From the NCBI GenBank assembly GCA_900466575.1, contig UBMP01000016.1, positions 372,001 to 436,000 of the forward strand: 64,000 bases of DNA, written 5' to 3'. A program made the position numbers and the translations under genes. The number at the start of each line of letters is the position of its first letter. Within the stretch, counting starts at the first letter, position 1. Shown piece after piece: positions 1 through 64,000 of this stretch. The DNA is from Hyphomicrobiales bacterium. GTDB lineage: Bacteria; Pseudomonadota; Alphaproteobacteria; Rhizobiales; Rhizobiaceae. The notes under the pieces are model-generated. The model was not told the DNA's origin and did not search any database. It saw only the letters and a list, made by a program, of their open reading frames with translations.

Positions 1-47
1 GCAACCTGCAGGCCGGCTGATAAGCCGCTCTCTTGAGAAAACAACGA

Positions 48-75
48 AAAGGCCGCGTTTCGACGCGGCCTTTTT
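48..75. terminator. Bidirectional intrinsic terminator
   Basis: A perfect 11-bp stem (AAAGGCCGCGT / ACGCGGCCTTT) closes on a TTCG tetraloop and is followed by a T-run on the plus strand. Read on the minus strand it is also followed by a T-rich stretch. It would end a plus-strand gene entering from the left (a frame reading N-L-Q-A-G-stop ends at base 20) and the minus-strand ATPase gene that stops at 124. Confidence 0.85.
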
Positions 76-123
76 GATTCTGAAGTCTCGATCGGCTGGC
101 CGACCTTCGATGAGAAAGCCTCG

Positions 124-1629
124 TTACTCCGCCGCCTGCGCCATATCCGCCGCATCGGGATTGCCTGGCGCCGTCTCGCAGTCCAGATCGGGGAACGCAG
201 CGATGCGCCCGCCGCCATGGGCCATATGCACCACGATCAGCCCCTGCTCCTCGAAATAGCTGAGGAAACGTCGGGCGCGGCGCGCCGAATGCGTGCCATA
301 AACGCGGGCGATCGTCGCATCCGGCGGGCAAGGCTCACCGCGAATCGCCGCCTTGGCGAGCAGCAGGAACACGCCCTGCAAGTCGTCAGTGACGCGACGC
401 GCCAGCTCCAGCGCATTCGCCCATTGTTCGGACGCCGCCGTCTCTTGATCAACACCGGAACGCACGACCGCTAGCCTGCGCCGGAAATCGGCGAGCGGCA
501 GCGGCGGCCCCTGGATGCGCCGAATGCGGGCGCGCACGAGGAAGTCCTGATAGAGCTCGGCATCCGGCCGGAAGGTCGCGCCGGGCTGGGAGAGCACTTC
601 CGACAAAGCCAGATCGAGCTTGTCCTCGCGCTCTGACGGATCGAGATCGAGCGAGGCCTGACGCGGCTGCGGCTCGGACGCGGCGGGCTCCGCGCGGGCA
701 AGCTCGGCCAGAATATCGGTCGCGGGCTTCGGTGCCGGCGGCGCGCGGCGCACGACAGGACGCGTCAGCTCCTCCTCCGTCGGCGTCAGGATCAGATCCT
801 CGACATCGACCTCCGGCGCCTGACCCGGCAGCGGCATGAGCTTCGGGCTCGACGAACGCGCCGAGGTCTCGACATGGCCGATCGTCACATTGAGCGGCCG
901 CCGCGACAAGGCCGGCCCCAGTGCCACGAAGGAGCCGCGCGACAGGTCACGGAACATTTCCGCCTGCCGCCGCTCCATACCGAGCAGGTCGGCCGCGCGC
1001 GCCATGTCGATATCGAGAAAGGTGCGTCCCATCAGGAAGTTGGAGGCTTCCGCCGCGACGTTCTTGGCCAGCTTTGCCAGTCGCTGCGTAGCGATGACGC
1101 CGGCAAGCCCGCGCTTGCGGCCACGGCACATCAGGTTCGTCATGGCACCGAGAGACAGCTTGCGCGCCTCGTCCGACACCTCACCGCCCACGGCCGGCGC
1201 AAACATCTGCGCCTCGTCCACCACGACGAGAACCGGATACCAGTAGTCACGATCCGCATCGAAAAGCCCGTTGAGGAACCAGCCCGCCGCCCGCATCTGG
1301 TTCTCGACATCGAGCCCTTCCAGAGAAAGTACGCACGAGACGCGATGCTGGCGCACGCGTGTCGCGATCCCCACAAGCTCGCCCTCGGTCCTCTCGCCAT
1401 CGACAACCACATGGCCATACTTGTCCGCCAGCGTCACGAAGTCGCCTTCCGGATCGATGATGACCTGCTGAACCCATTCCGAAGACTGTTCGAGAAGGCG
1501 GCGCAGCAGGTGCGACTTGCCAGACCCGGAATTGCCCTGCACCAGAAGCCGCGTCGCAAGCAGTTCCTCGATGTCGAGCATGGCTGACTTGCCGCCCGAA
1601 ACCGTCCCCATATCGATGCCGACTTTCAA
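124..1629 (-). CDS. HerA/FtsK-like P-loop ATPase (DUF87-type)
   Basis: A 501-residue cytoplasmic ATPase. A Walker A motif (GNSGSGKS, about residues 33-40) and a Walker B motif ending in VVVDEAQ are followed by a sensor-like 'IATQR' segment, the order seen in HerA/DUF87 ATPases that act in DNA translocation or end processing. The N-terminal half holds the motor; the C-terminal half (from about residue 280) is proline/acid-rich and then helical, with no domain I recognise. The start is a TTG at 1629 with AGGA eight bases upstream; the first ATG (1611) lacks a ribosome site. It stands alone, with no NurA-like nuclease next to it, so the role in DNA processing is family-level inference only. Confidence 0.8.
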   Translation of the reverse strand: MKVGIDMGTVSGGKSAMLDIEELLATRLLVQGNSGSGKSHLLRRLLEQSSEWVQQVIIDPEGDFVTLADKYGHVVVDGERTEGELVGIATRVRQHRVSCVLSLEGLDVENQMRAAGWFLNGLFDADRDYWYPVLVVVDEAQMFAPAVGGEVSDEARKLSLGAMTNLMCRGRKRGLAGVIATQRLAKLAKNVAAEASNFLMGRTFLDIDMARAADLLGMERRQAEMFRDLSRGSFVALGPALSRRPLNVTIGHVETSARSSSPKLMPLPGQAPEVDVEDLILTPTEEELTRPVVRRAPPAPKPATDILAELARAEPAASEPQPRQASLDLDPSEREDKLDLALSEVLSQPGATFRPDAELYQDFLVRARIRRIQGPPLPLADFRRRLAVVRSGVDQETAASEQWANALELARRVTDDLQGVFLLLAKAAIRGEPCPPDATIARVYGTHSARRARRFLSYFEEQGLIVVHMAHGGGRIAAFPDLDCETAPGNPDAADMAQAAE

Positions 1630-1766
1630 ACGCGCGTATCCTGATCTGATTGGAAGCTGCCATTAGACTCAAAGCGAGCCTGCCACGGCCTCGCCTTTTA
1701 GCAAAGGCGCGGGCATTTGGGCACAGGGAATGCCGAAAACCACAGATGATTGCGAGGCATGGCATC

Positions 1767-1783
1767 CTGCCATAATCTGTCAG
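1767..1783 (+). promoter_or_regulatory. Candidate operator upstream of the WYL regulator
   Basis: CTGCCA-N5-TGTCAG, one mismatch from a perfect inverted repeat, lies 36 bp before the regulator ATG. It has the same half-site and the same 5-bp spacing as the perfect repeat between the regulator and the VOC gene (2510-2534), which suggests one protein binds both. Confidence 0.5.
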
Positions 1784-1818
1784 CACGCCGTGTCAGAAAA
1801 GCCGCCCGAGGGAACACC

Positions 1819-2511
1819 ATGTCGCGCTCTGCCAGATTGCTCGATCTCATCCAGATCCTGCGCCGCCACCGCCAGCCGGTGAGCGGAGAAAATCTCGCGC
1901 GCGAACTTGGCATTTCCATCCGCACGCTCTATCGCGACATCGCAACGCTCCAGGCCCAAGGCGCCGATATCACCGGGGAGCCCGGCATCGGCTATATCCT
2001 CAAGCCCGGCTTCATGCTGCCGCCGCTGATGTTTTCGGAGGATGAGTTGGAAGCTCTCGTGCTCGGCTCCCGCTGGGTGTCGAAGCGCGCCGGCGGGCCG
2101 CTCGGCAAGGCGGCGGAAAATGCGCTGGCCAAGATCGCGAGCGTTCTGCCGAAAGATCTGCGCGAACAACTGGATGCAACGAACCTGCTGGTGGGTGCCG
2201 GCGACCCGGTGATTGCCGGCGACACCCATCTCTCCGCCATTCGACTTGCCATCCGCAAGGAACGCAAGCTGTCCATCGCCTATGAGGACGAAAGCGGACG
2301 TTCCAGCGAGCGGACCATCTGGCCCTTTGCACTCGGCTTTTTCGAGCGCGTTCGAGTCGTCATTACATGGTGCGAGCTGCGCAACGATTTCCGCCATTTC
2401 CGTGCCGACCGCATCACGCGGCTGGACGAAACAGACATCCGTTACCCACGCAGAAAGGCGGTTCTGCTGAAGGAATGGCGCGAGCTGGATCATGGCAGAC
2501 CCAAAAACTGA
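1819..2511 (+). CDS. YafY-type HTH/WYL-domain transcriptional regulator
   Basis: A 230-residue DNA-binding regulator. Residues 1-60 form an HTH_11 domain (SRSARLLDLIQILRRHR followed by GISIRTLYRDIATL), and the central and C-terminal parts match the WYL ligand-sensing region of YafY proteins (SIAYEDESGR...RTIWPFALGFF). The start at 1819 has GAGGGA upstream; an in-frame ATG at 1750 lies before the putative operator and lacks support. The VOC and EVE genes follow in the same direction, so it probably controls itself and that pair. The stop codon lies in one arm of the downstream inverted repeat. Confidence 0.88.
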   Translation: MSRSARLLDLIQILRRHRQPVSGENLARELGISIRTLYRDIATLQAQGADITGEPGIGYILKPGFMLPPLMFSEDELEALVLGSRWVSKRAGGPLGKAAENALAKIASVLPKDLREQLDATNLLVGAGDPVIAGDTHLSAIRLAIRKERKLSIAYEDESGRSSERTIWPFALGFFERVRVVITWCELRNDFRHFRADRITRLDETDIRYPRRKAVLLKEWRELDHGRPKN

Positions 2512-2546
2512 TACTGCCATTTTTTGGCAGTATCGGATTCTATAAC
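2510..2546 (+). promoter_or_regulatory. Perfect 10-bp inverted repeat and -10 box before the VOC gene
   Basis: GATACTGCCA-N5-TGGCAGTATC (2510-2534) is followed by a TATAAC -10-like hexamer at 2541-2546, 30 bp before the VOC ATG. The repeat covers the expected -35 region, the position of a repressor site. It could also act as a weak terminator hairpin for the regulator, but no T-run follows it, so an operator is preferred. Confidence 0.6.
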
Positions 2547-2575
2547 GGTCCTGTCACCAACGACAGGAGAACATC

Positions 2576-2953
2576 ATGCAGCCTTCCAACTTCGTCCTCT
2601 TCTATGTGAAGAGCCCCGCCGCCAGCGCCGCCTTCTATGAAAAGCTGCTGGGCTACAAGCCCGTCGAGCAGTCGCCCGGCTTTGCCATGTTCGTGATGCC
2701 CGGCGGCTTCAAGCTCGGCCTCTGGCTCGACAGCGAGATCGACCCGCCGGCCAATGGCAGGATCGGCGGCACGGAAATCATGTTCGACTGCGACGATGAT
2801 GCTGCGGTCGATGCGACGCATGCCGAATGGGCCGCCAAGGGCGCTGAAATCCTGCAGAAGCCGACAAAGATGGATTTCGGATATACCTTCACCGCCGCGG
2901 ACCCGGACGGCCATCGCCTGCGCGTCTATCGCCGCGCCGAAAACCCGGTGTGA
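2576..2953 (+). CDS. VOC-family (glyoxalase/dioxygenase fold) protein
   Basis: A 125-residue vicinal-oxygen-chelate protein with paired beta-alpha-beta-beta-beta modules. It opens with [20 protein letters not shown] and ends with the usual '[10 protein letters not shown]' strand. This subgroup often contains antibiotic-binding or lyase-like proteins, but nothing visible gives a substrate. The start at 2576 has CAGGAG upstream. A small inverted repeat (2550-2555 with 2562-2567) ends in the same AGG and could hide the ribosome site. It is followed after 10 bp by the EVE gene, with which it probably forms an operon under the WYL regulator. Confidence 0.9.
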
Positions 2954-2963
2954 GGAGACGTCC

Positions 2964-3401
2964 ATGTCGAGACACTGGATCGGCATAGCCTCGGCGGACC
3001 ACGTCCGTCGAGGTATCGGCGAGGGCTTCATGCAGGTCTGCCATGGCAAGGGCGGGCCTCTGAAGCGCACCGCGCCCGGCGATTTCATCGCCTATTATTC
3101 GCCCAGCCGCGTCATGGGTGTGAAGGATGGGCTTCAAGCCTTCACTGCCTGCGGCCGCATCCTCGACCGTGAGGCCTACCAGTTCGACATGGGCGGCGGC
3201 TTCGTTCCCTTCCGGCGCGATGTCGAGTGGATCGCCACGGGCGAGGCCAAAATCCTGCCCATGCTGCAAATGCTGAGCTTCACGGCAGGCAAAGCTAACT
3301 GGGGCCAGCCCTTCCGCTACGGCCTGTTTTCGGTTCCGGCGGAGGACTTTGCGTTGATCGAGCAGGCGATCCGCCAATCAGCCGCACAGGCAGCGGCTTG
3401 A
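2964..3401 (+). CDS. EVE-domain protein
   Basis: A 145-residue EVE-fold (PUA-like) protein. The N-terminus '[16 protein letters not shown]' followed by GDFIAYYSP and the C-terminal '[11 protein letters not shown]' are characteristic. EVE proteins are thought to bind modified bases in RNA or DNA. The start at 2964 has GAGGAG upstream and lies 10 bp after the VOC stop. Co-occurrence of a WYL regulator, a VOC protein and an EVE protein suggests a small inducible stress unit; the trigger is unknown. Confidence 0.88.
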
Positions 3402-3449
3402 AATCGGCGCATGCGATGCTACCTTGAGAGCATTCAAGCGGAACATGGC

Positions 3450-3824
3450 ATGCGTCATCTCGCCCACCTTTTTCTGATCGTCTTCCTGCTGGCCGGCCTC
3501 GCCGCAGCGCCGGCAGCGTCCTTTGCCGCGCCGCAGGGACTTGAGATGCATCAGGCGATGATGGCGAACATGGATGCGACCATGCATGCCGACCACATGA
3601 TGATGCAGACGGAAAAGGCCAAGCCTGCAGCCCCGATCCATGGTGACAGCCATGCCGCCGCCTGTGCGGCCTGGTGCGCCGGTGCGTTTCTCACCACCCT
3701 GCCCTCGGCCCCGACATGGGCCACAGCCATGCCCTCGCCTCAGCTTGAGCCGACCCGCGCCGAACCGTTGGCTGGTCTCGCGCCGACGCCCCCGCTGCAG
3801 CCGCCGAGACACGCGCTTTCCTGA
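3450..3824 (+). CDS. Secreted Met/His-rich protein, probable copper-handling partner
   Basis: About 124 residues. An N-terminal signal peptide (RHLAHLFLIVFLLAGLAAAP, cleavage near ASFAA) is followed by a Met/His-dense segment (MHQAMMANMDATMHADHMMM), a Cys-containing stretch (AAACAAWCAG) and a proline-rich tail. Such clusters bind Cu(I)/Cu(II) in periplasmic copper proteins. It lies 56 bp before the multicopper oxidase on the same strand, which supports a copper role. I do not recognise a named family. Confidence 0.7.
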   Translation: MRHLAHLFLIVFLLAGLAAAPAASFAAPQGLEMHQAMMANMDATMHADHMMMQTEKAKPAAPIHGDSHAAACAAWCAGAFLTTLPSAPTWATAMPSPQLEPTRAEPLAGLAPTPPLQPPRHALS

Positions 3825-3880
3825 TGTCACCGCCCTGCGACATGCAGAGCAATCGACCCGCATCACGAAAGCAAAAAACC

Positions 3881-5356
3881 ATGAACAGAAGAGAGTTTCT
3901 GAAAACGGCAGGCCTTGCCGTCGGCGGCCTTGCGGCCAGCCAGTTCATCCCCCGCTTCGCCCTTGCAGCGCCAAGCCCGCGTCAACTCGCCATCGACACC
4001 CGCACGCTGGAGGTCAAGGGCAAGGCGGCGACCGTCTACGGCCTCACCGAAAACGGCAAGCCGGGCCTCACCTTCGCCCCCGGCGAACGTTTCTCCGTGG
4101 CGCTCGCCAACCGGCTCAAGGAAGACACCATCATCCATTGGCACGGCCTGACGCCGCCCTGGGAGCAGGATGGCGTAGCGGACAATCCGCTGCCCATGCT
4201 GAAACCCGGCGAAACCCGTCCCTACGACTTCGCACTCGAAGAAGCGGGCACATTCTGGATGCATGCCCATACGCTGCAGGAGCAGAACCTGCTGGCAGCT
4301 CCGCTCATCGTCCACTCCAAGGAAGACCTTAGCGCCGACCGGCAGGAGGTCGTCATCCTCCTGCACGACTTCTCCTTCAAGCCGGCGGAAGAGCTTCTGT
4401 CAGCGCTCACCGGTGGCAGAGGCGGCCACATGATGCATGGCGGCCATCAGATGGACATGGGCGGCAAGATGGACATGGGCAGCATGGGCAAGATGCCGAT
4501 GCAACACGACATGAAATCCATGGGCTCCGGCCATGACATGTCGGCGATGGGCGGCATGTCCGCAATGGACCTCAACGACATCGAGTATGACGCCTATCTC
4601 GCCAATGACCGGACGCTCGACGATCCGGAGGTGGTGACGGTCGAAAAAGGCGGTCGCGTCCGCCTGCGCATCATCAACGGCGCGGCCTCCACCGCCTTCC
4701 ATCTGACGACGGGCAAGCTTTCCGCGAAACTCGTCGCCGTGGACGGACACCCCATCGTCCCGATGACCGGCGATACGTTCCCGATGAGCATGGCCCAGCG
4801 CATCGATCTCGATATCGAGGTCCCCAAGGACGGTGGCGCGTTCCCGATCCTGGCGCTGCGCGAAGGCACCGGTGACCGCACCGGCATCGTTCTGGCAACC
4901 GCCGGCGCAAAGATCGAACGGCATCCGGCCAAATCCGGCTCAAAGGCCCCGCCCCTCGATTTGACACTCGAGTCAGCATTGCGCTCCGCAAAGCCGCTCA
5001 CCGAGCGCCGCCCCGACAAATCCGTGATGGCGCATCTGACCGGCGACATGGCGAGCTATCAATGGGCGCTGGAAGGTCTTCAGGACCTGAAGCTGAAAAG
5101 CGGCGAGCGGGTCGAAATCGCCATGATGAACATGTCGATGATGGCGCATCCGATGCATCTGCACGGCCATGCTTTTCAAGTCGTGGACATAGACGGCAAG
5201 CGCTTCCCGGGCGCCATGCGGGACACCGTCCTCGTGCCGCCGATGAAAACCGTCACCATCGCCTTCGACGCCGGCAAGCCGGGTCATTGGCCCTTCCATT
5301 GCCACCACCTGTACCACATGGTGACGGGCATGATGACGCATATCGAAGTTGCCTGA
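3881..5356 (+). CDS. Multicopper oxidase (CopA/CueO-like), Tat-exported
   Basis: A 491-residue periplasmic oxidase expected to oxidise Cu(I) or organic reductants using O2. The N-terminus has a Tat signal (NRREFLK then a hydrophobic stretch). Copper ligand motifs are present: HWHG and WMHAHT near the N-terminus, HPMHLHGHAF and the HCHHLYHM cluster at the C-terminus, where Met is the likely axial type-1 ligand. A Met/His-rich loop of about 50 residues (genome 4427-4568) resembles the copper-sensing inserts of CueO-type enzymes. The start at 3881 is chosen because the Tat motif begins there. It is paired with the Met/His-rich protein upstream. Confidence 0.92.
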   Translation: MNRREFLKTAGLAVGGLAASQFIPRFALAAPSPRQLAIDTRTLEVKGKAATVYGLTENGKPGLTFAPGERFSVALANRLKEDTIIHWHGLTPPWEQDGVADNPLPMLKPGETRPYDFALEEAGTFWMHAHTLQEQNLLAAPLIVHSKEDLSADRQEVVILLHDFSFKPAEELLSALTGGRGGHMMHGGHQMDMGGKMDMGSMGKMPMQHDMKSMGSGHDMSAMGGMSAMDLNDIEYDAYLANDRTLDDPEVVTVEKGGRVRLRIINGAASTAFHLTTGKLSAKLVAVDGHPIVPMTGDTFPMSMAQRIDLDIEVPKDGGAFPILALREGTGDRTGIVLATAGAKIERHPAKSGSKAPPLDLTLESALRSAKPLTERRPDKSVMAHLTGDMASYQWALEGLQDLKLKSGERVEIAMMNMSMMAHPMHLHGHAFQVVDIDGKRFPGAMRDTVLVPPMKTVTIAFDAGKPGHWPFHCHHLYHMVTGMMTHIEVA

Positions 5357-5401
5357 TGAAGCAGGCGGAAGCGGACAGATCGCCCGCTTCCACCCTCACC
5401 A

Positions 5402-5641
5402 TCAAAGCCGGTGATCCCAGCCCCGGAAAAGCCAGAGGATCTGCGGCTCCACCTCGATCTCGGGCAGGCCGATATCCCGGCGCGTCCGGTTGTCGAGAAA
5501 GGCCAGTTCGCGCGCGTTGCGGCGGCGCTGCATTTCCGTGGCGAGCAGCGCCCGGAAGGTCATCCAGAAACCGAATTTCCGGCGGATGGCGTCCAAAGCA
5601 AGAGAAAGCTCTCTTGCGTCTCTGAGTTGTAATTCAAACAT
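5402..5641 (-). CDS. DUF1127 small protein
   Basis: A 79-residue protein ending in the DUF1127 helix-turn-helix-like signature (RRRNARELAFLDNRTRRDIGL). Rhizobial DUF1127 proteins are small and arginine-rich, and some affect metabolism and RNA turnover. The start at 5641 (MFELQL) was preferred over upstream in-frame starts because the conserved part follows directly. It is convergent with the multicopper oxidase gene and transcribed alone. A second DUF1127 gene lies at 16817. Confidence 0.8.
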   Translation of the reverse strand: MFELQLRDARELSLALDAIRRKFGFWMTFRALLATEMQRRRNARELAFLDNRTRRDIGLPEIEVEPQILWLFRGWDHRL

Positions 5642-5805
5642 GATTGTCCGCCCCGGCGCTCGACGAGCCGCCAGGTCCTTTCGCAATTGCGACGGACAGA
5701 TTCCGGGCGCGAAGGGACTACCCCCCATAGGCACGGAAAGACCGTCAGGAACTAGTGATAAAGTTGGGAGTTAAGCGTCTGCAAAGATAGGAGTTTCAGA
5801 CGCCA

Positions 5806-5898
5806 TCAATTATGATGGCGAGAACCCACCGTGCCGGAAAGCACGCCCAAAGGATTGAAACCCCACGGCAGACGCGGTTCGGGATATGTCGAATTCAT
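5806..5898 (-). CDS. Possible 30-residue protein
   Basis: A short frame, MNSTYPEPRLPWGFNPLGVL and ten further residues, preceded by GGAGG with 6-base spacing. It sits in the 377-bp gap between the DUF1127 gene and murI. No family is recognised. The ribosome site is the main support; the composition (Pro/Gly/Trp) is not typical of a random frame but is not decisive. The rest of the gap (5642-5805, 5899-6018) shows no gene. Confidence 0.3.
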   Translation of the reverse strand: MNSTYPEPRLPWGFNPLGVLSGTVGSRHHN

Positions 5899-6018
5899 CT
5901 CGCGCCTCCAAGGTTCGCGTTGCAGATGTTGAGACGATACACGAACTTTTTCGCTCGGCAACCCCGCAATTGAGGATTGCAGGAATCCGATACGACCGTT
6001 GCAGATCCGCAACAGGGC

Positions 6019-6804
6019 TCAGACCGCCAATCCAAACCCCTGCAACAGCCGCCGTGTCGCGAAATCTGGCGGGCCAGCCGTGAAGTGCGCAATGTCCGCC
6101 TCGCCGTCCGCTTTCAGATGATCCGTCATCGGCACCAGCCGCCGCGCCTGCCGGGCGATGGCCTCGGCCGGGTCGAGCCAGTCGACCGGCCACGGCGCGA
6201 GCTTGCGAAAGATGTTGGCGAGGAAGGGATAATGCGTACAGGCCAGCACGACGATATCCGTCTTGCGTCCATCCTTCTCGACGAAGCAGCCGGAAATTTC
6301 TGCGAGCACCGCCGCATCTTCTAATTTGCCGCCGCGAATATAGCTCTCCGCCATGCGGGCAAGGTTTTCAGAACCGACGAGGCGGACATGACACTGGCTG
6401 GCAAAAGACTGGATGAGTTCGCGCGTATAGGCACGTTTGACCGTTCCGGGCGTCGCCAGAACGGAGACAAGACCGGATCGCGTCCGCTCCGCCGCGGGCT
6501 TAATCGCCGGCACCGTGCCGACAAAGGTCATGTCCGGATAGGTCTCGCGCAGCGCAGAGCCGGCCAGCGTGAAGGCCGTGTTGCAGGCAATGACGCAGAC
6601 GACCGGCTTATAGCGTGCAATCAACTCGCCAAAGAGTTTGAGAAGCCGTGCCGTCAGCGCAGCTTCTTCCCAATTGCCATAGGGAAAGGCGGCGTCGTCG
6701 GCGACATAGACGAAATTGCGCTCCGGCATGAGCACGCGCGCCTCGCGCAACACGGTGAGCCCGCCGATACCGCTGTCGAACACGAGAACCGGCTGCATCT
6801 CCAT
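6019..6804 (-). CDS. murI: Glutamate racemase
   Basis: A 261-residue enzyme that interconverts L- and D-glutamate for peptidoglycan. The N-terminal '[11 protein letters not shown]' motif, the first catalytic cysteine in 'VIACNTAF' and the second in 'VLACTHYPF' are all present. The start at 6804 lies 4 bp after the trmJ stop, so the two genes form an operon; the longer upstream reading would run into trmJ. Function is assigned with high confidence. Confidence 0.95.
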
Positions 6805-6808
6805 CGTC

Positions 6809-7675
6809 TTAGTCTTCCGTGGTTTCTGTATGCTTGACGCGCGCCGAGCGCGGCTTGACCTTCGGTTTGCGCGCCCGGTTGGTGACCACGTCGCTCGCGG
6901 CCCCACGCGGATTATCGCGGGTGAAGCGGTCGAGGCATGAAATCACCCCCCGCAGCACCTGGATTTCCGAGGCCGTGAAGCCGGGCCGTGTCAGAACGGT
7001 GCGCAAATTCTCCACCAATTTCGGCTTTTTGGCGACAGGACGGAAATAGCCGCGCCCGTCCAGCGCCTCCTCGACATGGTCGAACAGGCCCTGCAGATCG
7101 GTCTTCGTGGCAGGCGGCATCGACTTTGCCTGGAACGGCGTATCTTCAGGGGAGGCAAGCCCCGTCTTCAGCCATTCATAGGACATGAGTAGAACAGCCT
7201 GCGCTAGGTTCAGCGAGGCAAAAGCGGGATTGACCGGGAATGTCACGATCTCGTCGGCCAGCGCCACTTCCTCGTTCGTCAGACCCGTACGCTCGCGGCC
7301 GAACATGATGCCGACCTTCTGGCCCTCGCGGAACCGGGCGCGCAGTGTCGAAGCAGCCACTTCGGGACCCCGCACCGGCTTGAACCCGTCGCGGTCGCGC
7401 GCCGTCGTCGCATAGACGAAATTGATGTCGGCCAGGGCCTCTTCGAGCGAGGAGAAAATCTGCGCGCCATCGATGACGTGATCGGCGCGAGACGCGGCAG
7501 AGCGCGCACTTTCCGACGGCCATCCGTCGCGCGGATTGACGATGCGCAACTCGGCCAAGCCGAAATTCGCCATGGCGCGGGCCACCATTCCGATATTTTC
7601 GCCCAGTTGCGGGCTCACCAGAATGATTGCCGGTCCCTCCGCCAGAAGCGGTTTCTCGCTGTTCGTGCCTGCCAT
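6809..7675 (-). CDS. trmJ: tRNA (cytidine/uridine-2'-O-)-methyltransferase TrmJ-like (SPOUT)
   Basis: A 288-residue SPOUT methyltransferase of the TrmH/TrmJ group, expected to 2'-O-methylate tRNA position 32 using SAM. Visible motifs are '[21 protein letters not shown]' split as motif 1 and its helix, '[15 protein letters not shown]' (motif 2) and '[12 protein letters not shown]' (motif 3), which form the knotted cofactor site. A basic C-terminal tail ([12 protein letters not shown]) may aid RNA binding. It is the first gene of the trmJ-murI pair. Confidence 0.9.
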
Positions 7676-7794
7676 GCTCGCCCTAGACTTTTGTTAGCGC
7701 ATTCCAGACGGAAAACCGGATGTCACTTTCCCTGGAAATGCTTTGAAGACCGGGCTTCCATAGTTCAGCGCGAAGCAAAAATCAAAGTGCAACG

Positions 7795-8169
7795 CTATTC
7801 CGCCGCAACGACATTCTCCTCCGCTTTAGCAAGTCGGCGCGGCATGGCATGCGCCTCACCCCAGCGGTAAAGCTGCAGGAAGATGGCATCGAGTTCCCTG
7901 CCCGCTTCGGTCAGATGATATTCCGTTCGCGGCGGCACCGTCGGGAAGACATCGCGCAGGATGATCCCTGCATCCTCAAGTTCGCGCAATTGCTGGGTGA
8001 GCGTCTTGTGGCTGATCGAAGGAATGAGGCGCTGCAATTCGCTGAAACGACGCGTCTTCGAAAACAGGTAATAGAGGATCGCCGGTTTCCACTTGCCGCT
8101 GATCTCGCCAAGTGCGGCCACGGCCGGGCAGTTGAGCGGGTCAGCGCGGTGCCATTGTTCCATGTCCAT
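7795..8169 (-). CDS. HxlR-family transcriptional regulator
   Basis: A 124-residue winged-helix regulator. The typical opening 'CPAVAALGEISGKWKPAILYYL', read in two parts, is followed by the recognition helix region (SISHKTLTQQLRELEDAGII) and 'RTEYHLTEAGREL'. One N-terminal Cys (residue 14) could sense redox or electrophiles, as in some relatives. The start has GGAGG five bases upstream. It is divergent from the metallo-beta-lactamase-fold gene at 8271 and probably controls it. Confidence 0.9.
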   Translation of the reverse strand: MDMEQWHRADPLNCPAVAALGEISGKWKPAILYYLFSKTRRFSELQRLIPSISHKTLTQQLRELEDAGIILRDVFPTVPPRTEYHLTEAGRELDAIFLQLYRWGEAHAMPRRLAKAEENVVAAE

Positions 8170-8180
8170 GGTTACCTCCA

Positions 8181-8204
8181 GGTGCGTCTCGCACCAAAAA
8201 GTGC
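8181..8204. promoter_or_regulatory. Candidate HxlR operator in divergent promoter region
   Basis: Three half-sites sit about 10 bp apart: GGTGC (8181-8185), GCACC (8191-8195) and GTGC (8201-8204). The first two form a perfect inverted repeat with 5-bp spacing; the second and third form another around a CAAAAA core. The site lies just upstream of the HxlR start, in the only shared control region with the hydrolase gene. Confidence 0.4.
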
Positions 8205-8270
8205 ATTCTTTTCAAGGAAGAAGCGGAAGTCTATCGCTGTCGCAGGATGACTGCAACAAGGAGATTTGCG

Positions 8271-8978
8271 ATGAAGATTGTTCGGGTTCCGATCGCCCCG
8301 CTTCACATGATCAATGCCTATTTGATCGTCTGCGACGGCGGCGTCGTCATCGTTGATACGGGCCTGCCGGGCTCGGAGAAACGCTTCCTCAAGGCGCTTG
8401 CCGAAGAAGGCAAACGCGCATCGGACGTCAGGCTGATCGTCGTTACCCACGCGCATGTCGACCACGCGGGCTCCGCCGCAGCTCTCAAGCGATTGACCGG
8501 AGCGCCCCTCCTCGCGCATCGGGACGACATGCCGCATTATCGGCAGGAACGCGCCATGTCCTATTGCCCGACGGGTCCTTTCGGCCGACTGTTCAAGGCA
8601 ACCGGCCTCATCCAGGCGCCTTACGAGGCCTTCGAGCCGGACATTGTCATGGATGGTTATGACGATCTGTCGTTGAGACCCTTCGGCCTCGCCGGCATCG
8701 CCCGCTACACGCCGGGCCACACGGCCGGAAGTATTTCCGTGCTCCTTGATGACCGGAACGCGCTGGTGAGCGACCTTATATCGTCAGGCGTTCTTCTCGG
8801 TGGCATCGTGCGTCTCAGATCGCCCAAGCGCCCTCCCTTCGAGGACGACCCAAAGCTGGTTGCCGATCAGCTGGAGCGCCTCGTCAACGAGGGTGGCCAG
8901 CACTTCCATGTCGGGCATGGCGCAACGCTCGGCTCCTGCGAAGTTTGCCGGCACGTCGCCAGACTCAGATGTCTCTAA
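8271..8978 (+). CDS. Metallo-beta-lactamase-fold hydrolase
   Basis: A 235-residue MBL-fold protein. The zinc-binding motif THAHVDHAG and the later histidine in 'TPGHTAGS' are present, giving the usual dinuclear site of glyoxalase II/lactonase-type enzymes. The last residues include Cys-rich 'GSCEVCRHV', which is unusual. The start at 8271 has AAGGAG upstream. It is controlled from the same region as the divergent HxlR regulator. The substrate cannot be read from the sequence. Confidence 0.88.
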   Translation: MKIVRVPIAPLHMINAYLIVCDGGVVIVDTGLPGSEKRFLKALAEEGKRASDVRLIVVTHAHVDHAGSAAALKRLTGAPLLAHRDDMPHYRQERAMSYCPTGPFGRLFKATGLIQAPYEAFEPDIVMDGYDDLSLRPFGLAGIARYTPGHTAGSISVLLDDRNALVSDLISSGVLLGGIVRLRSPKRPPFEDDPKLVADQLERLVNEGGQHFHVGHGATLGSCEVCRHVARLRCL

Positions 8979-8997
8979 ATCCCTGGACAGCGGGGCA

Positions 8998-9516
8998 TCA
9001 CTGCGCAGTGAAATAGCCGTTCATCGTGTCACGCAATGAAACCGGATCGCCGTCCGGGACGATGTTGACGATATCGTCGATCTTGGCCACGCCGTTTTCC
9101 ATCACGACCTTGAAATGCGTCTCGCTGAAACGGTTGTCCGCATTCTCGAAGCAGTAGAAGGCGTGGAATTTGGCCACGACATCGAAACCGTTATCCTTAG
9201 GCCCTGCATTCGTGATGGTCAGGTCCTTGGGCGCGCAGCCATCCTGACCGCCCAGCACCGGATCGTAATCGATGAACGGCTCGTTGTTTGCCTCGGCCTT
9301 GGCGAAACCCTTCTTGGCGATTGTCACGAAAGCGGCGCTGAACAGCTGCGGCATCCACTTGTCGGAAAAATAATCGTCCTGGTTGGAATCGTCACCGCTC
9401 AGATTACTCTGGCTAATCTGCATGATCTTCTGCACCGGCGCGGTCGGATCGGCGTCGTCGGCCAGAGCCGGCAGGGCAAATGCGAGAAATGCGAGGAAGG
9501 GTGCAAGAGCGCGCAT
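8998..9516 (-). CDS. Secreted protein of unknown function
   Basis: A 172-residue protein with a signal peptide (RALAPFLAFLAFALPALA, cleavage before DDADPT). The mature part has two cysteines that could form a disulfide (GCAPKD and FYCFEN) and an alternating pattern suggesting a mixed alpha/beta fold similar to small periplasmic DUF3828-type proteins, though I am not certain of the family. The start at 9516 has GGAG eight bases upstream. It is convergent with the hydrolase gene and divergent from icd. Confidence 0.7.
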   Translation of the reverse strand: MRALAPFLAFLAFALPALADDADPTAPVQKIMQISQSNLSGDDSNQDDYFSDKWMPQLFSAAFVTIAKKGFAKAEANNEPFIDYDPVLGGQDGCAPKDLTITNAGPKDNGFDVVAKFHAFYCFENADNRFSETHFKVVMENGVAKIDDIVNIVPDGDPVSLRDTMNGYFTAQ

Positions 9517-9767
9517 CTGTTGATCTCCGGCGCGAGACTGATTCGCGCGATGGTTTGGCGTTGGCATGAACTGGAGTCGAACTAATTGTCCATTTCAACC
9601 ATAAAATGGCATGCGGCCGCTGTTCGGTGCAAACGCCGGGCTTCCTAAAATTGACGAAGTCGCCCCGCATCCGCCTTTGCGTTCGCCTTTCTCGGTGCTA
9701 TAGCGCACGGGATATTTTCCGAAAGGCGAATTCCCCACTCGCCGCAATCCGAGAAAGAGGCTGATAT

Positions 9768-10982
9768 ATGAGCAAGATCAAGGTAGCCAACCCCGTCGTG
9801 GATCTCGACGGCGACGAGATGACCCGCATCATCTGGCAGTTCATCAAGGACAAACTGATCCTGCCCTATCTCGATCTCGATATCGAATATTACGACCTCT
9901 CGGTCGAAAACCGCGACGCCACCAACGACCAGGTCACCGTTGACGCCGCCAACGCCATCAAGAAGCACGGCGTCGGCATCAAGTGCGCCACGATCACGCC
10001 GGACGAAGCCCGCGTGAAGGAATTCAACCTCAAGGAAATGTGGAAGTCGCCGAACGGCACGATCCGCAACATCCTCGGCGGCGTGATCTTCCGCGAGCCG
10101 ATCATCTGCAAGAACGTTCCGCGCCTCGTTCCCGGCTGGACCCAGCCGATCGTCGTCGGCCGTCACGCCTTCGGCGACCAGTACAAGGCAACCGACTTCA
10201 AGTTCCCCGGCAAGGGCACGATCACCATCAAGTTCGTCGGCGAAGACGGCCAGGTCATCGAGAAGGAAGTCTTCAAGGCTCCGGGCGCCGGCGTTACGAT
10301 GGCGATGTACAACCTTGATGAATCGATCCGCGACTTCGCCCGCGCCTCGATGAACTACGGCCTGATGCGTAAGTGGCCGGTTTACCTCTCCACGAAGAAC
10401 ACGATCCTCAAGGCCTATGACGGCCGCTTCAAGGACATCTTCGAGGAAGTTTACCAGAACGAATTCAAGGCCGAATTCGACAAGGCCGGCATCATCTACG
10501 AACACCGCCTGATCGACGACATGGTCGCTTCGGCTCTGAAGTGGTCGGGCGGCTATGTCTGGGCCTGCAAGAACTATGACGGCGACGTCCAGTCGGATAC
10601 GGTCGCCCAGGGCTTCGGCTCGCTCGGCCTCATGACCTCGGTTCTCCTGTCGCCCGATGGCCGCACGGTTGAAGCCGAAGCCGCACACGGCACGGTGACG
10701 CGTCACTATCGCCAGCACCAGAAGGGTCAGGAAACCTCGACCAACTCCATCGCCTCGATCTTCGCCTGGACGCGTGGCCTCGCCCACCGCGCCAAGCTCG
10801 ACGACAATGCCGAGCTGGCCAAGTTCGCCGATACGCTGGAAAAGGTCTGCGTCGCCACCGTCGAAAGCGGCTACATGACGAAGGACCTCGCCCTTCTCAT
10901 CGGCCCCGACCAGCCGTGGCTCTCCACCACCGGCTTCCTCGACAAGGTCGACGAAAACCTCAAGAAGGCGATGAGCGCCTGA
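9768..10982 (+). CDS. icd: NADP-dependent isocitrate dehydrogenase
   Basis: A 404-residue TCA-cycle enzyme oxidising isocitrate to 2-oxoglutarate with NADP+. It is of the eukaryotic/rhizobial homodimer type (opening [18 protein letters not shown]; '[10 protein letters not shown]' substrate loop; '[17 protein letters not shown]' cofactor region), shorter than the E. coli form in its N-terminal part. Codon use is strongly biased, as expected for a highly expressed gene. It is monocistronic and has its own terminator. The gap before it (9517-9767) shows no gene. Confidence 0.97.
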
Positions 10983-11008
10983 TCGGCGCACCTGCTGGAA
11001 AACCAACG

Positions 11009-11034
11009 AACCCGGTCGCAAGGCCGGGTTTTTT
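11009..11034 (+). terminator. Intrinsic terminator of icd
   Basis: A 7-bp stem (AACCCGG / CCGGGTT) with an 8-base loop is followed by TTTT, 26 bp after the icd stop. Outer bases ACCAAC/GTTGGT extend the symmetry. Confidence 0.85.
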
Positions 11035-11109
11035 GTTGGTCGCGACACATAGAGAAAACCAAAGTTTAACTCTCGGACGCCATTATTCGCACAACTGTGG
11101 AACGAATGA

Positions 11110-12072
11110 ATGACGCCCCAATCACCGCGCTACAAACATTATGATCTCGGCCTCCAGCCGGCCGGAACGGTCGTGGAAATCGCGTTGTCGTCGATCAACA
11201 ATGTCCGCCTGCTGGACGAGCGGAATTACCGCCTCTACGCAGCGTCGCAGCCTTACAAGTTTCTGGGCGGTCTCACGGTCAAGACGCCGTCAAAGCTCAC
11301 TGTTCCGACCGCCGGCCAATGGCATCTCGTGGTGGACCGCGAAGGCCTCCCCAAGCTGGCCAATTCCAATGTCCGCACCATCCAGCCGGGGCACAAGCGG
11401 TTCCGCGTGCAGGAGGCCGACGCCGTCGATCCCCAGAAGACAGAAGCCGAAGCCGGAGAAACAACACAAGAAGCAGAGTCTGCCGTCGCCATCACAGGCC
11501 AAGACAGCCCGGCTGTGATGGGCGAGATCCTGAAGGAACTTCATCAATACAAGCGCATTGCCAACACCGATGCCCTGACCGGCCTTGCCAATCGACGCGC
11601 CTTTGATGAAAAGCTGGCTTCGGTATTTGCGCCCGGCTACCCGCACCCCGCGGCGCTTGTCATCTCCGACGTCGATCATTTCAAGAAATTCAACGACACC
11701 TACGGCCACCTCGTCGGAGACAAGGTTCTGGTGATTGTTGCAGGGCTCCTGCGGGACCACGCCAGCGACAGCCTTTTCGTCGCCCGCGCCGGTGGCGAGG
11801 AATTCGCGATGATCATCGAGGGGCAGCACGTCGCAGACGTGCTCCGCATCGCAGACAGCGTGCGGGCCGCGCTCGAACAGACGCCGTTCAAGGATGAAGC
11901 GGCAGGTATCGATTACGGCCGGATAACGATCTCCATGGGCATCTGCATGAAGTCGGATGCGGCAGATCCGAAAGACATCTACGCGAAGGCAGACAGCGCG
12001 CTCTATGCCTCGAAGAAGGGTGGCCGCAATCGCTGCACTCTGTTTACCGCAAACCTGCAGGCAGCAAGCTGA
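11110..12072 (+). CDS. GGDEF diguanylate cyclase
   Basis: A 320-residue protein. The C-terminal half (from about residue 155) is a complete GGDEF domain: 'TDALTGLANRRAFDEKL', the metal site 'DVDHFKKFNDTYGH' and the active-site loop 'RAGGEEF', so it should make cyclic di-GMP. No RxxD product-inhibition site stands at the expected spacing before GGEEF. The N-terminal half (1-120) looks like a small beta domain that I cannot name, followed by an acidic linker. No membrane segment is visible. It stands alone after the icd terminator. Confidence 0.88.
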   Translation: MTPQSPRYKHYDLGLQPAGTVVEIALSSINNVRLLDERNYRLYAASQPYKFLGGLTVKTPSKLTVPTAGQWHLVVDREGLPKLANSNVRTIQPGHKRFRVQEADAVDPQKTEAEAGETTQEAESAVAITGQDSPAVMGEILKELHQYKRIANTDALTGLANRRAFDEKLASVFAPGYPHPAALVISDVDHFKKFNDTYGHLVGDKVLVIVAGLLRDHASDSLFVARAGGEEFAMIIEGQHVADVLRIADSVRAALEQTPFKDEAAGIDYGRITISMGICMKSDAADPKDIYAKADSALYASKKGGRNRCTLFTANLQAAS

Positions 12073-12077
12073 CAGGC

Positions 12078-12620
12078 TCAGGCCTGTCGCCGCCCCACTT
12101 CGTTGGCAAATTCGGAAGCGAACAACTCCAACGCTGCCCAATCGGTGAACTCCCGATCGCCCTTCTCATCACCCGCAGGCGCGTTCCGCGACAGACGCCG
12201 CACCATCCAGCGCTTGAAGAAGTCATATTCCGCCAGTCGAAGCGCGCCGCCCGCATGGTGGATGGCGAGTGGTTGCCAGCCGGTCTCGGCGAGCAACCCG
12301 GTCGGATAGTCCTCACCCTCCTGCCGCTCGTCCGGCACATCGCTCACAATCGACAACGACACCGACACGAAGGCCGAGGGGATCGAGTTCAGCCAGTCCG
12401 CCTCCTGTCGGACGAAATGCGTGAAGGTCGTCGGATAACGTCCGGCATGAACCGGCGCGAGCAGGATTGCGGCGTTTGGTCTGTTGAGGATGAACTCCAT
12501 CATCCCAGCGGTGTTCTGAAGCGCGACCTGCCAGCCGCGATTTTCGAAGATTTCGGCAAGCTGCGCCGCGATCTTCCGTGTCTGCCCCTCCACGGTGGCA
12601 TAGGCGATGAGAATGTTCAT
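12078..12620 (-). CDS. Flavodoxin-domain protein, HemG-like
   Basis: A 180-residue flavodoxin-fold protein. The N-terminal FMN-phosphate loop 'ILIAYATVEGQTRKIA' and 'ILLAPVHAGRYP' resemble HemG protoporphyrinogen oxidase and other flavodoxin-domain proteins. The start at 12620 places the FMN loop at the extreme N-terminus as usual; an upstream in-frame ATG would add six residues. It is convergent with the diguanylate cyclase, with 5 bp between stops. Activity in haem synthesis is possible but not shown. Confidence 0.75.
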   Translation of the reverse strand: MNILIAYATVEGQTRKIAAQLAEIFENRGWQVALQNTAGMMEFILNRPNAAILLAPVHAGRYPTTFTHFVRQEADWLNSIPSAFVSVSLSIVSDVPDERQEGEDYPTGLLAETGWQPLAIHHAGGALRLAEYDFFKRWMVRRLSRNAPAGDEKGDREFTDWAALELFASEFANEVGRRQA

Positions 12621-12700
12621 GGGTCCGCTCCCGTTCAATATTGAACGGATTATGGCCGTGGCCCGAGACCTGCGCTTTGAGGAAGATCAATTAGGGCGGC

Positions 12701-14014
12701 TCACTTTCCCGACCGCTCGGCCCTCAGCTTCGCCCACCAGTCGAGCCTTTTCCGGATATCGCGCTCGAAGCCCCGTTCCGGCGGATCGTAGAAAGTCTTG
12801 CGGCCCATCTTCTCGGGAAAATAATCCTGCCCCGAAAAGGCGTCCGGCTCGTCGTGGTCGTAGCGATAGCCCTCATTGTACCCCTCGGCCTTCATGAGCT
12901 TGGTGGGAGCATTGAGGATATGTTTCGGCGGCAGCAGCGAGCCATACTCCTTGGCTGCGCGCATCGAGGCCTTGTAGGCGGTGTAGACCGCATTCGATTT
13001 CGGCGCGGTGGCCAGATAGACGCAGGCCTGTGCCAGCGCGAGTTCACCCTCCGGCGAGCCGAGGAAATCATAGGCATCCTTGGCGGCATTCGCGACGACG
13101 AGTGCCTGCGGGTCGGCAAGGCCGATATCCTCCACCGCCATGCGCACCAGCCGCCGCCCCAGAAACAGCGGGTCTTCGCCGGCATCGAACATGCGCGCCA
13201 GATAATAGAGCGCTGCATCCGGATCGGAGCCACGCACGGATTTATGCAGCGCCGAGATCAGATTGTAATGTCCGTCCTGCCCCTTGTCATAGACCGGAGC
13301 CCGACGCTGCACAACGCGCGTCAAGCCGGCCGTGTCGAACCGCTCCCCCGCACGTGCCGCGCGCCAGACTTCCTCGGCCAGCGTCAGCGCCGCGCGCCCA
13401 TCACCATCGGCCATGCGGATCAGGCTGACCCGCGCGTCGGCATCGAGCGGCAAGGCCCTGCCCTCTTCCTCCTCCGCGCGATTCAGAAGGGCCTCGAGGC
13501 TCTCCTCGTCATGCGGCTTGAAGGTCAGTACGCGTGCGCGGGACAAAAGAGCGGCGTTTAATTCGAAGGATGGATTTTCAGTCGTCGCCCCCACGAGAAC
13601 AATCGTGCCGTCCTCCATCACAGGCAGGAAACTGTCCTGCTGGGCGCGATTGAAGCGATGGATTTCGTCGACGAAAAGCAGCGTCTGCCGGCCCGACATA
13701 CGCCGCGCCCGCGCCGTCTCGAACACCTTCTTGAGGTCCGCCACGCCGGAAAAGATCGCAGAGATCTGCTCGAAGGCGAGCCCCGTCTCACCCGAGAGAA
13801 GACGAGCTACTGTCGTCTTTCCTGTGCCGGGCGGTCCCCAGAAGATCATCGAACCGAGCGAACCCGCCTCGATCATCCGTGTCAGCGCGCCATCCGGTCC
13901 GGTCAGGTGTCCCTGGCCGGAGACCTCAGCCAGCGTTTTCGGCCGCAGCCGTTCCGCCAGAGGCCGTTTGGCCGCGAAGTCTTCGGGTTCATGGGCGCTG
14001 AAGAGATCGCTCAT
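12701..14014 (-). CDS. rarA: Replication-associated recombination protein A (MgsA/RarA)
   Basis: A 437-residue AAA+ ATPase acting at stalled replication forks. Walker A (WGPPGTGKTT), Walker B (LLFVDEIHRFNRAQQD), sensor 1 (GATTENPSF) and the C-terminal tetramerisation region (YLATAPKSNAVYTAY) are visible, and length is normal. Its ATG overlaps the degQ stop by 4 bases (ATGA), so it is translated with the protease gene. Confidence 0.95.
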   Translation of the reverse strand: MSDLFSAHEPEDFAAKRPLAERLRPKTLAEVSGQGHLTGPDGALTRMIEAGSLGSMIFWGPPGTGKTTVARLLSGETGLAFEQISAIFSGVADLKKVFETARARRMSGRQTLLFVDEIHRFNRAQQDSFLPVMEDGTIVLVGATTENPSFELNAALLSRARVLTFKPHDEESLEALLNRAEEEEGRALPLDADARVSLIRMADGDGRAALTLAEEVWRAARAGERFDTAGLTRVVQRRAPVYDKGQDGHYNLISALHKSVRGSDPDAALYYLARMFDAGEDPLFLGRRLVRMAVEDIGLADPQALVVANAAKDAYDFLGSPEGELALAQACVYLATAPKSNAVYTAYKASMRAAKEYGSLLPPKHILNAPTKLMKAEGYNEGYRYDHDEPDAFSGQDYFPEKMGRKTFYDPPERGFERDIRKRLDWWAKLRAERSGK

Positions 14015-15411
14015 CGGAAGACTTGCCGAATGCGCTGGCCACCGCGATTGATCTCGACGCGCCAGATATTCGGATCGCTGTTGGCCATCTGCGACAACGT
14101 CTTGGTGTCCTCGATCGCCGTACCATTCACCGAGACGATGATATCGCCCTTGGCGAAACCGAGCTGATCGGCCGGCGAACCGTCCTCCACCTTGCGGATG
14201 GCTACGCCGGTGTTCTCGGCCGGCATTTGCAATTCGTCTGCCACGCGCGGCGAGAGATTGACGGCGACAATGCCGGCAAAGGGATTGCGCCCGTCGATGC
14301 GGCGTTCGTCCCGCGGGGGGATTTCCGGGGCCCGATCCAGTTTGATCGAGACTTCGCGCTCCTTGCCGTCACGATAGACGGTAAGCTTGGCGTCGCTGCC
14401 CAGCCCGGCGGTCAGCATGCGATAGCCCAGCGCGTCGGGATGCTGGATCGGAATGCCATTGAGCGCGACGATCGTATCGCCCTTGGCAAGCCCCGCCTGC
14501 TCCGCAGGCCCGCCCTTGGCGACCTTGGTGATGAACGCGCCGCCGGCGCGCTTGAGGCCGATCGCCTCCGCGACATCCGCCGAAACCGCATCGAAGGACG
14601 CACCGACATAGGGCCTCTCGAATGTCTGGTCGCCACGCTCCGCCGCCTCGATGAAGACCTTGGCAAGATTGGCCGGAATGGCGAAGCCGATGCCGTTCGA
14701 GCCGCCGCCCTTCGAGAAGATGGCCGAGTTGATGCCGATGAGCTGGCCCTTCATGTCCACCAGCGCGCCCCCCGAATTGCCGGGATTGATCGAAGCATCG
14801 GTCTGTATGAAGAAGCCGAAATCGGACACGCCTATATTGCCGCGCGCCAATCCCGAAACGATACCGCTCGTCACTGTCTGGCCGACGCCGAAGGGGTCGC
14901 CGATGGCTAGAACCAGATCGCCGACCTCCAGCTTGTCGGAATCGCCCAGCGGCAGCGGCGGCAGCTTCTCCTTCGTATCGATCTTCAGAACCGCCAGATC
15001 GACCTTGTCATCCTTGAGTAGAACCTTACTCTTGAACTCGCGGCCGTCCGAGAGAGCCACCTTGATCTCGTCGGCCCCCTCGATGACGTGGTTGTTGGTG
15101 ATCACCGTGCCATTCTCGCCCACGATCACGCCGGAGCCGAGCGAGCTTTCCGTCTGGCGCCGCCCCTGCCCGCCGCCGAAGAACTGGCGGAAGAAGGGGT
15201 CGTTGTCGAAGATCGTGCTGCGCACCACCGTGCGCTCAGCGTAGACATTGACGACGGAGGGCGCAGTCTGCTTGACCAGCGGCGCATAGGAAAGCCGCAC
15301 GTCCTCCTGGCTCTGCGGCAGCTTGCGCACATCCTCGGAGACAGCGGTAAAGGCGAGACCACCGACGACAAGAAGAGCGGCGGCGAAAACTGCTGGCATT
15401 TTGAAATTCAT
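14011..15411 (-). CDS. degQ: DegQ/DegP-type periplasmic serine endoprotease
   Basis: A 466-residue HtrA protease for envelope protein quality control. After an N-terminal signal/anchor (FKMPAVFAAALLVVGGLAFT) come the trypsin-like domain with catalytic His (TNNHVIEG), Asp (KVDLAVLK) and Ser (NPGNSGGAL), then two PDZ domains (about 270-360 and 390-466). The start has GAGGT upstream. It is the first gene of an operon with rarA. Confidence 0.93.
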   Translation of the reverse strand: MNFKMPAVFAAALLVVGGLAFTAVSEDVRKLPQSQEDVRLSYAPLVKQTAPSVVNVYAERTVVRSTIFDNDPFFRQFFGGGQGRRQTESSLGSGVIVGENGTVITNNHVIEGADEIKVALSDGREFKSKVLLKDDKVDLAVLKIDTKEKLPPLPLGDSDKLEVGDLVLAIGDPFGVGQTVTSGIVSGLARGNIGVSDFGFFIQTDASINPGNSGGALVDMKGQLIGINSAIFSKGGGSNGIGFAIPANLAKVFIEAAERGDQTFERPYVGASFDAVSADVAEAIGLKRAGGAFITKVAKGGPAEQAGLAKGDTIVALNGIPIQHPDALGYRMLTAGLGSDAKLTVYRDGKEREVSIKLDRAPEIPPRDERRIDGRNPFAGIVAVNLSPRVADELQMPAENTGVAIRKVEDGSPADQLGFAKGDIIVSVNGTAIEDTKTLSQMANSDPNIWRVEINRGGQRIRQVFR

Positions 15412-15668
15412 GGATCAACCTCGGCATTGGGGTCGGAAGACGCTGCAACCGACGCTCCTGAAACTGGCCCAAAATGGCGGCCGTTTCAAACCCTCCGGAT
15501 ATCAACTCACCGGAAAAGCGCGTCTTTTGCCTGCCTCGCGGCCACAAATATGTGGTCATGCGCCTTTCTGTTTGAAAGGTCGCTACAAGAGGCTTTTGGG
15601 ACACCGGAATACGGCCAAAGTTGGAAGTTGGACGGTCGCATCATTCGCGGCCGTCGAAAAACACACGG

Positions 15669-16586
15669 TCAGGCCGCCCGATCAGGCAGCTTTTCCGTCG
15701 ACTTGCCGATTGATGCGACCGCTGCACGAATATAGTCAGCAAGGGCGTCAACAGGCGCCGGGGCGCCCATCCGCATCACCATGCCGACATCGTAATAGCC
15801 GATATCGGGCAAGCCATGCGCCTCCCCCAGCTCCACCATGTCCTCAGCAATGAGGAAGCGGGCCAGCGGCGCGATGGCAATGTCGGCGCGGATCGCGGCG
15901 CGCTGCCCCATGTGATGCGCACTGAGATAGGCGATCCGGTAAGCTTGACCGGATTTTTCCAGCGCATCCAGCGCCTTCGACCGCCATATGCAGCCCGCCT
16001 CCCATACGGAGACTGGCACAGGCGAACGCGCATAGGCATTGCCGCATTTCTTGCCAGCCCAAACAAGCTTCTCGCGATAGAGCAGTTCGCCCTCGCCGCT
16101 GAAATTGCCAGCCGTGCAGTTGAAAAGTGCAATGTCGAGCTTGCCCTCGGAGACCTGCCGACGCAGCGTCTCGCTGCCCTCGATGCGCACATCCACGGCA
16201 ACAAGCGGATAGGCCTCGGCGAAGCGACGCAACACCTCCGGAAGCACCACGTCGCCAATATCGTCCGGCGCGCCAAGATTGACGACGCCGTTCATATGCG
16301 GGCGCACGAAACGGCCGACAATCTCATTGTTCATCGCAAGAATTCGGCGCGCAGAAGTCAGCAGGATTTCGCCGTGGTGGGTCAAAGTCACCGCCCGCGC
16401 ATCGCGACGGAACAAGGTCGCGCCCAGCATGTCTTCGAGCTTCTTGATCTGCATCGAGACGGCCGAGGGCGTCCTCAGCACCGCCTCCGCCGCCGTCGTG
16501 AAATTCCCGGTATCGGCAATCGCGACAAAGGTGCGCAGGATATCCAGTTCCAGAAGCGGCAAGTTTTCACGGCGCGGCTCGTCCAT
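15669..16586 (-). CDS. LysR-family transcriptional regulator
   Basis: A 305-residue regulator. Residues 10-70 form the LysR winged helix (LDILRTFVAIADTGNFTTAA...AVSMQIKKLEDMLG), followed by a periplasmic-binding-like effector domain. The N-terminus and 'RPHMNGVVNLGAPDDIGDVVLP' resemble the LrhA/HexA branch. The start has AGAGGT five bases upstream. It is divergent from the DUF1127 gene at 16817, separated by 230 bp, and could control it. The 257-bp gap to degQ shows no gene. Confidence 0.9.
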   Translation of the reverse strand: MDEPRRENLPLLELDILRTFVAIADTGNFTTAAEAVLRTPSAVSMQIKKLEDMLGATLFRRDARAVTLTHHGEILLTSARRILAMNNEIVGRFVRPHMNGVVNLGAPDDIGDVVLPEVLRRFAEAYPLVAVDVRIEGSETLRRQVSEGKLDIALFNCTAGNFSGEGELLYREKLVWAGKKCGNAYARSPVPVSVWEAGCIWRSKALDALEKSGQAYRIAYLSAHHMGQRAAIRADIAIAPLARFLIAEDMVELGEAHGLPDIGYYDVGMVMRMGAPAPVDALADYIRAAVASIGKSTEKLPDRAA

Positions 16587-16816
16587 ATCGGACCTCTTTC
16601 AATTTTTCTGAACCTTAAGGCAACTCCAATTCGTTTCATTGAACGTCGATTGCGTGCGATAGTCAAGATGCAAGCTTGGCCAAGCGAACCAGACGTGAAG
16701 ATACATCACGAATTCGAATGACAGAAATTCAATCAATTCGTTGGATTGATGAATTGTCTCATTATACCATCCCTTGCAAATCAGGTCGCAAATGCGACTG
16801 GGAAAGGAGAGCAGTC

Positions 16817-17044
16817 ATGACATCGTATTTTTGGGAAGTTCCGCTCGCAGAGACGCCTCGCCGGATGAATGCAGCCGTCGTTATTGCTGCGCTCACCCGT
16901 GTCGCAATTGCGCCAATCGTGGCCGGCTACCGGGCCTGGTCGCGCTATCGCACCGAACGCCTTCTGGAAGGATTGCCGATGGAGGTCCGCAAGGACATCG
17001 GCTATCGCAGCGCCGAAGACATCGACCTCAATCGCCTGCGTTGA
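16817..17044 (+). CDS. DUF1127 small protein
   Basis: A 75-residue protein. The C-terminus 'ERLLEGLPMEVRKDIGYRS' is the DUF1127 signature; the N-terminal half is an amphipathic or hydrophobic helix (NAAVVIAALTRVAIAPIVAG). The start at 16817 has AAAGGAG six bases upstream, a much better site than the in-frame ATG at 16676, which lies in the divergent control region. The gene faces away from the LysR regulator. Confidence 0.85.
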   Translation: MTSYFWEVPLAETPRRMNAAVVIAALTRVAIAPIVAGYRAWSRYRTERLLEGLPMEVRKDIGYRSAEDIDLNRLR

Positions 17045-17276
17045 GGCGTTTCCGAAGCCGAACATGCACGACCTCGCACCGCTGCCGGCAACTCCGGTGG
17101 CGGTGTCGCCGTCTCTCAGAACTCGCGAGAATTATTAAAATCCGCGACTGTCCTCTTCACGACAGATCACTTTCATGCGAATGTCGCAATCAGAAAAGCA
17201 GACGCCGCCAGTCCGTCTAGGCTGACGATCGTCAACTTCGCCGTCACGGTCGGCCTAACGCTTGGGACATGTCGCA

Positions 17277-18275
17277 ATGAGCACACAACAAACGACCAAG
17301 CGCTGCTTGGTCTTTTTCCTGGTCAATGACTTCACGATCCTGCCCTTCACGGCGGCCATCGAAGCACTGCGGATCGCCAACCGGATGCTGGGCTATCAGG
17401 CCTATAAATGGCGGCTAGCCTCAGCGGACGGCGAAAAAGTCTCGTCTTCAAGCGGCATCGAAATAGCCGTCCAGACCTCCCTGGCACTCGAGCGTCGCAT
17501 GCTGTCGGGTGCCGAGCGCCCGTCCATGGCGATCATCTGTTCCGGCATCGATGTCGAGAATTTCAGCAACAAGGCGGTCCATGCGTGGCTTCGCGAGGCC
17601 TATAACCGCAATGTCCAGATCGGCAGCCTCTGTACGGGCGCCCATATCCTGGCTCAGGCGGGCCTTCTCAATGGAAAGCGCTGCGCCATCCACTGGGAGA
17701 ACCTGCCTGGCTTCTCGGAAGCCTTTCCCGAAGTCGAGGTCTATGCCGACCTGTATGAAGTCGACGGCAATATCCACACCTGCGCCGGCGGCACCGCATC
17801 GCTCGACATGATGCTGAACCTGATCGGCCAGGATTTCGATGACAACCTCGTCAATCGCATCTGTGAGCAGGCGCTGACCGATCGCGTTCGCGAACAGTCG
17901 GACCGCCAGCGCCTCCCCTTGCGCGCCCGCCTTGGCGTGCAGAACTCCAAGGTCCTGTCGATCATCGAAGTGATGGAAAAGAACCTCGCCGAACCGCTTT
18001 CGCTGCTGGAAATCGCCGACGATGCGGGCCTCTCGCGCCGCCAGATCGAGCGTCTGTTCAGGCAGGAAATGGGGCGTTCGCCTGCCCGCTACTATCTTGA
18101 AATCCGGCTGGAACGCGCGCGTCATCTCCTGGTCCAGTCCACCCTGCCGGTTGTAGAGGTGGCTGTCGCCTGCGGATTCGTGTCCGCCTCGCATTTCTCC
18201 AAGTGTTATCGCGAAATCTACAATCGCTCGCCTCAGCAGGAGCGTGCGGAGCGCCGGATGCGTCAGGCGGCGTGA
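17277..18275 (+). CDS. GlxA-family AraC-type regulator, GbdR-like
   Basis: A 332-residue regulator with an N-terminal DJ-1/PfpI-like amidotransferase-fold domain (residues 10-180; 'SLCTGAHILAQAGLLNG' nucleophile-elbow region) and a C-terminal AraC double HTH (about 225-315; 'LLEIADDAGLSRRQIERLF' and 'VACGFVSASHFSKCYRE'). It resembles GbdR, the activator of glycine betaine and dimethylglycine catabolism genes. The FAD/GcvT enzyme 2.8 kb downstream would be a fitting target. Either 17277 or 17262 could be the start; neither has a strong ribosome site. Confidence 0.88.
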   Translation: MSTQQTTKRCLVFFLVNDFTILPFTAAIEALRIANRMLGYQAYKWRLASADGEKVSSSSGIEIAVQTSLALERRMLSGAERPSMAIICSGIDVENFSNKAVHAWLREAYNRNVQIGSLCTGAHILAQAGLLNGKRCAIHWENLPGFSEAFPEVEVYADLYEVDGNIHTCAGGTASLDMMLNLIGQDFDDNLVNRICEQALTDRVREQSDRQRLPLRARLGVQNSKVLSIIEVMEKNLAEPLSLLEIADDAGLSRRQIERLFRQEMGRSPARYYLEIRLERARHLLVQSTLPVVEVAVACGFVSASHFSKCYREIYNRSPQQERAERRMRQAA

Positions 18276-18278
18276 GGC

Positions 18279-19634
18279 TTAACCTGCCTTCTGCCGCTCG
18301 GCGAAAAGCTGGGTGATGGAATAGTCCGAAAAGACCCGGTTGCGGCCGGAATTCTTCGCCATGTAGAGATACTGGTCGGCGGCATGTAGATAGTTGTCGA
18401 ACGTCTCTTCCGCGGAGATGACAGCAACCCCGATGGATACGCGCACGGAGAGTTCTTCGTCCTCGAAGAGGATGTTCGTGCGCGCAATTTCCTCGCGCAA
18501 CAGATCGCAGTATTCCGTCGCCTCGCGCACATCCATGTTTCGCAGCAGGATCGCAAATTCCTCGCCGCCCAGACGCGCGATAAGATGGGTCTCCCCGTCG
18601 ATCATCTGCCGGAGCTTTCGCGCGACCGTCTTCAGCACGAGGTCGCCGGTCTCGTGGCCATAGGTGTCGTTGAACTTCTTGAAATGATCGATGTCGAGCA
18701 CGACTGCACAGCAGGGTTCCTTCCGTGCCAGGCAGTGCTGGACGAGCACCGGCCCGCGCTCGAAGAAATACCGGCGGTTATATGTGTCGGTGAGGAAGTC
18801 GCGTGAGGCAATGGCCTGTAGTTTCTTGAACTGGGCCAGCGTGTCGACGCTCTGCGCGACACGGCACTGGAACTCCTCCTGGATGAACGGCCGATAGAGG
18901 AAATCGCTCGCACCCGCCTTCAAGAAAGCGGCACAGGTCAAGGGGTTCTCGCGGGTTGAAAACCCGATGATGCGCATGTCTTCCGCTGAGAAGTTGCGCC
19001 GGATCTGCTTGGTCAGTTCAATGCCGCCGGTGCCGGACAGGGCTTCGTTGACCAGGACCAGCTCGATGTCGCGATACTTGGCGAGCTTCTCCATTGCGTC
19101 CTGCGCGGTTCCGGCGTGCACGACGAGGAACTGCTGCGCCTGCAACATCTGCACCGCCTCGCTCTCCTCGGGCCCCACCCCGTCTGCGACAAGAACGCGG
19201 ACGTTGCGGTTCTGGAGCACGCGGCGTACGGAGTTCACGATGGAATCGATCGCGCGATCGTTGTCCTTGATGACGTAGTCGAGCACATTCTTCTTCAGAA
19301 TGCTTTCGCGCATGTGGAAATCGAACGTTCCGGTAAAGACGATGGTGGGAAGATCGGCCTCGAGGGAGTAGTCCAGAACCTCCCCCTTGGGAGAATCGGC
19401 CAGATTGAGGTCGATCACGCCGAGCATGAACCGGCCGCGCCCTTCGGAAAGCGCCTGCTGCATATCCCTGAGAGTATGGCAGGTGACGACGTCTACAGCG
19501 AGTTCTGTCTCGAAACGATGCGCCAGCACGGTCGTGAACGTCCGCGTGTCCTCAACGACGAGAACGCAGGGCCTGCTCCCGGTAAGAGCCCCGCCGCGGG
19601 TCCTGATCTGCGCCGTCCTCAGATTGCCGTGCAA
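18279..19634 (-). CDS. Double-receiver GGDEF response regulator (PleD-like layout)
   Basis: About 451 residues: two receiver domains then GGDEF. Receiver 1 keeps the acidic pair (VVED), phospho-acceptor Asp (GVIDLNLAD) and Lys (DYVIKD). Receiver 2 has Asn at the acceptor position (LVLVNEALSG) and lacks the acidic pair, so it is probably structural. The GGDEF domain is intact (DIDHFKKFNDTYGH, LGGEEF) without an RxxD inhibition site. The start is uncertain: a TTG at 19634 has AGAGGA six bases upstream; a GTG at 19658 is also possible. It is paralogous to the next gene, with which it probably acts. Confidence 0.9.
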   Translation of the reverse strand: MHGNLRTAQIRTRGGALTGSRPCVLVVEDTRTFTTVLAHRFETELAVDVVTCHTLRDMQQALSEGRGRFMLGVIDLNLADSPKGEVLDYSLEADLPTIVFTGTFDFHMRESILKKNVLDYVIKDNDRAIDSIVNSVRRVLQNRNVRVLVADGVGPEESEAVQMLQAQQFLVVHAGTAQDAMEKLAKYRDIELVLVNEALSGTGGIELTKQIRRNFSAEDMRIIGFSTRENPLTCAAFLKAGASDFLYRPFIQEEFQCRVAQSVDTLAQFKKLQAIASRDFLTDTYNRRYFFERGPVLVQHCLARKEPCCAVVLDIDHFKKFNDTYGHETGDLVLKTVARKLRQMIDGETHLIARLGGEEFAILLRNMDVREATEYCDLLREEIARTNILFEDEELSVRVSIGVAVISAEETFDNYLHAADQYLYMAKNSGRNRVFSDYSITQLFAERQKAG

Positions 19635-19982
19635 CACACATCCTCTTTCCGGACCCACAAGCCTGCACTTCCGGATTGAGGCGCGCCGTAACGCGCATCC
19701 TTCGTAAGCGGCACCACCCGCTTTCTACAGGGCGCGCACCGGGAAGCAACTGAGAGGCATCAAGTCAGCGACGGATGGCTGCTATCGACTTCACACGTAC
19801 ATCCGCCCAGTGCACATGGAAACCTTTTCGGCAAGTTCGACATCAGGTCGAGAACCGCCAAACCCTAGTGGTCCACCATTTAAAAGGAGGGACATTGAGC
19901 AATACTTAATATTTGCCGCAATTGTTCGCTCCGACAACAATTTTCGCGCCCGGCTACCGGTGGCGGCGCGTCAATGCGCGCC
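19635..19982. other. Intergenic region between the two receiver genes
   Basis: About 350 bp with no convincing gene. It should hold the promoter of the GGDEF regulator. An AT-rich patch with AAAGGAGGG lies near 19880-19910 but leads to no credible frame. No terminator with a T-run was found after the second receiver gene. Confidence 0.5.
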
Positions 19983-20816
19983 TCAGGCGCGCGCCTTCAT
20001 GCGCTCCTGTGCAGACTTGATCTGCACCAGCGTGTCGAGGTTCTGGTTGACGCGGCAATAGAATTCCTCGTCAATGAACGGCCGCATCATGAAGTCGTTG
20101 CCACCGGCCTTGAGGAATCGGGCCGACAACAGACGGTCGTTGGAAGATGAGACGCCGATGACGCGCAGCTGGTGCGAACCGCGCACGTGACGAATGCGCC
20201 GCGTCAGCTCAAAACCGTCGATGTCGGGCATATTGTAATCGGTGATCACGAGGCTGATATCGGGGTTCTTCTTCAGCGTCTCGATCGCGGCAGCGCCGTT
20301 TTCGGCGGAGCTCACACGGAAGTTGTAACGCTTCAGGCGGCTCGTCAGCAGGGCGCGCGCCGTGGCACTGTCATCAACGATCAGCACATGATGGCGCTGA
20401 TTGGTCAGGAACCGGCAGACCGATTCCGCCAGCATGTCGATGGCGAAGACGCTGTCCTTGATGATGTAGTCGACGACTTCCTTGGCGAGCAGGCCTTCGC
20501 GGATGCTGTCCTGGAAGGTCGCGGTGAAAACGATCGTCGGAACGCTGAGATCAACCAGGTAGTTCAGCGCCTCGCCACTTTCCGCGCCAGGCAGGTTGAT
20601 GTTCGAAATCGCAAGCGTGATAGGATCGGGATTGAGTTCATAAGCCTGCTGAAGGTCTTCGAACGTGCGGCAGATCTCCACATCGATGTTGAAAAGTTCT
20701 TTCAGCTTCTGCCGGATCATCGAAGTGAAGACATTGGAGTCCTCGCCCACAATGATTCTGTATTTTTCCAGCGACTCGCCGGAATATTGCATGCCCGAAA
20801 TCCCCAGAAAATTCAT
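19983..20816 (-). CDS. Double-receiver response regulator without output domain
   Basis: About 277 residues made of two receiver domains. Receiver 1 keeps the acidic pair (VGED) and Lys (DYIIKD) but has Asn where the phospho-acceptor Asp should be (LAISNINLPG). Receiver 2 is intact (LIVDD; VITDYNMPDIDG), except that the usual Lys-Pro is Arg-Pro (MMRPF). This is the mirror image of the neighbouring GGDEF protein. Possible starts are ATG 20816, ATG 20792 and TTG 20849; homologous sequence begins near 20792. No histidine kinase lies nearby. Confidence 0.88.
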   Translation of the reverse strand: MNFLGISGMQYSGESLEKYRIIVGEDSNVFTSMIRQKLKELFNIDVEICRTFEDLQQAYELNPDPITLAISNINLPGAESGEALNYLVDLSVPTIVFTATFQDSIREGLLAKEVVDYIIKDSVFAIDMLAESVCRFLTNQRHHVLIVDDSATARALLTSRLKRYNFRVSSAENGAAAIETLKKNPDISLVITDYNMPDIDGFELTRRIRHVRGSHQLRVIGVSSSNDRLLSARFLKAGGNDFMMRPFIDEEFYCRVNQNLDTLVQIKSAQERMKARA

Positions 20817-21046
20817 GACCCGCCCACTAATACAACCGAATTTACTCAAGTCTTACGCAGGCGTTGTTGAATTTTCGTTAAGCGGAATTCCGGAAGGATA
20901 GGGAGAAGAAAGCATTCGCAGATACCCCTTCGAAACGCCCCTGTCGCTTCTCCGTCGCGCTGTTCAATGATTATGTCGTAGACAGGATTTGGTCGCGTCG
21001 TTTTGCGATCTAAGATCACGCCAAAATACCAACCGGGGCATATTCC

Positions 21047-23608
21047 ATGGCAGAGTTTCCGACCAAGGCAAAAGTGGTCATCATCGGGCTGGGCGGCATT
21101 GTCGGCGCCTCCATCGCCCATCACCTGATCGAGCGCGGCTGGGACGACATCGTCGGCATCGACAAGTCGGGCATCCCGACGGATATCGGCTCGACGGCGC
21201 ACGCCTCCGACTTCTGCTACACGACCAGCCACGACTATCTCTCGGTCTGGACGACGCAGTATTCCATCGACTTCTATGAAAAGATGGGCCACTACGCCCG
21301 TATCGGCGGCCTCGAAGTTGCCCGCACAGGCGACGACGCCTGGATGGAAGAGATCAAGCGCAAGCTCTCTTCAGCCCGCGCTTTCGGCACCCGCGCCCAT
21401 TACGTTTCGCCCGCCGAGATCAAGGAAAAGTTCCCGCTGATCGAGGAAGACCAGGTCATGGGCGGTCTCTTCGACCCGGATGCCGGCCTCGTCATTCCGC
21501 GCTCGCAGACCGTCGCCGGCAAGCTGGTGGATGCCGCCGAAAAGACCGGCAAGCTCCAGATGTTCGGCAACACGCCGGCCAAGTCGCTCATCGTCGAGAA
21601 CGGCCGCATCAAGGGCGTCGTCACCCACCGCGGCACGATCATGGCCGATCACGTCATCGTCTGCGCCGGCCTCTGGGGCCGCCTGATCGCCGAAATGGTC
21701 GGCGAAGACCTGCCCGTCATGCCGGTCGACCACCCGCTGACCTTCTTCGGTCCCTATAACGAGTTCGAAGGCACCGGCAAGGAAATCGGCTTCCCGCTGC
21801 TGCGCGACCAGGGCAACTCTGCCTATATGCGCGACACCGGCGATCCGAAGACGACCGAAGGCGGCCAGATCGAGTGGGGCTATTACGAGACCAAGGAACC
21901 GCGCATGTGCCATCCGCGCGATCTGCTCGAAAAGCATGAGGCCCGCCTCTCCCCCTCGCAGCGCGACCTCGACATGGAGCAGATCCTCGAGCCGCTCGAA
22001 AAGGCGATCGAGCTGACGCCGATCCTCGGCGAGCTTGGCTACAACGAAAGCCACTCCTTCAACGGCCTGCTGCAGGTCTCCGCCGCCGGCGGCCCGTCCT
22101 GCGGCGAGAGCCAGAAGGTGCGCGGCCTGTGGTATTGCGTCGCCATCTGGGTCAAGGACGGCCCCGGCTATGGCAAGCTCATTGCCGACTGGATGACGGA
22201 CGGCCGTACCGAAATCGACCACAACTCGATCGACTACGCCCGCTTCTATCCGCATCAGCTGACCGAAGAGTTCATCGCTGGCCGCTGCTATGAAGCCGCC
22301 CAGAAGATCTACTTCCCCGCCGTCCACCCGCGCGAACCCTATGCCAGCGGCCGCGGCGCCAAGCGCTCGCCCTTCTATGAGCGCGAAGTCGAGCTCGGCG
22401 GCTACTTCATGGAACTCGGCGGCTGGGAGCGTGCGCATGGCTACAAGGCCAATGAGCACCTGCTGGAGAAGTACGGCGACAAGGTTCCGGTTCGTGAAAA
22501 CGAATGGGACAGCCGCCACTTTTGGCGCGTCTCGAATGCCGAACATCTCGCGATGAGCGAGGATTGCGGCATCGTCAACCTGTCGCATTTCCACATGGTC
22601 GATATCGAAGGTCCCGACCATGTCGAGCTGATGGAATGGCTGTCTGCCGCCAAGATCGGCGGCGACGGCAATATCGGCAAGGGCATCTACACCCACTTCC
22701 TCGATGACGAAGGCATGGTGCGCGCCGACTTCACGATCTTCCGCATGGCCGACCGCATCCGCCTCGTCAACGGTGCCGATGCAGGCCCGCGCGACCTCCA
22801 CTACATGAAGCGCGTGGCGGAAGATCGCGGCCTCGACGTGAAGATCACCGACGTCTCGGAGAAGTTCGTCACCATCGGCATCTGGGGCCCCAACGCCCGC
22901 GACACGCTGAAGAAGGTTGTTGCCGACCCGGCGGGCCTCGACCCGGAAAACTTCGCCTTCGCAGCGATCAAGCCCATCGAGATCGCCGGCAAGACCGTCA
23001 CCGCCTTCCGCATTTCCTATGTCGGCGAGCAGGGCTGGGAACTTCACATGAAATACGAGGACGGCCTCGCCGTCTGGGATGCGCTGCGCTCCACCGGCGT
23101 CATGGCCTTCGGCGTCGAGACCTATGCGAACTCGCGCCGCATGGAAAAGAGCCTGCGCCTGCAGAACGCAGACCTGCTCACGCAGTATAACCTCATCGAA
23201 GCCGACCTTGCCCGCCCGAAGGTCAAGGAAGCCGACTTCCGCGGCAAGGCCAAGCACCTGGAATACAAGGCGCGGGACAAGCAGCCGGCCATGCTCTGCA
23301 CCCTGATCATGACCGAAAACACTGACAGCAACGGCGTCAAGCGTTACCCCGTCGGCTCACTACCCGTCGTTGACCCGGCCACCGGCGAAGTCCTCGTGGA
23401 CAGCCTCGGCCGCCGCTCCTACACGACCTCGATCGCCTACGGCCCGACGGTCGGCAAGAATATCGCGCTGGCTTACCTGCCCGCCGAATATTGCGAAGTC
23501 GGCCGCAAGCTGAATGTCGAGTATTTCACCGAGACCTTCCCAGTCGAAGTCTTCGGCGTCGGCTACAAGCCCATCTACGACCCGGAAAACCTGAAGCCGC
23601 GCAGCTGA
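21047..23608 (+). CDS. FAD-dependent oxidoreductase fused to GcvT (dimethylglycine/sarcosine dehydrogenase type)
   Basis: An 853-residue enzyme. Residues 1-400 are a DAO-type FAD domain ('VVIIGLGGIVGASIAHHL' dinucleotide loop; GSTAHASD near the usual covalent-flavin histidine). They are followed by an FAO_M bridge and a folate-binding GcvT domain with its C-terminal barrel (about 450-850). Such fusions demethylate N-methyl glycine derivatives and pass the one-carbon unit to tetrahydrofolate. A GbdR-like regulator nearby supports glycine-betaine-related catabolism, but the exact substrate is uncertain. Codon bias suggests good expression. It is divergent from the receiver gene. Confidence 0.88.
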   Translation: MAEFPTKAKVVIIGLGGIVGASIAHHLIERGWDDIVGIDKSGIPTDIGSTAHASDFCYTTSHDYLSVWTTQYSIDFYEKMGHYARIGGLEVARTGDDAWMEEIKRKLSSARAFGTRAHYVSPAEIKEKFPLIEEDQVMGGLFDPDAGLVIPRSQTVAGKLVDAAEKTGKLQMFGNTPAKSLIVENGRIKGVVTHRGTIMADHVIVCAGLWGRLIAEMVGEDLPVMPVDHPLTFFGPYNEFEGTGKEIGFPLLRDQGNSAYMRDTGDPKTTEGGQIEWGYYETKEPRMCHPRDLLEKHEARLSPSQRDLDMEQILEPLEKAIELTPILGELGYNESHSFNGLLQVSAAGGPSCGESQKVRGLWYCVAIWVKDGPGYGKLIADWMTDGRTEIDHNSIDYARFYPHQLTEEFIAGRCYEAAQKIYFPAVHPREPYASGRGAKRSPFYEREVELGGYFMELGGWERAHGYKANEHLLEKYGDKVPVRENEWDSRHFWRVSNAEHLAMSEDCGIVNLSHFHMVDIEGPDHVELMEWLSAAKIGGDGNIGKGIYTHFLDDEGMVRADFTIFRMADRIRLVNGADAGPRDLHYMKRVAEDRGLDVKITDVSEKFVTIGIWGPNARDTLKKVVADPAGLDPENFAFAAIKPIEIAGKTVTAFRISYVGEQGWELHMKYEDGLAVWDALRSTGVMAFGVETYANSRRMEKSLRLQNADLLTQYNLIEADLARPKVKEADFRGKAKHLEYKARDKQPAMLCTLIMTENTDSNGVKRYPVGSLPVVDPATGEVLVDSLGRRSYTTSIAYGPTVGKNIALAYLPAEYCEVGRKLNVEYFTETFPVEVFGVGYKPIYDPENLKPRS

Positions 23609-23637
23609 TTGGCTGTAACGCTTACGGATTGCAAAAG

Positions 23638-23666
23638 GCCCGCGCAGCGATGCGCGGGCTTTATTG
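23638..23666 (+). terminator. Intrinsic terminator after the FAD/GcvT gene
   Basis: A perfect 9-bp stem (GCCCGCGCA / TGCGCGGGC) with a GCGA loop followed by TTTATTGTTT, 30 bp after the stop. It separates this gene from the dehydrogenase gene at 23841; the remaining 175 bp show no gene. Confidence 0.88.
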
Positions 23667-23840
23667 TTTGGAGGCCATCACAATTGTCTCTGCGACAAGA
23701 GAGCGGTTGTCGCCGACATCATTTCATGCAAGGCCTAGCATACGCCCCGACTGACGCAGACCCGGCGCCAAACCAATTCCAGCAAAACGACGCAGCGGCT
23801 TTGTGCCCGGAACGCGGATAACAACAGACAGAGCATTCGC

Positions 23841-25316
23841 ATGACCCTTACCCCCGCCCTCACCCGTCATCTCGCCAACCCCGACCTCTTTGCCGACCTG
23901 ACCTCCATGAGATCGCTCGGCAACCCCAGCGTCAGTCGCACCTTCAAGGTCTTCAACCCCTCGACCGGTGAACTGCTGGCCGAACTGCCCGACATGGGCG
24001 TGGCCGAAACGAAGGAAGCCATCGACAAGGCGTATGTGGCGCAGGCCGAATGGGCGGCGATGACGGCACGCGCCCGCAGCGATGTGTTGTGGCGCTGGCA
24101 CCAGCTGATCGTCGATCACACCGACGACCTCGGCGCCATCCTGACCGCCGAAATGGGCAAGCCGCTGGCGGAGGCGAAATCGGAAGTCAGCCATGCCGCC
24201 GCCTATCTGCAATGGTATGCCGAAGAGGCAAACCGCATCTATGGCGAGACGATTTCCGCGCCCTCCAACGACCGCCGCATGCTCGTGATCAAGCAGCCCA
24301 TCGGCGTCGTGGGCACGATCACGCCGTGGAACTTCCCCGCCTCCATGGTCGCGCGCAAGATCTCGCCCGCACTCGCCGCCGGCTGCGCCATCGTGCTGAA
24401 ACCCGCCGAGCAGACCCCGCTGGTCGCCGGCGCCATGTTCGCGCTGGCCGAAAAGGCGGGCTTCCCCGAGGGCGTGCTGAACCTGGTCTATGCCTCGGAA
24501 GGCGATGCAGTCGGCCACGAGCTTTGCACCAATGCCAAGGTCCGCAAGATCAGCTTCACCGGCTCGACCGAAGTCGGCCGTCTGCTGATGCGCCAATGCG
24601 CCGACCAGATCAAGAAGGTCAGCCTCGAACTCGGCGGTAACGCGCCCTTCATCGTCTTCGATGACGCCGATATCGACGCCGCCGTCGATGGCGCGATCCA
24701 GGCGAAGTTCCGCAATGCGGGCCAAACCTGCGTCTCGGCCAACCGGCTCTATGTGCAGGCCGGCGTGCATGACGAATTCGCCGAGAAATTCGCCGCCCGC
24801 GTCGCCACACTCACCGTCGGCGACGGCTTCACCCCCGACGTCGCCATCGGCCCGCTGATCGACACCCGCGCGCTCGCCAAGATCGAGGCCCATATCGCCG
24901 ACGCCCTTTCCAAGGGCGGCACGATCCGCTGCGGCGGCAAGCGCATCGACCGCGACGGCACCTTCTTCCTGCCAACCGTGCTGACCGACATCTCCTCCGC
25001 CATGCGCGTCGCCCAGGAGGAAACCTTCGGGCCGCTGGCCCCCATCATCCGCTTCGAGGACGCCGATCAGGTCGTGCGCGAAGCCAATGACACGATCTAT
25101 GGCCTTGCCGCCTATTTCTACGCCTCGAACCTCAAGCGCGTCTGGCGCGTCGCCGAAGCCCTCGAATACGGCATGGTCGGCATCAACACCGGCCGCATGT
25201 CCTCAGAGGCCGCCCCCTTCGGCGGCATGAAACAATCCGGCATCGGCCGCGAGGGCTCGCGGCACGGGCTGGAGGACTATCTGGAGATGAAATATTTGTG
25301 CATGGGGGGGATTTGA
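23841..25316 (+). CDS. gabD: NAD(P)-dependent succinate-semialdehyde dehydrogenase type
   Basis: A 491-residue aldehyde dehydrogenase. The cofactor region 'TPWNFPASMVARKISPALAA', the catalytic Glu in 'LELGGNAPF' and the nucleophile Cys in 'NAGQTCVSANR' are all present, and the C-terminal 'PFGGMKQSGIGREGS' is typical of the GabD branch. It oxidises succinate semialdehyde or a related semialdehyde. It has its own region behind the upstream terminator. The end of the gene marks the left edge of an AT-richer insert. Confidence 0.9.
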   Translation: MTLTPALTRHLANPDLFADLTSMRSLGNPSVSRTFKVFNPSTGELLAELPDMGVAETKEAIDKAYVAQAEWAAMTARARSDVLWRWHQLIVDHTDDLGAILTAEMGKPLAEAKSEVSHAAAYLQWYAEEANRIYGETISAPSNDRRMLVIKQPIGVVGTITPWNFPASMVARKISPALAAGCAIVLKPAEQTPLVAGAMFALAEKAGFPEGVLNLVYASEGDAVGHELCTNAKVRKISFTGSTEVGRLLMRQCADQIKKVSLELGGNAPFIVFDDADIDAAVDGAIQAKFRNAGQTCVSANRLYVQAGVHDEFAEKFAARVATLTVGDGFTPDVAIGPLIDTRALAKIEAHIADALSKGGTIRCGGKRIDRDGTFFLPTVLTDISSAMRVAQEETFGPLAPIIRFEDADQVVREANDTIYGLAAYFYASNLKRVWRVAEALEYGMVGINTGRMSSEAAPFGGMKQSGIGREGSRHGLEDYLEMKYLCMGGI

Positions 25317-25469
25317 GGGAGACCGCTCGTAGCCGCTAATAGCATTTCACGAGCGTGACCTGACCCTGAAATTCCTGGTAAGCTTACTGCCCGAAGGTTG
25401 AAAATCCGCGCTACTTCGCCTTAATGTTTCCAATTGAACCCATTTGGACTCCGAGGCAAGAAGCAGCGC

Positions 25470-26312
25470 ATGGATAAGCGTTATCAAGTTTTTGTCAGCA
25501 GTACCTTTCGCGATCTTGAAAAAGAGCGACAAGAAGTCATGCATGCTCTTCTAGAGCTGGATTGCCTCCCAGCGGGAATGGAGCTTTTTCCCGCTGCTAA
25601 TTCGAGCCAGTGGGAATTGATCAAGAAAGTAATTAGCGAAAGCGACTATTACATTTTGATTCTCGCCGGGAGATACGGTTCGGTAGGCCCCGAAGGCCTG
25701 AGCTACACTGAAATGGAATATAGATATGCGCTGGAGATAGGAAAACCAATTATTGCTTTCCTACACAAAGAGCCCGGCAAGATAGCGGCTGAGAACTCTG
25801 AAAACTCCAGCGACGGAAAGGACAAACTAGCCGAGTTCAGACGAATGGTGGAAACTCGGCTGTGCAAGCACTGGTCAAACCCCTCTGAACTCGGTTCGGT
25901 GGTGAGCCGTAGTCTCGTTCAGTTAATCAGGAACACTCCAGCTTTGGGCTGGGTTCGTGCCGATCAGGTGCCTGATAAAGAGGCAACACATGAATTGCTT
26001 CGGCTGCGCCGTGAAGTCGACAGCCTAAAGGCGGAACTGGAGAACGCTAGGATATCTGCCCCAAAAGGTGCTGAAGGTCTCGCTCATGGAAACGAGGCCT
26101 TTTCATTCGAATACACGTTTCGCGAAGGTGATTACTTCAATCCGAATTATTTTCGACTTCGCACAGAAGCTACATGGGACGAGATCTTTTCGTCGGCTGC
26201 GCCCGAAATGATACATGAAGCCGACGAAACTACTCTGCGAGGAAGCGTCAATATGCTCATCGCAAGAAAAGAAACAGCTCGCATCAAAGCCGTTGAAAAA
26301 AAACAAGAATAA
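25470..26312 (+). CDS. DUF4062-domain protein, N-terminal part of a frameshifted gene
   Basis: A 280-residue frame whose first 90 residues (KRYQVFVSSTFRDLEKER...DYYILILAGRYGSV...SYTEMEY) are a DUF4062 domain, a TIR-like fold found in many proteins of suspected defence or signalling roles. A coiled coil follows (about 180-205, LRLRREVDSLKAELENAR). The frame stops just after an A8 run (26296-26303). Losing one A would join it to a downstream frame carrying the family's usual C-terminus, so this is probably a broken gene or a sequencing slip. AT content is clearly higher than in flanking genes, suggesting transfer. The start at 25470 fits the domain start. Confidence 0.75.
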   Translation: MDKRYQVFVSSTFRDLEKERQEVMHALLELDCLPAGMELFPAANSSQWELIKKVISESDYYILILAGRYGSVGPEGLSYTEMEYRYALEIGKPIIAFLHKEPGKIAAENSENSSDGKDKLAEFRRMVETRLCKHWSNPSELGSVVSRSLVQLIRNTPALGWVRADQVPDKEATHELLRLRREVDSLKAELENARISAPKGAEGLAHGNEAFSFEYTFREGDYFNPNYFRLRTEATWDEIFSSAAPEMIHEADETTLRGSVNMLIARKETARIKAVEKKQE

Positions 26313-26517
26313 AGAGTTGAACGATTTTGAGATCGTGGATGAATATTTCCAAACTATAAAAATACAACTTCGCGCGCTTGGATTAATTAGAAAGAATGAA
26401 AAACAGAGAAGCGTCAAAGATACAAATACCTATTGGACGCTCACACCTTATGGAGACGAAGTCATGATGCGACTTAGGGCTGTTCCGTCCAAATACAAAG
26501 TCGACGTATTTTCGTGA
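26304..26517 (+). pseudogene. C-terminal part of the frameshifted DUF4062 gene
   Basis: Read in the +1 frame relative to the main part, this encodes about 70 residues (NDFEIVDEYFQTIKIQLRAL followed by GLIRKNEK, then TYWTLTPYGDEVMMRLRA). This is the winged-helix-like tail expected at the end of DUF4062 proteins. It has no credible start of its own, which supports a single original gene at 25470-26517. Confidence 0.7.
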
Positions 26518-26538
26518 GCTGAAAGGGTAGCGCCGCGA

Positions 26539-26745
26539 TTAATCCTCCGCCTTCTTATCAACTAGCTGCCGGTCGATTTTATCCATTCTTGGTTCAAAAC
26601 GCGCCCACGCCTCCGTCAACGAAAGAGCCTTCACCGGATCAGCCTTATGAGCGTCGTAGGCCGGAGCAACTTCGCGACGAAGCCAACCTTCCAGTGAAGC
26701 CTGTCCGTCTTTAGATTTATGCAATTCTTTGCGCCCCACCCTCAT
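26539..26745 (-). pseudogene. Truncated ParD-like antitoxin fragment
   Basis: A 68-residue frame whose sequence (RKELHKSKDGQASLEGWLRR, then EVAPAYDAHKADPVKALS) resembles the C-terminal half of ParD-family antitoxins. The N-terminal ribbon-helix-helix DNA-binding part is missing. Its ATG overlaps the recQ stop (ATGA), so it begins exactly where recQ ends. No ParE-like toxin follows. I read it as a remnant left by recombination at the recQ 3' end, possibly still translated by coupling to recQ. Confidence 0.5.
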
Positions 26746-28595
26746 CCCTCATACCCCCTGATCACCGCCAAAAACGCCTCCCCATACCTTTCCAGCTTTG
26801 CCTGCCCCACGCCCGAGATCGCCAGCAGCGCCTCGTCCGTCGTCGGCCGTTCTGCAGCCATGGCCGTCAATGTCGTATCCGGAAACACCACGTAAGGCGG
26901 CACGGACAGCGATTTGGCGATGGCCATGCGGGTGGCGCGCAGTTCCTCGAAGAGGCCCATATCCGCCTCTGGCAGTGCCGCGCGGGCCTTGGCGGCGGCG
27001 GGGGATGCGCCCTTGGCGGCTTTGCCTTTACCGGGGCGGTCCTTGCGGAAGAAGACCTGCCGCTCGTGGCGGAAGACGGCGCGGGCGTCGGGTTCCAGCT
27101 TCAGCGCGCCATAGGCGGCGTGGTCGATGCGCACGAGGCCGGCGGCGAGCAGCTGGCGGTAAACGGATTGCCATGTCTTGGCCGGAATATCCTTGCCAGC
27201 ACCAAAGACGGGCATTTCCGTGTGGCCGAAGCGCAGCGTGCGTTCGTTCTCGACACCCATCAGCACATCGACCAAGTGGCCCGCGCCGAAGCGCTCGCCG
27301 GTGCGGTAGATGGCGGCGAGCGCCTTGATGGCGGCTTCCGTCCCGTCCCAGGTCTCGACCGGCTTCAGGCAGGTGTCGCAATTGCCGCAACGGCCGGGAT
27401 GCGCCTCGCCGAAATGGGCAAGGATCGCCTGCCGTCGGCAGCCGGGCGTTTCGCAGATGGCGAGCAGCGCATTGAGCTTGCCGCGCTCGACGCGTTTGAT
27501 CTCATCCGCTGCCCCGCCTTCATCGATCATCCGCCCGCGCTGGATGACATCGGCCATGCCATAGGCCATCCAGACTTCCGACGGCAGACCGTCACGCCCC
27601 GCGCGCCCCGTCTCCTGATAATAGGCCTCCACCGAGCCGGGTAGGTCGAGATGGGCGACATAGCGCACATTGGGCTTGTCGATGCCCATGCCGAAGGCGA
27701 CGGTGGCGACGAGGCAAAGCCCCTCCTCCTTCAGGAACGCATCCTGATTAGCGTCGCGCACCGCGCGGTCCATGCCGGCGTGATAGGCGAGCGCATTGAT
27801 GCCTTGCGTATTCAGCCACTCCGCCGTGTCTTCGACCTTGGCGCGCGACAAGCAATAGACGATGCCGCTTTCGCCCTCATGGCGGGACAGAAAGCGCAGC
27901 AATTGCTGGCGCGGCTGGTCGCGCTCGACAATCTCATAGGCAATGTTCGGCCGGTCGAAGGACGAGGTGAAGACATGGGCCTTCCCCAGCCCCAGCCGCT
28001 CGATGATGTCCTCGCGCGTATGCGGATCGGCCGTCGCCGTCAGCGCCATGCGCGGCACGCCGGGATAGAGTTCTGCGAGCTTGCCAAGCTCGCGATATTC
28101 CGGCCGGAAATCATGCCCCCATTGCGACACGCAATGCGCCTCATCGATGGCAAAAAGCGCGATCTTCACGCCGCGCATCATCTCGGCAAAGCCGGGTGTG
28201 GCGGCGCGTTCGGGCGTGACGTAGAGAAGATCGAGTTCGCCCCGCGACAGCGCCCGCCGCACCGCCGAATATTCATCACCACTCAGTGACGAATTCAGCG
28301 CCGCCGCCGGCACGCCGAGCTGTTTCAGCGCCTCGACCTGATCGCGCATCAGCGCAATCAGCGGCGAGATGACAATGCCCACACCTTCGCGGCAGATGGC
28401 CGGGATCTGATAGCAGAGAGACTTCCCCGCACCCGTCGGAAACAGCACGACGGCGTCACGCCCGGAAACAACAGTCGACACGACTTCCGCTTGGCTGCCG
28501 CGAAAAGCCGGATAGCCATAGACCCGCTTCAGGATGGAAAGCGGGTCTCTTGCGCCGGCGGGCGCCCTGTTCTGTTCGGAAATGTCACGTGTCAT
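26742..28595 (-). CDS. recQ: ATP-dependent DNA helicase RecQ
   Basis: A 617-residue 3'-5' helicase of recombination and fork repair. Walker A ([15 protein letters not shown]), the DEAH box with the RecQ aromatic loop ([17 protein letters not shown]), the helicase C-terminal domain with 'ETGRAGRDG', the four-Cys zinc site (from CETPGCRR to CGNCDTC), a winged helix and a C-terminal HRDC domain are all visible. Length is normal. The start has GGGAGAGG upstream. The low-GC insert lies directly downstream of the stop. Confidence 0.95.
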
Positions 28596-28651
28596 GCCTC
28601 TCCCTTAGCAGCAGAGAGGTGAGTGCGACTAGGCGAAAGGGCGCGGAGCCC

Positions 28652-28921
28652 TTATTTCACGATGGCCGCTCCACCGGAAATTTCCACCGTCTCGGCACCG
28701 CTGAGACCGATCCGGTCGCCGTTGGGTGCGGTAATGAAGCAGCCCGAGGGGCAGATGCTTTCCGTCGCGCCAGCAGACAGCGGCAGCTTGGAGCGATTGC
28801 CGTTTTCCACGACATCGATAACCACGGCCTTCTTGTCGCCATTGGTGATGTCGGCAGCGAGAGCCGGCAGCGCGCCGGCGAGAGATGCAGTGGCAACAAG
28901 TGCGATCGACAGGATCTTCAT
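28652..28921 (-). CDS. Small periplasmic protein of unknown function
   Basis: An 89-residue protein with a clear signal peptide (KILSIALVATASLAGALPALAA split before DITNG). The mature part has two cysteines three residues apart (SICPSGC) and alternating beta-like stretches. The start at 28921 has GAGGAGG upstream, a strong ribosome site. It lies between recQ and the MscS-type channel gene, all on the minus strand. No family is recognised. Confidence 0.75.
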   Translation of the reverse strand: MKILSIALVATASLAGALPALAADITNGDKKAVVIDVVENGNRSKLPLSAGATESICPSGCFITAPNGDRIGLSGAETVEISGGAAIVK

Positions 28922-29021
28922 GAGCGCCTCCTCTCAAACAGAGGGACGAACCCAAAGCCGCCCTCTTGAGAACAGACTATCGCCCATTTTGGCTGAATGC
29001 GACCTGAATACGGCGTTCAGC

Positions 29022-31625
29022 CTAATTGCTGTTTGAGCCGCCTCCATGGCCACCCGCGCCGCCATGGCCGTCGCCATCACCATCGTCGTCGTGGTGGCTG
29101 CCGTCATCATCCTCGTGCCGATGCCCCAGGCCTCCCATATTGGTGAAGACCTTGTCCGGATTTCCCTGGAAATGACCGCGTTGGGTCACAGCCTCGCGCA
29201 GGATCGACGCCACGCCATCTTCGATCTTCAGATGAAGATCGCGCTGCGGGAATGGGAATTCGATCCCCTCCTCCTTGAAGCGCTCGAAGATCGTCAGGCG
29301 AAGATCGTTGCGGACCTTCAAGCCATCGAGAACATCGGCCAGATGAACGCGAATCTCGAAATTGAGCGAGGATTCCCCAAAGCCCTGGAAGGCTACGGCG
29401 GGCTCGGGGATCTTCAGCACATGCTCCTGCGCCTGCGCAATCTCGAGCAGGATTTCCATGACGCGGCGCGGATCCGCATTGTAGCTCACGCCGACGGCGA
29501 TCTCGACGCGACCGAGCCGGTTCTTATGCGTCCAGTTCCCGACCGAGGCGTTGATCAGTTCCGAGTTCGGCACGATGATCGAGAGGTGTTGGAAGGTCTC
29601 GATTTCCGTGGCGCGCACCGAAATGCGCCGCACGAAGCCTTCCGTCGTGCCGGTGACCACCCAGTCGCCGACCTTGAACGGCCGCTCGACCAGCAGGATC
29701 AGGCCGGAGACGAAGTTTGACACGATATTCTGCAGGCCGAAACCGATACCGAGCGAAAGGGCACCGGCCACGAGCGCAAGGCTGGAGAGATCGATGCCTG
29801 CGGCCGAAACGCCGAACAGAGCGGCAATCGCGATCCCCACATAGCCGAAGCCGGTCTTGACCGAATTGCGCACACCGCTATCGAGCTTCGAGCGCGCCAG
29901 CACATTGCCGTCCAGCCAGCCTTGCAGCCAGCGGGTCACCCAGAGGCCGACGAAGAAGAAGGCGACGCCGGCAAACAGGCCGATGATCGAGAAGTGGAAT
30001 TTGCCGATCGTGATCTCTGTGAAAATCTGCGACACCCAGGTCCAGATCTCCGGTAGCTGGAAGCCCCATTGCACCAGCAGTAGCGGCACGCCGATGGCAA
30101 TGGCAATGCCGTAGAAGGCGAAGCCCACGGCAAGCCCTATCTGGTCGAGCGTCATCTCTTCGAACTTGTAACGACGCTGGCAGTAGCGGCCGAACACCGT
30201 GTCTGCAAAGGCCCCAGGCTTGATGATGGCTCGGCCGGAGAGAAGCCCAAGGAACGTCGTCACGACCACGGCGCCCGCCATGACGATCTGCGTGGCGGCA
30301 AAGCGCGCCAGGCCGACATAGCCGAGCAGTGCAGCGGCAATCAGCGCCAGACCCGCAACGGCGAGCGGCCAGCGCACCAAGCGCGGCCAGGCCCTGCCCT
30401 CCTCCGATCCATCATCCGGCCGGATGGGCTTGATGAAGGACATGGCAAATAGCATCGCGCCGGCAACAATCGAGGTGAAGTAGCTCTTGACGATCGTCAG
30501 AACGATATCGGCGCCAAGAGCCTTGCTGACAGCGCTGAGGAAGAAATCGACACTGATGACGACGGCAAGCGCAACGATCGCCGTCGTCAGCAACCGGGCT
30601 CCGCGGTCGGTGACTCGCGCGAGCCGCCAGTTCGGCTCCACGGGTGCAAGAACCGCCATCGTCAGCCGGTAGACGAAGAAGATCGCCAGAACGAGCCCCA
30701 TGAAGGCGCCAAGGATCGGCGCGATGTCGGCGCGCAGCACATTGAAATTGTCGAGCAGGAACAGGCTGAACACGTCGAAAACCGCCAGCGCCACGGTCGG
30801 CAGGATCGTCGCCCAGAAGGCAACGGAAAGCCGGCTCAGATAAGCCGGTTTCTCGACGACAGTGTTGCGCCGGACCAGCGGCGACAGCATCCGATAGGAA
30901 AACGTGACGATGACCAGCGCCGCCAGGACCGAGAAGAACAGCGCACTCATCAACTGGTAGAACTTGAAGGTCCAGACGAAACGGAACCAGCTCGAGACCG
31001 ACTGGATGAAGTCCGTCTTTTCCTCGGTGAAGGCAAGCGCCGCTTCCGACAAGGTATCCGGCGTGACATCCGTCTTCTTCAGGAGCGTGTTGGTGAACAG
31101 CGTCCGGCGATCTTCGGTGATCTGGTTCGAGAGCTTGCGTGAGGCGATCGAAAGGTTTTCGGCATCGCCTGTCACCGAATTGATGGTGGCGCGCTCGGCG
31201 TTCAGCTTTTCGCGCTCTGCCTTCACGGCGGGATCTTCCGCAGTGCCGGCGGCCGGCGGATCACCAAGCGCAGCCAAACGTTCCCGGATCTGCGTCAGAC
31301 GGGGATTAAAGGAAACCGAGACGTCGAGAATTGCCTTCGTGAGCGCATCGACCTTGAGCTTGAGATCCGCAAGCTGCTGGTCGTCATCGGCCTTGTCATC
31401 AACCTGATCCGTCAGCGCCTTCAACGTGTTGGCGGCATCGCTCAACTGTTTACGCGCGACCTCCACCGGGCTCGGTTCCGGCGCGGCGACGGTATCGGTC
31501 TGTTGCGTCGTCGTGGCGGCGGCAGGCTGCGGGTTCTGCGCCAGCGCAGCCGTCAAGGTCCCGAAAGCGATGAGCGCCGCGGCAAGAAGAGCGGCGATGG
31601 GTCGTGAAGCAGTTCCAGAGGTCAT
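29022..31625 (-). CDS. Large MscS-type mechanosensitive channel (DUF3772-containing)
   Basis: An 867-residue inner-membrane protein. A signal peptide is followed by a periplasmic helical region (about 30-200, DUF3772-like coiled coils), then about ten membrane segments and the conserved MscS pore and beta domain (VAGALSLGIGFGLQNIVSNF; then VERPFKVGDWV). The C-terminal tail is extraordinarily His/Asp/Gly-rich, a possible metal-binding region. It probably protects against osmotic downshock. ATG 31625 is preferred over TTG 31634. Confidence 0.9.
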   Translation of the reverse strand: MTSGTASRPIAALLAAALIAFGTLTAALAQNPQPAAATTTQQTDTVAAPEPSPVEVARKQLSDAANTLKALTDQVDDKADDDQQLADLKLKVDALTKAILDVSVSFNPRLTQIRERLAALGDPPAAGTAEDPAVKAEREKLNAERATINSVTGDAENLSIASRKLSNQITEDRRTLFTNTLLKKTDVTPDTLSEAALAFTEEKTDFIQSVSSWFRFVWTFKFYQLMSALFFSVLAALVIVTFSYRMLSPLVRRNTVVEKPAYLSRLSVAFWATILPTVALAVFDVFSLFLLDNFNVLRADIAPILGAFMGLVLAIFFVYRLTMAVLAPVEPNWRLARVTDRGARLLTTAIVALAVVISVDFFLSAVSKALGADIVLTIVKSYFTSIVAGAMLFAMSFIKPIRPDDGSEEGRAWPRLVRWPLAVAGLALIAAALLGYVGLARFAATQIVMAGAVVVTTFLGLLSGRAIIKPGAFADTVFGRYCQRRYKFEEMTLDQIGLAVGFAFYGIAIAIGVPLLLVQWGFQLPEIWTWVSQIFTEITIGKFHFSIIGLFAGVAFFFVGLWVTRWLQGWLDGNVLARSKLDSGVRNSVKTGFGYVGIAIAALFGVSAAGIDLSSLALVAGALSLGIGFGLQNIVSNFVSGLILLVERPFKVGDWVVTGTTEGFVRRISVRATEIETFQHLSIIVPNSELINASVGNWTHKNRLGRVEIAVGVSYNADPRRVMEILLEIAQAQEHVLKIPEPAVAFQGFGESSLNFEIRVHLADVLDGLKVRNDLRLTIFERFKEEGIEFPFPQRDLHLKIEDGVASILREAVTQRGHFQGNPDKVFTNMGGLGHRHEDDDGSHHDDDGDGDGHGGAGGHGGGSNSN

Positions 31626-31675
31626 CGATACCAAGCTTACATATCAAAAAATAAATGTTCAAACCGTCGCGGCAG

Positions 31676-32236
31676 TCAGAAGCCGCTGCCCGGCAGCTTC
31701 AGGAACTCCAGCTCCTCCGCCGTCGATTCCCGGCCGAGACATGCGTTGCGATGCGGAAACCGGCCGAAGCGCGCGACGATATCGCGATGCCGCACGGCAT
31801 AATCGAGAAGTTCAGGATCGGGAAGGTCAGAAAACAGTCGGACCGAATATTCCTGATCCGCGAGAAGTTCGGAATGCTCGAACGGCAGGTAGAAGAACGG
31901 ACGCTGCCGCCCATGCACAAGCTTGTCCGCCTCCGCCGCAATAGCCAGCCGCGCCTCGCGCCGCGCCAGGCCATCTGTGGCAAAGGCAAGCGGCGTGGCG
32001 CGATACATGTGGCGTGGAAACTGGTCGAGAACGATGACGGCCGCCAGCCGCGACGCGGGATCCACGCGCCACGACGGTTCGACCGAGCGTGCCAGCGAAA
32101 AATGTGTGGCACGGAAACGGCGCAGGATCTGCTGATCGAGCGCCGGGGTCGAATTGTACCAGTCGCGATCGTTCAGTTCCTCGAACCAGAATTCCAGCAC
32201 CTCGTCAGGAGAGGCAATCCGATCGCCCTCAGGCAT
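31676..32236 (-). CDS. DUF924 family protein
   Basis: A 186-residue soluble helical protein. The motifs 'VLEFWFEELNDRDWY', 'VIVLDQFPRHMYRATPLAFATD', read in parts, and 'FFYLPFEHSE' define the DUF924 family, whose function is unknown. ATG 32236 has GAGGAG at proper spacing; another ATG at 32242 is too close to it. It is the last host protein gene before tRNA-Lys. Confidence 0.88.
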   Translation of the reverse strand: MPEGDRIASPDEVLEFWFEELNDRDWYNSTPALDQQILRRFRATHFSLARSVEPSWRVDPASRLAAVIVLDQFPRHMYRATPLAFATDGLARREARLAIAAEADKLVHGRQRPFFYLPFEHSELLADQEYSVRLFSDLPDPELLDYAVRHRDIVARFGRFPHRNACLGRESTAEELEFLKLPGSGF

Positions 32237-32357
32237 GGTCATGCTCCTCACTCGAAAAGCCCCTACTTCTGGGCTTCATCTCGTCCCTGAAAAGCCCTTG
32301 GCTGCGAAATCCGTGTATTTTGTGTTCCTCGGATCTGAAACCCTGTGCATTTTCAGG

Positions 32358-32381
32358 CCTTTGCAGAGGAAAATGCAAAGG
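32358..32381. repeat. Inverted repeat between DUF924 gene and tRNA-Lys
   Basis: CCTTTGCA and TGCAAAGG form a perfect 8-bp inverted repeat around an 8-base A-rich loop. Neither side has a good T-run, so it is not a typical terminator. It could be a regulatory or RNA hairpin upstream of the DUF924 gene. Confidence 0.35.
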
Positions 32382-32407
32382 ACGCACAAAAAATGTCGAA
32401 ACGACGC

Positions 32408-32436
32408 TTGCCAACCAGAATGAACCTGTTTATACG
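32408..32436 (+). promoter_or_regulatory. Promoter of tRNA-Lys
   Basis: TTGCCA (32408-32413), a 17-bp spacer and TATACG (32431-32436) resemble a sigma-70 promoter, 37 bp upstream of the mature tRNA 5' end. Confidence 0.55.
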
Positions 32437-32472
32437 GCCCCTCACCGAGACGGCAATGCCGCTTTCGAGTGT

Positions 32473-32548
<76 letters not shown>

Positions 32549-32646
32549 ATTAATTCAATGACTTAGACGAATATTAGAGATTGCTGGTTTGCAGAAATTT
32601 GGCGCAGTTTGCAATTTTCGTTCTAACCATGTTCTTCTGTGGTAAA
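32549..32646. other. Non-coding junction between tRNA-Lys and the first phage gene
   Basis: About 98 AT-rich bases directly after the tRNA CCA, without a credible gene. This is the likely left prophage/host junction if integration used the tRNA 3' end. TTTGCA occurs twice here, but the second attachment copy is not in the window, so the exact boundary cannot be fixed. Confidence 0.4.
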
Positions 32647-32675
32647 AAGAAAGCCCGCGCTAGGCGGGCTTTCTT
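32647..32675. terminator. Bidirectional terminator at the left end of the prophage
   Basis: A perfect 12-bp stem (AAGAAAGCCCGC / GCGGGCTTTCTT) with a 5-base loop lies directly after the stop of the last phage gene. It would end the long phage transcript before tRNA-Lys and stop tRNA transcription from entering the prophage. Confidence 0.88.
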
Positions 32676-32676
32676 G

Positions 32677-32994
32677 CTATGCGGTTGGTGGCTCAGGTAG
32701 CGGTTGCCAGTTGTCTGCGTCACCGCTACCGAGAACGTGAATCCAAGTCTCCTCGTTCTCATCGTAGTATGCAGACACAACCAGGTTTTCGCAGCCAAGC
32801 CAATTTTTGTAGTGAATCAGAATGTGCGTTCCGTCTTTCGGTGCCGTCTCAATGGGTTGCCATTTATTGCGTGCGCGCTCAGCAATGATGGCCATAACAA
32901 GAACGTCCCACACCGTATACGCATGTGGGTCGTCAATCATCAGGCGCTCAATTTTTGTTGCGGCCGCAAGCACGTCATCCGGCACATTGACCAC
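32677..32994 (-). CDS. DUF551-like phage protein
   Basis: A 105-residue protein. The C-terminal two thirds contain 'WQPIETAPKDGTHILIHYKN' and a closing W-rich stretch (ADNWQPLPEPP), typical of DUF551 proteins found in phages, with no known function. The start is a GTG at 32994 with GGGAGGT upstream, and it overlaps the kinase gene by 20 bases. It is the last gene of the prophage's left operon. Confidence 0.75.
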   Translation of the reverse strand: MVNVPDDVLAAATKIERLMIDDPHAYTVWDVLVMAIIAERARNKWQPIETAPKDGTHILIHYKNWLGCENLVVSAYYDENEETWIHVLGSGDADNWQPLPEPPTA

Positions 32995-33607
32995 GGCACA
33001 CCTCCCTCAAAACCGCCCCATGCAAGTCCGGCAACCCACCCACGTTCGGAATCACGCCATCCGCAACAAAGTCCAAGCGCTCGCTTTCGTGATTGCCGGC
33101 GATCCCGCCGCGGCCCTCAATAAGCCACACCTTGCCACCAAGCTTGCGGACAGTCGCAGCCTCGTTCGGAAAGCGGCAATCGTCCACGACAACGCGGCCG
33201 CCGTCGCTTAGGACTTCGTTAGCGGCCTGCCGCCACAGATTTACCCAAACGTCTTCACCAAGGCACTTGCGACCCCATTCCGTGCCGAGAGTCTGCATGG
33301 CATGCCGCGGCGACTTGCCGCAAAGCAGTTCGTTCGGCTCTTCCTTTAGCTTGCCCTCCACCTCATCGGATAGAAAGCCGAGGGAGTACATCATGGCCTT
33401 CAAGGGGCCGGCGAACCGGATCCGCTTATAGCCGTGGCGTTCCGCCAGGTATGTTGCCGCCGTTGACTTCCCGCTTCCGGCAAGGCCCGCGAATGCCACG
33501 ACGCGCGGAAAGTTATCATTGGCGGGGCGCTTGACGGGCGGGACGTGCGTGATGCATCCCGTGTCGTCGGATTCCAGCGCGCCCCATGGGCTGTAAAGTT
33601 TGGTCAT
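32975..33607 (-). CDS. Deoxynucleoside monophosphate kinase-like P-loop protein
   Basis: A 210-residue kinase-like protein. Walker A 'GLAGSGKST' sits at about residues 42-50, followed by 'GYKRIRFAGPLKAMMYSLG' and 'GRVVVDDCRFPNEA', matching phage dNMP kinases (T4 gp1-type) that supply nucleotides for replication. The N-terminal 35 residues (including PPVKRPANDN) are extra. Its ATG overlaps the previous stop by four bases. Confidence 0.8.
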   Translation of the reverse strand: MTKLYSPWGALESDDTGCITHVPPVKRPANDNFPRVVAFAGLAGSGKSTAATYLAERHGYKRIRFAGPLKAMMYSLGFLSDEVEGKLKEEPNELLCGKSPRHAMQTLGTEWGRKCLGEDVWVNLWRQAANEVLSDGGRVVVDDCRFPNEAATVRKLGGKVWLIEGRGGIAGNHESERLDFVADGVIPNVGGLPDLHGAVLREVCRGQCAG

Positions 33608-33873
33608 GCTGTTTCCTCCAATTCCTTCTTCGTCTTCGGCGCGACAACCGGCCTGAACCGGCGCGCATTAAACGGCGGGTCTTCCTCGCCAAACTGCGGG
33701 CAGACGCCGCGATTTATGCCGACAAGCCGCACGCCGAAATAGTCGCCGTGCAGATAGCTTGAGCACATACCGGCCCACCGAACAGTGTAGGTTTCGCCCT
33801 CTTTGATTTCGATATATTGTTCGGGAAGCACTTTCGCGTCTATGCAGATGACATTTTGGCCGGAGGTTAGCAT
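33604..33873 (-). CDS. Phage protein of unknown function
   Basis: An 89-residue protein without recognised domain. It begins LTSGQNVICIDAKVLPEQYI and contains alternating charged and beta-like segments, ending in a basic stretch (RPVVAPKTKKELEE). The start at 33873 directly follows the upstream stop (TGACATG). The longer frame to 34038 would overlap that gene and is rejected. Confidence 0.6.
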   Translation of the reverse strand: MLTSGQNVICIDAKVLPEQYIEIKEGETYTVRWAGMCSSYLHGDYFGVRLVGINRGVCPQFGEEDPPFNARRFRPVVAPKTKKELEETA

Positions 33874-33874
33874 G

Positions 33875-34081
33875 TCAGCGCCCCGTAACGGCCAGCCAAA
33901 AGTTTTTCCATTCGGCGCGCTTCCAGTGATATGCCGCTTCCTCGTATGCAGCCTCACCAGCGGCAATTGCGGCAAACACGACGATAAGTAACATGAGGGC
34001 CAGAATAGAAATTGCCGCAATCGGAATGGCGACGGCAATCCGCACTGGCTTGCTCTTTATTCTGTAAACATTCCAAGCCAT
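33875..34081 (-). CDS. Small phage membrane protein
   Basis: A 68-residue protein with one strongly hydrophobic segment (RIAVAIPIAAISILALMLLI, continuing to about residue 36) and a charged, aromatic C-terminal tail. ATG 34081 overlaps the upstream stop as TGATG. No family is recognised; its place among nucleotide-metabolism genes gives no function. Confidence 0.6.
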   Translation of the reverse strand: MAWNVYRIKSKPVRIAVAIPIAAISILALMLLIVVFAAIAAGEAAYEEAAYHWKRAEWKNFWLAVTGR

Positions 34082-35049
34082 CACGCCGCCTCCCTCATCC
34101 CGCGCCCACTCAGCGCCGCATACGTCGCAAGAAATTCTTCCTTGGCCTGCGCTGGCGTCCAGCACTTCAAGCCAACGCCTAGCGGGTTGTTGTGCTGCTT
34201 GTGCCAGTCCATCGGCGCCAGCAGCGCCACTTCGTCGCCAATAATGCGGTCATCAGCTTCCTTGACGATATCGGGCAACCGCACCGGCAAGCTAAAGCGT
34301 TCGCACACCTTGGCCATGACGCGGCTTTCAATCGCCTTATAGTTCGACAGGTCGCTCTTGATAGGACGCGGCACGTCCACTAGGAACGCCTCGCTCGCAT
34401 CGTGCAGCAAGCCGCACAAGGCCGCCCCGTAATCCCAGGTTTCCTTCAGGATCCACCGCGCGATATGGACGCAATGTTCAGCCACGCTGTAGAAGCGCGA
34501 GACGTGTCCCGCGTAGCGGCATTGCATGCCAAGGCTATGCGCGATGGCTTCAATGGTGATTTCTTCCGGTCGCGGGTCAAGCGGCCAGAACTTGCCCGCC
34601 GGGTAGACTTGCATGAAGTCGCCGCGGCGGTTGTCGTTGGCGGGTCGCGGTGTATAGGTGTAAAGTGGAGAGAATTTTGTGGTTAGGGTTTCTGTGTCGA
34701 TACATTTTTCCACCCCACCACTAAACACAACAGACCTTCTTCCCATGTTATTACGCCTATCCCCAATCACGGAAATACGCGCCGCATCGCCTATAAGTGT
34801 CCAGCGAGCAATAGTTTCACCGATCTGGCGATCAGCTTCCTTGTCAGGCTCCGAAAGATCGTCATACGGAACAAGCCACGAAGATTTCGGAGATGGTTGC
34901 GTCTTTGCCCATCGAACCCAAGCTTCACGAACAAAACGTCCCAATTGATCCCTATCGTAGGGAATTTCTCTGCCGCCATCTAATTGGTCCAAAGCCGCAA
35001 CCGGCACGCCTACCGCGCCGAAGCCCTCAATCATCATTGGTTCGGTCAT
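34081..35049 (-). CDS. RyR-like domain fused to an HD-type phosphohydrolase
   Basis: A 322-residue protein. Residues about 30-80 (VREAWVRWAKTQPSPKSSWL, then VPYDDLSEPDKEADRQIGE) match RyR-type domains seen in phage proteins. After a linker containing RPANDN, the C-terminal half is a YfbR-like HD domain (SVAEHCVHIARWI; GLLHDASEAFLVDVPRPIK), expected to remove phosphate from dNMPs. The fusion suggests a nucleotide-binding sensor controlling a nucleotidase. ATG 35049 overlaps the upstream stop (ATGA). Confidence 0.78.
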   Translation of the reverse strand: MTEPMMIEGFGAVGVPVAALDQLDGGREIPYDRDQLGRFVREAWVRWAKTQPSPKSSWLVPYDDLSEPDKEADRQIGETIARWTLIGDAARISVIGDRRNNMGRRSVVFSGGVEKCIDTETLTTKFSPLYTYTPRPANDNRRGDFMQVYPAGKFWPLDPRPEEITIEAIAHSLGMQCRYAGHVSRFYSVAEHCVHIARWILKETWDYGAALCGLLHDASEAFLVDVPRPIKSDLSNYKAIESRVMAKVCERFSLPVRLPDIVKEADDRIIGDEVALLAPMDWHKQHNNPLGVGLKCWTPAQAKEEFLATYAALSGRGMREAA

Positions 35050-35432
35050 GCGCGCTCCTCCCAAAAACGGCAGTACTTCGACATGCCTCGGTTGATTTCC
35101 GCCTGCGGATAGCCGTCGCGCAAAAGCGTTGCGTCAATGTCTTCGCCTTCAAGCGGCGCGTAAGGCTTTGGGAACCCGTATTTCCAGCCGGACGGCGGGT
35201 CGTACATGGTTACGGTAGCCGTTTCGTCGGCCCAACTCTCAACCTTGTAAATGCTGTATCGCGTCACAAACAGATCGCCGTCTTCCGATTCGATGGTGCT
35301 TGTGGTGATGCGCTCTCCGTCGCGGAAGCGGCCTTTTGTGTCGCCGTAAATCTCGCCGCTCAGGCAGGGCGCGCGCGGGTCGTCACCGGGCTTTACGCGG
35401 CGCGCATTTCTTAGTGTACCCGTGGGTTTCAC
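35046..35432 (-). CDS. Phage protein of unknown function
   Basis: A 128-residue protein starting at GTG 35432, with GAGGAG seven bases upstream (the TTG two codons earlier overlaps the ribosome site). It contains 'LSGEIYGDTKGRFRDGERI', then 'YSIYKVESW' and a C-terminal 'YCRFWEERA', a pattern of short beta strands. No named family is recognised. It is followed by the RyR-HD gene with a four-base overlap. Confidence 0.65.
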   Translation of the reverse strand: MKPTGTLRNARRVKPGDDPRAPCLSGEIYGDTKGRFRDGERITTSTIESEDGDLFVTRYSIYKVESWADETATVTMYDPPSGWKYGFPKPYAPLEGEDIDATLLRDGYPQAEINRGMSKYCRFWEERA

Positions 35433-35492
35433 TTGCAATCTCCTCTTGTAACGTGGTGTGGTGGTTAGGCCGCGTTGGTGGCGCGGGTGGTG

Positions 35493-35579
35493 TTAGATGT
35501 CTAGCGCCCCATAAAATGACAGGAACACAGAACACGCTGAAAATATTATAAGTGATGTGCCTGCTATGTAGTGCGTCAC
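35493..35579 (-). CDS. 28-residue membrane peptide gene (candidate)
   Basis: A GTG-started frame overlapping the metallophosphoesterase stop as GTGA, with GGGAGG seven bases upstream. It encodes THYIAGTSLIIFSACSVFLS and seven more residues, a single hydrophobic helix. Both the ribosome site and the overlap style match neighbouring genes, so it may be real despite its size. The 60 bp after it show nothing further. Confidence 0.4.
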   Translation of the reverse strand: MTHYIAGTSLIIFSACSVFLSFYGALDI

Positions 35580-36838
35580 GCCACCACCTCCCGCTTGCTA
35601 TTATCATTCGCAGCCGCATACTTGCCGGCAACCATTTCCGGGCGGATCGTGTCGCGCCCTACCTCACCGTATCGCTTATGATAGGTGATGCGCTTGGCGC
35701 TGCGTCCCGATAGCCAACCGCCGCCCGCCGCATAGGCGTCCGGCGCTGCTAGCGTTTCGTGGCGCTCGACATACATAAGCGCGCCCTTGCGGCCTTCGTC
35801 GCTGTGCAGGTGGCCGATATGCGCGTATGCGTATTTCGACCGTCCGTATTCCTCGCGAAAAATGCCGGCAAGCGTGGCATCAACATTGCTGACATTCCGC
35901 TTGTGGCCGTGGTGGAAAAGCAAAAGCGTCTCGCCCCACTCAAACGCATAGTAGAGCATGGGGCTGCTATCCACGCTGATGCGCGGCTCGTTCTCGTACA
36001 TGGTGGCCAGCATTTCGCGCAACCAGGCGGAAGATGCCGGATCATGGTTGCCGCTCGCCATGACGACATGAACATGCTGGTGCGACTGGAGAAGCATGTC
36101 GATCACGCGCCGGATGGTGCGGATGACGACGCGGATAACCTTTTGCAGGCGCGAATCCGCGTCCAGTACGTGCCGGTGCGCCGGCGTGACGCTTTCAAGC
36201 GCGTCGTGGTGCATCAGGTCGCCAAGCTGCGCAAGGACTGCGGTATGTGCATGCGGGGCCTGCGCAACCGCGGCACTAAACCAATCAAGCAAAAGCTGCT
36301 CGGCAATTTTGAGGTCGTAGTCTGCGCCGGTTTCTTCCCGCCACGCCATCATGCCGAAATGATTGTCCGTAACCACAAACTGGTTTAGCAGGTCGTCAAC
36401 GACATTTGCGGGCGGCGGCATGATGGTAACGCGCGGCAGGTCTTCCTTGAGTGCGTCAACCATGGCGCGGAAGGCTTCAAGTTGCTGGTCCGCGCTTGCT
36501 GTCGTCTTCTGCCAAGCCTGAATAACCCGGCCTTCCGCATCTACAAGCGCGGACACGCCTTTGACGGTATGGCCCGCCGGCACCTCGAACACCTCGCCTG
36601 CCGCTTTCGTCTGCTTAATCCAGGCATCGCCTTGCTTGCTGGCGATGGACTTGATGGCATACCCCGGCAACACCGGATCCGTGCCAAGCATCCCGCGCTC
36701 CGCGGCAATCTTCAGGCGGCTGTTGAGTGTGTTGCGCGGAAGCCCCAACGCTCTAGCGGCCGCCGTTTTTTCGCCGTGCGTGCGAAACGCATCGGCTGCT
36801 TGCGCAGCAAGCTCGTCCGTCAATGGTGGTGTCGGCAT
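35576..36838 (-). CDS. HTH-fused calcineurin-like metallophosphoesterase
   Basis: A 420-residue protein. Residues 1-50 (AADAFRTHGEKTAAARALGL, then PRNTLNSRLKIA) form a Fis/HTH_8-like helix-turn-helix. From about residue 160 there is a metallophosphoesterase: TDNHFG, GDLMHH, SGNHDP, FHHGH and HIGHLH provide the metal ligands, though the first motif (DNH) deviates from D-x-H spacing. The combination suggests DNA or nucleic-acid phosphoester cleavage in phage replication or repair. ATG 36838 overlaps the upstream stop as TGATG. Confidence 0.78.
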   Translation of the reverse strand: MPTPPLTDELAAQAADAFRTHGEKTAAARALGLPRNTLNSRLKIAAERGMLGTDPVLPGYAIKSIASKQGDAWIKQTKAAGEVFEVPAGHTVKGVSALVDAEGRVIQAWQKTTASADQQLEAFRAMVDALKEDLPRVTIMPPPANVVDDLLNQFVVTDNHFGMMAWREETGADYDLKIAEQLLLDWFSAAVAQAPHAHTAVLAQLGDLMHHDALESVTPAHRHVLDADSRLQKVIRVVIRTIRRVIDMLLQSHQHVHVVMASGNHDPASSAWLREMLATMYENEPRISVDSSPMLYYAFEWGETLLLFHHGHKRNVSNVDATLAGIFREEYGRSKYAYAHIGHLHSDEGRKGALMYVERHETLAAPDAYAAGGGWLSGRSAKRITYHKRYGEVGRDTIRPEMVAGKYAAANDNSKREVVA

Positions 36839-37056
36839 CAGGTGTCCTTCTGTTGGCGGGCGGCAAGCATGGCGTCGGCAAGTTCGTAAGATGCCTTGGC
36901 CACGCCCATATTTCGAATGCCTTCCGGCCACGTCGGAATATTGAGAAGGCCAGTAAGCGCCGCCATCGCGAATTCATCGCGGAGGGTTTTGGGTGGTGGC
37001 GCTGTTCCTGCATCGTGGACTCGCTGTCCCCACATATCAGTATCGTCCATTGCCAT
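36838..37056 (-). CDS. Phage protein of unknown function
   Basis: A 72-residue soluble protein. ATG 37056 has AGGAGGT six bases upstream, a strong site; the frame could also open at GTG 37062, but that abuts the ribosome site. The C-terminal half (GIRNMGVAKASYELADAMLA) is helical. It opens a subgroup of the left operon that continues into the metallophosphoesterase gene. Confidence 0.65.
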   Translation of the reverse strand: MAMDDTDMWGQRVHDAGTAPPPKTLRDEFAMAALTGLLNIPTWPEGIRNMGVAKASYELADAMLAARQQKDT

Positions 37057-37067
37057 CCTCACACCTC

Positions 37068-37472
37068 CTACTGCTTCACCGCATCCGGCTTCGGCGTCTC
37101 TTCGGCAAAGCCAAAACTGCCATCGCCGCGAATCTTGATTTTCACCTTGCCGCGTCCGTTGCGCGCGCCGTCCATGGCCTTTTGCAAATCGCCCGCCTTC
37201 TGCGGCGTATATGGCAGCTTGAAATAGCGCGGCTCCGGGTCGCCGTTGATAAGCACATAGATTGCCTTATCGACATCGATGCGCGCACCGATAACGGTTA
37301 GTTCGCCGCGTGGCAGGCCGTAGATTGCGGCATTGCCCAAGGCGGTAAATTGCAGCGGCAAGAGAAGCGCCACGGCAAGCACAAACATGATGGCCTGCCG
37401 CACATTGCCGTAGAGCGCGATGAGGCCGGTGGCGACGACATAGCCTAACCAGATTAGGGCGACGTGGGTCAT
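37068..37472 (-). CDS. Two-helix membrane protein of the protease/ExbBD-like module
   Basis: A 134-residue protein. Two hydrophobic helices fill the first 50 residues (VALIWLGYVVATGLIALYG and QAIMFVLAVALLLPLQF); the rest is soluble with beta-like stretches (LTVIGARIDVDKAIYVLING) and a basic segment rich in K/R (GRGKVKIKIRGDG). Its ATG overlaps the stop of the 36-residue gene (ATGA), so it is translated with the upstream proton-channel-like genes. No family is recognised. Confidence 0.7.
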   Translation of the reverse strand: MTHVALIWLGYVVATGLIALYGNVRQAIMFVLAVALLLPLQFTALGNAAIYGLPRGELTVIGARIDVDKAIYVLINGDPEPRYFKLPYTPQKAGDLQKAMDGARNGRGKVKIKIRGDGSFGFAEETPKPDAVKQ

Positions 37473-37579
37473 AGGGCGACAATCCCAGCGAAGATAAGCC
37501 AGCGCCAGCCATCATGTCCGGTCATGGCGACAAGCGCGGCGAGCAGGAAGCAAAGCGCCGATACGTCTCTGTTTTTCAC
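37469..37579 (-). CDS. 36-residue membrane protein, coupled on both sides
   Basis: GTG 37579 overlaps the stop of the ExbD-like gene (GTGA) and has GGAGGT six bases upstream. The stop overlaps the ATG of the next gene (ATGA). The product (KNRDVSALCFLLAALVAMTG, then HDGWRWLIFAGIVAL) has two short hydrophobic segments joined by a Trp-rich turn. The strong ribosome site and the exact joins at both ends make it very likely a gene. It would be missed by standard length cut-offs. Confidence 0.72.
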   Translation of the reverse strand: MKNRDVSALCFLLAALVAMTGHDGWRWLIFAGIVAL

Positions 37580-38109
37580 CCCCGCACCTCCTTGAAAACC
37601 TGATTGAAAGATCCAGGCATTTCTGCGCCCGACGACATGCGCCAGCGCGCCGCCGTCTTTTCGTCCTTGTTGCCGTTGAGAACGACAACGCCCTTCCAGA
37701 TGAGCGCCCCCGTACCCATGCGAACCTCAACCGAAACCGGCACATCAGCAGTGCAAGCAAAGCATCGAACGTTGACGGCATACTCGCCGTCCGGCGCGCC
37801 GCGCGAATAAGCGTTCTCAAAGTTCAGCGGCGTGTCGTCGTTTTGGTTGCCCAAATCGTCTCGCAACAGGCTCCACGTCTTGCCGCTCTTGTTGCTGTAG
37901 CCGACAGCCTCTCCGTCCGGCGATGAAAGCCAAAGGTCAACGTCAATGTTGCCTTCCGGCCATGCGGCGGTTACGACTATGTTTCCGGGTGGGGTTTGCT
38001 TGATCGTGTCGTCGGCTTGCGGGTTGATGCTACTAACCGTGATAATCACGATGGCGACAAGACCGAGCAGCATGTTCATTAGCAGGTCGCGCGTGAGGAT
38101 GGCGTTCAC
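37576..38109 (-). CDS. ExbD/MotB-like membrane protein with periplasmic beta domain
   Basis: A 177-residue protein starting at GTG 38109, which overlaps the upstream stop (GTGA). A short N-terminus puts Asp8 (TRDLLMNMLLGL) just inside a single hydrophobic helix, the position of ExbD Asp25 and MotB Asp32, the proton-carrying residue. The periplasmic part (GNIDVDLWLSSPDGEAVGYS; then NFENAYSRGAPDGEYAVNV) resembles DUF2135-type beta-sandwich domains, not the usual ExbD fold. It is paired with the TolQ/ExbB-like protein upstream. Confidence 0.68.
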   Translation of the reverse strand: MNAILTRDLLMNMLLGLVAIVIITVSSINPQADDTIKQTPPGNIVVTAAWPEGNIDVDLWLSSPDGEAVGYSNKSGKTWSLLRDDLGNQNDDTPLNFENAYSRGAPDGEYAVNVRCFACTADVPVSVEVRMGTGALIWKGVVVLNGNKDEKTAARWRMSSGAEMPGSFNQVFKEVRG

Positions 38110-38513
38110 TCGCCGCCCTCCACCAGCCAAGCCGTGAATGAAAGCCATAGTGCGCAAACCGCCCCGACAAGCGTAGAGCAGAACGCAACCCCCATCCCGT
38201 CAAGCAGATTGGCCGTCACCTTCCGCACGCCGTCCGCAGTACCAAGGCCGTTCACGTCAATGGTCTGGAGCGCGATGACGAAGCCGATGACGTTGCCGAT
38301 AAGGCCAAGCGTCACAAGCCACGTTTCGACGCGCTCAAGGTGCGCGCGCCGGCCGATGAAGATGCCAACCATTGCGGCGATGAAAAGCGCCGTAATGCCG
38401 TAGGACAGGCGCGAAATGTCGTGCGAATAGATAAACTGCACGTACCCAGCGATCCACGCATAGACAAGTGCGGCGGCAAAAATTGTGTTGGAGACTATAA
38501 GGCGTGCGGTCAT
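38106..38513 (-). CDS. Short TolQ/ExbB/MotA-like membrane protein
   Basis: A 135-residue protein with four hydrophobic segments. The last two align with ExbB TM2-TM3: 'LGLIGNVIGF' (70-78) and 'LLDGMGVAFCSTLVGAVCAL' (103-122). The channel threonine of TM3 is kept (Thr114), but the TM2 threonine is Asn (Asn74). The large cytoplasmic loop of ExbB is nearly absent (GRRAHLERVE only). With the ExbD-like partner it could form a small proton-driven complex. ATG 38513 overlaps the upstream stop (ATGA). Confidence 0.68.
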   Translation of the reverse strand: MTARLIVSNTIFAAALVYAWIAGYVQFIYSHDISRLSYGITALFIAAMVGIFIGRRAHLERVETWLVTLGLIGNVIGFVIALQTIDVNGLGTADGVRKVTANLLDGMGVAFCSTLVGAVCALWLSFTAWLVEGGE

Positions 38514-38677
38514 TCAACCACCTCCACTGAAACAAAGTCTGCCTCTAAGCAATGTTCATGCGAATAGTGCTCCATCGCAGCCTCATGGGCTTGGTCAACG
38601 ATGGCATTCTCTCCATCGTCCTCAAACTCAACCTCAATCGCCACACGCACCACGGCACGCATCTTTTTACCAGCCAT
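38510..38677 (-). CDS. Small acidic protein between protease and ExbB-like genes
   Basis: A 55-residue protein (AGKKMRAVVRVAIEVEFEDD, then a His/Glu-rich helix EAAMEHYSHEHCLEADF). No signal peptide is seen, so it should be cytoplasmic. ATG 38677 overlaps the protease stop as TGATG, and its own stop overlaps the next ATG. A regulatory or adaptor role within the module is possible but unproven. Confidence 0.65.
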   Translation of the reverse strand: MAGKKMRAVVRVAIEVEFEDDGENAIVDQAHEAAMEHYSHEHCLEADFVSVEVVE

Positions 38678-39327
38678 CACTTTGCCCTCCCCATCAGCTT
38701 GCAAATCTCCGCGGAAGGCACGGCATAGCCAAACCCCGTCATCGTCGGAATGTACCCATCCCCGCTTGGTAGGGGCGCAAGCATCACCATGCTATTGATC
38801 GCCGCGACCCTACCGTCATGGAACAAGGGTCCGCCTGACATGCCCATGACGGTAGTAATGCTGGTGACGTAGACCGACGCCACATTGCCGACCTTACGCG
38901 GCTCTCCCGCGATGCGACCAAACGATGAAACAAATTCTTCGTTGATGGGGTTGCCGGCCGACTCCAGTTCGGCGCCAACCGGCAGCACGGCGCAATCAAG
39001 TTGGGCCGCCGGCATGTCAAGCGTTGTCGTGAGTGCCGCCAAGTCGGCGGAGCTATTGCGCCACAGAACGCGAGCCGCGCCGATTCGGCCATCCGTGCGC
39101 TTGATGGAGACATAGTTCGAATCACCGACGACGTGCGCGGCGGTAATGATGTAACCCGAACCGATGTTGACACCGGATCCGTGGCCGCCCCCAGCCGAAA
39201 CCATGACAACGGCATCTCGCGTTGCGGGCTTGTCGCGCTTCACATAAGGGCTACCGGCATATGCGCCAACAACGGTAGCGGCAGCGATTGCCATTGCGGC
39301 AAGGACGACGGCGGGCTGTCTTCTCAT
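38677..39327 (-). CDS. Secreted trypsin-like serine protease (prophage-encoded)
   Basis: A 216-residue protease. A signal peptide (about residues 4-24, VVLAAMAIAAATVVGAYA) is followed by a trypsin-like domain with His65 (TAAHVVG), Asp95 (SSADLAAL) and Ser164 (GMSGGPLF), all catalytic residues present; there is no PDZ domain. It should act in the periplasm. The start at 39327 has AAGGAG upstream and lies 37 bp after a near-consensus promoter. It leads a chain of overlapping genes including ExbB- and ExbD-like proteins. A secreted protease is unusual as a phage accessory gene. Confidence 0.82.
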   Translation of the reverse strand: MRRQPAVVLAAMAIAAATVVGAYAGSPYVKRDKPATRDAVVMVSAGGGHGSGVNIGSGYIITAAHVVGDSNYVSIKRTDGRIGAARVLWRNSSADLAALTTTLDMPAAQLDCAVLPVGAELESAGNPINEEFVSSFGRIAGEPRKVGNVASVYVTSITTVMGMSGGPLFHDGRVAAINSMVMLAPLPSGDGYIPTMTGFGYAVPSAEICKLMGRAK

Positions 39328-39363
39328 ATGGCAATCTCCTTCTGTGGTGGTGTGGTACTGTCG

Positions 39364-39392
39364 CTTATAGTACACTTAAACAAATTTGTCAA
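39364..39392 (-). promoter_or_regulatory. Near-consensus sigma-70 promoter of the protease operon
   Basis: On the minus strand: TTGACA (39392-39387), exactly 17 bp, then TATAAG (39369-39364). A 10-bp palindrome, ACAAATTTGT (39380-39389), overlaps the -35 box and could be an operator. The start of transcription is expected near 39357, giving a leader of about 30 bases. A strong host-type promoter inside a late region is typical of genes expressed in the lysogen. Confidence 0.8.
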
Positions 39393-39400
39393 GATGGTAA

Positions 39401-39431
39401 AAACGAAAAAGCCCCGCACGAGGCGGGGCTT
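39401..39431 (-). terminator. Intrinsic terminator after the tail spike gene
   Basis: A perfect 9-bp stem (AAGCCCCGC / GCGGGGCTT) with a 5-base loop; on the minus strand it is followed by TTTTTCGTTTTT. It ends late transcription just before the protease promoter, isolating the accessory operon. Confidence 0.9.
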
Positions 39432-39467
39432 GATGAGCACATTTGATGGACGGGGACGATGTGCCAT

Positions 39468-41120
39468 TTACATCACCGCACCGGCATAGCTGCCGCTTGA
39501 CGCAGTTACGCTGTTAAGCTCCAACCCAGCCGCATTCGCTGCTGTCTTGTAAGCGCTCCACCCAGACAACGTGCCACCTCCCAGCATAGTGCCGTTGATC
39601 GTGACCGCATACTGGCCTCCCTGCGAACCTGCATAGATATTGTTGTCTGCGACCAAGCTTGTGACGGAGATGTCAAGGACGCGGCCAGACCAGTTGCCAG
39701 CGCTATCGAACACGTTGCCGGTCATCGTGAGATTGCCGCGCGTCACATAGACCGGCGTCGACGGAGCGCCTGCGGACTGATTGCCGACGTATAAGATATT
39801 GTTGGTGATATTAATTGTCGGAGACCCACTCGGAGGAGTGATGCTGATGATCGAAAACGGATCGTAGGTCCAGACTTGATTGCCTGATATGTCCGCTGAC
39901 GTAAAAGCTGTTTGCAGGTTGACCAGACCCGCATTTGTGGCCGACGTCGTGATCCGGTTGTTTTTAACCGTCAGTGCACCGGTTGGTGAGTAGGCAACGG
40001 CATTGACCGTACCGACCAGAACATTGCCGACAAAATTCACATTAGCAGGACCGCCTGTTGTACCGTTCATCCCGTTCGTGACGTTGGTGATCGCGCAGCC
40101 GACGACATTCAATGTATCATAGTTCGTCGCGCCATCGGTGTGCGAATAGACGGCATTGACATTGGCGGCAGCGTTGTAAGTCGAGCGCGAAAGTGTCGAG
40201 TACTGGCACATGGCGCTCTTTCCGGTGACGCCCGTTCCGTAAAAAACGAGAAGATCAGCGCTGGTTGTGCCATAGTACTGTTCTTGAATCAGGCAGGAAC
40301 TGACGGTGCCGGATGTCACAAACATGTTGTGCTTCGCACCGGAAAGCGCCGCGCAGTCGAAAACGAAATTGTCAAAACCATAAAGCACAAACGAACCATC
40401 GTGATGCGAATTTCGCCGCGTCTCAATGCCGTGGATCGTAGCCCGCTGACCCGTGCTTGTCAGCCCATAAAGACGCTTTGAGTATTCGTAGAGCTTTCCG
40501 TTCGTTCGCGGATCATCATTTGCGGCGGGATGCACATAGATCGTCTGAGTTGAGCTTGATACGGTGCCACCGCTGTTGGTCTGCGTCGAGACCGTATAGC
40601 TGCCAGCAGTTGCTTCAACCGCTGTCACGTCAGCTACGAAAGTAAGTTGAGAACCATTTTCCCACGCGTTGACCCACTGCTTCCCGGATGCACTCGGCAA
40701 GACAATGCTCTGCTGATAGGTATAGGTCTTGCCGCTGGAGAGCGTCCAAAGGCCCGGCACGAGCGGGTCATCAGCCCGCAGGGACGGGCGAGCATCGCTC
40801 ACAAGGCCATAGCTGCCAACCTCCTGGTCGTTGCCCGTCAGCGACAGCTGCTCCCGCCATGATGAGCCACGAGCAAGACCGATGCGAGCACCATTCACGC
40901 CACCCGCAAGAGCCTGTACAGCCGCGATTGTACGCTTTGCCGTCGCCGGCGTCAGTCCGTCATTCGCATCTGAGCCGCGACGGCTATCGCAGTAATAATC
41001 GTATGCGCTGACGATCGTCTGGCCACCTTGGCCAAAGACATCCGTTACGCTGGTCAGGAGGGCGTTGAGCTTTGCGCGAACCGAGCTACCGAATTCGCCG
41101 TTTTGAATTCCGATAGCCAT
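39468..41120 (-). CDS. Tail spike/fibre with parallel beta-helix
   Basis: A 550-residue protein. A short N-terminal anchor (AIGIQNGEFGSSVRAKLNAL) is followed by 'DYYCDSRRGSDANDGLTPATAKRT', read in parts, the usual entry to right-handed beta-helix domains, then many N/G/T/V-rich coils. It probably binds or degrades surface polysaccharide. No enzymatic residues can be assigned. ATG 41120 overlaps the stop of the 42-residue gene as TGATG. Confidence 0.78.
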   Translation of the reverse strand: MAIGIQNGEFGSSVRAKLNALLTSVTDVFGQGGQTIVSAYDYYCDSRRGSDANDGLTPATAKRTIAAVQALAGGVNGARIGLARGSSWREQLSLTGNDQEVGSYGLVSDARPSLRADDPLVPGLWTLSSGKTYTYQQSIVLPSASGKQWVNAWENGSQLTFVADVTAVEATAGSYTVSTQTNSGGTVSSSTQTIYVHPAANDDPRTNGKLYEYSKRLYGLTSTGQRATIHGIETRRNSHHDGSFVLYGFDNFVFDCAALSGAKHNMFVTSGTVSSCLIQEQYYGTTSADLLVFYGTGVTGKSAMCQYSTLSRSTYNAAANVNAVYSHTDGATNYDTLNVVGCAITNVTNGMNGTTGGPANVNFVGNVLVGTVNAVAYSPTGALTVKNNRITTSATNAGLVNLQTAFTSADISGNQVWTYDPFSIISITPPSGSPTINITNNILYVGNQSAGAPSTPVYVTRGNLTMTGNVFDSAGNWSGRVLDISVTSLVADNNIYAGSQGGQYAVTINGTMLGGGTLSGWSAYKTAANAAGLELNSVTASSGSYAGAVM

Positions 41121-41248
41121 CAGTCGCTCCATCGTGCGTTATCGTTCCAGCGCGCGGCATCGCGCCAGATATGGGACATGATCCACACACCCTGACTAAG
41201 GGCGTGCGGTACGGGCCAATGTCCTTGCCCGCTAAAAATGGGAGTCAT
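41120..41248 (-). CDS. 42-residue Trp-rich phage protein
   Basis: A short frame exactly filling the gap between two genes: its ATG (41248) lies one base after the upstream stop, and its stop overlaps the spike start (TGATG). The product has six Trp residues, including a repeat-like end (IWRDAARWNDNARWSD). Short Trp-rich proteins of this kind occur beside phage fibre genes. Exact fit supports it despite its size. Confidence 0.6.
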   Translation of the reverse strand: MTPIFSGQGHWPVPHALSQGVWIMSHIWRDAARWNDNARWSD

Positions 41249-41249
41249 A

Positions 41250-41612
41250 TTACACCCCCGTAATCAGCCAGATAGCGCTTGCGCCGCCTGGATTAGAGAC
41301 AACCACGGCACCAACAAACGCATATTGCGACGGGCTTGCAGGAGTTGTCTGCGGCAAAGTTGCACCCGTCCCTGCTACAAATGAAACGGCACCAGCGCCA
41401 TACTGGACAAACTGAATAGCCGCACCCTCAGGAAGGTTCCGCGGCAGCGTGACTGTGCAGCCGCCTGAATTGTTCACGAGAACAAGCGTGTTTACGTCTG
41501 CTGAAGCCGCTGTATATGTGCTTGCCGTGACCGTTGACACGGGCGCATATATTTCGTTGTTTGGAACCGATCTTTCACCGCCGGCCCCGCCTAGCATCCA
41601 AGACGCTACCAT
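41250..41612 (-). CDS. Fibre-associated beta-rich protein
   Basis: A 120-residue protein, rich in T, S, V and G, with beta-type periodicity (NTLVLVNNSGGCTVTLPRNL; AAIQFVQYGAGAVSFVAGTG). This pattern is common in phage tail fibre tips or trimerisation domains. The start at 41612 has GAGGA upstream. It stands just before the Trp-rich gene and the spike gene, with which it likely forms the second adhesin block. Confidence 0.65.
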   Translation of the reverse strand: MVASWMLGGAGGERSVPNNEIYAPVSTVTASTYTAASADVNTLVLVNNSGGCTVTLPRNLPEGAAIQFVQYGAGAVSFVAGTGATLPQTTPASPSQYAFVGAVVVSNPGGASAIWLITGV

Positions 41613-41617
41613 ATTAT

Positions 41618-41968
41618 TTAATCCTCATTCGCGCGCCGTCGTACCGGCTTTGATTGGTTCTCGACAATGCGGTCAACGCGCATCGTCATGTGGTCAACTG
41701 CCGCCTTCACGCCATGGATAGCCGTCATGATGCTTTCCGTTGCTTCGCGCATACCCTGCTTGGTGATGTAGGTTTCCGCGACGTGTAGTTCGTGCTTGGC
41801 AAGGTTCGCCGCAACCGTAGCGGCTAGCGTCTGCGCAACTTCCGCTTCCCGCTTGGCTTCCTTTGTTTCTTTCTCAATGCGGCTTTCGACGTACCGCCAA
41901 AGCGTCAGCATCGCGCCGAACAGCATGACGCCGAAGCCGATTACGGCCATAAGTTCGGCGCCGCTCAT
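41618..41968 (-). CDS. Membrane-anchored coiled-coil protein, possible holin-related
   Basis: A 116-residue protein with one N-terminal hydrophobic helix (AELMAVIGFGVMLFGAMLTL) and a long charged helix with heptad character (RIEKETKEAKREAEVAQTLA). ATG 41968 overlaps the Rz1-like stop (ATGA). Position directly after the spanins suggests a part in lysis or its timing, but it could also be a pinholin-like or fibre-assembly protein. Confidence 0.6.
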   Translation of the reverse strand: MSGAELMAVIGFGVMLFGAMLTLWRYVESRIEKETKEAKREAEVAQTLAATVAANLAKHELHVAETYITKQGMREATESIMTAIHGVKAAVDHMTMRVDRIVENQSKPVRRRANED

Positions 41969-42282
41969 TTGTGCGCCCCGCTGATACCGTCGTACCATTC
42001 GGCGCATGCCTTGATTTTTGCATTGGCGCGGCCTAGCGCGCGGTCGGCCTTCAGAAGCGCGACATCAAGCCTGTCCCCGGCAAGCACGCCGGTACGGACT
42101 AGCTCGCGGCAGGCGGCCGGGTATGGCGGGATTTGTCCCGCCGCAATAGCCTTGTCGATAAGCGCCGCTTGCTTTTGAGTTCCGAGCGCAGCCCCAAGGC
42201 TAGTTGTTTCGCAACTCGTCAATGAGGCCGCCGACGCGGCAAGCAGGATCAACAGGACGCGCCTGAAGTTTGTTGATTTCAT
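41965..42282 (-). CDS. Outer-membrane spanin lipoprotein (Rz1-like)
   Basis: A 105-residue lipoprotein with a lipobox (AASAASLTSC; Cys24). Its first 83 bases overlap the Rz-like gene in another frame, the classic nested Rz/Rz1 arrangement. It is longer than lambda Rz1 and not very proline-rich; it would connect the outer membrane to Rz for the final lysis step. A helical C-terminus (LKADRALGRANAKIKACAEW) may pair with Rz. Confidence 0.75.
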   Translation of the reverse strand: MKSTNFRRVLLILLAASAASLTSCETTSLGAALGTQKQAALIDKAIAAGQIPPYPAACRELVRTGVLAGDRLDVALLKADRALGRANAKIKACAEWYDGISGAHK

Positions 42283-42571
42283 CTTGGAGACCTATTTTTT
42301 GCTGGCGCACATCGGCCATGCTTTGCGCCAGTTTCAAGCCCGCCGCTTCCGCGTTGTCGGCGCGGCGCTTTTGCTCGTCGGCAATCTTCTGAAGTGCAAC
42401 AATTTCCGTTTTGCTGGCCTGCAATTCCGCGCCGGAAACGTATTGTTTGATGGCGGAAGGGATGCTGTAGAAATGCACATACAGGGCCGCCGCCAAGATC
42501 ACGGCGACGGGAATCGGGATGGTAAAAAACAGCACCTTGCGCGCTATGTTGAGAAAAGCGAGCCAGGTCAT
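42200..42571 (-). CDS. Inner-membrane spanin (Rz-like)
   Basis: A 123-residue protein with one N-terminal membrane helix (VLFFTIPIPVAVILAAALYV) and a long periplasmic coiled coil (about 45-105, ELQASKTEIVALQKIADEQK), the i-spanin layout. ATG 42571 overlaps the endolysin stop (ATGA). The nested Rz1-like gene lies at its 3' end. Confidence 0.8.
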   Translation of the reverse strand: MTWLAFLNIARKVLFFTIPIPVAVILAAALYVHFYSIPSAIKQYVSGAELQASKTEIVALQKIADEQKRRADNAEAAGLKLAQSMADVRQQKIGLQDEINKLQARPVDPACRVGGLIDELRNN

Positions 42572-43161
42572 GACGGAAGGCCCGAAACGCAGAGTTCGGC
42601 TTCACCAATCCGCTGCGCATCGCCCATTTCGCGGCGTTTGACGAGGCCGCCGACGACTTGCCCGCCCGCCTTATTCCAAGCGGTTTGCGCTTCGCATGCG
42701 GCGCGCCAATCACCGGCCTGCACCTTGCGCGCCATGCCGGAACCGCACCAGCCACCGACACCGAAGTTGTAGGCGCCTGAAATCGCGGATGCCTGCACAC
42801 TGATAGGCGCATTCTTGAGGTTCGGAGCACACTTCAGGATGGGCTTGTAGTAGTCATCATAGACGCGCCGCTTGAGCATACTTTCAGCTTGCTCTTTGGT
42901 AATCTTTATGCCGGGCGGAACCGGCTTGCCGTTAATCCGCGTCTCCCCATAGCCGATGTCGTAAATCTTGGCGAAGCGATCCCAATGCGATTCAAGTACC
43001 AACCCCTCCCACGGCTTTATGAGGTTGTCGGTTGCAAGGACAACGGCGGGCGGCGGGGTATCCGGCGTAAACGCCACGCCGGCCGTCCCGACGAAAGCCG
43101 CCAAGACTGCCGCGATTGCTGCCTTGCCGCGCTTTGTTTGGTGGATTTTATTGATTGGCAT
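42568..43161 (-). CDS. SAR-type endolysin, glycoside hydrolase 24
   Basis: A 197-residue lysozyme. The N-terminus has a weakly hydrophobic, Ala/Gly-rich segment (KAAIAAVLAAFVGTAGVAF), which suggests a signal-arrest-release domain. The GH24 core starts with Glu52 (PWEGLVLESHWD), Asp61 and 'IYDIGYGETRI'; where relatives have the catalytic Thr, this protein has Asp68. The C-terminal 'AWNKAGGQVVGGLVKRREMG' is typical. ATG 43161 has GGAGG upstream. It cleaves host peptidoglycan once released from the membrane. Confidence 0.85.
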   Translation of the reverse strand: MPINKIHQTKRGKAAIAAVLAAFVGTAGVAFTPDTPPPAVVLATDNLIKPWEGLVLESHWDRFAKIYDIGYGETRINGKPVPPGIKITKEQAESMLKRRVYDDYYKPILKCAPNLKNAPISVQASAISGAYNFGVGGWCGSGMARKVQAGDWRAACEAQTAWNKAGGQVVGGLVKRREMGDAQRIGEAELCVSGLPS

Positions 43162-43375
43162 TCGCACCTCCGTCCTGCGGCGGCAAATCCTGCTGCACAA
43201 GTTTTGCGCCAAGTCCGACGACGACGAGCGCAAGATATGCATAAGGCGGGATTTGAATGTTTTCCCCGATGTAGCCAAGGGCTTCGGGAACGAATGCGAG
43301 CACGGCTATCAGGTAATAGACCCACGATGACCAGTGCCGCGTGAGCACGGTTTTTGCGTCTTTGACGGGTTTCAT
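43148..43375 (-). CDS. DUF7940-like small membrane protein, holin candidate
   Basis: A 75-residue protein with two hydrophobic segments (WVYYLIAVLAFVPEALGYIG and AYLALVVVGLGAKLV), short basic N-terminus and acidic/polar tail, as in phage DUF7940 proteins and class II holins. ATG 43375 is chosen; an in-frame TTG at 43408 lies inside the terminator hairpin. It overlaps the endolysin gene by 14 bases, fitting a holin-endolysin pair. Confidence 0.65.
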   Translation of the reverse strand: MKPVKDAKTVLTRHWSSWVYYLIAVLAFVPEALGYIGENIQIPPYAYLALVVVGLGAKLVQQDLPPQDGGANANQ

Positions 43376-43390
43376 GATTTTCTTCTTGGC

Positions 43391-43415
43391 AAATAAAAAC
43401 CCGCTCAAGGCGGGC
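43391..43415 (-). terminator. Intrinsic terminator between fibre block and lysis cassette
   Basis: On the minus strand CCCGC-CTTGA-GCGGG is followed by TTTTTATTT. The 5-bp GC stem with good T-run lies 30 bp after the esterase stop. It could partly separate tail and lysis transcription; read-through is needed unless the lysis genes have a promoter that I do not see. Confidence 0.75.
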
Positions 43416-43444
43416 TAATTCGGGTCAATGATTTATTGCTTGAA

Positions 43445-44302
43445 CTAGATGCCCAATGCCGCCACTAAAGCCGCTACGGCAAGGGTAGCTCGTTGATCAG
43501 CACCAGTTTCGTTCAAGTGCGTGTTGTCGTAGCGACCACTTGATCCGATTGAATCAACATTCTCACCAGCGAAAACGGTAACGTTGTCCACGACGCTCGC
43601 CTGCGCAGCCAAGACGGCCGAGCTTGTTGCTCCGTAGTAGTAGGATTCCTTCGCCACCAAGATCGGTGTGCCAGGAAAGCCGCGCTTGAACTCATTGATG
43701 ATGACTTGCAACGAAGAGGCATAGGCGGCTTGCGTCGTTCCAGCAGACGTGTCGCTTTCACCCTGTCCCCACATGATCGCGGTGCATGGCAAGCCAAGAT
43801 CGCGCACGCGCAATGCCACGGTGTTGATGCGATTGAACAAATATGGCGCGCTCGAATTGTCCGCCCACTGCCCCACGCGGGTGTTACCAATAGCCATCGG
43901 GACCAAAATCACCCGGTCATAGTAACCGTCAGCAATAAGCTTGTCGGCCATCCGCAGCATCCAAGTCCCGCGCGCATCGCTAACGGTCCCGCCGCTAACA
44001 TTGATGCCCAAAAGCGGATCCTTGGCTTTGTAGAGCTTCCCGTTCTGAATATTGACCTGGTCAATCGCCGTGTTCGTTGGAACGTAGACGGTTGGAACCT
44101 CGTTCACGCTGAGCGACTGACCGATTACGACGATTACCGCAGTCCGCTCGTCTATCATCCCAACGGATGTTTCCGTCCGACCCGTCAAGTCAACGACAGG
44201 CTCCGTTCCAGAAATCACCGTTTCCACAGGGTAAAAGCTGTAAGCGTCTGGATCGGTGAAATTATTAATCGCCAGCCCGACGCCACCGAAAACAAGTGCC
44301 AT
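43445..44302 (-). CDS. SASA/SGNH-type carbohydrate esterase in the fibre block
   Basis: A 285-residue esterase of the sialate-O-acetylesterase-like (SASA) group: nucleophile Ser63 in 'IGQSLSVNE', block 'MWGQGESDTSAG' with oxyanion residues, and Asp-x-x-His in 'YDNTHLNETG' near the C-terminus. The first 15 residues are hydrophobic. It probably removes acetyl groups from host surface polysaccharide during adsorption. ATG 44302 overlaps the upstream stop as TGATG; a longer frame from 44401 would overlap that gene by 100 bases. Confidence 0.8.
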   Translation of the reverse strand: MALVFGGVGLAINNFTDPDAYSFYPVETVISGTEPVVDLTGRTETSVGMIDERTAVIVVIGQSLSVNEVPTVYVPTNTAIDQVNIQNGKLYKAKDPLLGINVSGGTVSDARGTWMLRMADKLIADGYYDRVILVPMAIGNTRVGQWADNSSAPYLFNRINTVALRVRDLGLPCTAIMWGQGESDTSAGTTQAAYASSLQVIINEFKRGFPGTPILVAKESYYYGATSSAVLAAQASVVDNVTVFAGENVDSIGSSGRYDNTHLNETGADQRATLAVAALVAALGI

Positions 44303-45135
44303 CAGACCACCGCCCAACCAATTAAGCCAGTTTGATACCCATCCGAATATCCGCCATCGCCGTACCAATTTTGAGACCCCCCAGCGCCTTTTTCGAGCCA
44401 TCTTAATTCATGATAACCCAGGCCAAGATAACCCGAGAAGTGCGCACGCGGTGGCAAGACGGGAAACGTGTTTCCTGCGGCACCTGGATTTTTTATCTGT
44501 GCGCTATCGGCGGTTGAGCTGTCAATCCCGATGCCGACAAATGCAGCTACTACTGACGATGTGCCGTTAATCATGTAGCCGGTTGCTACGACCTCCACCA
44601 TCCGACCGGAGACACCGTTGAAAATCTCAACTTGGTTGCTTGCGTTGCCGTTTACCTGTCGATATGCGGCAGTAGAGTAAGTCCAACTATCCGTCGTATC
44701 GATGCACCGCACCGGAACGATTGTTGCACCGTCTAGGCTCCAGACGAGACGACTACGCGCCGTACTTCGTGTCAATCCGTCTGCATACGCTCGAAACCCG
44801 CCGATGAGCTTTCCTGCCCCGGCTGGCATGCTGCCGATTGCGTCGTCGTTCACGATCACGCCGTCAACTTCCGAAACCGTCGAAGACCGCGTGATGTTGT
44901 TCGTCCACGCTGGTCCCATGACAAGAGTGTCAGACGGCGACAAGAAAACGTCGTAGTTTTTTCCAGCCAGAGCGGACGAGATACTGAGCGTCAAGTCGCC
45001 GTAATAGATCGTACCGGAACTAGAAACGTCAGTTTCAGGAAAGCTTTCGGTCGTCGGAGAGAGGCGCTTCACCACTACTGATGTAGTCAACGCACCTGAC
45101 TGAAGCATGGAAGCTGGAATTCTTGTCAGGGTCAT
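44302..45135 (-). CDS. Fibre-block structural protein of unknown function
   Basis: A 277-residue beta-rich protein (TTSVVVKRLSPTTESFPETD; then GTIYYGDLTLSISSALAG), with a C-terminal aromatic/Gly-rich stretch (WYGDGGYSDGYQTGLIGW). It lies between the 586-residue fibre and the esterase, overlapping both by one base, and probably forms part of the receptor-binding apparatus. No family is recognised. Confidence 0.65.
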   Translation of the reverse strand: MTLTRIPASMLQSGALTTSVVVKRLSPTTESFPETDVSSSGTIYYGDLTLSISSALAGKNYDVFLSPSDTLVMGPAWTNNITRSSTVSEVDGVIVNDDAIGSMPAGAGKLIGGFRAYADGLTRSTARSRLVWSLDGATIVPVRCIDTTDSWTYSTAAYRQVNGNASNQVEIFNGVSGRMVEVVATGYMINGTSSVVAAFVGIGIDSSTADSAQIKNPGAAGNTFPVLPPRAHFSGYLGLGYHELRWLEKGAGGSQNWYGDGGYSDGYQTGLIGWAVV

Positions 45136-46895
45136 TACGAGAGCCTTCCACGCTTATCAACGAAGCCGCGAGTAAAGATGTAAAGGGAACCGGATGCACC
45201 GGCTCGGTGACGTAGTTGCGCAGATGTGTTTGTTCTGAGGCGCAATTGCGCTGATGAATATTCGCCACCATTCTGCATATTGGACACATTGCCACCGGCA
45301 TTGCTCGCGCCAATTCCGGGCGCAATATCAAGTTCGTCAGGCGACGAAAGCAATGCAGGCACGACATCGGTTGCCGACGTGAATGTGACATTCAGCAAAG
45401 CATCCACCTTGACCCCGGTAGGAATAGCAGCAAGCGTTACCAGTGCCGCCGTCGTGGATGTCGAAATTGCACTACCGGAGTTTTCAGGGACGATTGTTTT
45501 CCAAAGGAATTCGTCCCCGTCAGCCGAAAACGCCAGAATATTGCCGGAAGAGTCGGTTCGCGTGCTCAGAATTCGCCTATACTTTGTATAAGCGGACGGA
45601 ATATTACCGCCCGTCGTAGGAGCGCTTGCGCTAGCCGAACAACAGACATCCACAACGCCGGTATCGGGGCGCTTCATAAGATACCAGTGAAGCCAGCCGC
45701 TTGTCGGCTTTGTGCCAGTGTCCATTGCTCCATTCCCGGTGCCGACAGCCCAAACAGCATCGCTGCGCTTTGTGATTGCCGAAGCAAGATTCATGAGCAC
45801 CGGAGACGCACCAGAACTTGATGCCTCCCCGGCCGCGAAGTCGATATCGTTGTTGGAATCTGAAGCGTTGTTAGATGCCACCAAACCAAAGAGATGACCA
45901 GCAGGGATGAACGCGGATGTTGCCGCGATAGCAGTATCAACTTCTGACTTCGAATACGTACTCAACTTGGTGCGGATGGCCGCAACGCTAGACGTTGCAA
46001 TCATCGTATCGGTAATTGTCTCTGAACCGGGCGTGCCGGTATCGACCCGGCCACCATAAGCGACTTCAATGTTATGGGTGGCCCCGTCTCCAGGCGGTGC
46101 CTGCGTAAAGGTCAAGGCCGTCCCGACAACCGAATAAGAAGACTGCAACTGCAAGACACCATCGACGTTAACCGTCGTGTTGAACTTGCTGCCTGGGTTA
46201 TAGGAAAGCGTGAAAGCGGTTGTGGAACCGTCTCCTGCGAACGGGTCCACGTATCGGTTGTTCAGCGCCAAAGACGCATAGTCTGCCGCTTCCGCTGCCG
46301 CCGCTTCCGCTGCCGCGAGGACTGCGGACGCAACTTGATCGCTGATCAGGCGGAATTGCGACCCTTGTTTTTTTCCGAGAACAATCATTCCGGCAATTAG
46401 GCCACCCGATGCAGGATCATTGCCGGAATTAGTCTTGATCGACAAGGCGGCATCGCCGTTGAAAGCAACGGTTGGCGTCGTCGTGGTGTTGGTTGCATAA
46501 ATGGGCAACCAAATCAGTGAGGTTTCGGAAATAGGAATGTCGGTTGTTGCGATAATTGCATTAGCTGTGCCAGCGCCGACATTTGCCGCAACGATAAACG
46601 GGTATGGAAGGTCGGCTACGCGTAGCCACGAACCCGTGCCACTATCCCCGATTTTACGGTAAATTCCATTATAGGCGTTGGTGGTGTCGCCTAAAACCCA
46701 AGCCATCGTATTCGCAGCATAGGTCAGGTTCCCATAAAGTTCCGAACGAGACTGGAAAACTGCCCCTGCGTTTTGTCCGATGGACGTTACGAATGACTCA
46801 ATCCAGGTTCCCCAAGCTCTGATTTGAGCCTTGTCGGGCTGCATAGGACTGCCACTTGGGCCGTCTGCCCAAATGGTTTTTGCATTCTCAACCAT
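45135..46895 (-). CDS. Tail fibre protein
   Basis: A 586-residue fibre. The N-terminal part (RAWGTWIESFVTSIGQNAGA, then WVLGDTTNAYNGIYRKIGDS) is an anchor seen in many rhizobial and enteric phage fibres. The middle has an Ala-rich helical stretch (AAEAAAAEAADYASLALNNR) and a T7-like beta module (DGSTTAFTLSY...VDGVLQLQSSY). The distal part is beta-rich and probably variable. It follows the host-specificity protein and is joined to the next gene as TAATG. Confidence 0.8.
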   Translation of the reverse strand: MVENAKTIWADGPSGSPMQPDKAQIRAWGTWIESFVTSIGQNAGAVFQSRSELYGNLTYAANTMAWVLGDTTNAYNGIYRKIGDSGTGSWLRVADLPYPFIVAANVGAGTANAIIATTDIPISETSLIWLPIYATNTTTTPTVAFNGDAALSIKTNSGNDPASGGLIAGMIVLGKKQGSQFRLISDQVASAVLAAAEAAAAEAADYASLALNNRYVDPFAGDGSTTAFTLSYNPGSKFNTTVNVDGVLQLQSSYSVVGTALTFTQAPPGDGATHNIEVAYGGRVDTGTPGSETITDTMIATSSVAAIRTKLSTYSKSEVDTAIAATSAFIPAGHLFGLVASNNASDSNNDIDFAAGEASSSGASPVLMNLASAITKRSDAVWAVGTGNGAMDTGTKPTSGWLHWYLMKRPDTGVVDVCCSASASAPTTGGNIPSAYTKYRRILSTRTDSSGNILAFSADGDEFLWKTIVPENSGSAISTSTTAALVTLAAIPTGVKVDALLNVTFTSATDVVPALLSSPDELDIAPGIGASNAGGNVSNMQNGGEYSSAQLRLRTNTSAQLRHRAGASGSLYIFTRGFVDKRGRLS

Positions 46896-46907
46896 TTTAT
46901 TACCTTA

Positions 46908-49145
46908 TTAGGAGACCGTAAAAGCGCCTGTCGGAATCATGTTTCCAGCAACGCCACTGGCGTTCACGGACTGAACCCAACCGTAATATGTGCCGGCTGG
47001 CCTAGTGATCGTTTTGCTGTAACTTCCGTTTGGAACGCCTGAGATGAGCGGGCCGCTAAACGTCGCTGTAGAGCTATTGTTCACGGTGTTGTAAAATATC
47101 TTGGCTCCGGCATAGTTCGCGGAGTTTGGAGCATTCCAGTTTATCGTCGCTTCTCCAGCGACGCCCGTTATGACGCTTAGATTGTAAACGTCACCAGGCG
47201 GAGTCGGGTCAGCAGTCGAGAAAACCGTGTCAGTCGATGACCAATTTGAGAATTTACCAGTCGTCGTAATCCACGCAGCCTGAACTTCAAGAGACTTATT
47301 GGCTGGAACGACATCGGTACTAAGCGACACATATCCACCAGAGGCAGAAAACGAACCGAAGTTCTTTTGAACCCAATCCCCCGGTGCCCCGCCCCCTGCA
47401 TCTGCTAGCCTATATCGAATGGCCGCGCTTAGCGACGAGTCAGATGGGTCAACAAGCTTTACCGCAAGGTATACCGAGCCGGAGCTAGCCTGCGCGACGG
47501 CGGAATAGATGACCGGTGACGACAGGCCGGCCGGATTTGGAGCGGGCGGAACTGGAGGCTGCGTTCCTTCGTCGGTCGCAGGATTCCATGCGTCAATATC
47601 GGAAGGGTGCTTGATGAAATCCATCGCGAACCCGCCAGACGTAATCGCTAGAATAGACCGCCTGTTTTCAATCAAAAGACCGTCAAGAGACGGAAGCGCC
47701 AAAGGACTATTGAGACGAATCCAGCGCGAATAGATCGCATTGATTCCGGACAGGCGAACGTTTATCGTTCCCTTCTTGCGCTCCTGTATTCTGAGCCAAT
47801 CCCTTTTTCCAAGACGTCTGGCCTGACGCCATTGCTGGCACCACATATAAGAGGCGTCTTGCGACAGAACGCGGCCAGCTGTCAGTTGCCGGTCAACATC
47901 TTCAAAATAGTCTGTATCGGACGTTGCGTAATTGGTGGCCGGATAGGCGAACTTCGGGACGAGGCGATTTATTTCCTCTTCAGGAAGAACGTCGTGCTGT
48001 AGCTGATAGCCGATGATGTCTTGATCGCTAAGTGTCTCGACCAACGATTCGCGGAACTTGCCAACGCGGAAAAGCAATGCGCCGTCACCGCGCTCGCAAA
48101 GCCAGCCGTCACAAGCAGCCAGAATTGCATTTGTTGCAACCTTCGGGTCGTTTTCGGCTGTATCAAATCCGCCAACCTCATAGCGCTTTTCGGTTCCTCC
48201 GCCTGCCGTTGGGATGCTTTCGTCGCAGACATTGGCCTCTTCTATCCAGATATCAACGACGGGAAGGATGGCCTTGTTATAGTCTCGCTTATGGCCAAAT
48301 TCGTTGAAGCACTGGTGCCACAACATCACGAGCGCAGCGTTCTTGCTCCACTTCCATGTGCTCTTGTCTGTAGGCGATTGCGTATTGTCACGCGGATCGT
48401 AAACATAAGCGCCATCGACTTCGACCGAAAGTTTCGGGGCGCCGTATGGAAAGTAGGTAAGTTGATTTTCAGCCTTAACACTTAGCGCAGCCATGGCGAT
48501 TGATGCTTGCCCGTCGCCCCTATGAGAAGACGACCAAACATCAGACCCAAGATACGTTGAAATTCTATCGTAATACGTCTCAACGTCTTCGCCATACCTG
48601 TAGTCAATCCATACGTTTTGACCGCCATAACGAAGGTCAGAAAGTCCATCAACCCAATTTCCAGTCAACGTTACTTCATCATCGTGCAAAAAGAACCTGT
48701 TGAACGATCTGATCTTGTGACCGGCTACAGCCTGAACTGAGCAAAGCTTATTGCCTGACGCCTCCCAAAGCATATATGCGCCGGCTACTCGCGTCCGGCC
48801 AACAACCCACTGCCTGAAAGGTCTTGCTTGCTGAAGTGGAACCTTGCCGTCTTCCGGCGAAGGAGTTTGCACGCTGCGCTGAGGATTGAGGAGCGCATTG
48901 ATTCCAATAGAAATTGCAGTGGTGACTAGAGCTGAAGTAGCCGTTGCCAGAAGTGAGGCGGTCGATACTCCAAAGATTGAACCGGTAAAGCCAAGGCTGC
49001 TGTAAAAGACAGTAAGCAGGCTTGTAATCGGGTCGTTCGTTGGGGGCGGACTGCGCAGAAACGTGCTTGAATGCACGTCAAGTTCGCGCATGCGGCGCTG
49101 AATTTCATCGCTTTCCGCATGTTCGTAGCCGTTGAAGTTATACAT
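46908..49145 (-). CDS. Tail tip/host-specificity protein (gpJ-like)
   Basis: A 745-residue tail protein. An early hydrophobic stretch (SLLATATSALVTTAISIGIN) is followed by 'PLQQARPFRQWVVGRTRVAGAY', read in parts, typical of gpJ-type hub proteins in alphaproteobacterial phages, then fibronectin-III-like repeats at the C-terminus. It forms the hub contacting the fibres. ATG 49145 has GAGGAG five bases upstream; a longer frame would overlap the previous gene. Confidence 0.8.
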   Translation of the reverse strand: MYNFNGYEHAESDEIQRRMRELDVHSSTFLRSPPPTNDPITSLLTVFYSSLGFTGSIFGVSTASLLATATSALVTTAISIGINALLNPQRSVQTPSPEDGKVPLQQARPFRQWVVGRTRVAGAYMLWEASGNKLCSVQAVAGHKIRSFNRFFLHDDEVTLTGNWVDGLSDLRYGGQNVWIDYRYGEDVETYYDRISTYLGSDVWSSSHRGDGQASIAMAALSVKAENQLTYFPYGAPKLSVEVDGAYVYDPRDNTQSPTDKSTWKWSKNAALVMLWHQCFNEFGHKRDYNKAILPVVDIWIEEANVCDESIPTAGGGTEKRYEVGGFDTAENDPKVATNAILAACDGWLCERGDGALLFRVGKFRESLVETLSDQDIIGYQLQHDVLPEEEINRLVPKFAYPATNYATSDTDYFEDVDRQLTAGRVLSQDASYMWCQQWRQARRLGKRDWLRIQERKKGTINVRLSGINAIYSRWIRLNSPLALPSLDGLLIENRRSILAITSGGFAMDFIKHPSDIDAWNPATDEGTQPPVPPAPNPAGLSSPVIYSAVAQASSGSVYLAVKLVDPSDSSLSAAIRYRLADAGGGAPGDWVQKNFGSFSASGGYVSLSTDVVPANKSLEVQAAWITTTGKFSNWSSTDTVFSTADPTPPGDVYNLSVITGVAGEATINWNAPNSANYAGAKIFYNTVNNSSTATFSGPLISGVPNGSYSKTITRPAGTYYGWVQSVNASGVAGNMIPTGAFTVS

Positions 49146-49147
49146 TC

Positions 49148-49585
49148 CTACTCCTCGCCGGAGTTCGGCAATCGCCACGCCTTTAAGCGGGTTGCGCGCT
49201 TTGCGATTATGCCGGTAGGCCCCACCGTCAACCAGTTAGGCCCGAATGCAATCGCCGCTATTGTCGCCATCTCCGTAGCGCCAGCTTCGTCAACGGTAGA
49301 CATGGAAACCAAACCTATGTCGCCAGTGTTGACTTGTTCGTCGCCGCGCAATCGTAAGCAGCCTAGTGGCAGCAAATGCGCGTCCATGAACGCTGTATAC
49401 CCGCCGAAGCCGTCAACGATCATCAGCGCATCAAGGCGCGTCTTGTACGTCCCGCGCAGCTTTGCGGCTGGATCCACACCAAGGCAGTGCTGCACCCAGG
49501 TTGCGGCGAACGTCATGCAGTCGTCGCCGCCCACCCCGCCCCACCGAAAGCGGTGTGGCAGGCGAATGAATTTTTGAATGTCCAT
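49148..49585 (-). CDS. Tail protein of the DUF6950 type, possible papain-fold hydrolase
   Basis: A 145-residue protein. 'RWGGVGGDDCMTFAATWVQH' places a Cys at the start of a helix, as in NlpC/P60 and related papain-like folds, and the central 'GDIGLVSM' fits. Position between the distal tail and gpJ-like proteins is that of lambda gpK. It may cleave cell-wall peptides during DNA entry, though a catalytic His is not obvious. Confidence 0.68.
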   Translation of the reverse strand: MDIQKFIRLPHRFRWGGVGGDDCMTFAATWVQHCLGVDPAAKLRGTYKTRLDALMIVDGFGGYTAFMDAHLLPLGCLRLRGDEQVNTGDIGLVSMSTVDEAGATEMATIAAIAFGPNWLTVGPTGIIAKRATRLKAWRLPNSGEE

Positions 49586-49600
49586 TATCCACCTTGTCGG

Positions 49601-50203
49601 TTAGGTGTAGTGTGGCCATACTGGATTAACGCCGCGCGCCAGCCGCGAGACCTGATCGCAAAACTTGTCTGTAGGCGAAAAAGCCTTCTGCTGCGCCGAT
49701 GTCCACGTTGATCTAGAGGCGCGCGACCGCCCATCGTCACCTGACGTAACGGTAAGGCCGAGCGTCATGACCTTATTATTCGTGCCCATGACTGGCTGCA
49801 CGTTTTCCGTATTGTGGGACGCCTTGCCCTTCCATATTGGAATGATGGAGGACATCGGCTGATAATATTCGTCAAGCGTCGTAAGGCCCAAATAAACATC
49901 AGCACCACGAACGGGCGGCAGACTATCTATCAATTTGGCGCCCATAGCCGGGTCTATGCCGGATAGCGTAAATTCCACGCTATCTGACGTTCCGTTAACC
50001 AGTACTTCAAGAGACGGAACTCCTTCTAAAACGCCGCCGCCGTAATATGTTGTCCCGGCTGGGTCAACGCTGTCTATGCCGGCCGGGATGTCTCCAGCGC
50101 CAAACCAAAGATGCAAAGGAGGATCTGTCGCGACATGCAAAAAAATGCCAAGTTGATGAGAACCCTGAAGTTCAGCAATGACGTTATCAGGTATCCATCC
50201 CAT
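49601..50203 (-). CDS. Tail protein of unknown function (gpL-like position)
   Basis: A 200-residue protein (GWIPDNVIAELQGSHQLGIF...LHLWFGAGDIPAGID...PMSSIIPIWKGKASH). It occupies the slot of lambda gpL-type tail-tip proteins between distal tail and NlpC-like proteins. ATG 50203 overlaps the upstream stop as TAATG; the longer frame is rejected. Confidence 0.68.
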   Translation of the reverse strand: MGWIPDNVIAELQGSHQLGIFLHVATDPPLHLWFGAGDIPAGIDSVDPAGTTYYGGGVLEGVPSLEVLVNGTSDSVEFTLSGIDPAMGAKLIDSLPPVRGADVYLGLTTLDEYYQPMSSIIPIWKGKASHNTENVQPVMGTNNKVMTLGLTVTSGDDGRSRASRSTWTSAQQKAFSPTDKFCDQVSRLARGVNPVWPHYT

Positions 50204-50964
50204 TAAAACGCCTCTACAAAACTGAGCGTTGGCTGCGATTGCCAGAAGCCTTGAACTTCCCACGGAATAGACGCGCCAGGTGCAAGTTTCGCGCAAAATT
50301 TAGGACGCGCGAATTCAATTCTGTCGTCTTCTGAAACGGCCTCTCGCAAGGCCGGTGCAATTGCCAGCGTGTAATCTTTATACGAATAATCGGTGCCGCT
50401 AACGGTTTCTGTGGACTCCGCCGAGACCGACAAGACATCCCAGTATCGATATACGCGCCACCCCTTAGTCGGATGGTAGACAGAAAACCAATCGCTATGA
50501 CGCAGCGGACGCGAGGCGCCGTAAACGCGAATTGAAATGATGCCAGCGTTGAGCGCCGCATCAGCCGTAAACTTACCCCACACCGTCGATTGGCTATACC
50601 CTGAAGTGTCAGAAAAGTGAGAGCCGTCGCTATGAGGTATGTTTGATATTGCCGTTATCGGCCACCTGTCATAAACGGGAAAAGGCCCCATCCAATCCGT
50701 CTTGAGTGGCACATTAATAAAGCGAAATCCGCCCGTCAGGCGCGCGGAAAGCCAGTTGGTATATTCGTGCTCTTCTCGCGCCTGTACCCAACAATTTTGA
50801 TAGGAACCGGAGACGATCCCGCCTCCGGTTGTTTCCATCGTAATTGTCTGTCCAAAGCCATTTCGACCGCCCTCGATGGCATTGACAACCACGTCGAACG
50901 ACATTCTCTGCGGCTTGATAAAGTCTATATCAAGCGTAGGCTGGTTTATGTAGCTGCGCGCCAT
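50203..50964 (-). CDS. Distal tail protein (Dit/gpM-like position)
   Basis: A 253-residue beta-rich protein following the tape measure gene by two bases. It has a Trp/aromatic-rich centre (RFINVPLKTDWMGPFPVYDR; DWFSVYHPTKGWRVYRYWDV) and a C-terminal 'WEVQGFWQSQPTLSFVEAF', typical of phage tail-tip hubs. It should link the tape measure end to the tip. Confidence 0.68.
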   Translation of the reverse strand: MARSYINQPTLDIDFIKPQRMSFDVVVNAIEGGRNGFGQTITMETTGGGIVSGSYQNCWVQAREEHEYTNWLSARLTGGFRFINVPLKTDWMGPFPVYDRWPITAISNIPHSDGSHFSDTSGYSQSTVWGKFTADAALNAGIISIRVYGASRPLRHSDWFSVYHPTKGWRVYRYWDVLSVSAESTETVSGTDYSYKDYTLAIAPALREAVSEDDRIEFARPKFCAKLAPGASIPWEVQGFWQSQPTLSFVEAF

Positions 50965-50966
50965 TA

Positions 50967-53900
50967 TCAGCCCTTTTGATTGCTATACCGCGCCTGTAGC
51001 GCACCAACACCGCCGCGGCGTTGGCCTTCGTTGTACGTCGAAAGCCCCTGCTGCACGCCCTGCTGAACAAGCGTTCGCACATGGTCGTCGCCGTTCGCGC
51101 CGTCGATATGGATGTGCACTTCACGGCTCTGTGCTGTGCCGCTGCTAGCCGTCTTCTGCTGCATGGCTGTCGCCATCCGATGCGTTGGCACCACCTGCGA
51201 CCCGCGGGGCAAGTTGACAAGTTCCGGGCCGCGTTCGCCGACGATAGCCATGCCGCCAGGGGCGGATTCGGTGCCGTCTGCGTAAAGACCGATACCTCCA
51301 AGCTTCCAAGCGCTGGCGAACTGTGCCGAAGAGCCAAAGATTGACATGCCAATTGAAGACAGTCCGCTTAGCAGGCCGCCGCCGCCGCCGGCGGCAGATG
51401 AGGCAAGCCGTTGGCCTGCCTGCGACATGCCGCTGCCGAGGTTGTTTAGTCCGTTGCCGAATTGTGTTAAATTTCCGGACGCGGACTTCGCGGAATCGGC
51501 AAGTTTATTGACGGCATCCGAAGCAGAGTTTCCGCCTATGCCATCCCACTTGCCAACGCCAACCTTTGCGGCGCCGTACCACGAACCCCAGCCGTTTTGC
51601 TTCGCGTAATCAAGTGCAAAATCAACGCCGGCAGGTCCATTCGTGGCAAGGCGCGGGTCAAGCCCGGTTTGGCTCATGAACTTGCTGCCAAGGCCGCCGT
51701 TCATATAAAGCTGGTATGGTCCGAAGGATGGCTCCTGAACGCCATTTTTAAAGACGCCAGATTGCATATTCCAGCTATTCAAGCCGCCTTCAGATTTGGC
51801 AACCTTCAATGCAATACTTGGGTCAATTCCGCGCGAAAGAGCCGCCTGCGTGATGTAGCTGGCAACGTCAGTGTTCGGGATGCTGCCAAGCGGAGCGCTC
51901 GTTACGTCGCCAGTGCGGTATCCCTTCAAGAGACTGCCGCCTACGGTGCTCGTGACGCCACCCGTCACAGCTTTGCCAAGCAACCCACCAAGCCCACTCA
52001 CGCCACCAGTATCCCCGCCCATAAGGGCCTTCGTCAGGATTGTGCCAAGCATATCGCCCAGCTTGTCCCAAAGGCGGTTGGCCTGGTTCAGGAGCGCGTT
52101 TTCAAGCGCAGTGCCAAATGCCTTTCCGATGTCGCCGCCGTTCTTGGACAGTTCTTGGCCGAAGGAAGTGACGAAATCGTGCACGTCCGTCTTCATCTGC
52201 TGTGCATCATAAAGACGATTCAGGCGGCCGGCTTCCGGCGAGTTAAGATCGGTCGGCAATCCATACTGTTGAAGCGTGCTATAGACTTGATTTTGCCGTG
52301 CGGTACGCCCAAGCGTGCCGTACTGTTGACCTATATCGTAGTTGAACTTCTGCTGATTATAAGCATCGGTCAGCTTGCCGAGTTCCGCAGCCTTCTGCTT
52401 GATAAGCTCGATTTCGGACTCGTCAACCTTCGTGCCGTTCTTTGCGGCTTCAAGGCGCAAAGCGCTGGTTAGCTCGTATTCCTTGCGGAGCGCGGCAATC
52501 TCGCCACCCGTCTTGTCGATGGTCTGGATTTCAAACTGCGCGTCTTGCACAGTCTTTTCCAGGTCGAGGCGCCTGCTCTTTTGTGCGTCGGCAAGCTCTT
52601 TTTGCGCCTGCAAAAGCGCCTGCGTGCCGGCAAGCTCAATGCGGTAATCGCGTGCCGTCGTGCTTTCGGACGGGTTGAACTGTGCTGCCGCTTGTGCGCG
52701 TGCTGCCGCGGCCTTCTCTTCCGGCGTCTTGGCATTCAAGCCAAGCTTGAATGCATCCAGCGTATTTTGCTGGCGCTGGTAAAGCGAAGGCGTGCGGTCT
52801 GCCGCGGCGTTCTGGTCATTGGCTGGATTGAACACCCCAAGCGGATCGAGCGGAGAGCCGCTATTGTTGATTTGCGTGCGTACCGCCGCTTCGCGAGCCG
52901 CGCTAACCGCGCGCGCAAACTTGTCCAACTCGCCAACCGAATTGACGATCTTGTCGGCAAATTCCTGCAACTTTGGATCGGAGTCGGCAATGCGCTTCAC
53001 GGACGTATAAAACTCGTCCATCTTCGGATTGCCATCTTTGATCGTCGCCTGCAATTCGCGGAAGGCTTCCTGAAACGGCTTGTAATCGCTGTTGGCGGTG
53101 AAATCTAACTGCTGCGTTGCCTGCCCGAACCGGCCAGCCGAACGCGATGTGCCACCAAAATTGCCAAGGAAATCTTTCTGCGATGTCCGTAACTGCGCCT
53201 CAAGCTGGATATTGCTCGTGCGACTTTGCAAATCCACTAGGCTACGGCTCACATCAGCGTAAGCCTGCAAATTCTTCATCGCGCCGCCGTAGGCATCCGC
53301 AACGGCCTTGATGGATTCCTCGTGCTGCTTCAGGATGTCAGAGGCGGATTTGGCTTTCTCTCCGCCCTCGTAAAGCTTCACACCAAACTGGATGGCGGCG
53401 GCCGCGCCAGCCGTGAGGCCGATCGTTGCCAGCGTCAGCGGATTGACGAGTTCAGCCAAGCCAGCGCCTAGCGCCTTCGCCGCGCCGCCGAGCGTTGTTA
53501 CGCCGCTCATCTGAAGCGCACCAGCCGCCTGTCCGCCCTGCTGGAAACCAATCGTGCCGGGATTCATGCCCATAAGGGCTGTAACAAGAACGTCCTGTCC
53601 CTGCGCGGCAAGGTTGCCAGCCAGAAAGCGGTTTGTGCTGTTGTTGTTGGCGGGCGACCTAGATTGAAGAGTGTCAAGCTTCTTTAGTGCGTCCCCAAGA
53701 CCAAGGGCTTCAGCTCTTGCGCGCTGTATTTCATCGGGCAAAACACCGAAGCGTTTAGTTATACCCTGTAGAACAAGATCGGCCTGCTCAAGAGAAATTT
53801 TCCCCTTTTCAATTTGCGTCGAAAGGGAGTTAAACTCCTTACCGAAGTTAAAGACGGAGGCGGCTCCGTCAATATAGCGCATTTTTAACCGCTGAACCGC

Positions 53901-54068
53901 ATCGCCAGCGCGCCCTATCTTGGATTCAACCTGTGCTGCCTCTACGCCAACTTGGCGCATGGCCTCGCCCATGCCGTTTGCGCCGGCAATCACCTGGTCG
54001 GCGCCGGCCTTGAACTTGCCGCCATCGACTTCAGCCGAAACGCGGAGGGTGCGAATATCAACGGTCAT
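50967..54068 (-). CDS. Tape measure protein with lysozyme-like domain
   Basis: A 1033-residue protein that sets tail length. The N-terminal two thirds are helical and coiled, with a hydrophobic segment (LVNPLTLATIGLTAGAAAAI, about residues 210-230). Around residues 730-860 lies a lysozyme/transglycosylase-like region with a likely catalytic Glu near residue 760 (ALKVAKSEGGLNSWNM), followed by 'GPYQLYMNGGLGSKF'. The C-terminus has 'GERGPELVNLPRGSQVVP', typical of tape measures. Its ATG overlaps the chaperone stop (ATGA). Confidence 0.9.
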   Translation of the reverse strand: MTVDIRTLRVSAEVDGGKFKAGADQVIAGANGMGEAMRQVGVEAAQVESKIGRAGDAVQRLKMRYIDGAASVFNFGKEFNSLSTQIEKGKISLEQADLVLQGITKRFGVLPDEIQRARAEALGLGDALKKLDTLQSRSPANNNSTNRFLAGNLAAQGQDVLVTALMGMNPGTIGFQQGGQAAGALQMSGVTTLGGAAKALGAGLAELVNPLTLATIGLTAGAAAAIQFGVKLYEGGEKAKSASDILKQHEESIKAVADAYGGAMKNLQAYADVSRSLVDLQSRTSNIQLEAQLRTSQKDFLGNFGGTSRSAGRFGQATQQLDFTANSDYKPFQEAFRELQATIKDGNPKMDEFYTSVKRIADSDPKLQEFADKIVNSVGELDKFARAVSAAREAAVRTQINNSGSPLDPLGVFNPANDQNAAADRTPSLYQRQQNTLDAFKLGLNAKTPEEKAAAARAQAAAQFNPSESTTARDYRIELAGTQALLQAQKELADAQKSRRLDLEKTVQDAQFEIQTIDKTGGEIAALRKEYELTSALRLEAAKNGTKVDESEIELIKQKAAELGKLTDAYNQQKFNYDIGQQYGTLGRTARQNQVYSTLQQYGLPTDLNSPEAGRLNRLYDAQQMKTDVHDFVTSFGQELSKNGGDIGKAFGTALENALLNQANRLWDKLGDMLGTILTKALMGGDTGGVSGLGGLLGKAVTGGVTSTVGGSLLKGYRTGDVTSAPLGSIPNTDVASYITQAALSRGIDPSIALKVAKSEGGLNSWNMQSGVFKNGVQEPSFGPYQLYMNGGLGSKFMSQTGLDPRLATNGPAGVDFALDYAKQNGWGSWYGAAKVGVGKWDGIGGNSASDAVNKLADSAKSASGNLTQFGNGLNNLGSGMSQAGQRLASSAAGGGGGLLSGLSSIGMSIFGSSAQFASAWKLGGIGLYADGTESAPGGMAIVGERGPELVNLPRGSQVVPTHRMATAMQQKTASSGTAQSREVHIHIDGANGDDHVRTLVQQGVQQGLSTYNEGQRRGGVGALQARYSNQKG

Positions 54069-54439
54069 GTGTTTTCGGTGCTTCCGTTCTTCGCATCGCG
54101 GCGGGCGTTATCTTTTTCCTGCCGCTCTGCTTGTATCTTGAGATATTCGCCATCAAGCGCGTTCATGAACAAATGAAACGCCTGGAGGTCCGCGCCGGAA
54201 ATACCGTAGTCGCGCGCGTACTGGCTTAGGGCCTGATAATAGATTGGCCCCTCGCCTCCCATGGATCCGATGAAACGGTCGAATTGCAGCGCGTCAAACG
54301 CACGGAAATAAAGTCCGTGCCACGGTCGCGGCTCAAACTCTTCCGTTTGCGGCTTGTCGCGCTGTATCCAGTCTTCATCGGGAAATTCTTCGGCTAGTGC
54401 CGCCTTCCACTCCTCTATTTCTCGCTCCTTCGGCGTCAT
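54065..54439 (-). CDS. Second tail assembly chaperone
   Basis: A 124-residue protein between the first chaperone and the tape measure, the slot of lambda GT. It is acidic and helical (WKAALAEEFPDEDWIQRDKP) and has its own ATG overlapping the upstream stop by four bases. Thus the two chaperones seem to be linked by coupling instead of a ribosomal frameshift. Confidence 0.7.
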   Translation of the reverse strand: MTPKEREIEEWKAALAEEFPDEDWIQRDKPQTEEFEPRPWHGLYFRAFDALQFDRFIGSMGGEGPIYYQALSQYARDYGISGADLQAFHLFMNALDGEYLKIQAERQEKDNARRDAKNGSTENT

Positions 54440-54867
54440 GCCGATTTTGCGGAACCTTTCGCGGAAGGCTTTTCGGAGTTTTTTATTTCGTCCTCATCAA
54501 ACTCAATGTTTGTTTCGGAAATCTTGGCAGCGCACCACTCTACCGCGGCAACAACGGCGCGGTATTCGTAGTCTCCTAGGACTTCTTCGGCTTTCGCGCG
54601 CGAGTAAGAAACATCAAGACCGCGCCAATCGTGCAAAATGTGCTTTGCGTAAAGCTTGCCGATCTCTGGAACGACAACGGACTGCGGAACCTTGTTATTG
54701 TACTGTTTGGAGAGTTTGCGGATAAGATTGTCGCGCTCAACCTGATATGTCTCAAGGAGCAACGAAGAAACCTTGAATTCAACGCCGGGAAGGTCCGGCG
54801 ATTCAATCCAGTCGCCTTCGGTTTCGCGGCGGGTATCTGCTTTAAGGGAGGAAAGTTTAAGTGCCAT
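54436..54867 (-). CDS. Tail assembly chaperone
   Basis: A 143-residue protein following the tail tube gene. 'ALKLSSLKADTRRETEGDWI' and 'GVEFKVSSLLLETYQVERDN' match the phage tail chaperone pattern. The C-terminal tail is acidic then basic. It should coat the tape measure before tube assembly. Confidence 0.72.
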   Translation of the reverse strand: MALKLSSLKADTRRETEGDWIESPDLPGVEFKVSSLLLETYQVERDNLIRKLSKQYNNKVPQSVVVPEIGKLYAKHILHDWRGLDVSYSRAKAEEVLGDYEYRAVVAAVEWCAAKISETNIEFDEDEIKNSEKPSAKGSAKSA

Positions 54868-54950
54868 GTTGGCTCCTATGTCGGTAGGTTGCCGGGATTG
54901 GGCAAACGGCGGGCGCCCGACAACGCCCGCCGCCGCACTTGCGCTAGCCG

Positions 54951-55880
54951 TTAGGCGGCGGCGCGAGTAATCGAAAGGGAGGCAGACGACGACGAGTCGA
55001 AGTATGCCTGATACGGAATATCCAGAAGTACAGGCTGGCCATTGCCAACAGCGGGCGGCCCGCCGTCCAAAAGCTTTACCTTCGGAAGGCTGAAGGTGTA
55101 TGAATTGCCTGCGGTATCCGAAAGAACGAAGCCAAGGGCAACGTCCGTGTGGTTCAGAACCGCATGATATGCATCGGTGTTTTCGAAATAGGTGGTCATG
55201 GTGCCGGTGACTTCAAAGCGACCGAGGCCATGCGAGTAAGGCGCATACTGCCCGACAATATCGTTCTGGTAGATATTGTTGTTGATGCGCATCGTGAGCG
55301 AGCGCATCTTGGGAGAATTGGTAATCCCCGTAAGCGCAAGCGAGCCGACGTTCAGGCCGGCGTTGAAAACCGTGGTCGTCGTTGCGGCGGTATAGGTCGC
55401 ACCGGAAATGGCGGTCGTCGCATCGCTTCCGTTGATGCCCATAATGCCGAAATTGGCCTGTACCGACTGACGCGCCGTCAAGGTGAGGTCAAGTGTGTTC
55501 ACGCGAACGCCGGTAAAGCGAACGTAGCTCGTGCCGCTACCCTGCGTGAAGGTTTCCTCAATCGACATGGTTTGCGCAGTCGTGCCGTTCTTGAGAACGT
55601 CAGTGCTCCACGACGAGCAAAACAGCATGGCAAGCCAATCGTCATACGTGCCGTAGGACAGAAGGCCGTTGACGGTGCCGGAAACACTGCGGCCAACGTC
55701 AACAATGGACGCAACGTTGCGGTCGGCGCGGACTTCGTTCGGGATGTCCGTCTGCTTCTGAATGCGAACGTCGGAATTAAGGTAACGAAGAATTTGAAAT
55801 GCGGGCGTGCTAGGCGTGGTCCCGATTGTGACTTCGGGAATATACGCCAGGCGTACCTGACTGCCGTCAGCTACGGTCAT
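54951..55880 (-). CDS. Major tail tube protein
   Basis: A 309-residue tube protein. 'RLAYIPEVTIGTTPSTPAFQ' near the N-terminus and 'SVSGTVNGLLSYGTYDDWLA' define the phage tail tube family common in alphaproteobacterial siphoviruses. The duplicated beta pattern suits a trimeric tube subunit. It is located before the chaperones as expected. Confidence 0.85.
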   Translation of the reverse strand: MTVADGSQVRLAYIPEVTIGTTPSTPAFQILRYLNSDVRIQKQTDIPNEVRADRNVASIVDVGRSVSGTVNGLLSYGTYDDWLAMLFCSSWSTDVLKNGTTAQTMSIEETFTQGSGTSYVRFTGVRVNTLDLTLTARQSVQANFGIMGINGSDATTAISGATYTAATTTTVFNAGLNVGSLALTGITNSPKMRSLTMRINNNIYQNDIVGQYAPYSHGLGRFEVTGTMTTYFENTDAYHAVLNHTDVALGFVLSDTAGNSYTFSLPKVKLLDGGPPAVGNGQPVLLDIPYQAYFDSSSSASLSITRAAA

Positions 55881-55901
55881 ATTTTTCTCCAGTAGGAAAG
55901 G

Positions 55902-56339
55902 TTATAGGCTGGTGACTTCACGCCTGCGCCAATGGATACTGGCCGTGATGGCGTAGTAATTGGGGAAATCCTGCCCCGGTTGCCCTGCCCCGATGCTCAT
56001 TTCTGGCATGAACAAGGATTCGCCCGTCACGTTGTCGGTAACGATGGGCTGCTCTCGAAAGAGGTTTAAAAGTTCGTTCGCGTAAACGCGCGCGTCACGG
56101 CTTCCGGCGCCGGCAGGCGTCATGACATGCATGAACGTCGTGCCTTCCTCCAGCCACAAGTTATGCTGAGGCGAACCAAGGCTTTCTTGGTTGAATGTGT
56201 CGCCGTAAATCTCGACATAGACGAACTGCATGCCAGCATCGATGTACTGCTGCGCAAATTCGTTTTCGAAGATGATGGGCGTAGTTGTCCAGTCGCCTAG
56301 CCGGGTGGCAAAGGCGTCGTAAACCGCAGGGCTGGCCAT
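55902..56339 (-). CDS. Tail terminator/completion protein (DUF4128-like)
   Basis: A 145-residue protein (YDAFATRLGDWTTTPIIFEN...MHVMTPAGAGSRDARVYANE) in the slot of lambda gpU-type proteins, directly before the tail tube. It should cap the growing tail. Its ATG overlaps the upstream stop as TAATG. Confidence 0.72.
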   Translation of the reverse strand: MASPAVYDAFATRLGDWTTTPIIFENEFAQQYIDAGMQFVYVEIYGDTFNQESLGSPQHNLWLEEGTTFMHVMTPAGAGSRDARVYANELLNLFREQPIVTDNVTGESLFMPEMSIGAGQPGQDFPNYYAITASIHWRRREVTSL

Positions 56340-56980
56340 TAATCCACCTGGTTAATCACGATTGCGGGATAGGTAATGGGCATCCCGGCTTGCCGGTCTT
56401 TGCGGCTTCCGTTGCGTTTCAGGATGTACGGCACGCCGGCAATTAGGCCGTTTGAGATATCAAGCCAGACGGTTTCGAAGGAAAATCCGCCGCTGTTACT
56501 GCTACCAAATTGGCGCGCGCAAGCGTTCTTCGCACCGTCAAAGACGTATCCGCGCTTCTTGCCGATAATTCCCGCCTCAACCTTCCGAATGTACGGCTGG
56601 CTGTTGGTAATGATGACTTCGGCGCTCGGCGGAATGGAATCGTAATCGGTGACAATCTTTTGGTCGGCAAGCACGACATAGCTACTGCGGAACCGCCCGC
56701 TTTTCACGGGTGAGCGCTTTTGCAATTCGGAAATCGCAAACGTGATAATCGGTTCCCAAAGCGAAAAGTCGTAAATGATCGGCCCCGGTGCCTTAACGGA
56801 CTCTTCCGACGCGCCACGAATGCCGTTCACATACCGCGTGTAGTTCTTGCTCGCGCGGCCCGACGAAATCACCTCGTTGAGTGACTTCTTGGCGTACTTA
56901 GCGAGTTCAGCGTTGATCGACTCTGGCGACAGGTCATTGACGATAAGCCGAAGCTCGCGCTCAAAGGTGTCGTAGGCCAT
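56339..56980 (-). CDS. Neck/head-tail joining protein (HK97 gp10-like)
   Basis: A 213-residue protein with the gp10/gpZ-type motif 'ELQKRSPVKSGRFRSSYVVL' in the centre, and N-terminal helical region. It sits between the adaptor and the tail terminator, as expected for a neck protein. It starts three bases after the upstream stop. Confidence 0.68.
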   Translation of the reverse strand: MAYDTFERELRLIVNDLSPESINAELAKYAKKSLNEVISSGRASKNYTRYVNGIRGASEESVKAPGPIIYDFSLWEPIITFAISELQKRSPVKSGRFRSSYVVLADQKIVTDYDSIPPSAEVIITNSQPYIRKVEAGIIGKKRGYVFDGAKNACARQFGSSNSGGFSFETVWLDISNGLIAGVPYILKRNGSRKDRQAGMPITYPAIVINQVD

Positions 56981-56983
56981 GGG

Positions 56984-57370
56984 CTACCCCGCCACCACCA
57001 AATCCGTGCGAACCCAAACGCCGTTGACGTAAATCGGCTTAGCCGCCTGAACCTGCCGTTCCTTGCCCTGCACAACCATCTTGTCGGTCGTGCGCGGCAA
57101 GTGCTTATCGACGGCACTTCCGACAATGATATTGTCGTCCGCACCGGGCCAATCTGCCGCGACAATCTCGCTAGGCGACATCACGATGTTGAGCGAATTT
57201 TGCGTAATCGTGCCGACGATCTGTTCGGCGCTTACGGCGCGAACCGCGGCGCGGCACGTCACCTCCGCAACGACATTGGATCCGCTGCGCTTGACCGTCC
57301 GGCGAAGCACCACGTCTTCGCCGTAGTTTGCCAAAGCGCGGTTGAGCGCGTCGATTTCAGCCGTCATCAC
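56984..57370 (-). CDS. Head-tail joining protein (stopper-like)
   Basis: A 128-residue beta-rich protein ('YGEDVVLRRTVKRSGSNVVA', then 'MVVQGKERQVQAAKPIYVNG'), the pattern and position of phage stopper/FII-like proteins that close the head exit. Its ATG overlaps the connector stop (ATGA). Confidence 0.65.
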   Translation of the reverse strand: MMTAEIDALNRALANYGEDVVLRRTVKRSGSNVVAEVTCRAAVRAVSAEQIVGTITQNSLNIVMSPSEIVAADWPGADDNIIVGSAVDKHLPRTTDKMVVQGKERQVQAAKPIYVNGVWVRTDLVVAG

Positions 57371-58011
57371 GCCACCACGGGGATTCGATAGTTTTCAAGT
57401 ATGTCCTCGACATCGGGCGGCATGTTGCCGGCGTCCCCTCCGGTAGCAACCCAATATGCGACATCGCGCACGCCGGGAATGTTTTCCGACTTCAGGAACG
57501 GGTCGCGCCCCTGCGCCAAATATCGCGCCTTGACCAGCCGGATTGTCGCATCCTGTACGTCTGTAGGGACTATCGCAAATCCCGCGCTGTATGTCACCGA
57601 AAGCGGCCAAGCTAGCCACGGTTTCGGATATCCATTCGTGTCAAGGCGGATTAGAATTCCATTGTCGTTGTCGGCGCGGTAGTCGGTGCCCGAAACAAGC
57701 GTTTCGCCGTTTTCCAGAACCTCGGTAATTGACACAACAGGCCAACGCGAAAGCTGCAAGTCCTTGACCTGCCCGACAACCTGGAAAGAATACCATTCGC
57801 GATCCGGCCAAATCTCGTCCTTGACGGTTTCAGCAACGAATGCACGATTGCAGAACTGCGCAATCGTCGTGGACGCATAATTCAGGTAGCGCGTAAGCAG
57901 CGTGTCCTTTGACGTGTCGGCAATGCCAAGCTCCGTCTTAACGTCGGCAAGGCTTGCGAGCGCGTAGCTGCTGGCTGGTGTAACAACCGTCGTAATCGAG
58001 CGCAAGCCCAT
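57367..58011 (-). CDS. Head-tail connector protein (gp6-like)
   Basis: A 214-residue protein. 'ALASLADVKTELGIADTSKD', 'LLTRYLNYASTTIAQFCNRA' and the later 'PTDVQDATIRLVKARYLAQG' are typical of HK97 gp6-type adaptors that bind the portal. It follows the capsid-associated genes and starts the connector group. Confidence 0.82.
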   Translation of the reverse strand: MGLRSITTVVTPASSYALASLADVKTELGIADTSKDTLLTRYLNYASTTIAQFCNRAFVAETVKDEIWPDREWYSFQVVGQVKDLQLSRWPVVSITEVLENGETLVSGTDYRADNDNGILIRLDTNGYPKPWLAWPLSVTYSAGFAIVPTDVQDATIRLVKARYLAQGRDPFLKSENIPGVRDVAYWVATGGDAGNMPPDVEDILENYRIPVVA

Positions 58012-58020
58012 GTCATCTCC

Positions 58021-58293
58021 TTACCCGACAACCGCCGCAACGGTTGCGCTTGTGCCGGTAGCCTTGACGCGGCGCGTCTGCACCGGAATGCGCGTTCCAG
58101 CCGCAAGGGAGCCGAACGTCAGAGTATCGATGTCTGCGTTGTCGGCCGGGATAATCACCAGTGTGCCGGCGGTAAGAACAATCAACTCGCGCGCCACGTC
58201 TGCTAGGTCGTTACTGTTGTCGGCCGTAACCGTCACAAGCTTTCGACCATTAGAGCCGAAATCGGGGCCGAAGCCCTTCCAAATGTCCGCCAT
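58021..58293 (-). CDS. Spike base protein, RCAP_rcc01079-like
   Basis: A 90-residue beta-rich protein. 'GRKLVTVTADNSNDLADVAR', 'ELIVLTAGTLVI' and 'AGTRIPVQTRRVKATGTSAT' follow the pattern of spike base proteins first defined beside the Rhodobacter gene transfer agent. These form capsid spikes or cement. Here it lies between the capsid and connector genes. Confidence 0.7.
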   Translation of the reverse strand: MADIWKGFGPDFGSNGRKLVTVTADNSNDLADVARELIVLTAGTLVIIPADNADIDTLTFGSLAAGTRIPVQTRRVKATGTSATVAAVVG

Positions 58294-58294
58294 A

Positions 58295-58489
58295 CTACTT
58301 CCTCACGTATTTGCGCTTTGTCGGCACGGCGCCCGGCTCAACCATAGCCGCCTCATACCCCATCGGGCGGAACGGACGCAGATCGCCAGCATCGCCGGCC
58401 GCAATAAGCGCGTCGGCAAGCGCGTCCGAAACATGGATGTCGTCGCCCGCCCGCCAAGGGCGCATGTCATTCTTCAATGTGACTGTCAT
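58295..58489 (-). CDS. Small phage head-region protein
   Basis: A 64-residue protein (TVTLKNDMRPWRAGDDIHVS, then ALADALIAAGDAGDLRPFRP) with basic end. ATG 58489 (or 58492) lies within the end of the upstream gene, overlapping it by 23 bases. It resembles small connector-region proteins of head-tail modules, with no defined role. Confidence 0.58.
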   Translation of the reverse strand: MTVTLKNDMRPWRAGDDIHVSDALADALIAAGDAGDLRPFRPMGYEAAMVEPGAVPTKRKYVRK

Positions 58490-58793
58490 CATCGGCCTTC
58501 TCCCCTTCCGCCTTCGGCTCTTCGGCTTCTGGATCTTCCGGCTTCGGCTCCTCGACTTCTGACGCCTCGACCACAGCCGCGACATCGCCCGCAACCGCCT
58601 CAACCGCCTGCTCAACTTCGCGAACGGGATGCATGAGCGCGTCAACTACATGGTCAAGCGCCTGACGCACATGCAGCGAAATTTGGTTGCTCGCGGCATG
58701 CACATGGATGATGCCCATGGTCGTGCCGTCCGCGTTCGCAAGCTCCTGCGCCACGCGCTTAATCATGTCTTTCAGTTCGTCGTAGATTGTCAT
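58467..58793 (-). CDS. Phage protein with acidic tail
   Basis: A 108-residue protein. The first 60 residues are helical (YDELKDMIKRVAQELANADG...LHVRQALDHVVDALMHPVRE); the last 40 form a Pro/Glu-rich acidic tail (EEPKPEDPEAEEPKAEGEKA). It lies between the capsid-associated and spike base genes. No family is recognised. Confidence 0.6.
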   Translation of the reverse strand: MTIYDELKDMIKRVAQELANADGTTMGIIHVHAASNQISLHVRQALDHVVDALMHPVREVEQAVEAVAGDVAAVVEASEVEEPKPEDPEAEEPKAEGEKADDDSHIEE

Positions 58794-58842
58794 TTCTCAC
58801 CTATGGGGTAGAAGGGGCGCATTCGCGCGCCCCATTCTGGAA

Positions 58843-59298
58843 TTACTGCGCGTAGCGGTCGAAGCCGGCAAACCAACCAACGGCGCGAAGTGCGGCCGTA
58901 TCCGTGCCGGAAGCCGACAGGTCAGGCGTGTACTTCAGGCGAACGTAGCGGTGAGCGGAGTTCAGATCGACGGCAATCTCAAAGTTCACATCGCCCGTCG
59001 CCGTGGCCACCGTGGCGGCCGTAGCGGACTGATAAGTGGACCAAGTCGAGTTGTCCGAAGAGTGCTCAATCGTGTACGCAATGGTGAGCGTCTGCGAAGA
59101 TGCGAGCGTGGTTTCACCGACAACAGCAAAGACGGCAGAACCCGGCATAGAACCGTTCTGGAATGCCGACATGCGGTCAATCGTAATACCAGTGACCTGC
59201 GTTGCATCGCCCGAGCCGCCTGCCGTGACAGCGTTTGCCGCAGCAAGTTTCTTCAGCGCGCCGTAAGACGCGACGTTATGTTTCTGTGTGATATCCAT
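58843..59298 (-). CDS. Capsid decoration-like protein
   Basis: A 151-residue beta-rich protein (SGDATQVTGITIDRMSAFQN...LTIAYTIEHSSDNSTWSTYQ...HRYVRLKYTPDLSASGTD) located directly after the major capsid gene, the usual place of a cement or decoration protein. It has strong beta periodicity and no signal peptide. A GC hairpin without T-run (58814-58833) lies downstream of it. Confidence 0.65.
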   Translation of the reverse strand: MDITQKHNVASYGALKKLAAANAVTAGGSGDATQVTGITIDRMSAFQNGSMPGSAVFAVVGETTLASSQTLTIAYTIEHSSDNSTWSTYQSATAATVATATGDVNFEIAVDLNSAHRYVRLKYTPDLSASGTDTAALRAVGWFAGFDRYAQ

Positions 59299-59318
59299 TT
59301 GGGAATCCTTGAAGAGTT

Positions 59319-59339
59319 GGGCGGCTTGTTAAGCCGCCC
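59319..59339. repeat. Perfect hairpin between capsid and decoration genes
   Basis: GGGCGGCTT-GTT-AAGCCGCCC, a 9-bp perfect stem with a 3-base loop, lies between the capsid stop and the next start. No T-run follows on the minus strand, so partial termination, processing or mRNA protection are more likely than full termination. Confidence 0.5.
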
Positions 59340-59356
59340 TTAAGACGCTGATTTAT

Positions 59357-60721
59357 TTAGGAAATCGCAGGTGCCCATCTTACAAACTGCGCAATCGCAA
59401 CCGATGCGTCGTGGCGAAGCTGGAAGTCGTGTTCGGCAATCGCGCGAATAACCGTCTGGTCATTCTGGAATGCGGAAACCGTCGCGCCAGTACTATCGAC
59501 GTACGAACCTTCGTTCGAAACAGCCAACTGGAGCTGCATGGAATCGAAGAGCATGGCTTCGTCCATTTCCGCCAAGATGACGAAAGAGCAATCGTTGTTG
59601 GTGGCCGATGCGTCCGAAATGTTGATTGGTAGCTGCGTAGTCGTGAACAGCGGGTAGCCGAGAAGCGTTCCCTTCAGGACTTCATCGCGGAAGACGTAAA
59701 CGCCAAGCGAGTTCTGAACGTTCAGGAGATAGTTCTTCGAGCGCGGGTGCATGAACCAAACGCGCTTAGACGGCATGACGTTCGCCGTATCAAGCTTGTT
59801 GATCAGGCCGCCGAGTTCCGACGCAACCGTTGCAAGCGTGTAACTTGCGTTGGACGAAATCCAGTTGCCGCCAACGGCGGCAGTCGAGGCGGCGCCAACC
59901 TTGAACAGGCCAGCCGTAGAGCCGTAGGCATTCGCGAACGACAGGAAGCCGCGCGGAGTGTCAACGGTGCCGGCGCCCGTAAGGAACGCGAGGTCTTCGC
60001 GAAGGGCCATGACCTTTACGAGGTCGTCGCGCACGAATGCGTCAACGGCCGGGTCAGCATAGCGCATCATGTCGTTGGAAACCGGAACCAGCGCGGTCAG
60101 CTTCTTGTAAGAAGCGGTGATCTGGTTGAGGGTTTGCTGCGACTGCGCAATTGCCGCATTCTCGGCGCCATATGCGGCGGTAGCGGCGGAACCCTGACCC
60201 GGAATGGTCATCGTGCCGCGCGGCATCGGGATATTGCGCGGGCCGGCGCCACGAACAACAGCCATTGCGCGAAGCAGCGGAATGATTTCGTTCATCACGT
60301 CGGGCGGGACGATAAAGCCGCCGGCCGTACCGGTGGAGGTTGCCAGTGCGCGCGTAACCGGGTGGCGCTCGCCGTACATTTCGGCAGCGGCGGAGCGAGC
60401 AACAAACGGATTGCCGTTCACGGCGCCAAGCGTCTTGACAATGCCGCCAACGATCAGCGACTTTTCCTTGACGTACTTGTCGGTTTCGGCGGAAGCGGCA
60501 ACCTTATTGGTCGGCTCCTGGTCGGCGGAGGGCTGAAGGTTGGAAGCGGCAAGCGTCTGCGTGTCGATAGCAGCCTTCAGCTTGACGTCGATGTCTTCAA
60601 CGGACTTCTTTGCGGCTTCGTATGCATCAGCAACGAATTCGTCGGCACCTGCGGCAGCTTCAAGCGCCTCAATAGCCTTTGCGCGGGCCTGCTTCAGGTC
60701 CGCAATCTTGGTTTTAAGCAT
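59357..60721 (-). CDS. Major capsid protein (HK97 fold)
   Basis: A 454-residue capsid protein. The first 100 residues are a coiled-coil delta/scaffold domain (LKQARAKAIEALEAAAGADE) that the upstream protease should remove; the rest has HK97 features ('GGFIVPPDVMNEIIPLLRAM', 'LAFLTGAGTVDTPRGFL', 'FRDEVLKGTLLGYPLFTTTQ'). It follows protease and portal genes in canonical order. The 150 bp before it hold no gene. Confidence 0.93.
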   Translation of the reverse strand: MLKTKIADLKQARAKAIEALEAAAGADEFVADAYEAAKKSVEDIDVKLKAAIDTQTLAASNLQPSADQEPTNKVAASAETDKYVKEKSLIVGGIVKTLGAVNGNPFVARSAAAEMYGERHPVTRALATSTGTAGGFIVPPDVMNEIIPLLRAMAVVRGAGPRNIPMPRGTMTIPGQGSAATAAYGAENAAIAQSQQTLNQITASYKKLTALVPVSNDMMRYADPAVDAFVRDDLVKVMALREDLAFLTGAGTVDTPRGFLSFANAYGSTAGLFKVGAASTAAVGGNWISSNASYTLATVASELGGLINKLDTANVMPSKRVWFMHPRSKNYLLNVQNSLGVYVFRDEVLKGTLLGYPLFTTTQLPINISDASATNNDCSFVILAEMDEAMLFDSMQLQLAVSNEGSYVDSTGATVSAFQNDQTVIRAIAEHDFQLRHDASVAIAQFVRWAPAIS

Positions 60722-60871
60722 GAATCATCCTTCACGCGGCAAGCGCGTGTCAAAAAATCGGATTTTCAGGGGATTCCGGCCTGTCGCCGGGGTTTAGGCG
60801 AAGCTTTGCGCGTGTCGGGGCGCGGAAGTGCGTCTAGGCGCCTGTTGGCCGCATGCGGGCCGTTATTGGCG

Positions 60872-62203
60872 TCAGAAACCCATCTTCAGCTTCATAATTT
60901 CGACTTCGCGCAATCGTTTTGCACGTTCGTCGTTTGCCTTAACCGTGTCGGCAGGCTCGGAAACATCCGTGTCGGACGATTCCGCAGTCTTCAGGGCCTT
61001 CAAAGCGCCAAAAACCGACTTAATCGTCAGTTTTTCGGTGTTTTTAGCCAAAATGTTCATGATTGGCGCCATATTGGCGACCATTTCGACGCCTTCATCG
61101 GCGTCCGCGGGCATGCCGCCGTCAGCAAGATGCATGCCGCCCGCTTCCATGGCCTCTTCGCCAAGTAGTTCGGCAACCTCTTCCTGCGTCATGGCAATGA
61201 GCGCGGCACCCATTTGGCGCATGATATCGGCCAGAATGTCGGGCAAATTCGAGCCGTCTTGCTCAATTTCAGCCTCCCATTCGACGCATTCCTCAAGCCA
61301 AGCAAGGTCATCCAGCATGTATGCCAGTTGCGCGACTTGCCACAGCCCCTTTGGGGTCATTTTCGGCGCGGCTTTTGCCTTCTTTTCGGCGGCAAAGCGG
61401 GCTTCGTAGGAATCCAGTACCGCAACGGCTTTTTCGCGGATGTCAGCGGCAAGTTCTGTGCCATCCAGCGCCTTGCGGGCCGCGGCAAGAGAGCCGCGCG
61501 TGACAGCCAGGCCATTTTCCGTCACGACTGCGAACGGAATGCCATAAGCATCGATGCTTTCCGGGTTTGAGGCGTCGTAAACTAGGAATCCCTTGCGTGC
61601 GGCCGTCGTGTCCGGAGATTCACCATGGAATCCTGCGCGGTCAAACATTTCGGCGGCGCTATAGCGCGTGTCTACCTCCGCATCCGCAATTTTTAGCTCG
61701 CGCGACGCGCCAACCTTCAGCTTAGTGCCGTTTTTCATACTTTTTCCCGTTATTACGGCGTTCCCATTGCAAGGCGTCGGCGTGAATGAGAATTCCATCA
61801 TGTCGGATTTCATGTACCGCTGCGGCCCACGGGACGGATTGCCCTTGTCAAGCGGCATGGTTTCAACCGGCATGAAGCCAATCGAGGCGGCGTTAACCAG
61901 CCCGTTCGTAATCATCTTGTAAACGTTGTCCGAAAGCGGCAATTGCCCTTCCGGCGGAAACTGCACAAGCGCCACAATGCCGTTGCCGGTGCGCTCAATG
62001 CTAATGCACGACGCTACCGGCTGGTTTGGATCGTGGTTAAACAGCACCGGGCCGGCGCCCGTTGCCATGTATTTCGACCAGTCAACCCCATCCGGCACGA
62101 CAATTTCGCCGCTGCGGTCAACGTCATCCGTCGTAACAATGACGCGAACCTGCCTTTTGTCGGCCAGGTTCTCCGCCATGAACGCCTTTTGGACTAATTT
62201 CAT
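60872..62203 (-). CDS. Prohead protease with long C-terminal extension
   Basis: A 443-residue protein. The first 200 residues are an S78-type prohead protease ('GPVLFNHDPNQPVASCISIE' with catalytic His, then 'GLVNAASIGFMPVE' with catalytic Ser). The C-terminal 240 residues contain a helical, acid-rich region (EECVEWEAEIEQDGSNLPDI) that could act as scaffold in the head, as in fused protease-scaffold proteins. It lies between portal and capsid genes. Confidence 0.85.
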   Translation of the reverse strand: MKLVQKAFMAENLADKRQVRVIVTTDDVDRSGEIVVPDGVDWSKYMATGAGPVLFNHDPNQPVASCISIERTGNGIVALVQFPPEGQLPLSDNVYKMITNGLVNAASIGFMPVETMPLDKGNPSRGPQRYMKSDMMEFSFTPTPCNGNAVITGKSMKNGTKLKVGASRELKIADAEVDTRYSAAEMFDRAGFHGESPDTTAARKGFLVYDASNPESIDAYGIPFAVVTENGLAVTRGSLAAARKALDGTELAADIREKAVAVLDSYEARFAAEKKAKAAPKMTPKGLWQVAQLAYMLDDLAWLEECVEWEAEIEQDGSNLPDILADIMRQMGAALIAMTQEEVAELLGEEAMEAGGMHLADGGMPADADEGVEMVANMAPIMNILAKNTEKLTIKSVFGALKALKTAESSDTDVSEPADTVKANDERAKRLREVEIMKLKMGF

Positions 62204-62227
62204 ATTGGAATCCCGTAGGCAGCGGCG

Positions 62228-63544
62228 CTAATCTGCGCCGTCCTTGTTATTGTCTTTGCTGCCGTTGCCGGGATCGGCCAGCGTTCCACTATCGGGCCGT
62301 CCGGCGCCATCCGCCGCCGTGCCGCTCATATCGCTACCCAACGCTGCCGTATTGACCGGGAACATAAGCTCATCCCCGCCCTTCATGGGCGGCAAGCCTT
62401 CCTCGCGGCGGCACTCGTTCGGCGTTGCAAGGCCGGACATGACCTTAAGGCGCTGGTTATTGATGCGGGTCTTTTCCGAAGCCCTGAGAAGGTTGCGTTC
62501 GTCAAAGTCAACCATCAGGTCATCGTCAAAAAGCCCGAAAACCATGTCGAGCTTCTGTTCCCACATTTCGCAATCCGGCATAATCGTGGCGTTCACATAC
62601 GCCTGATCCAGATCGTCAATGCTCGCGCCGCGCGGATATCCATCAACAACGCCAAGCTTATAGGGCGGCACCGAAAACCATCTGGCCACGTCCTCAATCG
62701 CCATTTTGCGTTGTTCAATAAACTGCAGATCCACCGACGTGAGCGCCATCGGCTCCCACTTAATGCCGTCCTCAAGAATAGCCGTCTTGCCGGTGTTCTG
62801 AATACCGGACTTAAAATCTTCCCATTGGCGCTTCAGCTTTGCCGCGGTGTCGGGCGTCAGCTTCTTGTCAGTTTGCAAAACGCCGCTTGGCCGCGCGCCG
62901 TTGTCAATCCACCGTGCCGCCTGCTGTTCTAGCCCCATGGCAACGCCGATAGAGTCGCGCGCAACGCCGATTGTCGAAACGCCGACGTGGATATTGAATG
63001 CCAGCCCGCGAATGTGCAGGATATCTTCTTCCGGGATGGCAACCGGCAAGTCGCGCAAGGCCGCAATCTGGAAAAGACCAACGCGATTGACGTTGTAGAA
63101 AATGGAGCCGTCACCGGCCTCCATCACCATTACCGCATCCGGATTGACCGGAATGAGGTATTGCGGCGCGCCCTTTGCATCACGCAGGATAACCGCATAG
63201 GCGTTGTTTCGCAGCACCAGCGCAACATGCATCTGCACCGCGAATTCAAACCACGTCTGCACCCAATTAGGCCGGCGCAAAATCCGCGCCAACGGATGGT
63301 CCGTCACGGGATTCCCGCTTCGGCCTTCCGCAATCTTGCGCAGCGACGGCTTGCACCGTGCGAAGTCCTTGGCGCGCTGCATAACCGCGGCATATACCGT
63401 CGAAACGCTTACCGCCGTGCCTTGGCTGATCTGTACGCCCGCCGCACTCGGCAGCGAGCCTAGCGTCGGCAAATAGCCGGCCGCCGGCACGCCCGCCGAT
63501 GACTTGTCAACGGCCTCCCTGCGGAACCTGTCAAAGAATCCCAT
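62228..63544 (-). CDS. Portal protein (HK97 family)
   Basis: A 438-residue portal. 'GFFDRFRREAVDKS', 'AVSVSTVYAAVMQRAKDFAR', 'HPLARILRRPNWVQTWFEF' and 'FSVPPYKLGVVDGYPRGASI' are typical of phage portal family HK97. It forms the dodecameric DNA channel at the head vertex. It follows the terminase gene by 21 bases; the C-terminal tail is Gly/Asp-rich. Confidence 0.93.
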   Translation of the reverse strand: MGFFDRFRREAVDKSSAGVPAAGYLPTLGSLPSAAGVQISQGTAVSVSTVYAAVMQRAKDFARCKPSLRKIAEGRSGNPVTDHPLARILRRPNWVQTWFEFAVQMHVALVLRNNAYAVILRDAKGAPQYLIPVNPDAVMVMEAGDGSIFYNVNRVGLFQIAALRDLPVAIPEEDILHIRGLAFNIHVGVSTIGVARDSIGVAMGLEQQAARWIDNGARPSGVLQTDKKLTPDTAAKLKRQWEDFKSGIQNTGKTAILEDGIKWEPMALTSVDLQFIEQRKMAIEDVARWFSVPPYKLGVVDGYPRGASIDDLDQAYVNATIMPDCEMWEQKLDMVFGLFDDDLMVDFDERNLLRASEKTRINNQRLKVMSGLATPNECRREEGLPPMKGGDELMFPVNTAALGSDMSGTAADGAGRPDSGTLADPGNGSKDNNKDGAD

Positions 63545-63565
63545 GTCTTTTCCTAGTCATGCGAC

Positions 63566-64000
63566 CTAAAGCACCAGCAGGTCATGCGTTTCGTATGCGG
63601 AATGCGGGTCAACGAACTCGTGCGTACCGGCAACGGACATCGCCATTGCCAGCGCAACCATGCCGTCAATGCGACCGTGCGATTTAGATTTGGACAGTTT
63701 GCGATTGCCCGCCGGATCCGATTGAACCGTGGCGTTTGCCGCGCACATCGTCAGAACCGGGTGCATGCCGTGCGCAATGCGCCCGTTAAGCAAGGCCGAC
63801 TCCAAATCGCGCAATGCCGGCGACATGGTTTGGAACCCCTGCCCAATATCGGCAAAGATCGCATATTCGCCCTCAACCTGGTCTTCGGTGAAACCAGCCC
63901 GCAACAACCACGGCTTTAGGTGCCGCCAATTCCAGCGGTCGAACCCAATCTTGCGCACGTCGTTGCGCTCGCAAACCTCATAGAGGTGCGCCGCAACATA
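63566..64000 (-). CDS. Terminase large subunit, C-terminal part (cut by window edge)
   Basis: The last 144 codons of a terminase large subunit: 'GFDRWNWRHLKPWLLRAGF', 'GQGFQTMSPALRDLESALLN', 'HGMHPVLTMCAANATVQSDP' and 'SHGRIDGMVALAMA', where Asp is a likely metal ligand of the RNase H-like nuclease. The frame stays open through 64000, so the ATPase part lies outside. A GTG at 63958 is internal, not the start. Confidence 0.9.
   Translation of the reverse strand, partial: YVAAHLYEVCERNDVRKIGFDRWNWRHLKPWLLRAGFTEDQVEGEYAIFADIGQGFQTMSPALRDLESALLNGRIAHGMHPVLTMCAANATVQSDPAGNRKLSKSKSHGRIDGMVALAMAMSVAGTHEFVDPHSAYETHDLLVL

What the first reader, a model, noticed from the sequence alone, without database searches (positions are those of the whole stretch)
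37068..39392. Uncharacterised prophage module: secreted protease plus miniature ExbB/ExbD-like membrane complex
A signal-peptide trypsin-like protease (His65, Asp95, Ser164) is joined by successive 1-4 base stop/start overlaps to a 55-residue acidic protein, a 135-residue TolQ/ExbB-like protein, an ExbD/MotB-like protein with Asp8 at the proton-carrying position, a 36-residue membrane protein and a two-helix membrane protein. Such strict coupling suggests fixed stoichiometry and one complex. Known proton-channel pairs (Tol, Exb, Mot, Zorya) have larger ExbB-type subunits and different partners. I infer a proton-driven envelope device, perhaps for superinfection exclusion, phage defence or control of lysis.
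Basis: partly seen in the sequence, partly recalled or inferred. Interest (0 to 1): 0.82.

Follow-up and report, generated by a model that had tools for sequence, protein, structure and literature searches.

The report
Phage-borne miniature proton-motor gene trio
A rhizobium prophage carries a shrunken three-gene membrane machine related to bacterial proton-driven motors; the same trio sits, larger and unexplained, on many bacterial chromosomes, so it looks like an overlooked cell-envelope device that phages have captured.

Summary
The six ORFs are as described, but the conserved unit is a trio: B (P0003, ExbB-like), D (P0004: one TM helix with a pore-type Asp, then a beta-sandwich) and T (P0006: two TM helices and a small domain). 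Among 183 loci fetched through D, B lies beside it in 182 and T in 178. They include 16-3-like temperate phages, large rhizobium phages, viral contigs, and stand-alone operons on proteobacterial chromosomes. The protease accompanies only some phages; the 55- and 36-residue genes are not conserved.

Phage B lacks much of the cytoplasmic stretch of most chromosomal versions. D is not a Pfam ExbD; its outer domain is related to DUF2135 and folds like TerD. The module begins at a conserved phage promoter/operator, TTGACAAATTTGT, exact in 21 of 32 protease-bearing loci and sevenfold in phage 16-3.

Best reading: an undescribed, periplasm-facing ExbB-type motor module, miniaturised in phages. Its use to the phage (superinfection exclusion, lysis control, envelope upkeep) is inference. 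Among 68 chromosomal loci nearest a Limnohabitans query, 48 have PQQ-alcohol-dehydrogenase-linked genes within six genes, a lead to its cellular role.

The parts
38106..38513 (-). B: ExbB/TolQ/MotA-like subunit, 135 aa, four TM segments, only 37 residues between the TM1 Asp32 and TM2 Gly70
   Evidence: Pfam PF01618 E 2e-5; 8 of 8 relatives; PADLOC ZorA1 E 4.5e-9; TM and spacing
37576..38109 (-). D: ExbD/MotB-like topology: helix 3-28 with Asp8, linker, eight-stranded beta-sandwich 44-159 (DUF2135-related, TerD-like fold)
   Evidence: AF2 pLDDT 90.7; VIA Z 11.0 to TerD 3ibz; HHalign 98.6% to a two-row DUF2135 alignment
37068..37472 (-). T: two TM helices plus a small mixed alpha/beta domain (model 56-124)
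   Evidence: co-occurrence with D in 178 of 183 loci; AF2 pLDDT 76, pTM 0.55; TM segments
38677..39327 (-). secreted trypsin-like serine protease, His65/Asp95/Ser164; accessory, in a subset of phages
38510..38677 (-). 55-aa acidic protein; not conserved
37469..37579 (-). 36-aa one-TM protein; not conserved
39364..39392 (-). promoter/operator: TTGACA, 17 nt, TATAAG, with palindrome ACAAATTTGT across the -35 box, 65 nt upstream of the protease start
   Evidence: sequence; conserved 13-mer; the automatic promoter scan did not list it because the -10 box does not end in T
39409..39431 (-). terminator-like hairpin between the preceding spike-like gene and the module
   Evidence: 5 such sites in the region, 4.2 expected by shuffling, so weak alone

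Best explanation
The core is a three-component inner-membrane machine, B-D-T, built on the ExbB/ExbD (MotA/MotB) plan. B forms the membrane ring and D supplies the pore helix with the ion-carrying Asp and a beta-sandwich in the periplasm; T is a third inner-membrane partner with a periplasmic domain. By analogy with known relatives, proton flow through the B-D pore moves D, and the movement is used in the periplasm or at the outer membrane. It is an old proteobacterial chromosomal module; phages hold at least two deep lineages of it. In phages B has lost much of its cytoplasmic domain, so any output must be on the periplasmic side. In 16-3-like phages the module is part of a phage regulon (own promoter with a shared operator) and gained a secreted protease. 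My committed guess for its use: it alters the envelope of the infected or lysogenic cell against competitors (superinfection exclusion). Shown: gene content, conservation, family of B, fold of D, miniaturisation, promoter. Inferred: ring formation, proton flow, force, T as partner, phage benefit (that last step about 0.3).
For: B present beside D in 182 of 183 loci, the one miss at a contig end, and T in 178, three of five misses at contig ends (loci were fetched through D and include near-duplicates). B is MotA_ExbB by Pfam in 8 of 8, ZorA-like in its TM core. Core residues kept: Asp32 175, Gly70 175, Thr114 176 of 183 rows. Helix Asp of D in 162 of 181 readable loci; an unforced HHalign puts it on the ExbD/TolR Asp (probability only 10%, E 0.003; reversed control 0.6%). 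D model pLDDT 90.7, TerD fold Z 11.0, DUF2135 98.6%. Asp32-Gly70 spacing: phages and viral contigs 37-71 (medians 43 and 46.5); genome loci medians 113 and 93. Tree of D: virus label needs 4 changes, at least 2 forced. Operator: 21 of 32 protease loci, 7 in 16-3 against 0.001 expected, 3 in the own 5.14 Mb genome, all on this contig.
Against: No structure of a complex, no assay. The Asp is missing in 14 Bradyrhizobium-type chromosomal loci and 5 viral contigs, so proton flow need not be general. D fails the Pfam ExbD profile. T has no convincing fold relative (best Z 6.7). Large rhizobium phages keep the trio without an adjacent protease, next to replication genes, which does not point to exclusion in particular. 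The TerD likeness is of fold only (HHalign 0.1%), and Foldseek itself gave no match with E up to 0.001.
Confidence: 0.6

Rival explanations
1. Lysis control or lysis aid: the trio lets protons through or strains the envelope late in infection and, with the secreted protease, times or helps endolysin and spanin action.
For: In the window it follows an endolysin and Rz-like genes, with a spike-like gene between; in L001 it follows endolysin-like and Rz-like ORFs with a 116-aa ORF between.
Against: In 16-3, AP-16-3 and the large phages it lies away from lysis genes, beside metabolic or replication genes; in the window a hairpin and an own promoter separate it from the late genes; chromosomal copies exist without phage lysis genes.
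Confidence: 0.15
2. Envelope upkeep or an auxiliary function: the phage carries a spare copy of a host envelope energiser so that infected cells keep taking up ions or nutrients or keep the outer membrane intact.
For: Same trio on chromosomes; in 48 of 68 loci nearest the Limnohabitans query, PQQ-dehydrogenase-linked genes lie within six genes and a lipoprotein gene directly follows T in 53; retained in phages with and without integrases.
Against: Phage versions have lost the cytoplasmic part and the lipoprotein; in the host's family only 11 of 394 genomes have any match, 8 of them strong, so rhizobia seem not to need it; none of the phage regions read carries PQQ genes in the annotation or family searches made.
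Confidence: 0.25
3. Not a motor: a regulated pore or sensor. D's sandwich binds a metal ion such as calcium and B-D opens or signals on binding.
For: TerD fold, TerD binds calcium (Pan et al. 2011 as cited in passages of PMC8123226); conserved Asp/Glu set W50, D56, D58, D84, D85, E98 in 43 of 43 aligned relatives; quinoprotein dehydrogenases use calcium or lanthanides (recalled).
Against: No sequence-level TerD relation; no metal site modelled.
Confidence: 0.2
4. Anti-phage defence of the Zorya type.
For: B's best PADLOC match is ZorA1, E 4.5e-9 over residues 56-126.
Against: D and T match nothing in PADLOC; ZorA's long tail is absent; no Zorya effector gene seen beside the trio in the layouts made.
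Confidence: 0.1

Closest known systems
ExbB-ExbD / TolQ-TolR (Pfam PF01618 / PF02472)
   Same: B is a PF01618 member; D has one N-terminal helix with Asp at the ExbD/TolR position and a periplasmic domain; gene order B then D.
   Different: Phage B lacks much of the cytoplasmic domain and has an extra N-terminal helix; D's periplasmic domain is a DUF2135/TerD-like sandwich and fails PF02472; T is no TonB or TolA recognised by Pfam or NCBIfam.
Zorya ZorA-ZorB
   Same: TM core of B is closest to ZorA among named families.
   Different: No long ZorA tail, no ZorB match, no further Zorya gene seen.
MotA-MotB family 'generic ion transporters' (PMC12505986, passages read)
   Same: Fits the class of non-flagellar A/B pairs with diverse appendages.
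   Different: The passages read name no phage-borne member, no B-D-T trio and no DUF2135/TerD-like B subunit.
Motor-coupled vWA force transducers (PMC12204202, passages read)
   Same: Unnamed proteins next to tolQR-like genes; gammaproteobacterial B-D-T loci in my set also have a vWA-FHA gene nearby (5 of 68 loci).
   Different: T has no vWA domain.
DUF2135 and TerD domains
   Same: Sequence relation of D to DUF2135; fold of TerD.
   Different: Here the domain sits on an ExbD-type membrane anchor.

Membership tests
MotA/TolQ/ExbB (PF01618) | profile match above curated cut-off | tested here: met
   24.7 vs 22.9 bits for P0003; chromosomal B 34-35 bits
MotA/TolQ/ExbB (PF01618) | conserved polar residue in the last pore helix | tested here: met
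   Thr114 in 176 of 183 rows; that it equals ExbB T181 is recalled
MotA/TolQ/ExbB (PF01618) | large cytoplasmic domain between the helices | tested here: not met
   37-71 residues in viral B between anchors, medians 93 and 113 in genome loci; so the phage B is a reduced variant. That the domain defines the family is recalled
MotA/TolQ/ExbB (PF01618) | 5:2 assembly and ion flow | not testable with these tools
   no multimer prediction or assay available
ExbD/TolR (PF02472) | profile match | tested here: not met
   no match for P0004 or any of 9 relatives; PF02472 search of the own genome finds one place on contig C13, not D
ExbD/TolR (PF02472) | single N-terminal TM helix with Asp | tested here: met
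   model helix 3-28; Asp in 162 of 181 loci; HHalign lines it up with ExbD Asp at low probability
ExbD/TolR (PF02472) | ExbD/TolR-type periplasmic fold | tested here: inconclusive
   the model's best fold match is TerD; a family not listed there is not excluded
Zorya | ZorB with its own profile | tested here: not met
   no PADLOC match at E up to 1 for P0004 or the chromosomal D
Zorya | anti-phage activity | not testable with these tools
   needs a plating assay
TerD | TerD fold | tested here: met
   Z 11.0, 3.1 A, 129 residues
TerD | TerD sequence profile | tested here: not met
   HHalign probability 0.1%; no Pfam TerD match
DUF2135 (PF09906) | profile relation | tested here: inconclusive
   HHalign 98.6% against two sequences, one of them below the Pfam cut-off; no direct Pfam match of D
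Trypsin-like serine protease (PF13365) | profile match and catalytic triad | tested here: met

The most novel reading that the evidence does not exclude
B-D-T is an undescribed class of ion-driven envelope machine, spread over proteobacterial chromosomes (in many Burkholderiales tied to PQQ-dependent alcohol oxidation and a lipoprotein) and taken up more than once by phages, which stripped B to little more than its membrane core. That would make the phage B one of the smallest known subunits of the MotA/ExbB kind, and the prophage a regulated, protease-equipped version used to reshape the host envelope against rival phages.
Probability: 0.35. Interest if true: 0.85.

Novelty: new variant of a known kind. 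Interest (0 to 1): 0.7.

Why it matters
Ion-driven motors of the ExbB/MotA kind are few in named types. A widespread three-gene type without a name, with a different periplasmic domain and a natural minimal version, would add a type and give structural work a small model. It is directly testable: phage 16-3 is a classical genetic system, and its copy (p036-p042) lies in what PMC10460002 (figure legend) calls the silent region. The PQQ-dehydrogenase linkage gives a second test, in chromosomal operons.

Tried and rejected
Six-gene complex: rejected, because the protease and the two small genes are not kept with the trio. 'Prophage-only': rejected. Zorya: not supported beyond the TM core of B. 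D as a Pfam ExbD: rejected. TerD homology by sequence: not supported, after removing four of twelve rows from the TerD alignment (the first run kept wrong ORFs). Foldseek alone found nothing at E up to 0.001 for D or T; T's best second-look matches are small barrel-like domains at Z up to 6.7, within noise. The operator as a C-repressor site: the annotated 16-3 operators are ACAA-N4-TTGT and ACAA-N6-TTGT/TTGA, the module's is ACAA-N2-TTGT, so another regulator is likelier; p070, with an own copy upstream and a sub-threshold HTH_3 match, is a candidate only. ACAA-N2-TTGT alone is not unusual in the window (2 found, 12 of 100 shuffles as many). A metallophosphoesterase-type gene near the trio in phages and in Bradyrhizobium-type loci was judged possibly coincidental.

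Literature: (open-access library only) list no paper on this module that I could recognise; two searches returned none. Not opened: most listed papers. Four papers were seen as passages only (PMC12505986, PMC12204202, PMC8123226, PMC10460002).

Limits of counts: loci were found through D; several are the same phage in two collections (16-3 as L002 and L025; P10VF as L012 and L067; one contig as L001 and L031). Of 27 GenBank records with D I opened 11; of 47 genome matches I fetched 35 regions; of 472 relatives the tool kept 80, chosen by likeness to a Limnohabitans protein. In one search my gene caller missed D in 12 of those 80, leaving 68. For the tree I used every third named host row and dropped L044 and L048. 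L099 and L100 are called prophages from gene layout alone. That the IMG/VR contigs are viral was not rechecked.
Full report
What is there. Six minus-strand genes run from 39327 to 37068 with 1-4 nt overlaps. The window's contig carries a prophage: portal, head, tape-measure, tail-fibre and endolysin genes lie on the same strand.

What travels together. tblastn of D against 50,697 phage records gave 12 records with the window protein and 27 each with two distant relatives, all Rhizobium or Sinorhizobium phages. IMG/VR scans gave 1, 53 and 2 loci. Whole genomes gave matches in 44 of 397 of the order, 27 of 398 of the phylum (16 strong; the other 11 short matches, several inside large DUF2135-type proteins) and 11 of 394 of the family (8 strong). 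A scan of named species genomes gave 472 relatives, 80 kept, from Burkholderiales, Gammaproteobacteria, Legionellales and Alphaproteobacteria. In six-frame searches of 183 of these loci, B is beside D in 182 (the miss, L129, is at a contig end) and T follows in 178 (misses L044, L048, L244 at contig ends; L128 and L129 not explained). The protease is within 4 kb in 22 of 56 IMG/VR loci, 7 of 11 GenBank phages, 2 of 35 and 1 of 80 genome loci, and the window. In most chromosomal layouts the trio stands as three same-strand genes, often flanked by opposite-strand genes. The 55-aa and 36-aa genes have no counterpart in position. Homing endonucleases interrupt the trio in X2_25 and TM3_3_14B.

What the proteins are. 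B: PF01618 in 8 of 8; nearest named families ZorA and MotA in the TM core. Its four TM segments flank a short loop: the Asp32-to-Gly70 spacing is 37 in the window, 37-44 in 11 GenBank phages, 37-71 in 56 IMG/VR loci, median 113 (38-128) in 34 genome regions and 93 in 80 named genomes, where the minimum of 0 is an alignment failure. The low values among the genome regions are L128 (38), L100 (62), L101 (63), L127 (65) and L099 (71). Asp32, Gly70 and Thr114 are kept in 175, 175 and 176 of 183 rows. D: AlphaFold2 pLDDT 90.7, one helix and an eight-stranded sandwich; the best of 993 chains re-aligned is TerD (Z 11.0, 3.1 A, 129 residues), then 9a6r_B at 8.9 (named SCP2; that SCP2 is TerD-like is recalled), then 6.4 and lower. 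Foldseek's own list had nothing at E up to 0.001. By sequence D relates to DUF2135 (98.6%, two-row alignment), not to TerD (0.1%) and hardly to ExbD (10%, Asp aligned, reversed control 0.6%). The Asp is absent in 14 Bradyrhizobium-type loci and 5 viral contigs. T: two TM helices, then a small domain; model pLDDT 76, pTM 0.55; no fold relative above noise; a Lys near the C-terminus is the only invariant column in 36 relatives.

History. A quick tree of D (60 virus or prophage rows, 54 host rows) needs 4 changes of the virus label, 2 forced by well-supported branches. 48 host rows form one group (SH-aLRT 96); the 16-3-like phages and prophages form part of another with 6 host rows; large rhizobium phages and other viral contigs lie beside the main host group. 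Several long branches make details unsure. So the trio crossed between chromosomes and phages more than once; the direction is not settled.

Regulation. A hairpin (39431-39409) precedes a TTGACA-17-TATAAG promoter with the palindrome ACAAATTTGT, 65 nt upstream of the protease. The 13-mer TTGACAAATTTGT is exact 65-172 nt upstream of the protease in 21 of 32 loci with a called protease gene. The 11 others include L003, where a copy lies 1.8 kb upstream, L014, the two 68-kb-type phages, and L030, L041, L042 and L100, of which at least L041, L042 and L100 have TTGACA followed by a different palindrome. Phage 16-3 has seven copies (0.001 expected from a first-order model), each within about 220 nt upstream of an annotated same-strand gene, including p070, which has a sub-threshold HTH_3 match. 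The own genome has three, all on contig C38 and one strand, at the module and 39 and 48 kb away; that the other two lie in the same prophage is likely, not shown. The automatic scan did not list this promoter, and promoter-like sites in the region are no commoner than in shuffles; the argument rests on conservation. In AP-16-3 the module falls in the region that PMC10460002 calls silent (figure legend).

Chromosomal context. Of 68 loci near a Limnohabitans query with D called, 57 have a neighbouring lipoprotein-type gene family (directly after T in 53; lipobox-like motif in 36 of 60 members) and 48 have at least one PQQ/alcohol-dehydrogenase-linked gene family within six genes; gammaproteobacterial loci show YkuD (8), DUF302 (9) and vWA-FHA (5) genes. 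No random-locus control was made, and the sample is of close relatives. The alphaproteobacterial loci have other neighbours.

Function. Shown: an ExbB-family ring protein, an ExbD-type anchored sandwich and a third membrane protein kept together across phages and chromosomes, cut down in phages, under a phage promoter. Inferred: ring, proton flow, periplasmic work. For the phage I lean to superinfection exclusion (about 0.3), with envelope upkeep, sensing and lysis control as rivals; nothing here decides between them.

Noticed in passing
L170-L249 (68 loci with D called): Chromosomal B-D-T plus a lipoprotein-type gene sits among PQQ-dehydrogenase and pqq genes in 48 of 68 loci nearest the Limnohabitans query. 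No random-locus control.
   Followed up: partly
L382 21503; L383 18698, 18849, 27098, 27656, 3775, 7667: Phage 16-3 carries seven exact TTGACAAATTTGT promoter/operator copies, distinct from the annotated C operators; one precedes p070, a possible second repressor.
   Followed up: partly
L106-L113, L118-L120, L124, L125, L131: Bradyrhizobium-type D proteins lack the helix Asp (FDPFSVVLFKAL pattern); an Asp lies four residues earlier.
   Followed up: no
B proteins of L170-L249: The TM2 position of P0003 Asn74 is Thr in 93, Lys in 61 and Asn in 25 of 183 aligned rows; all 61 Lys rows are in the named-genome set.
   Followed up: no
L003, L004, L008: Homing-endonuclease genes between B and D (L008; a similar ORF, annotated hypothetical, in L004) or between D and T (L003).
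   Followed up: no
L030, L041, L042, L100: TTGACA upstream of the module protease; in L041, L042 and L100 it is followed by a different palindrome (AGGCG...CGCCT), as if another phage repressor controlled it.
   Followed up: no
window 32473-32548: tRNA-Lys gene on the plus strand within the prophage side of the window; whether it is an attachment site was not tested.
   Followed up: no
window 35576-36931: Gene after the module: PHROG 'DNA repair exonuclease'; a metallophosphoesterase gene also follows the trio in Bradyrhizobium-type L109.
   Followed up: no
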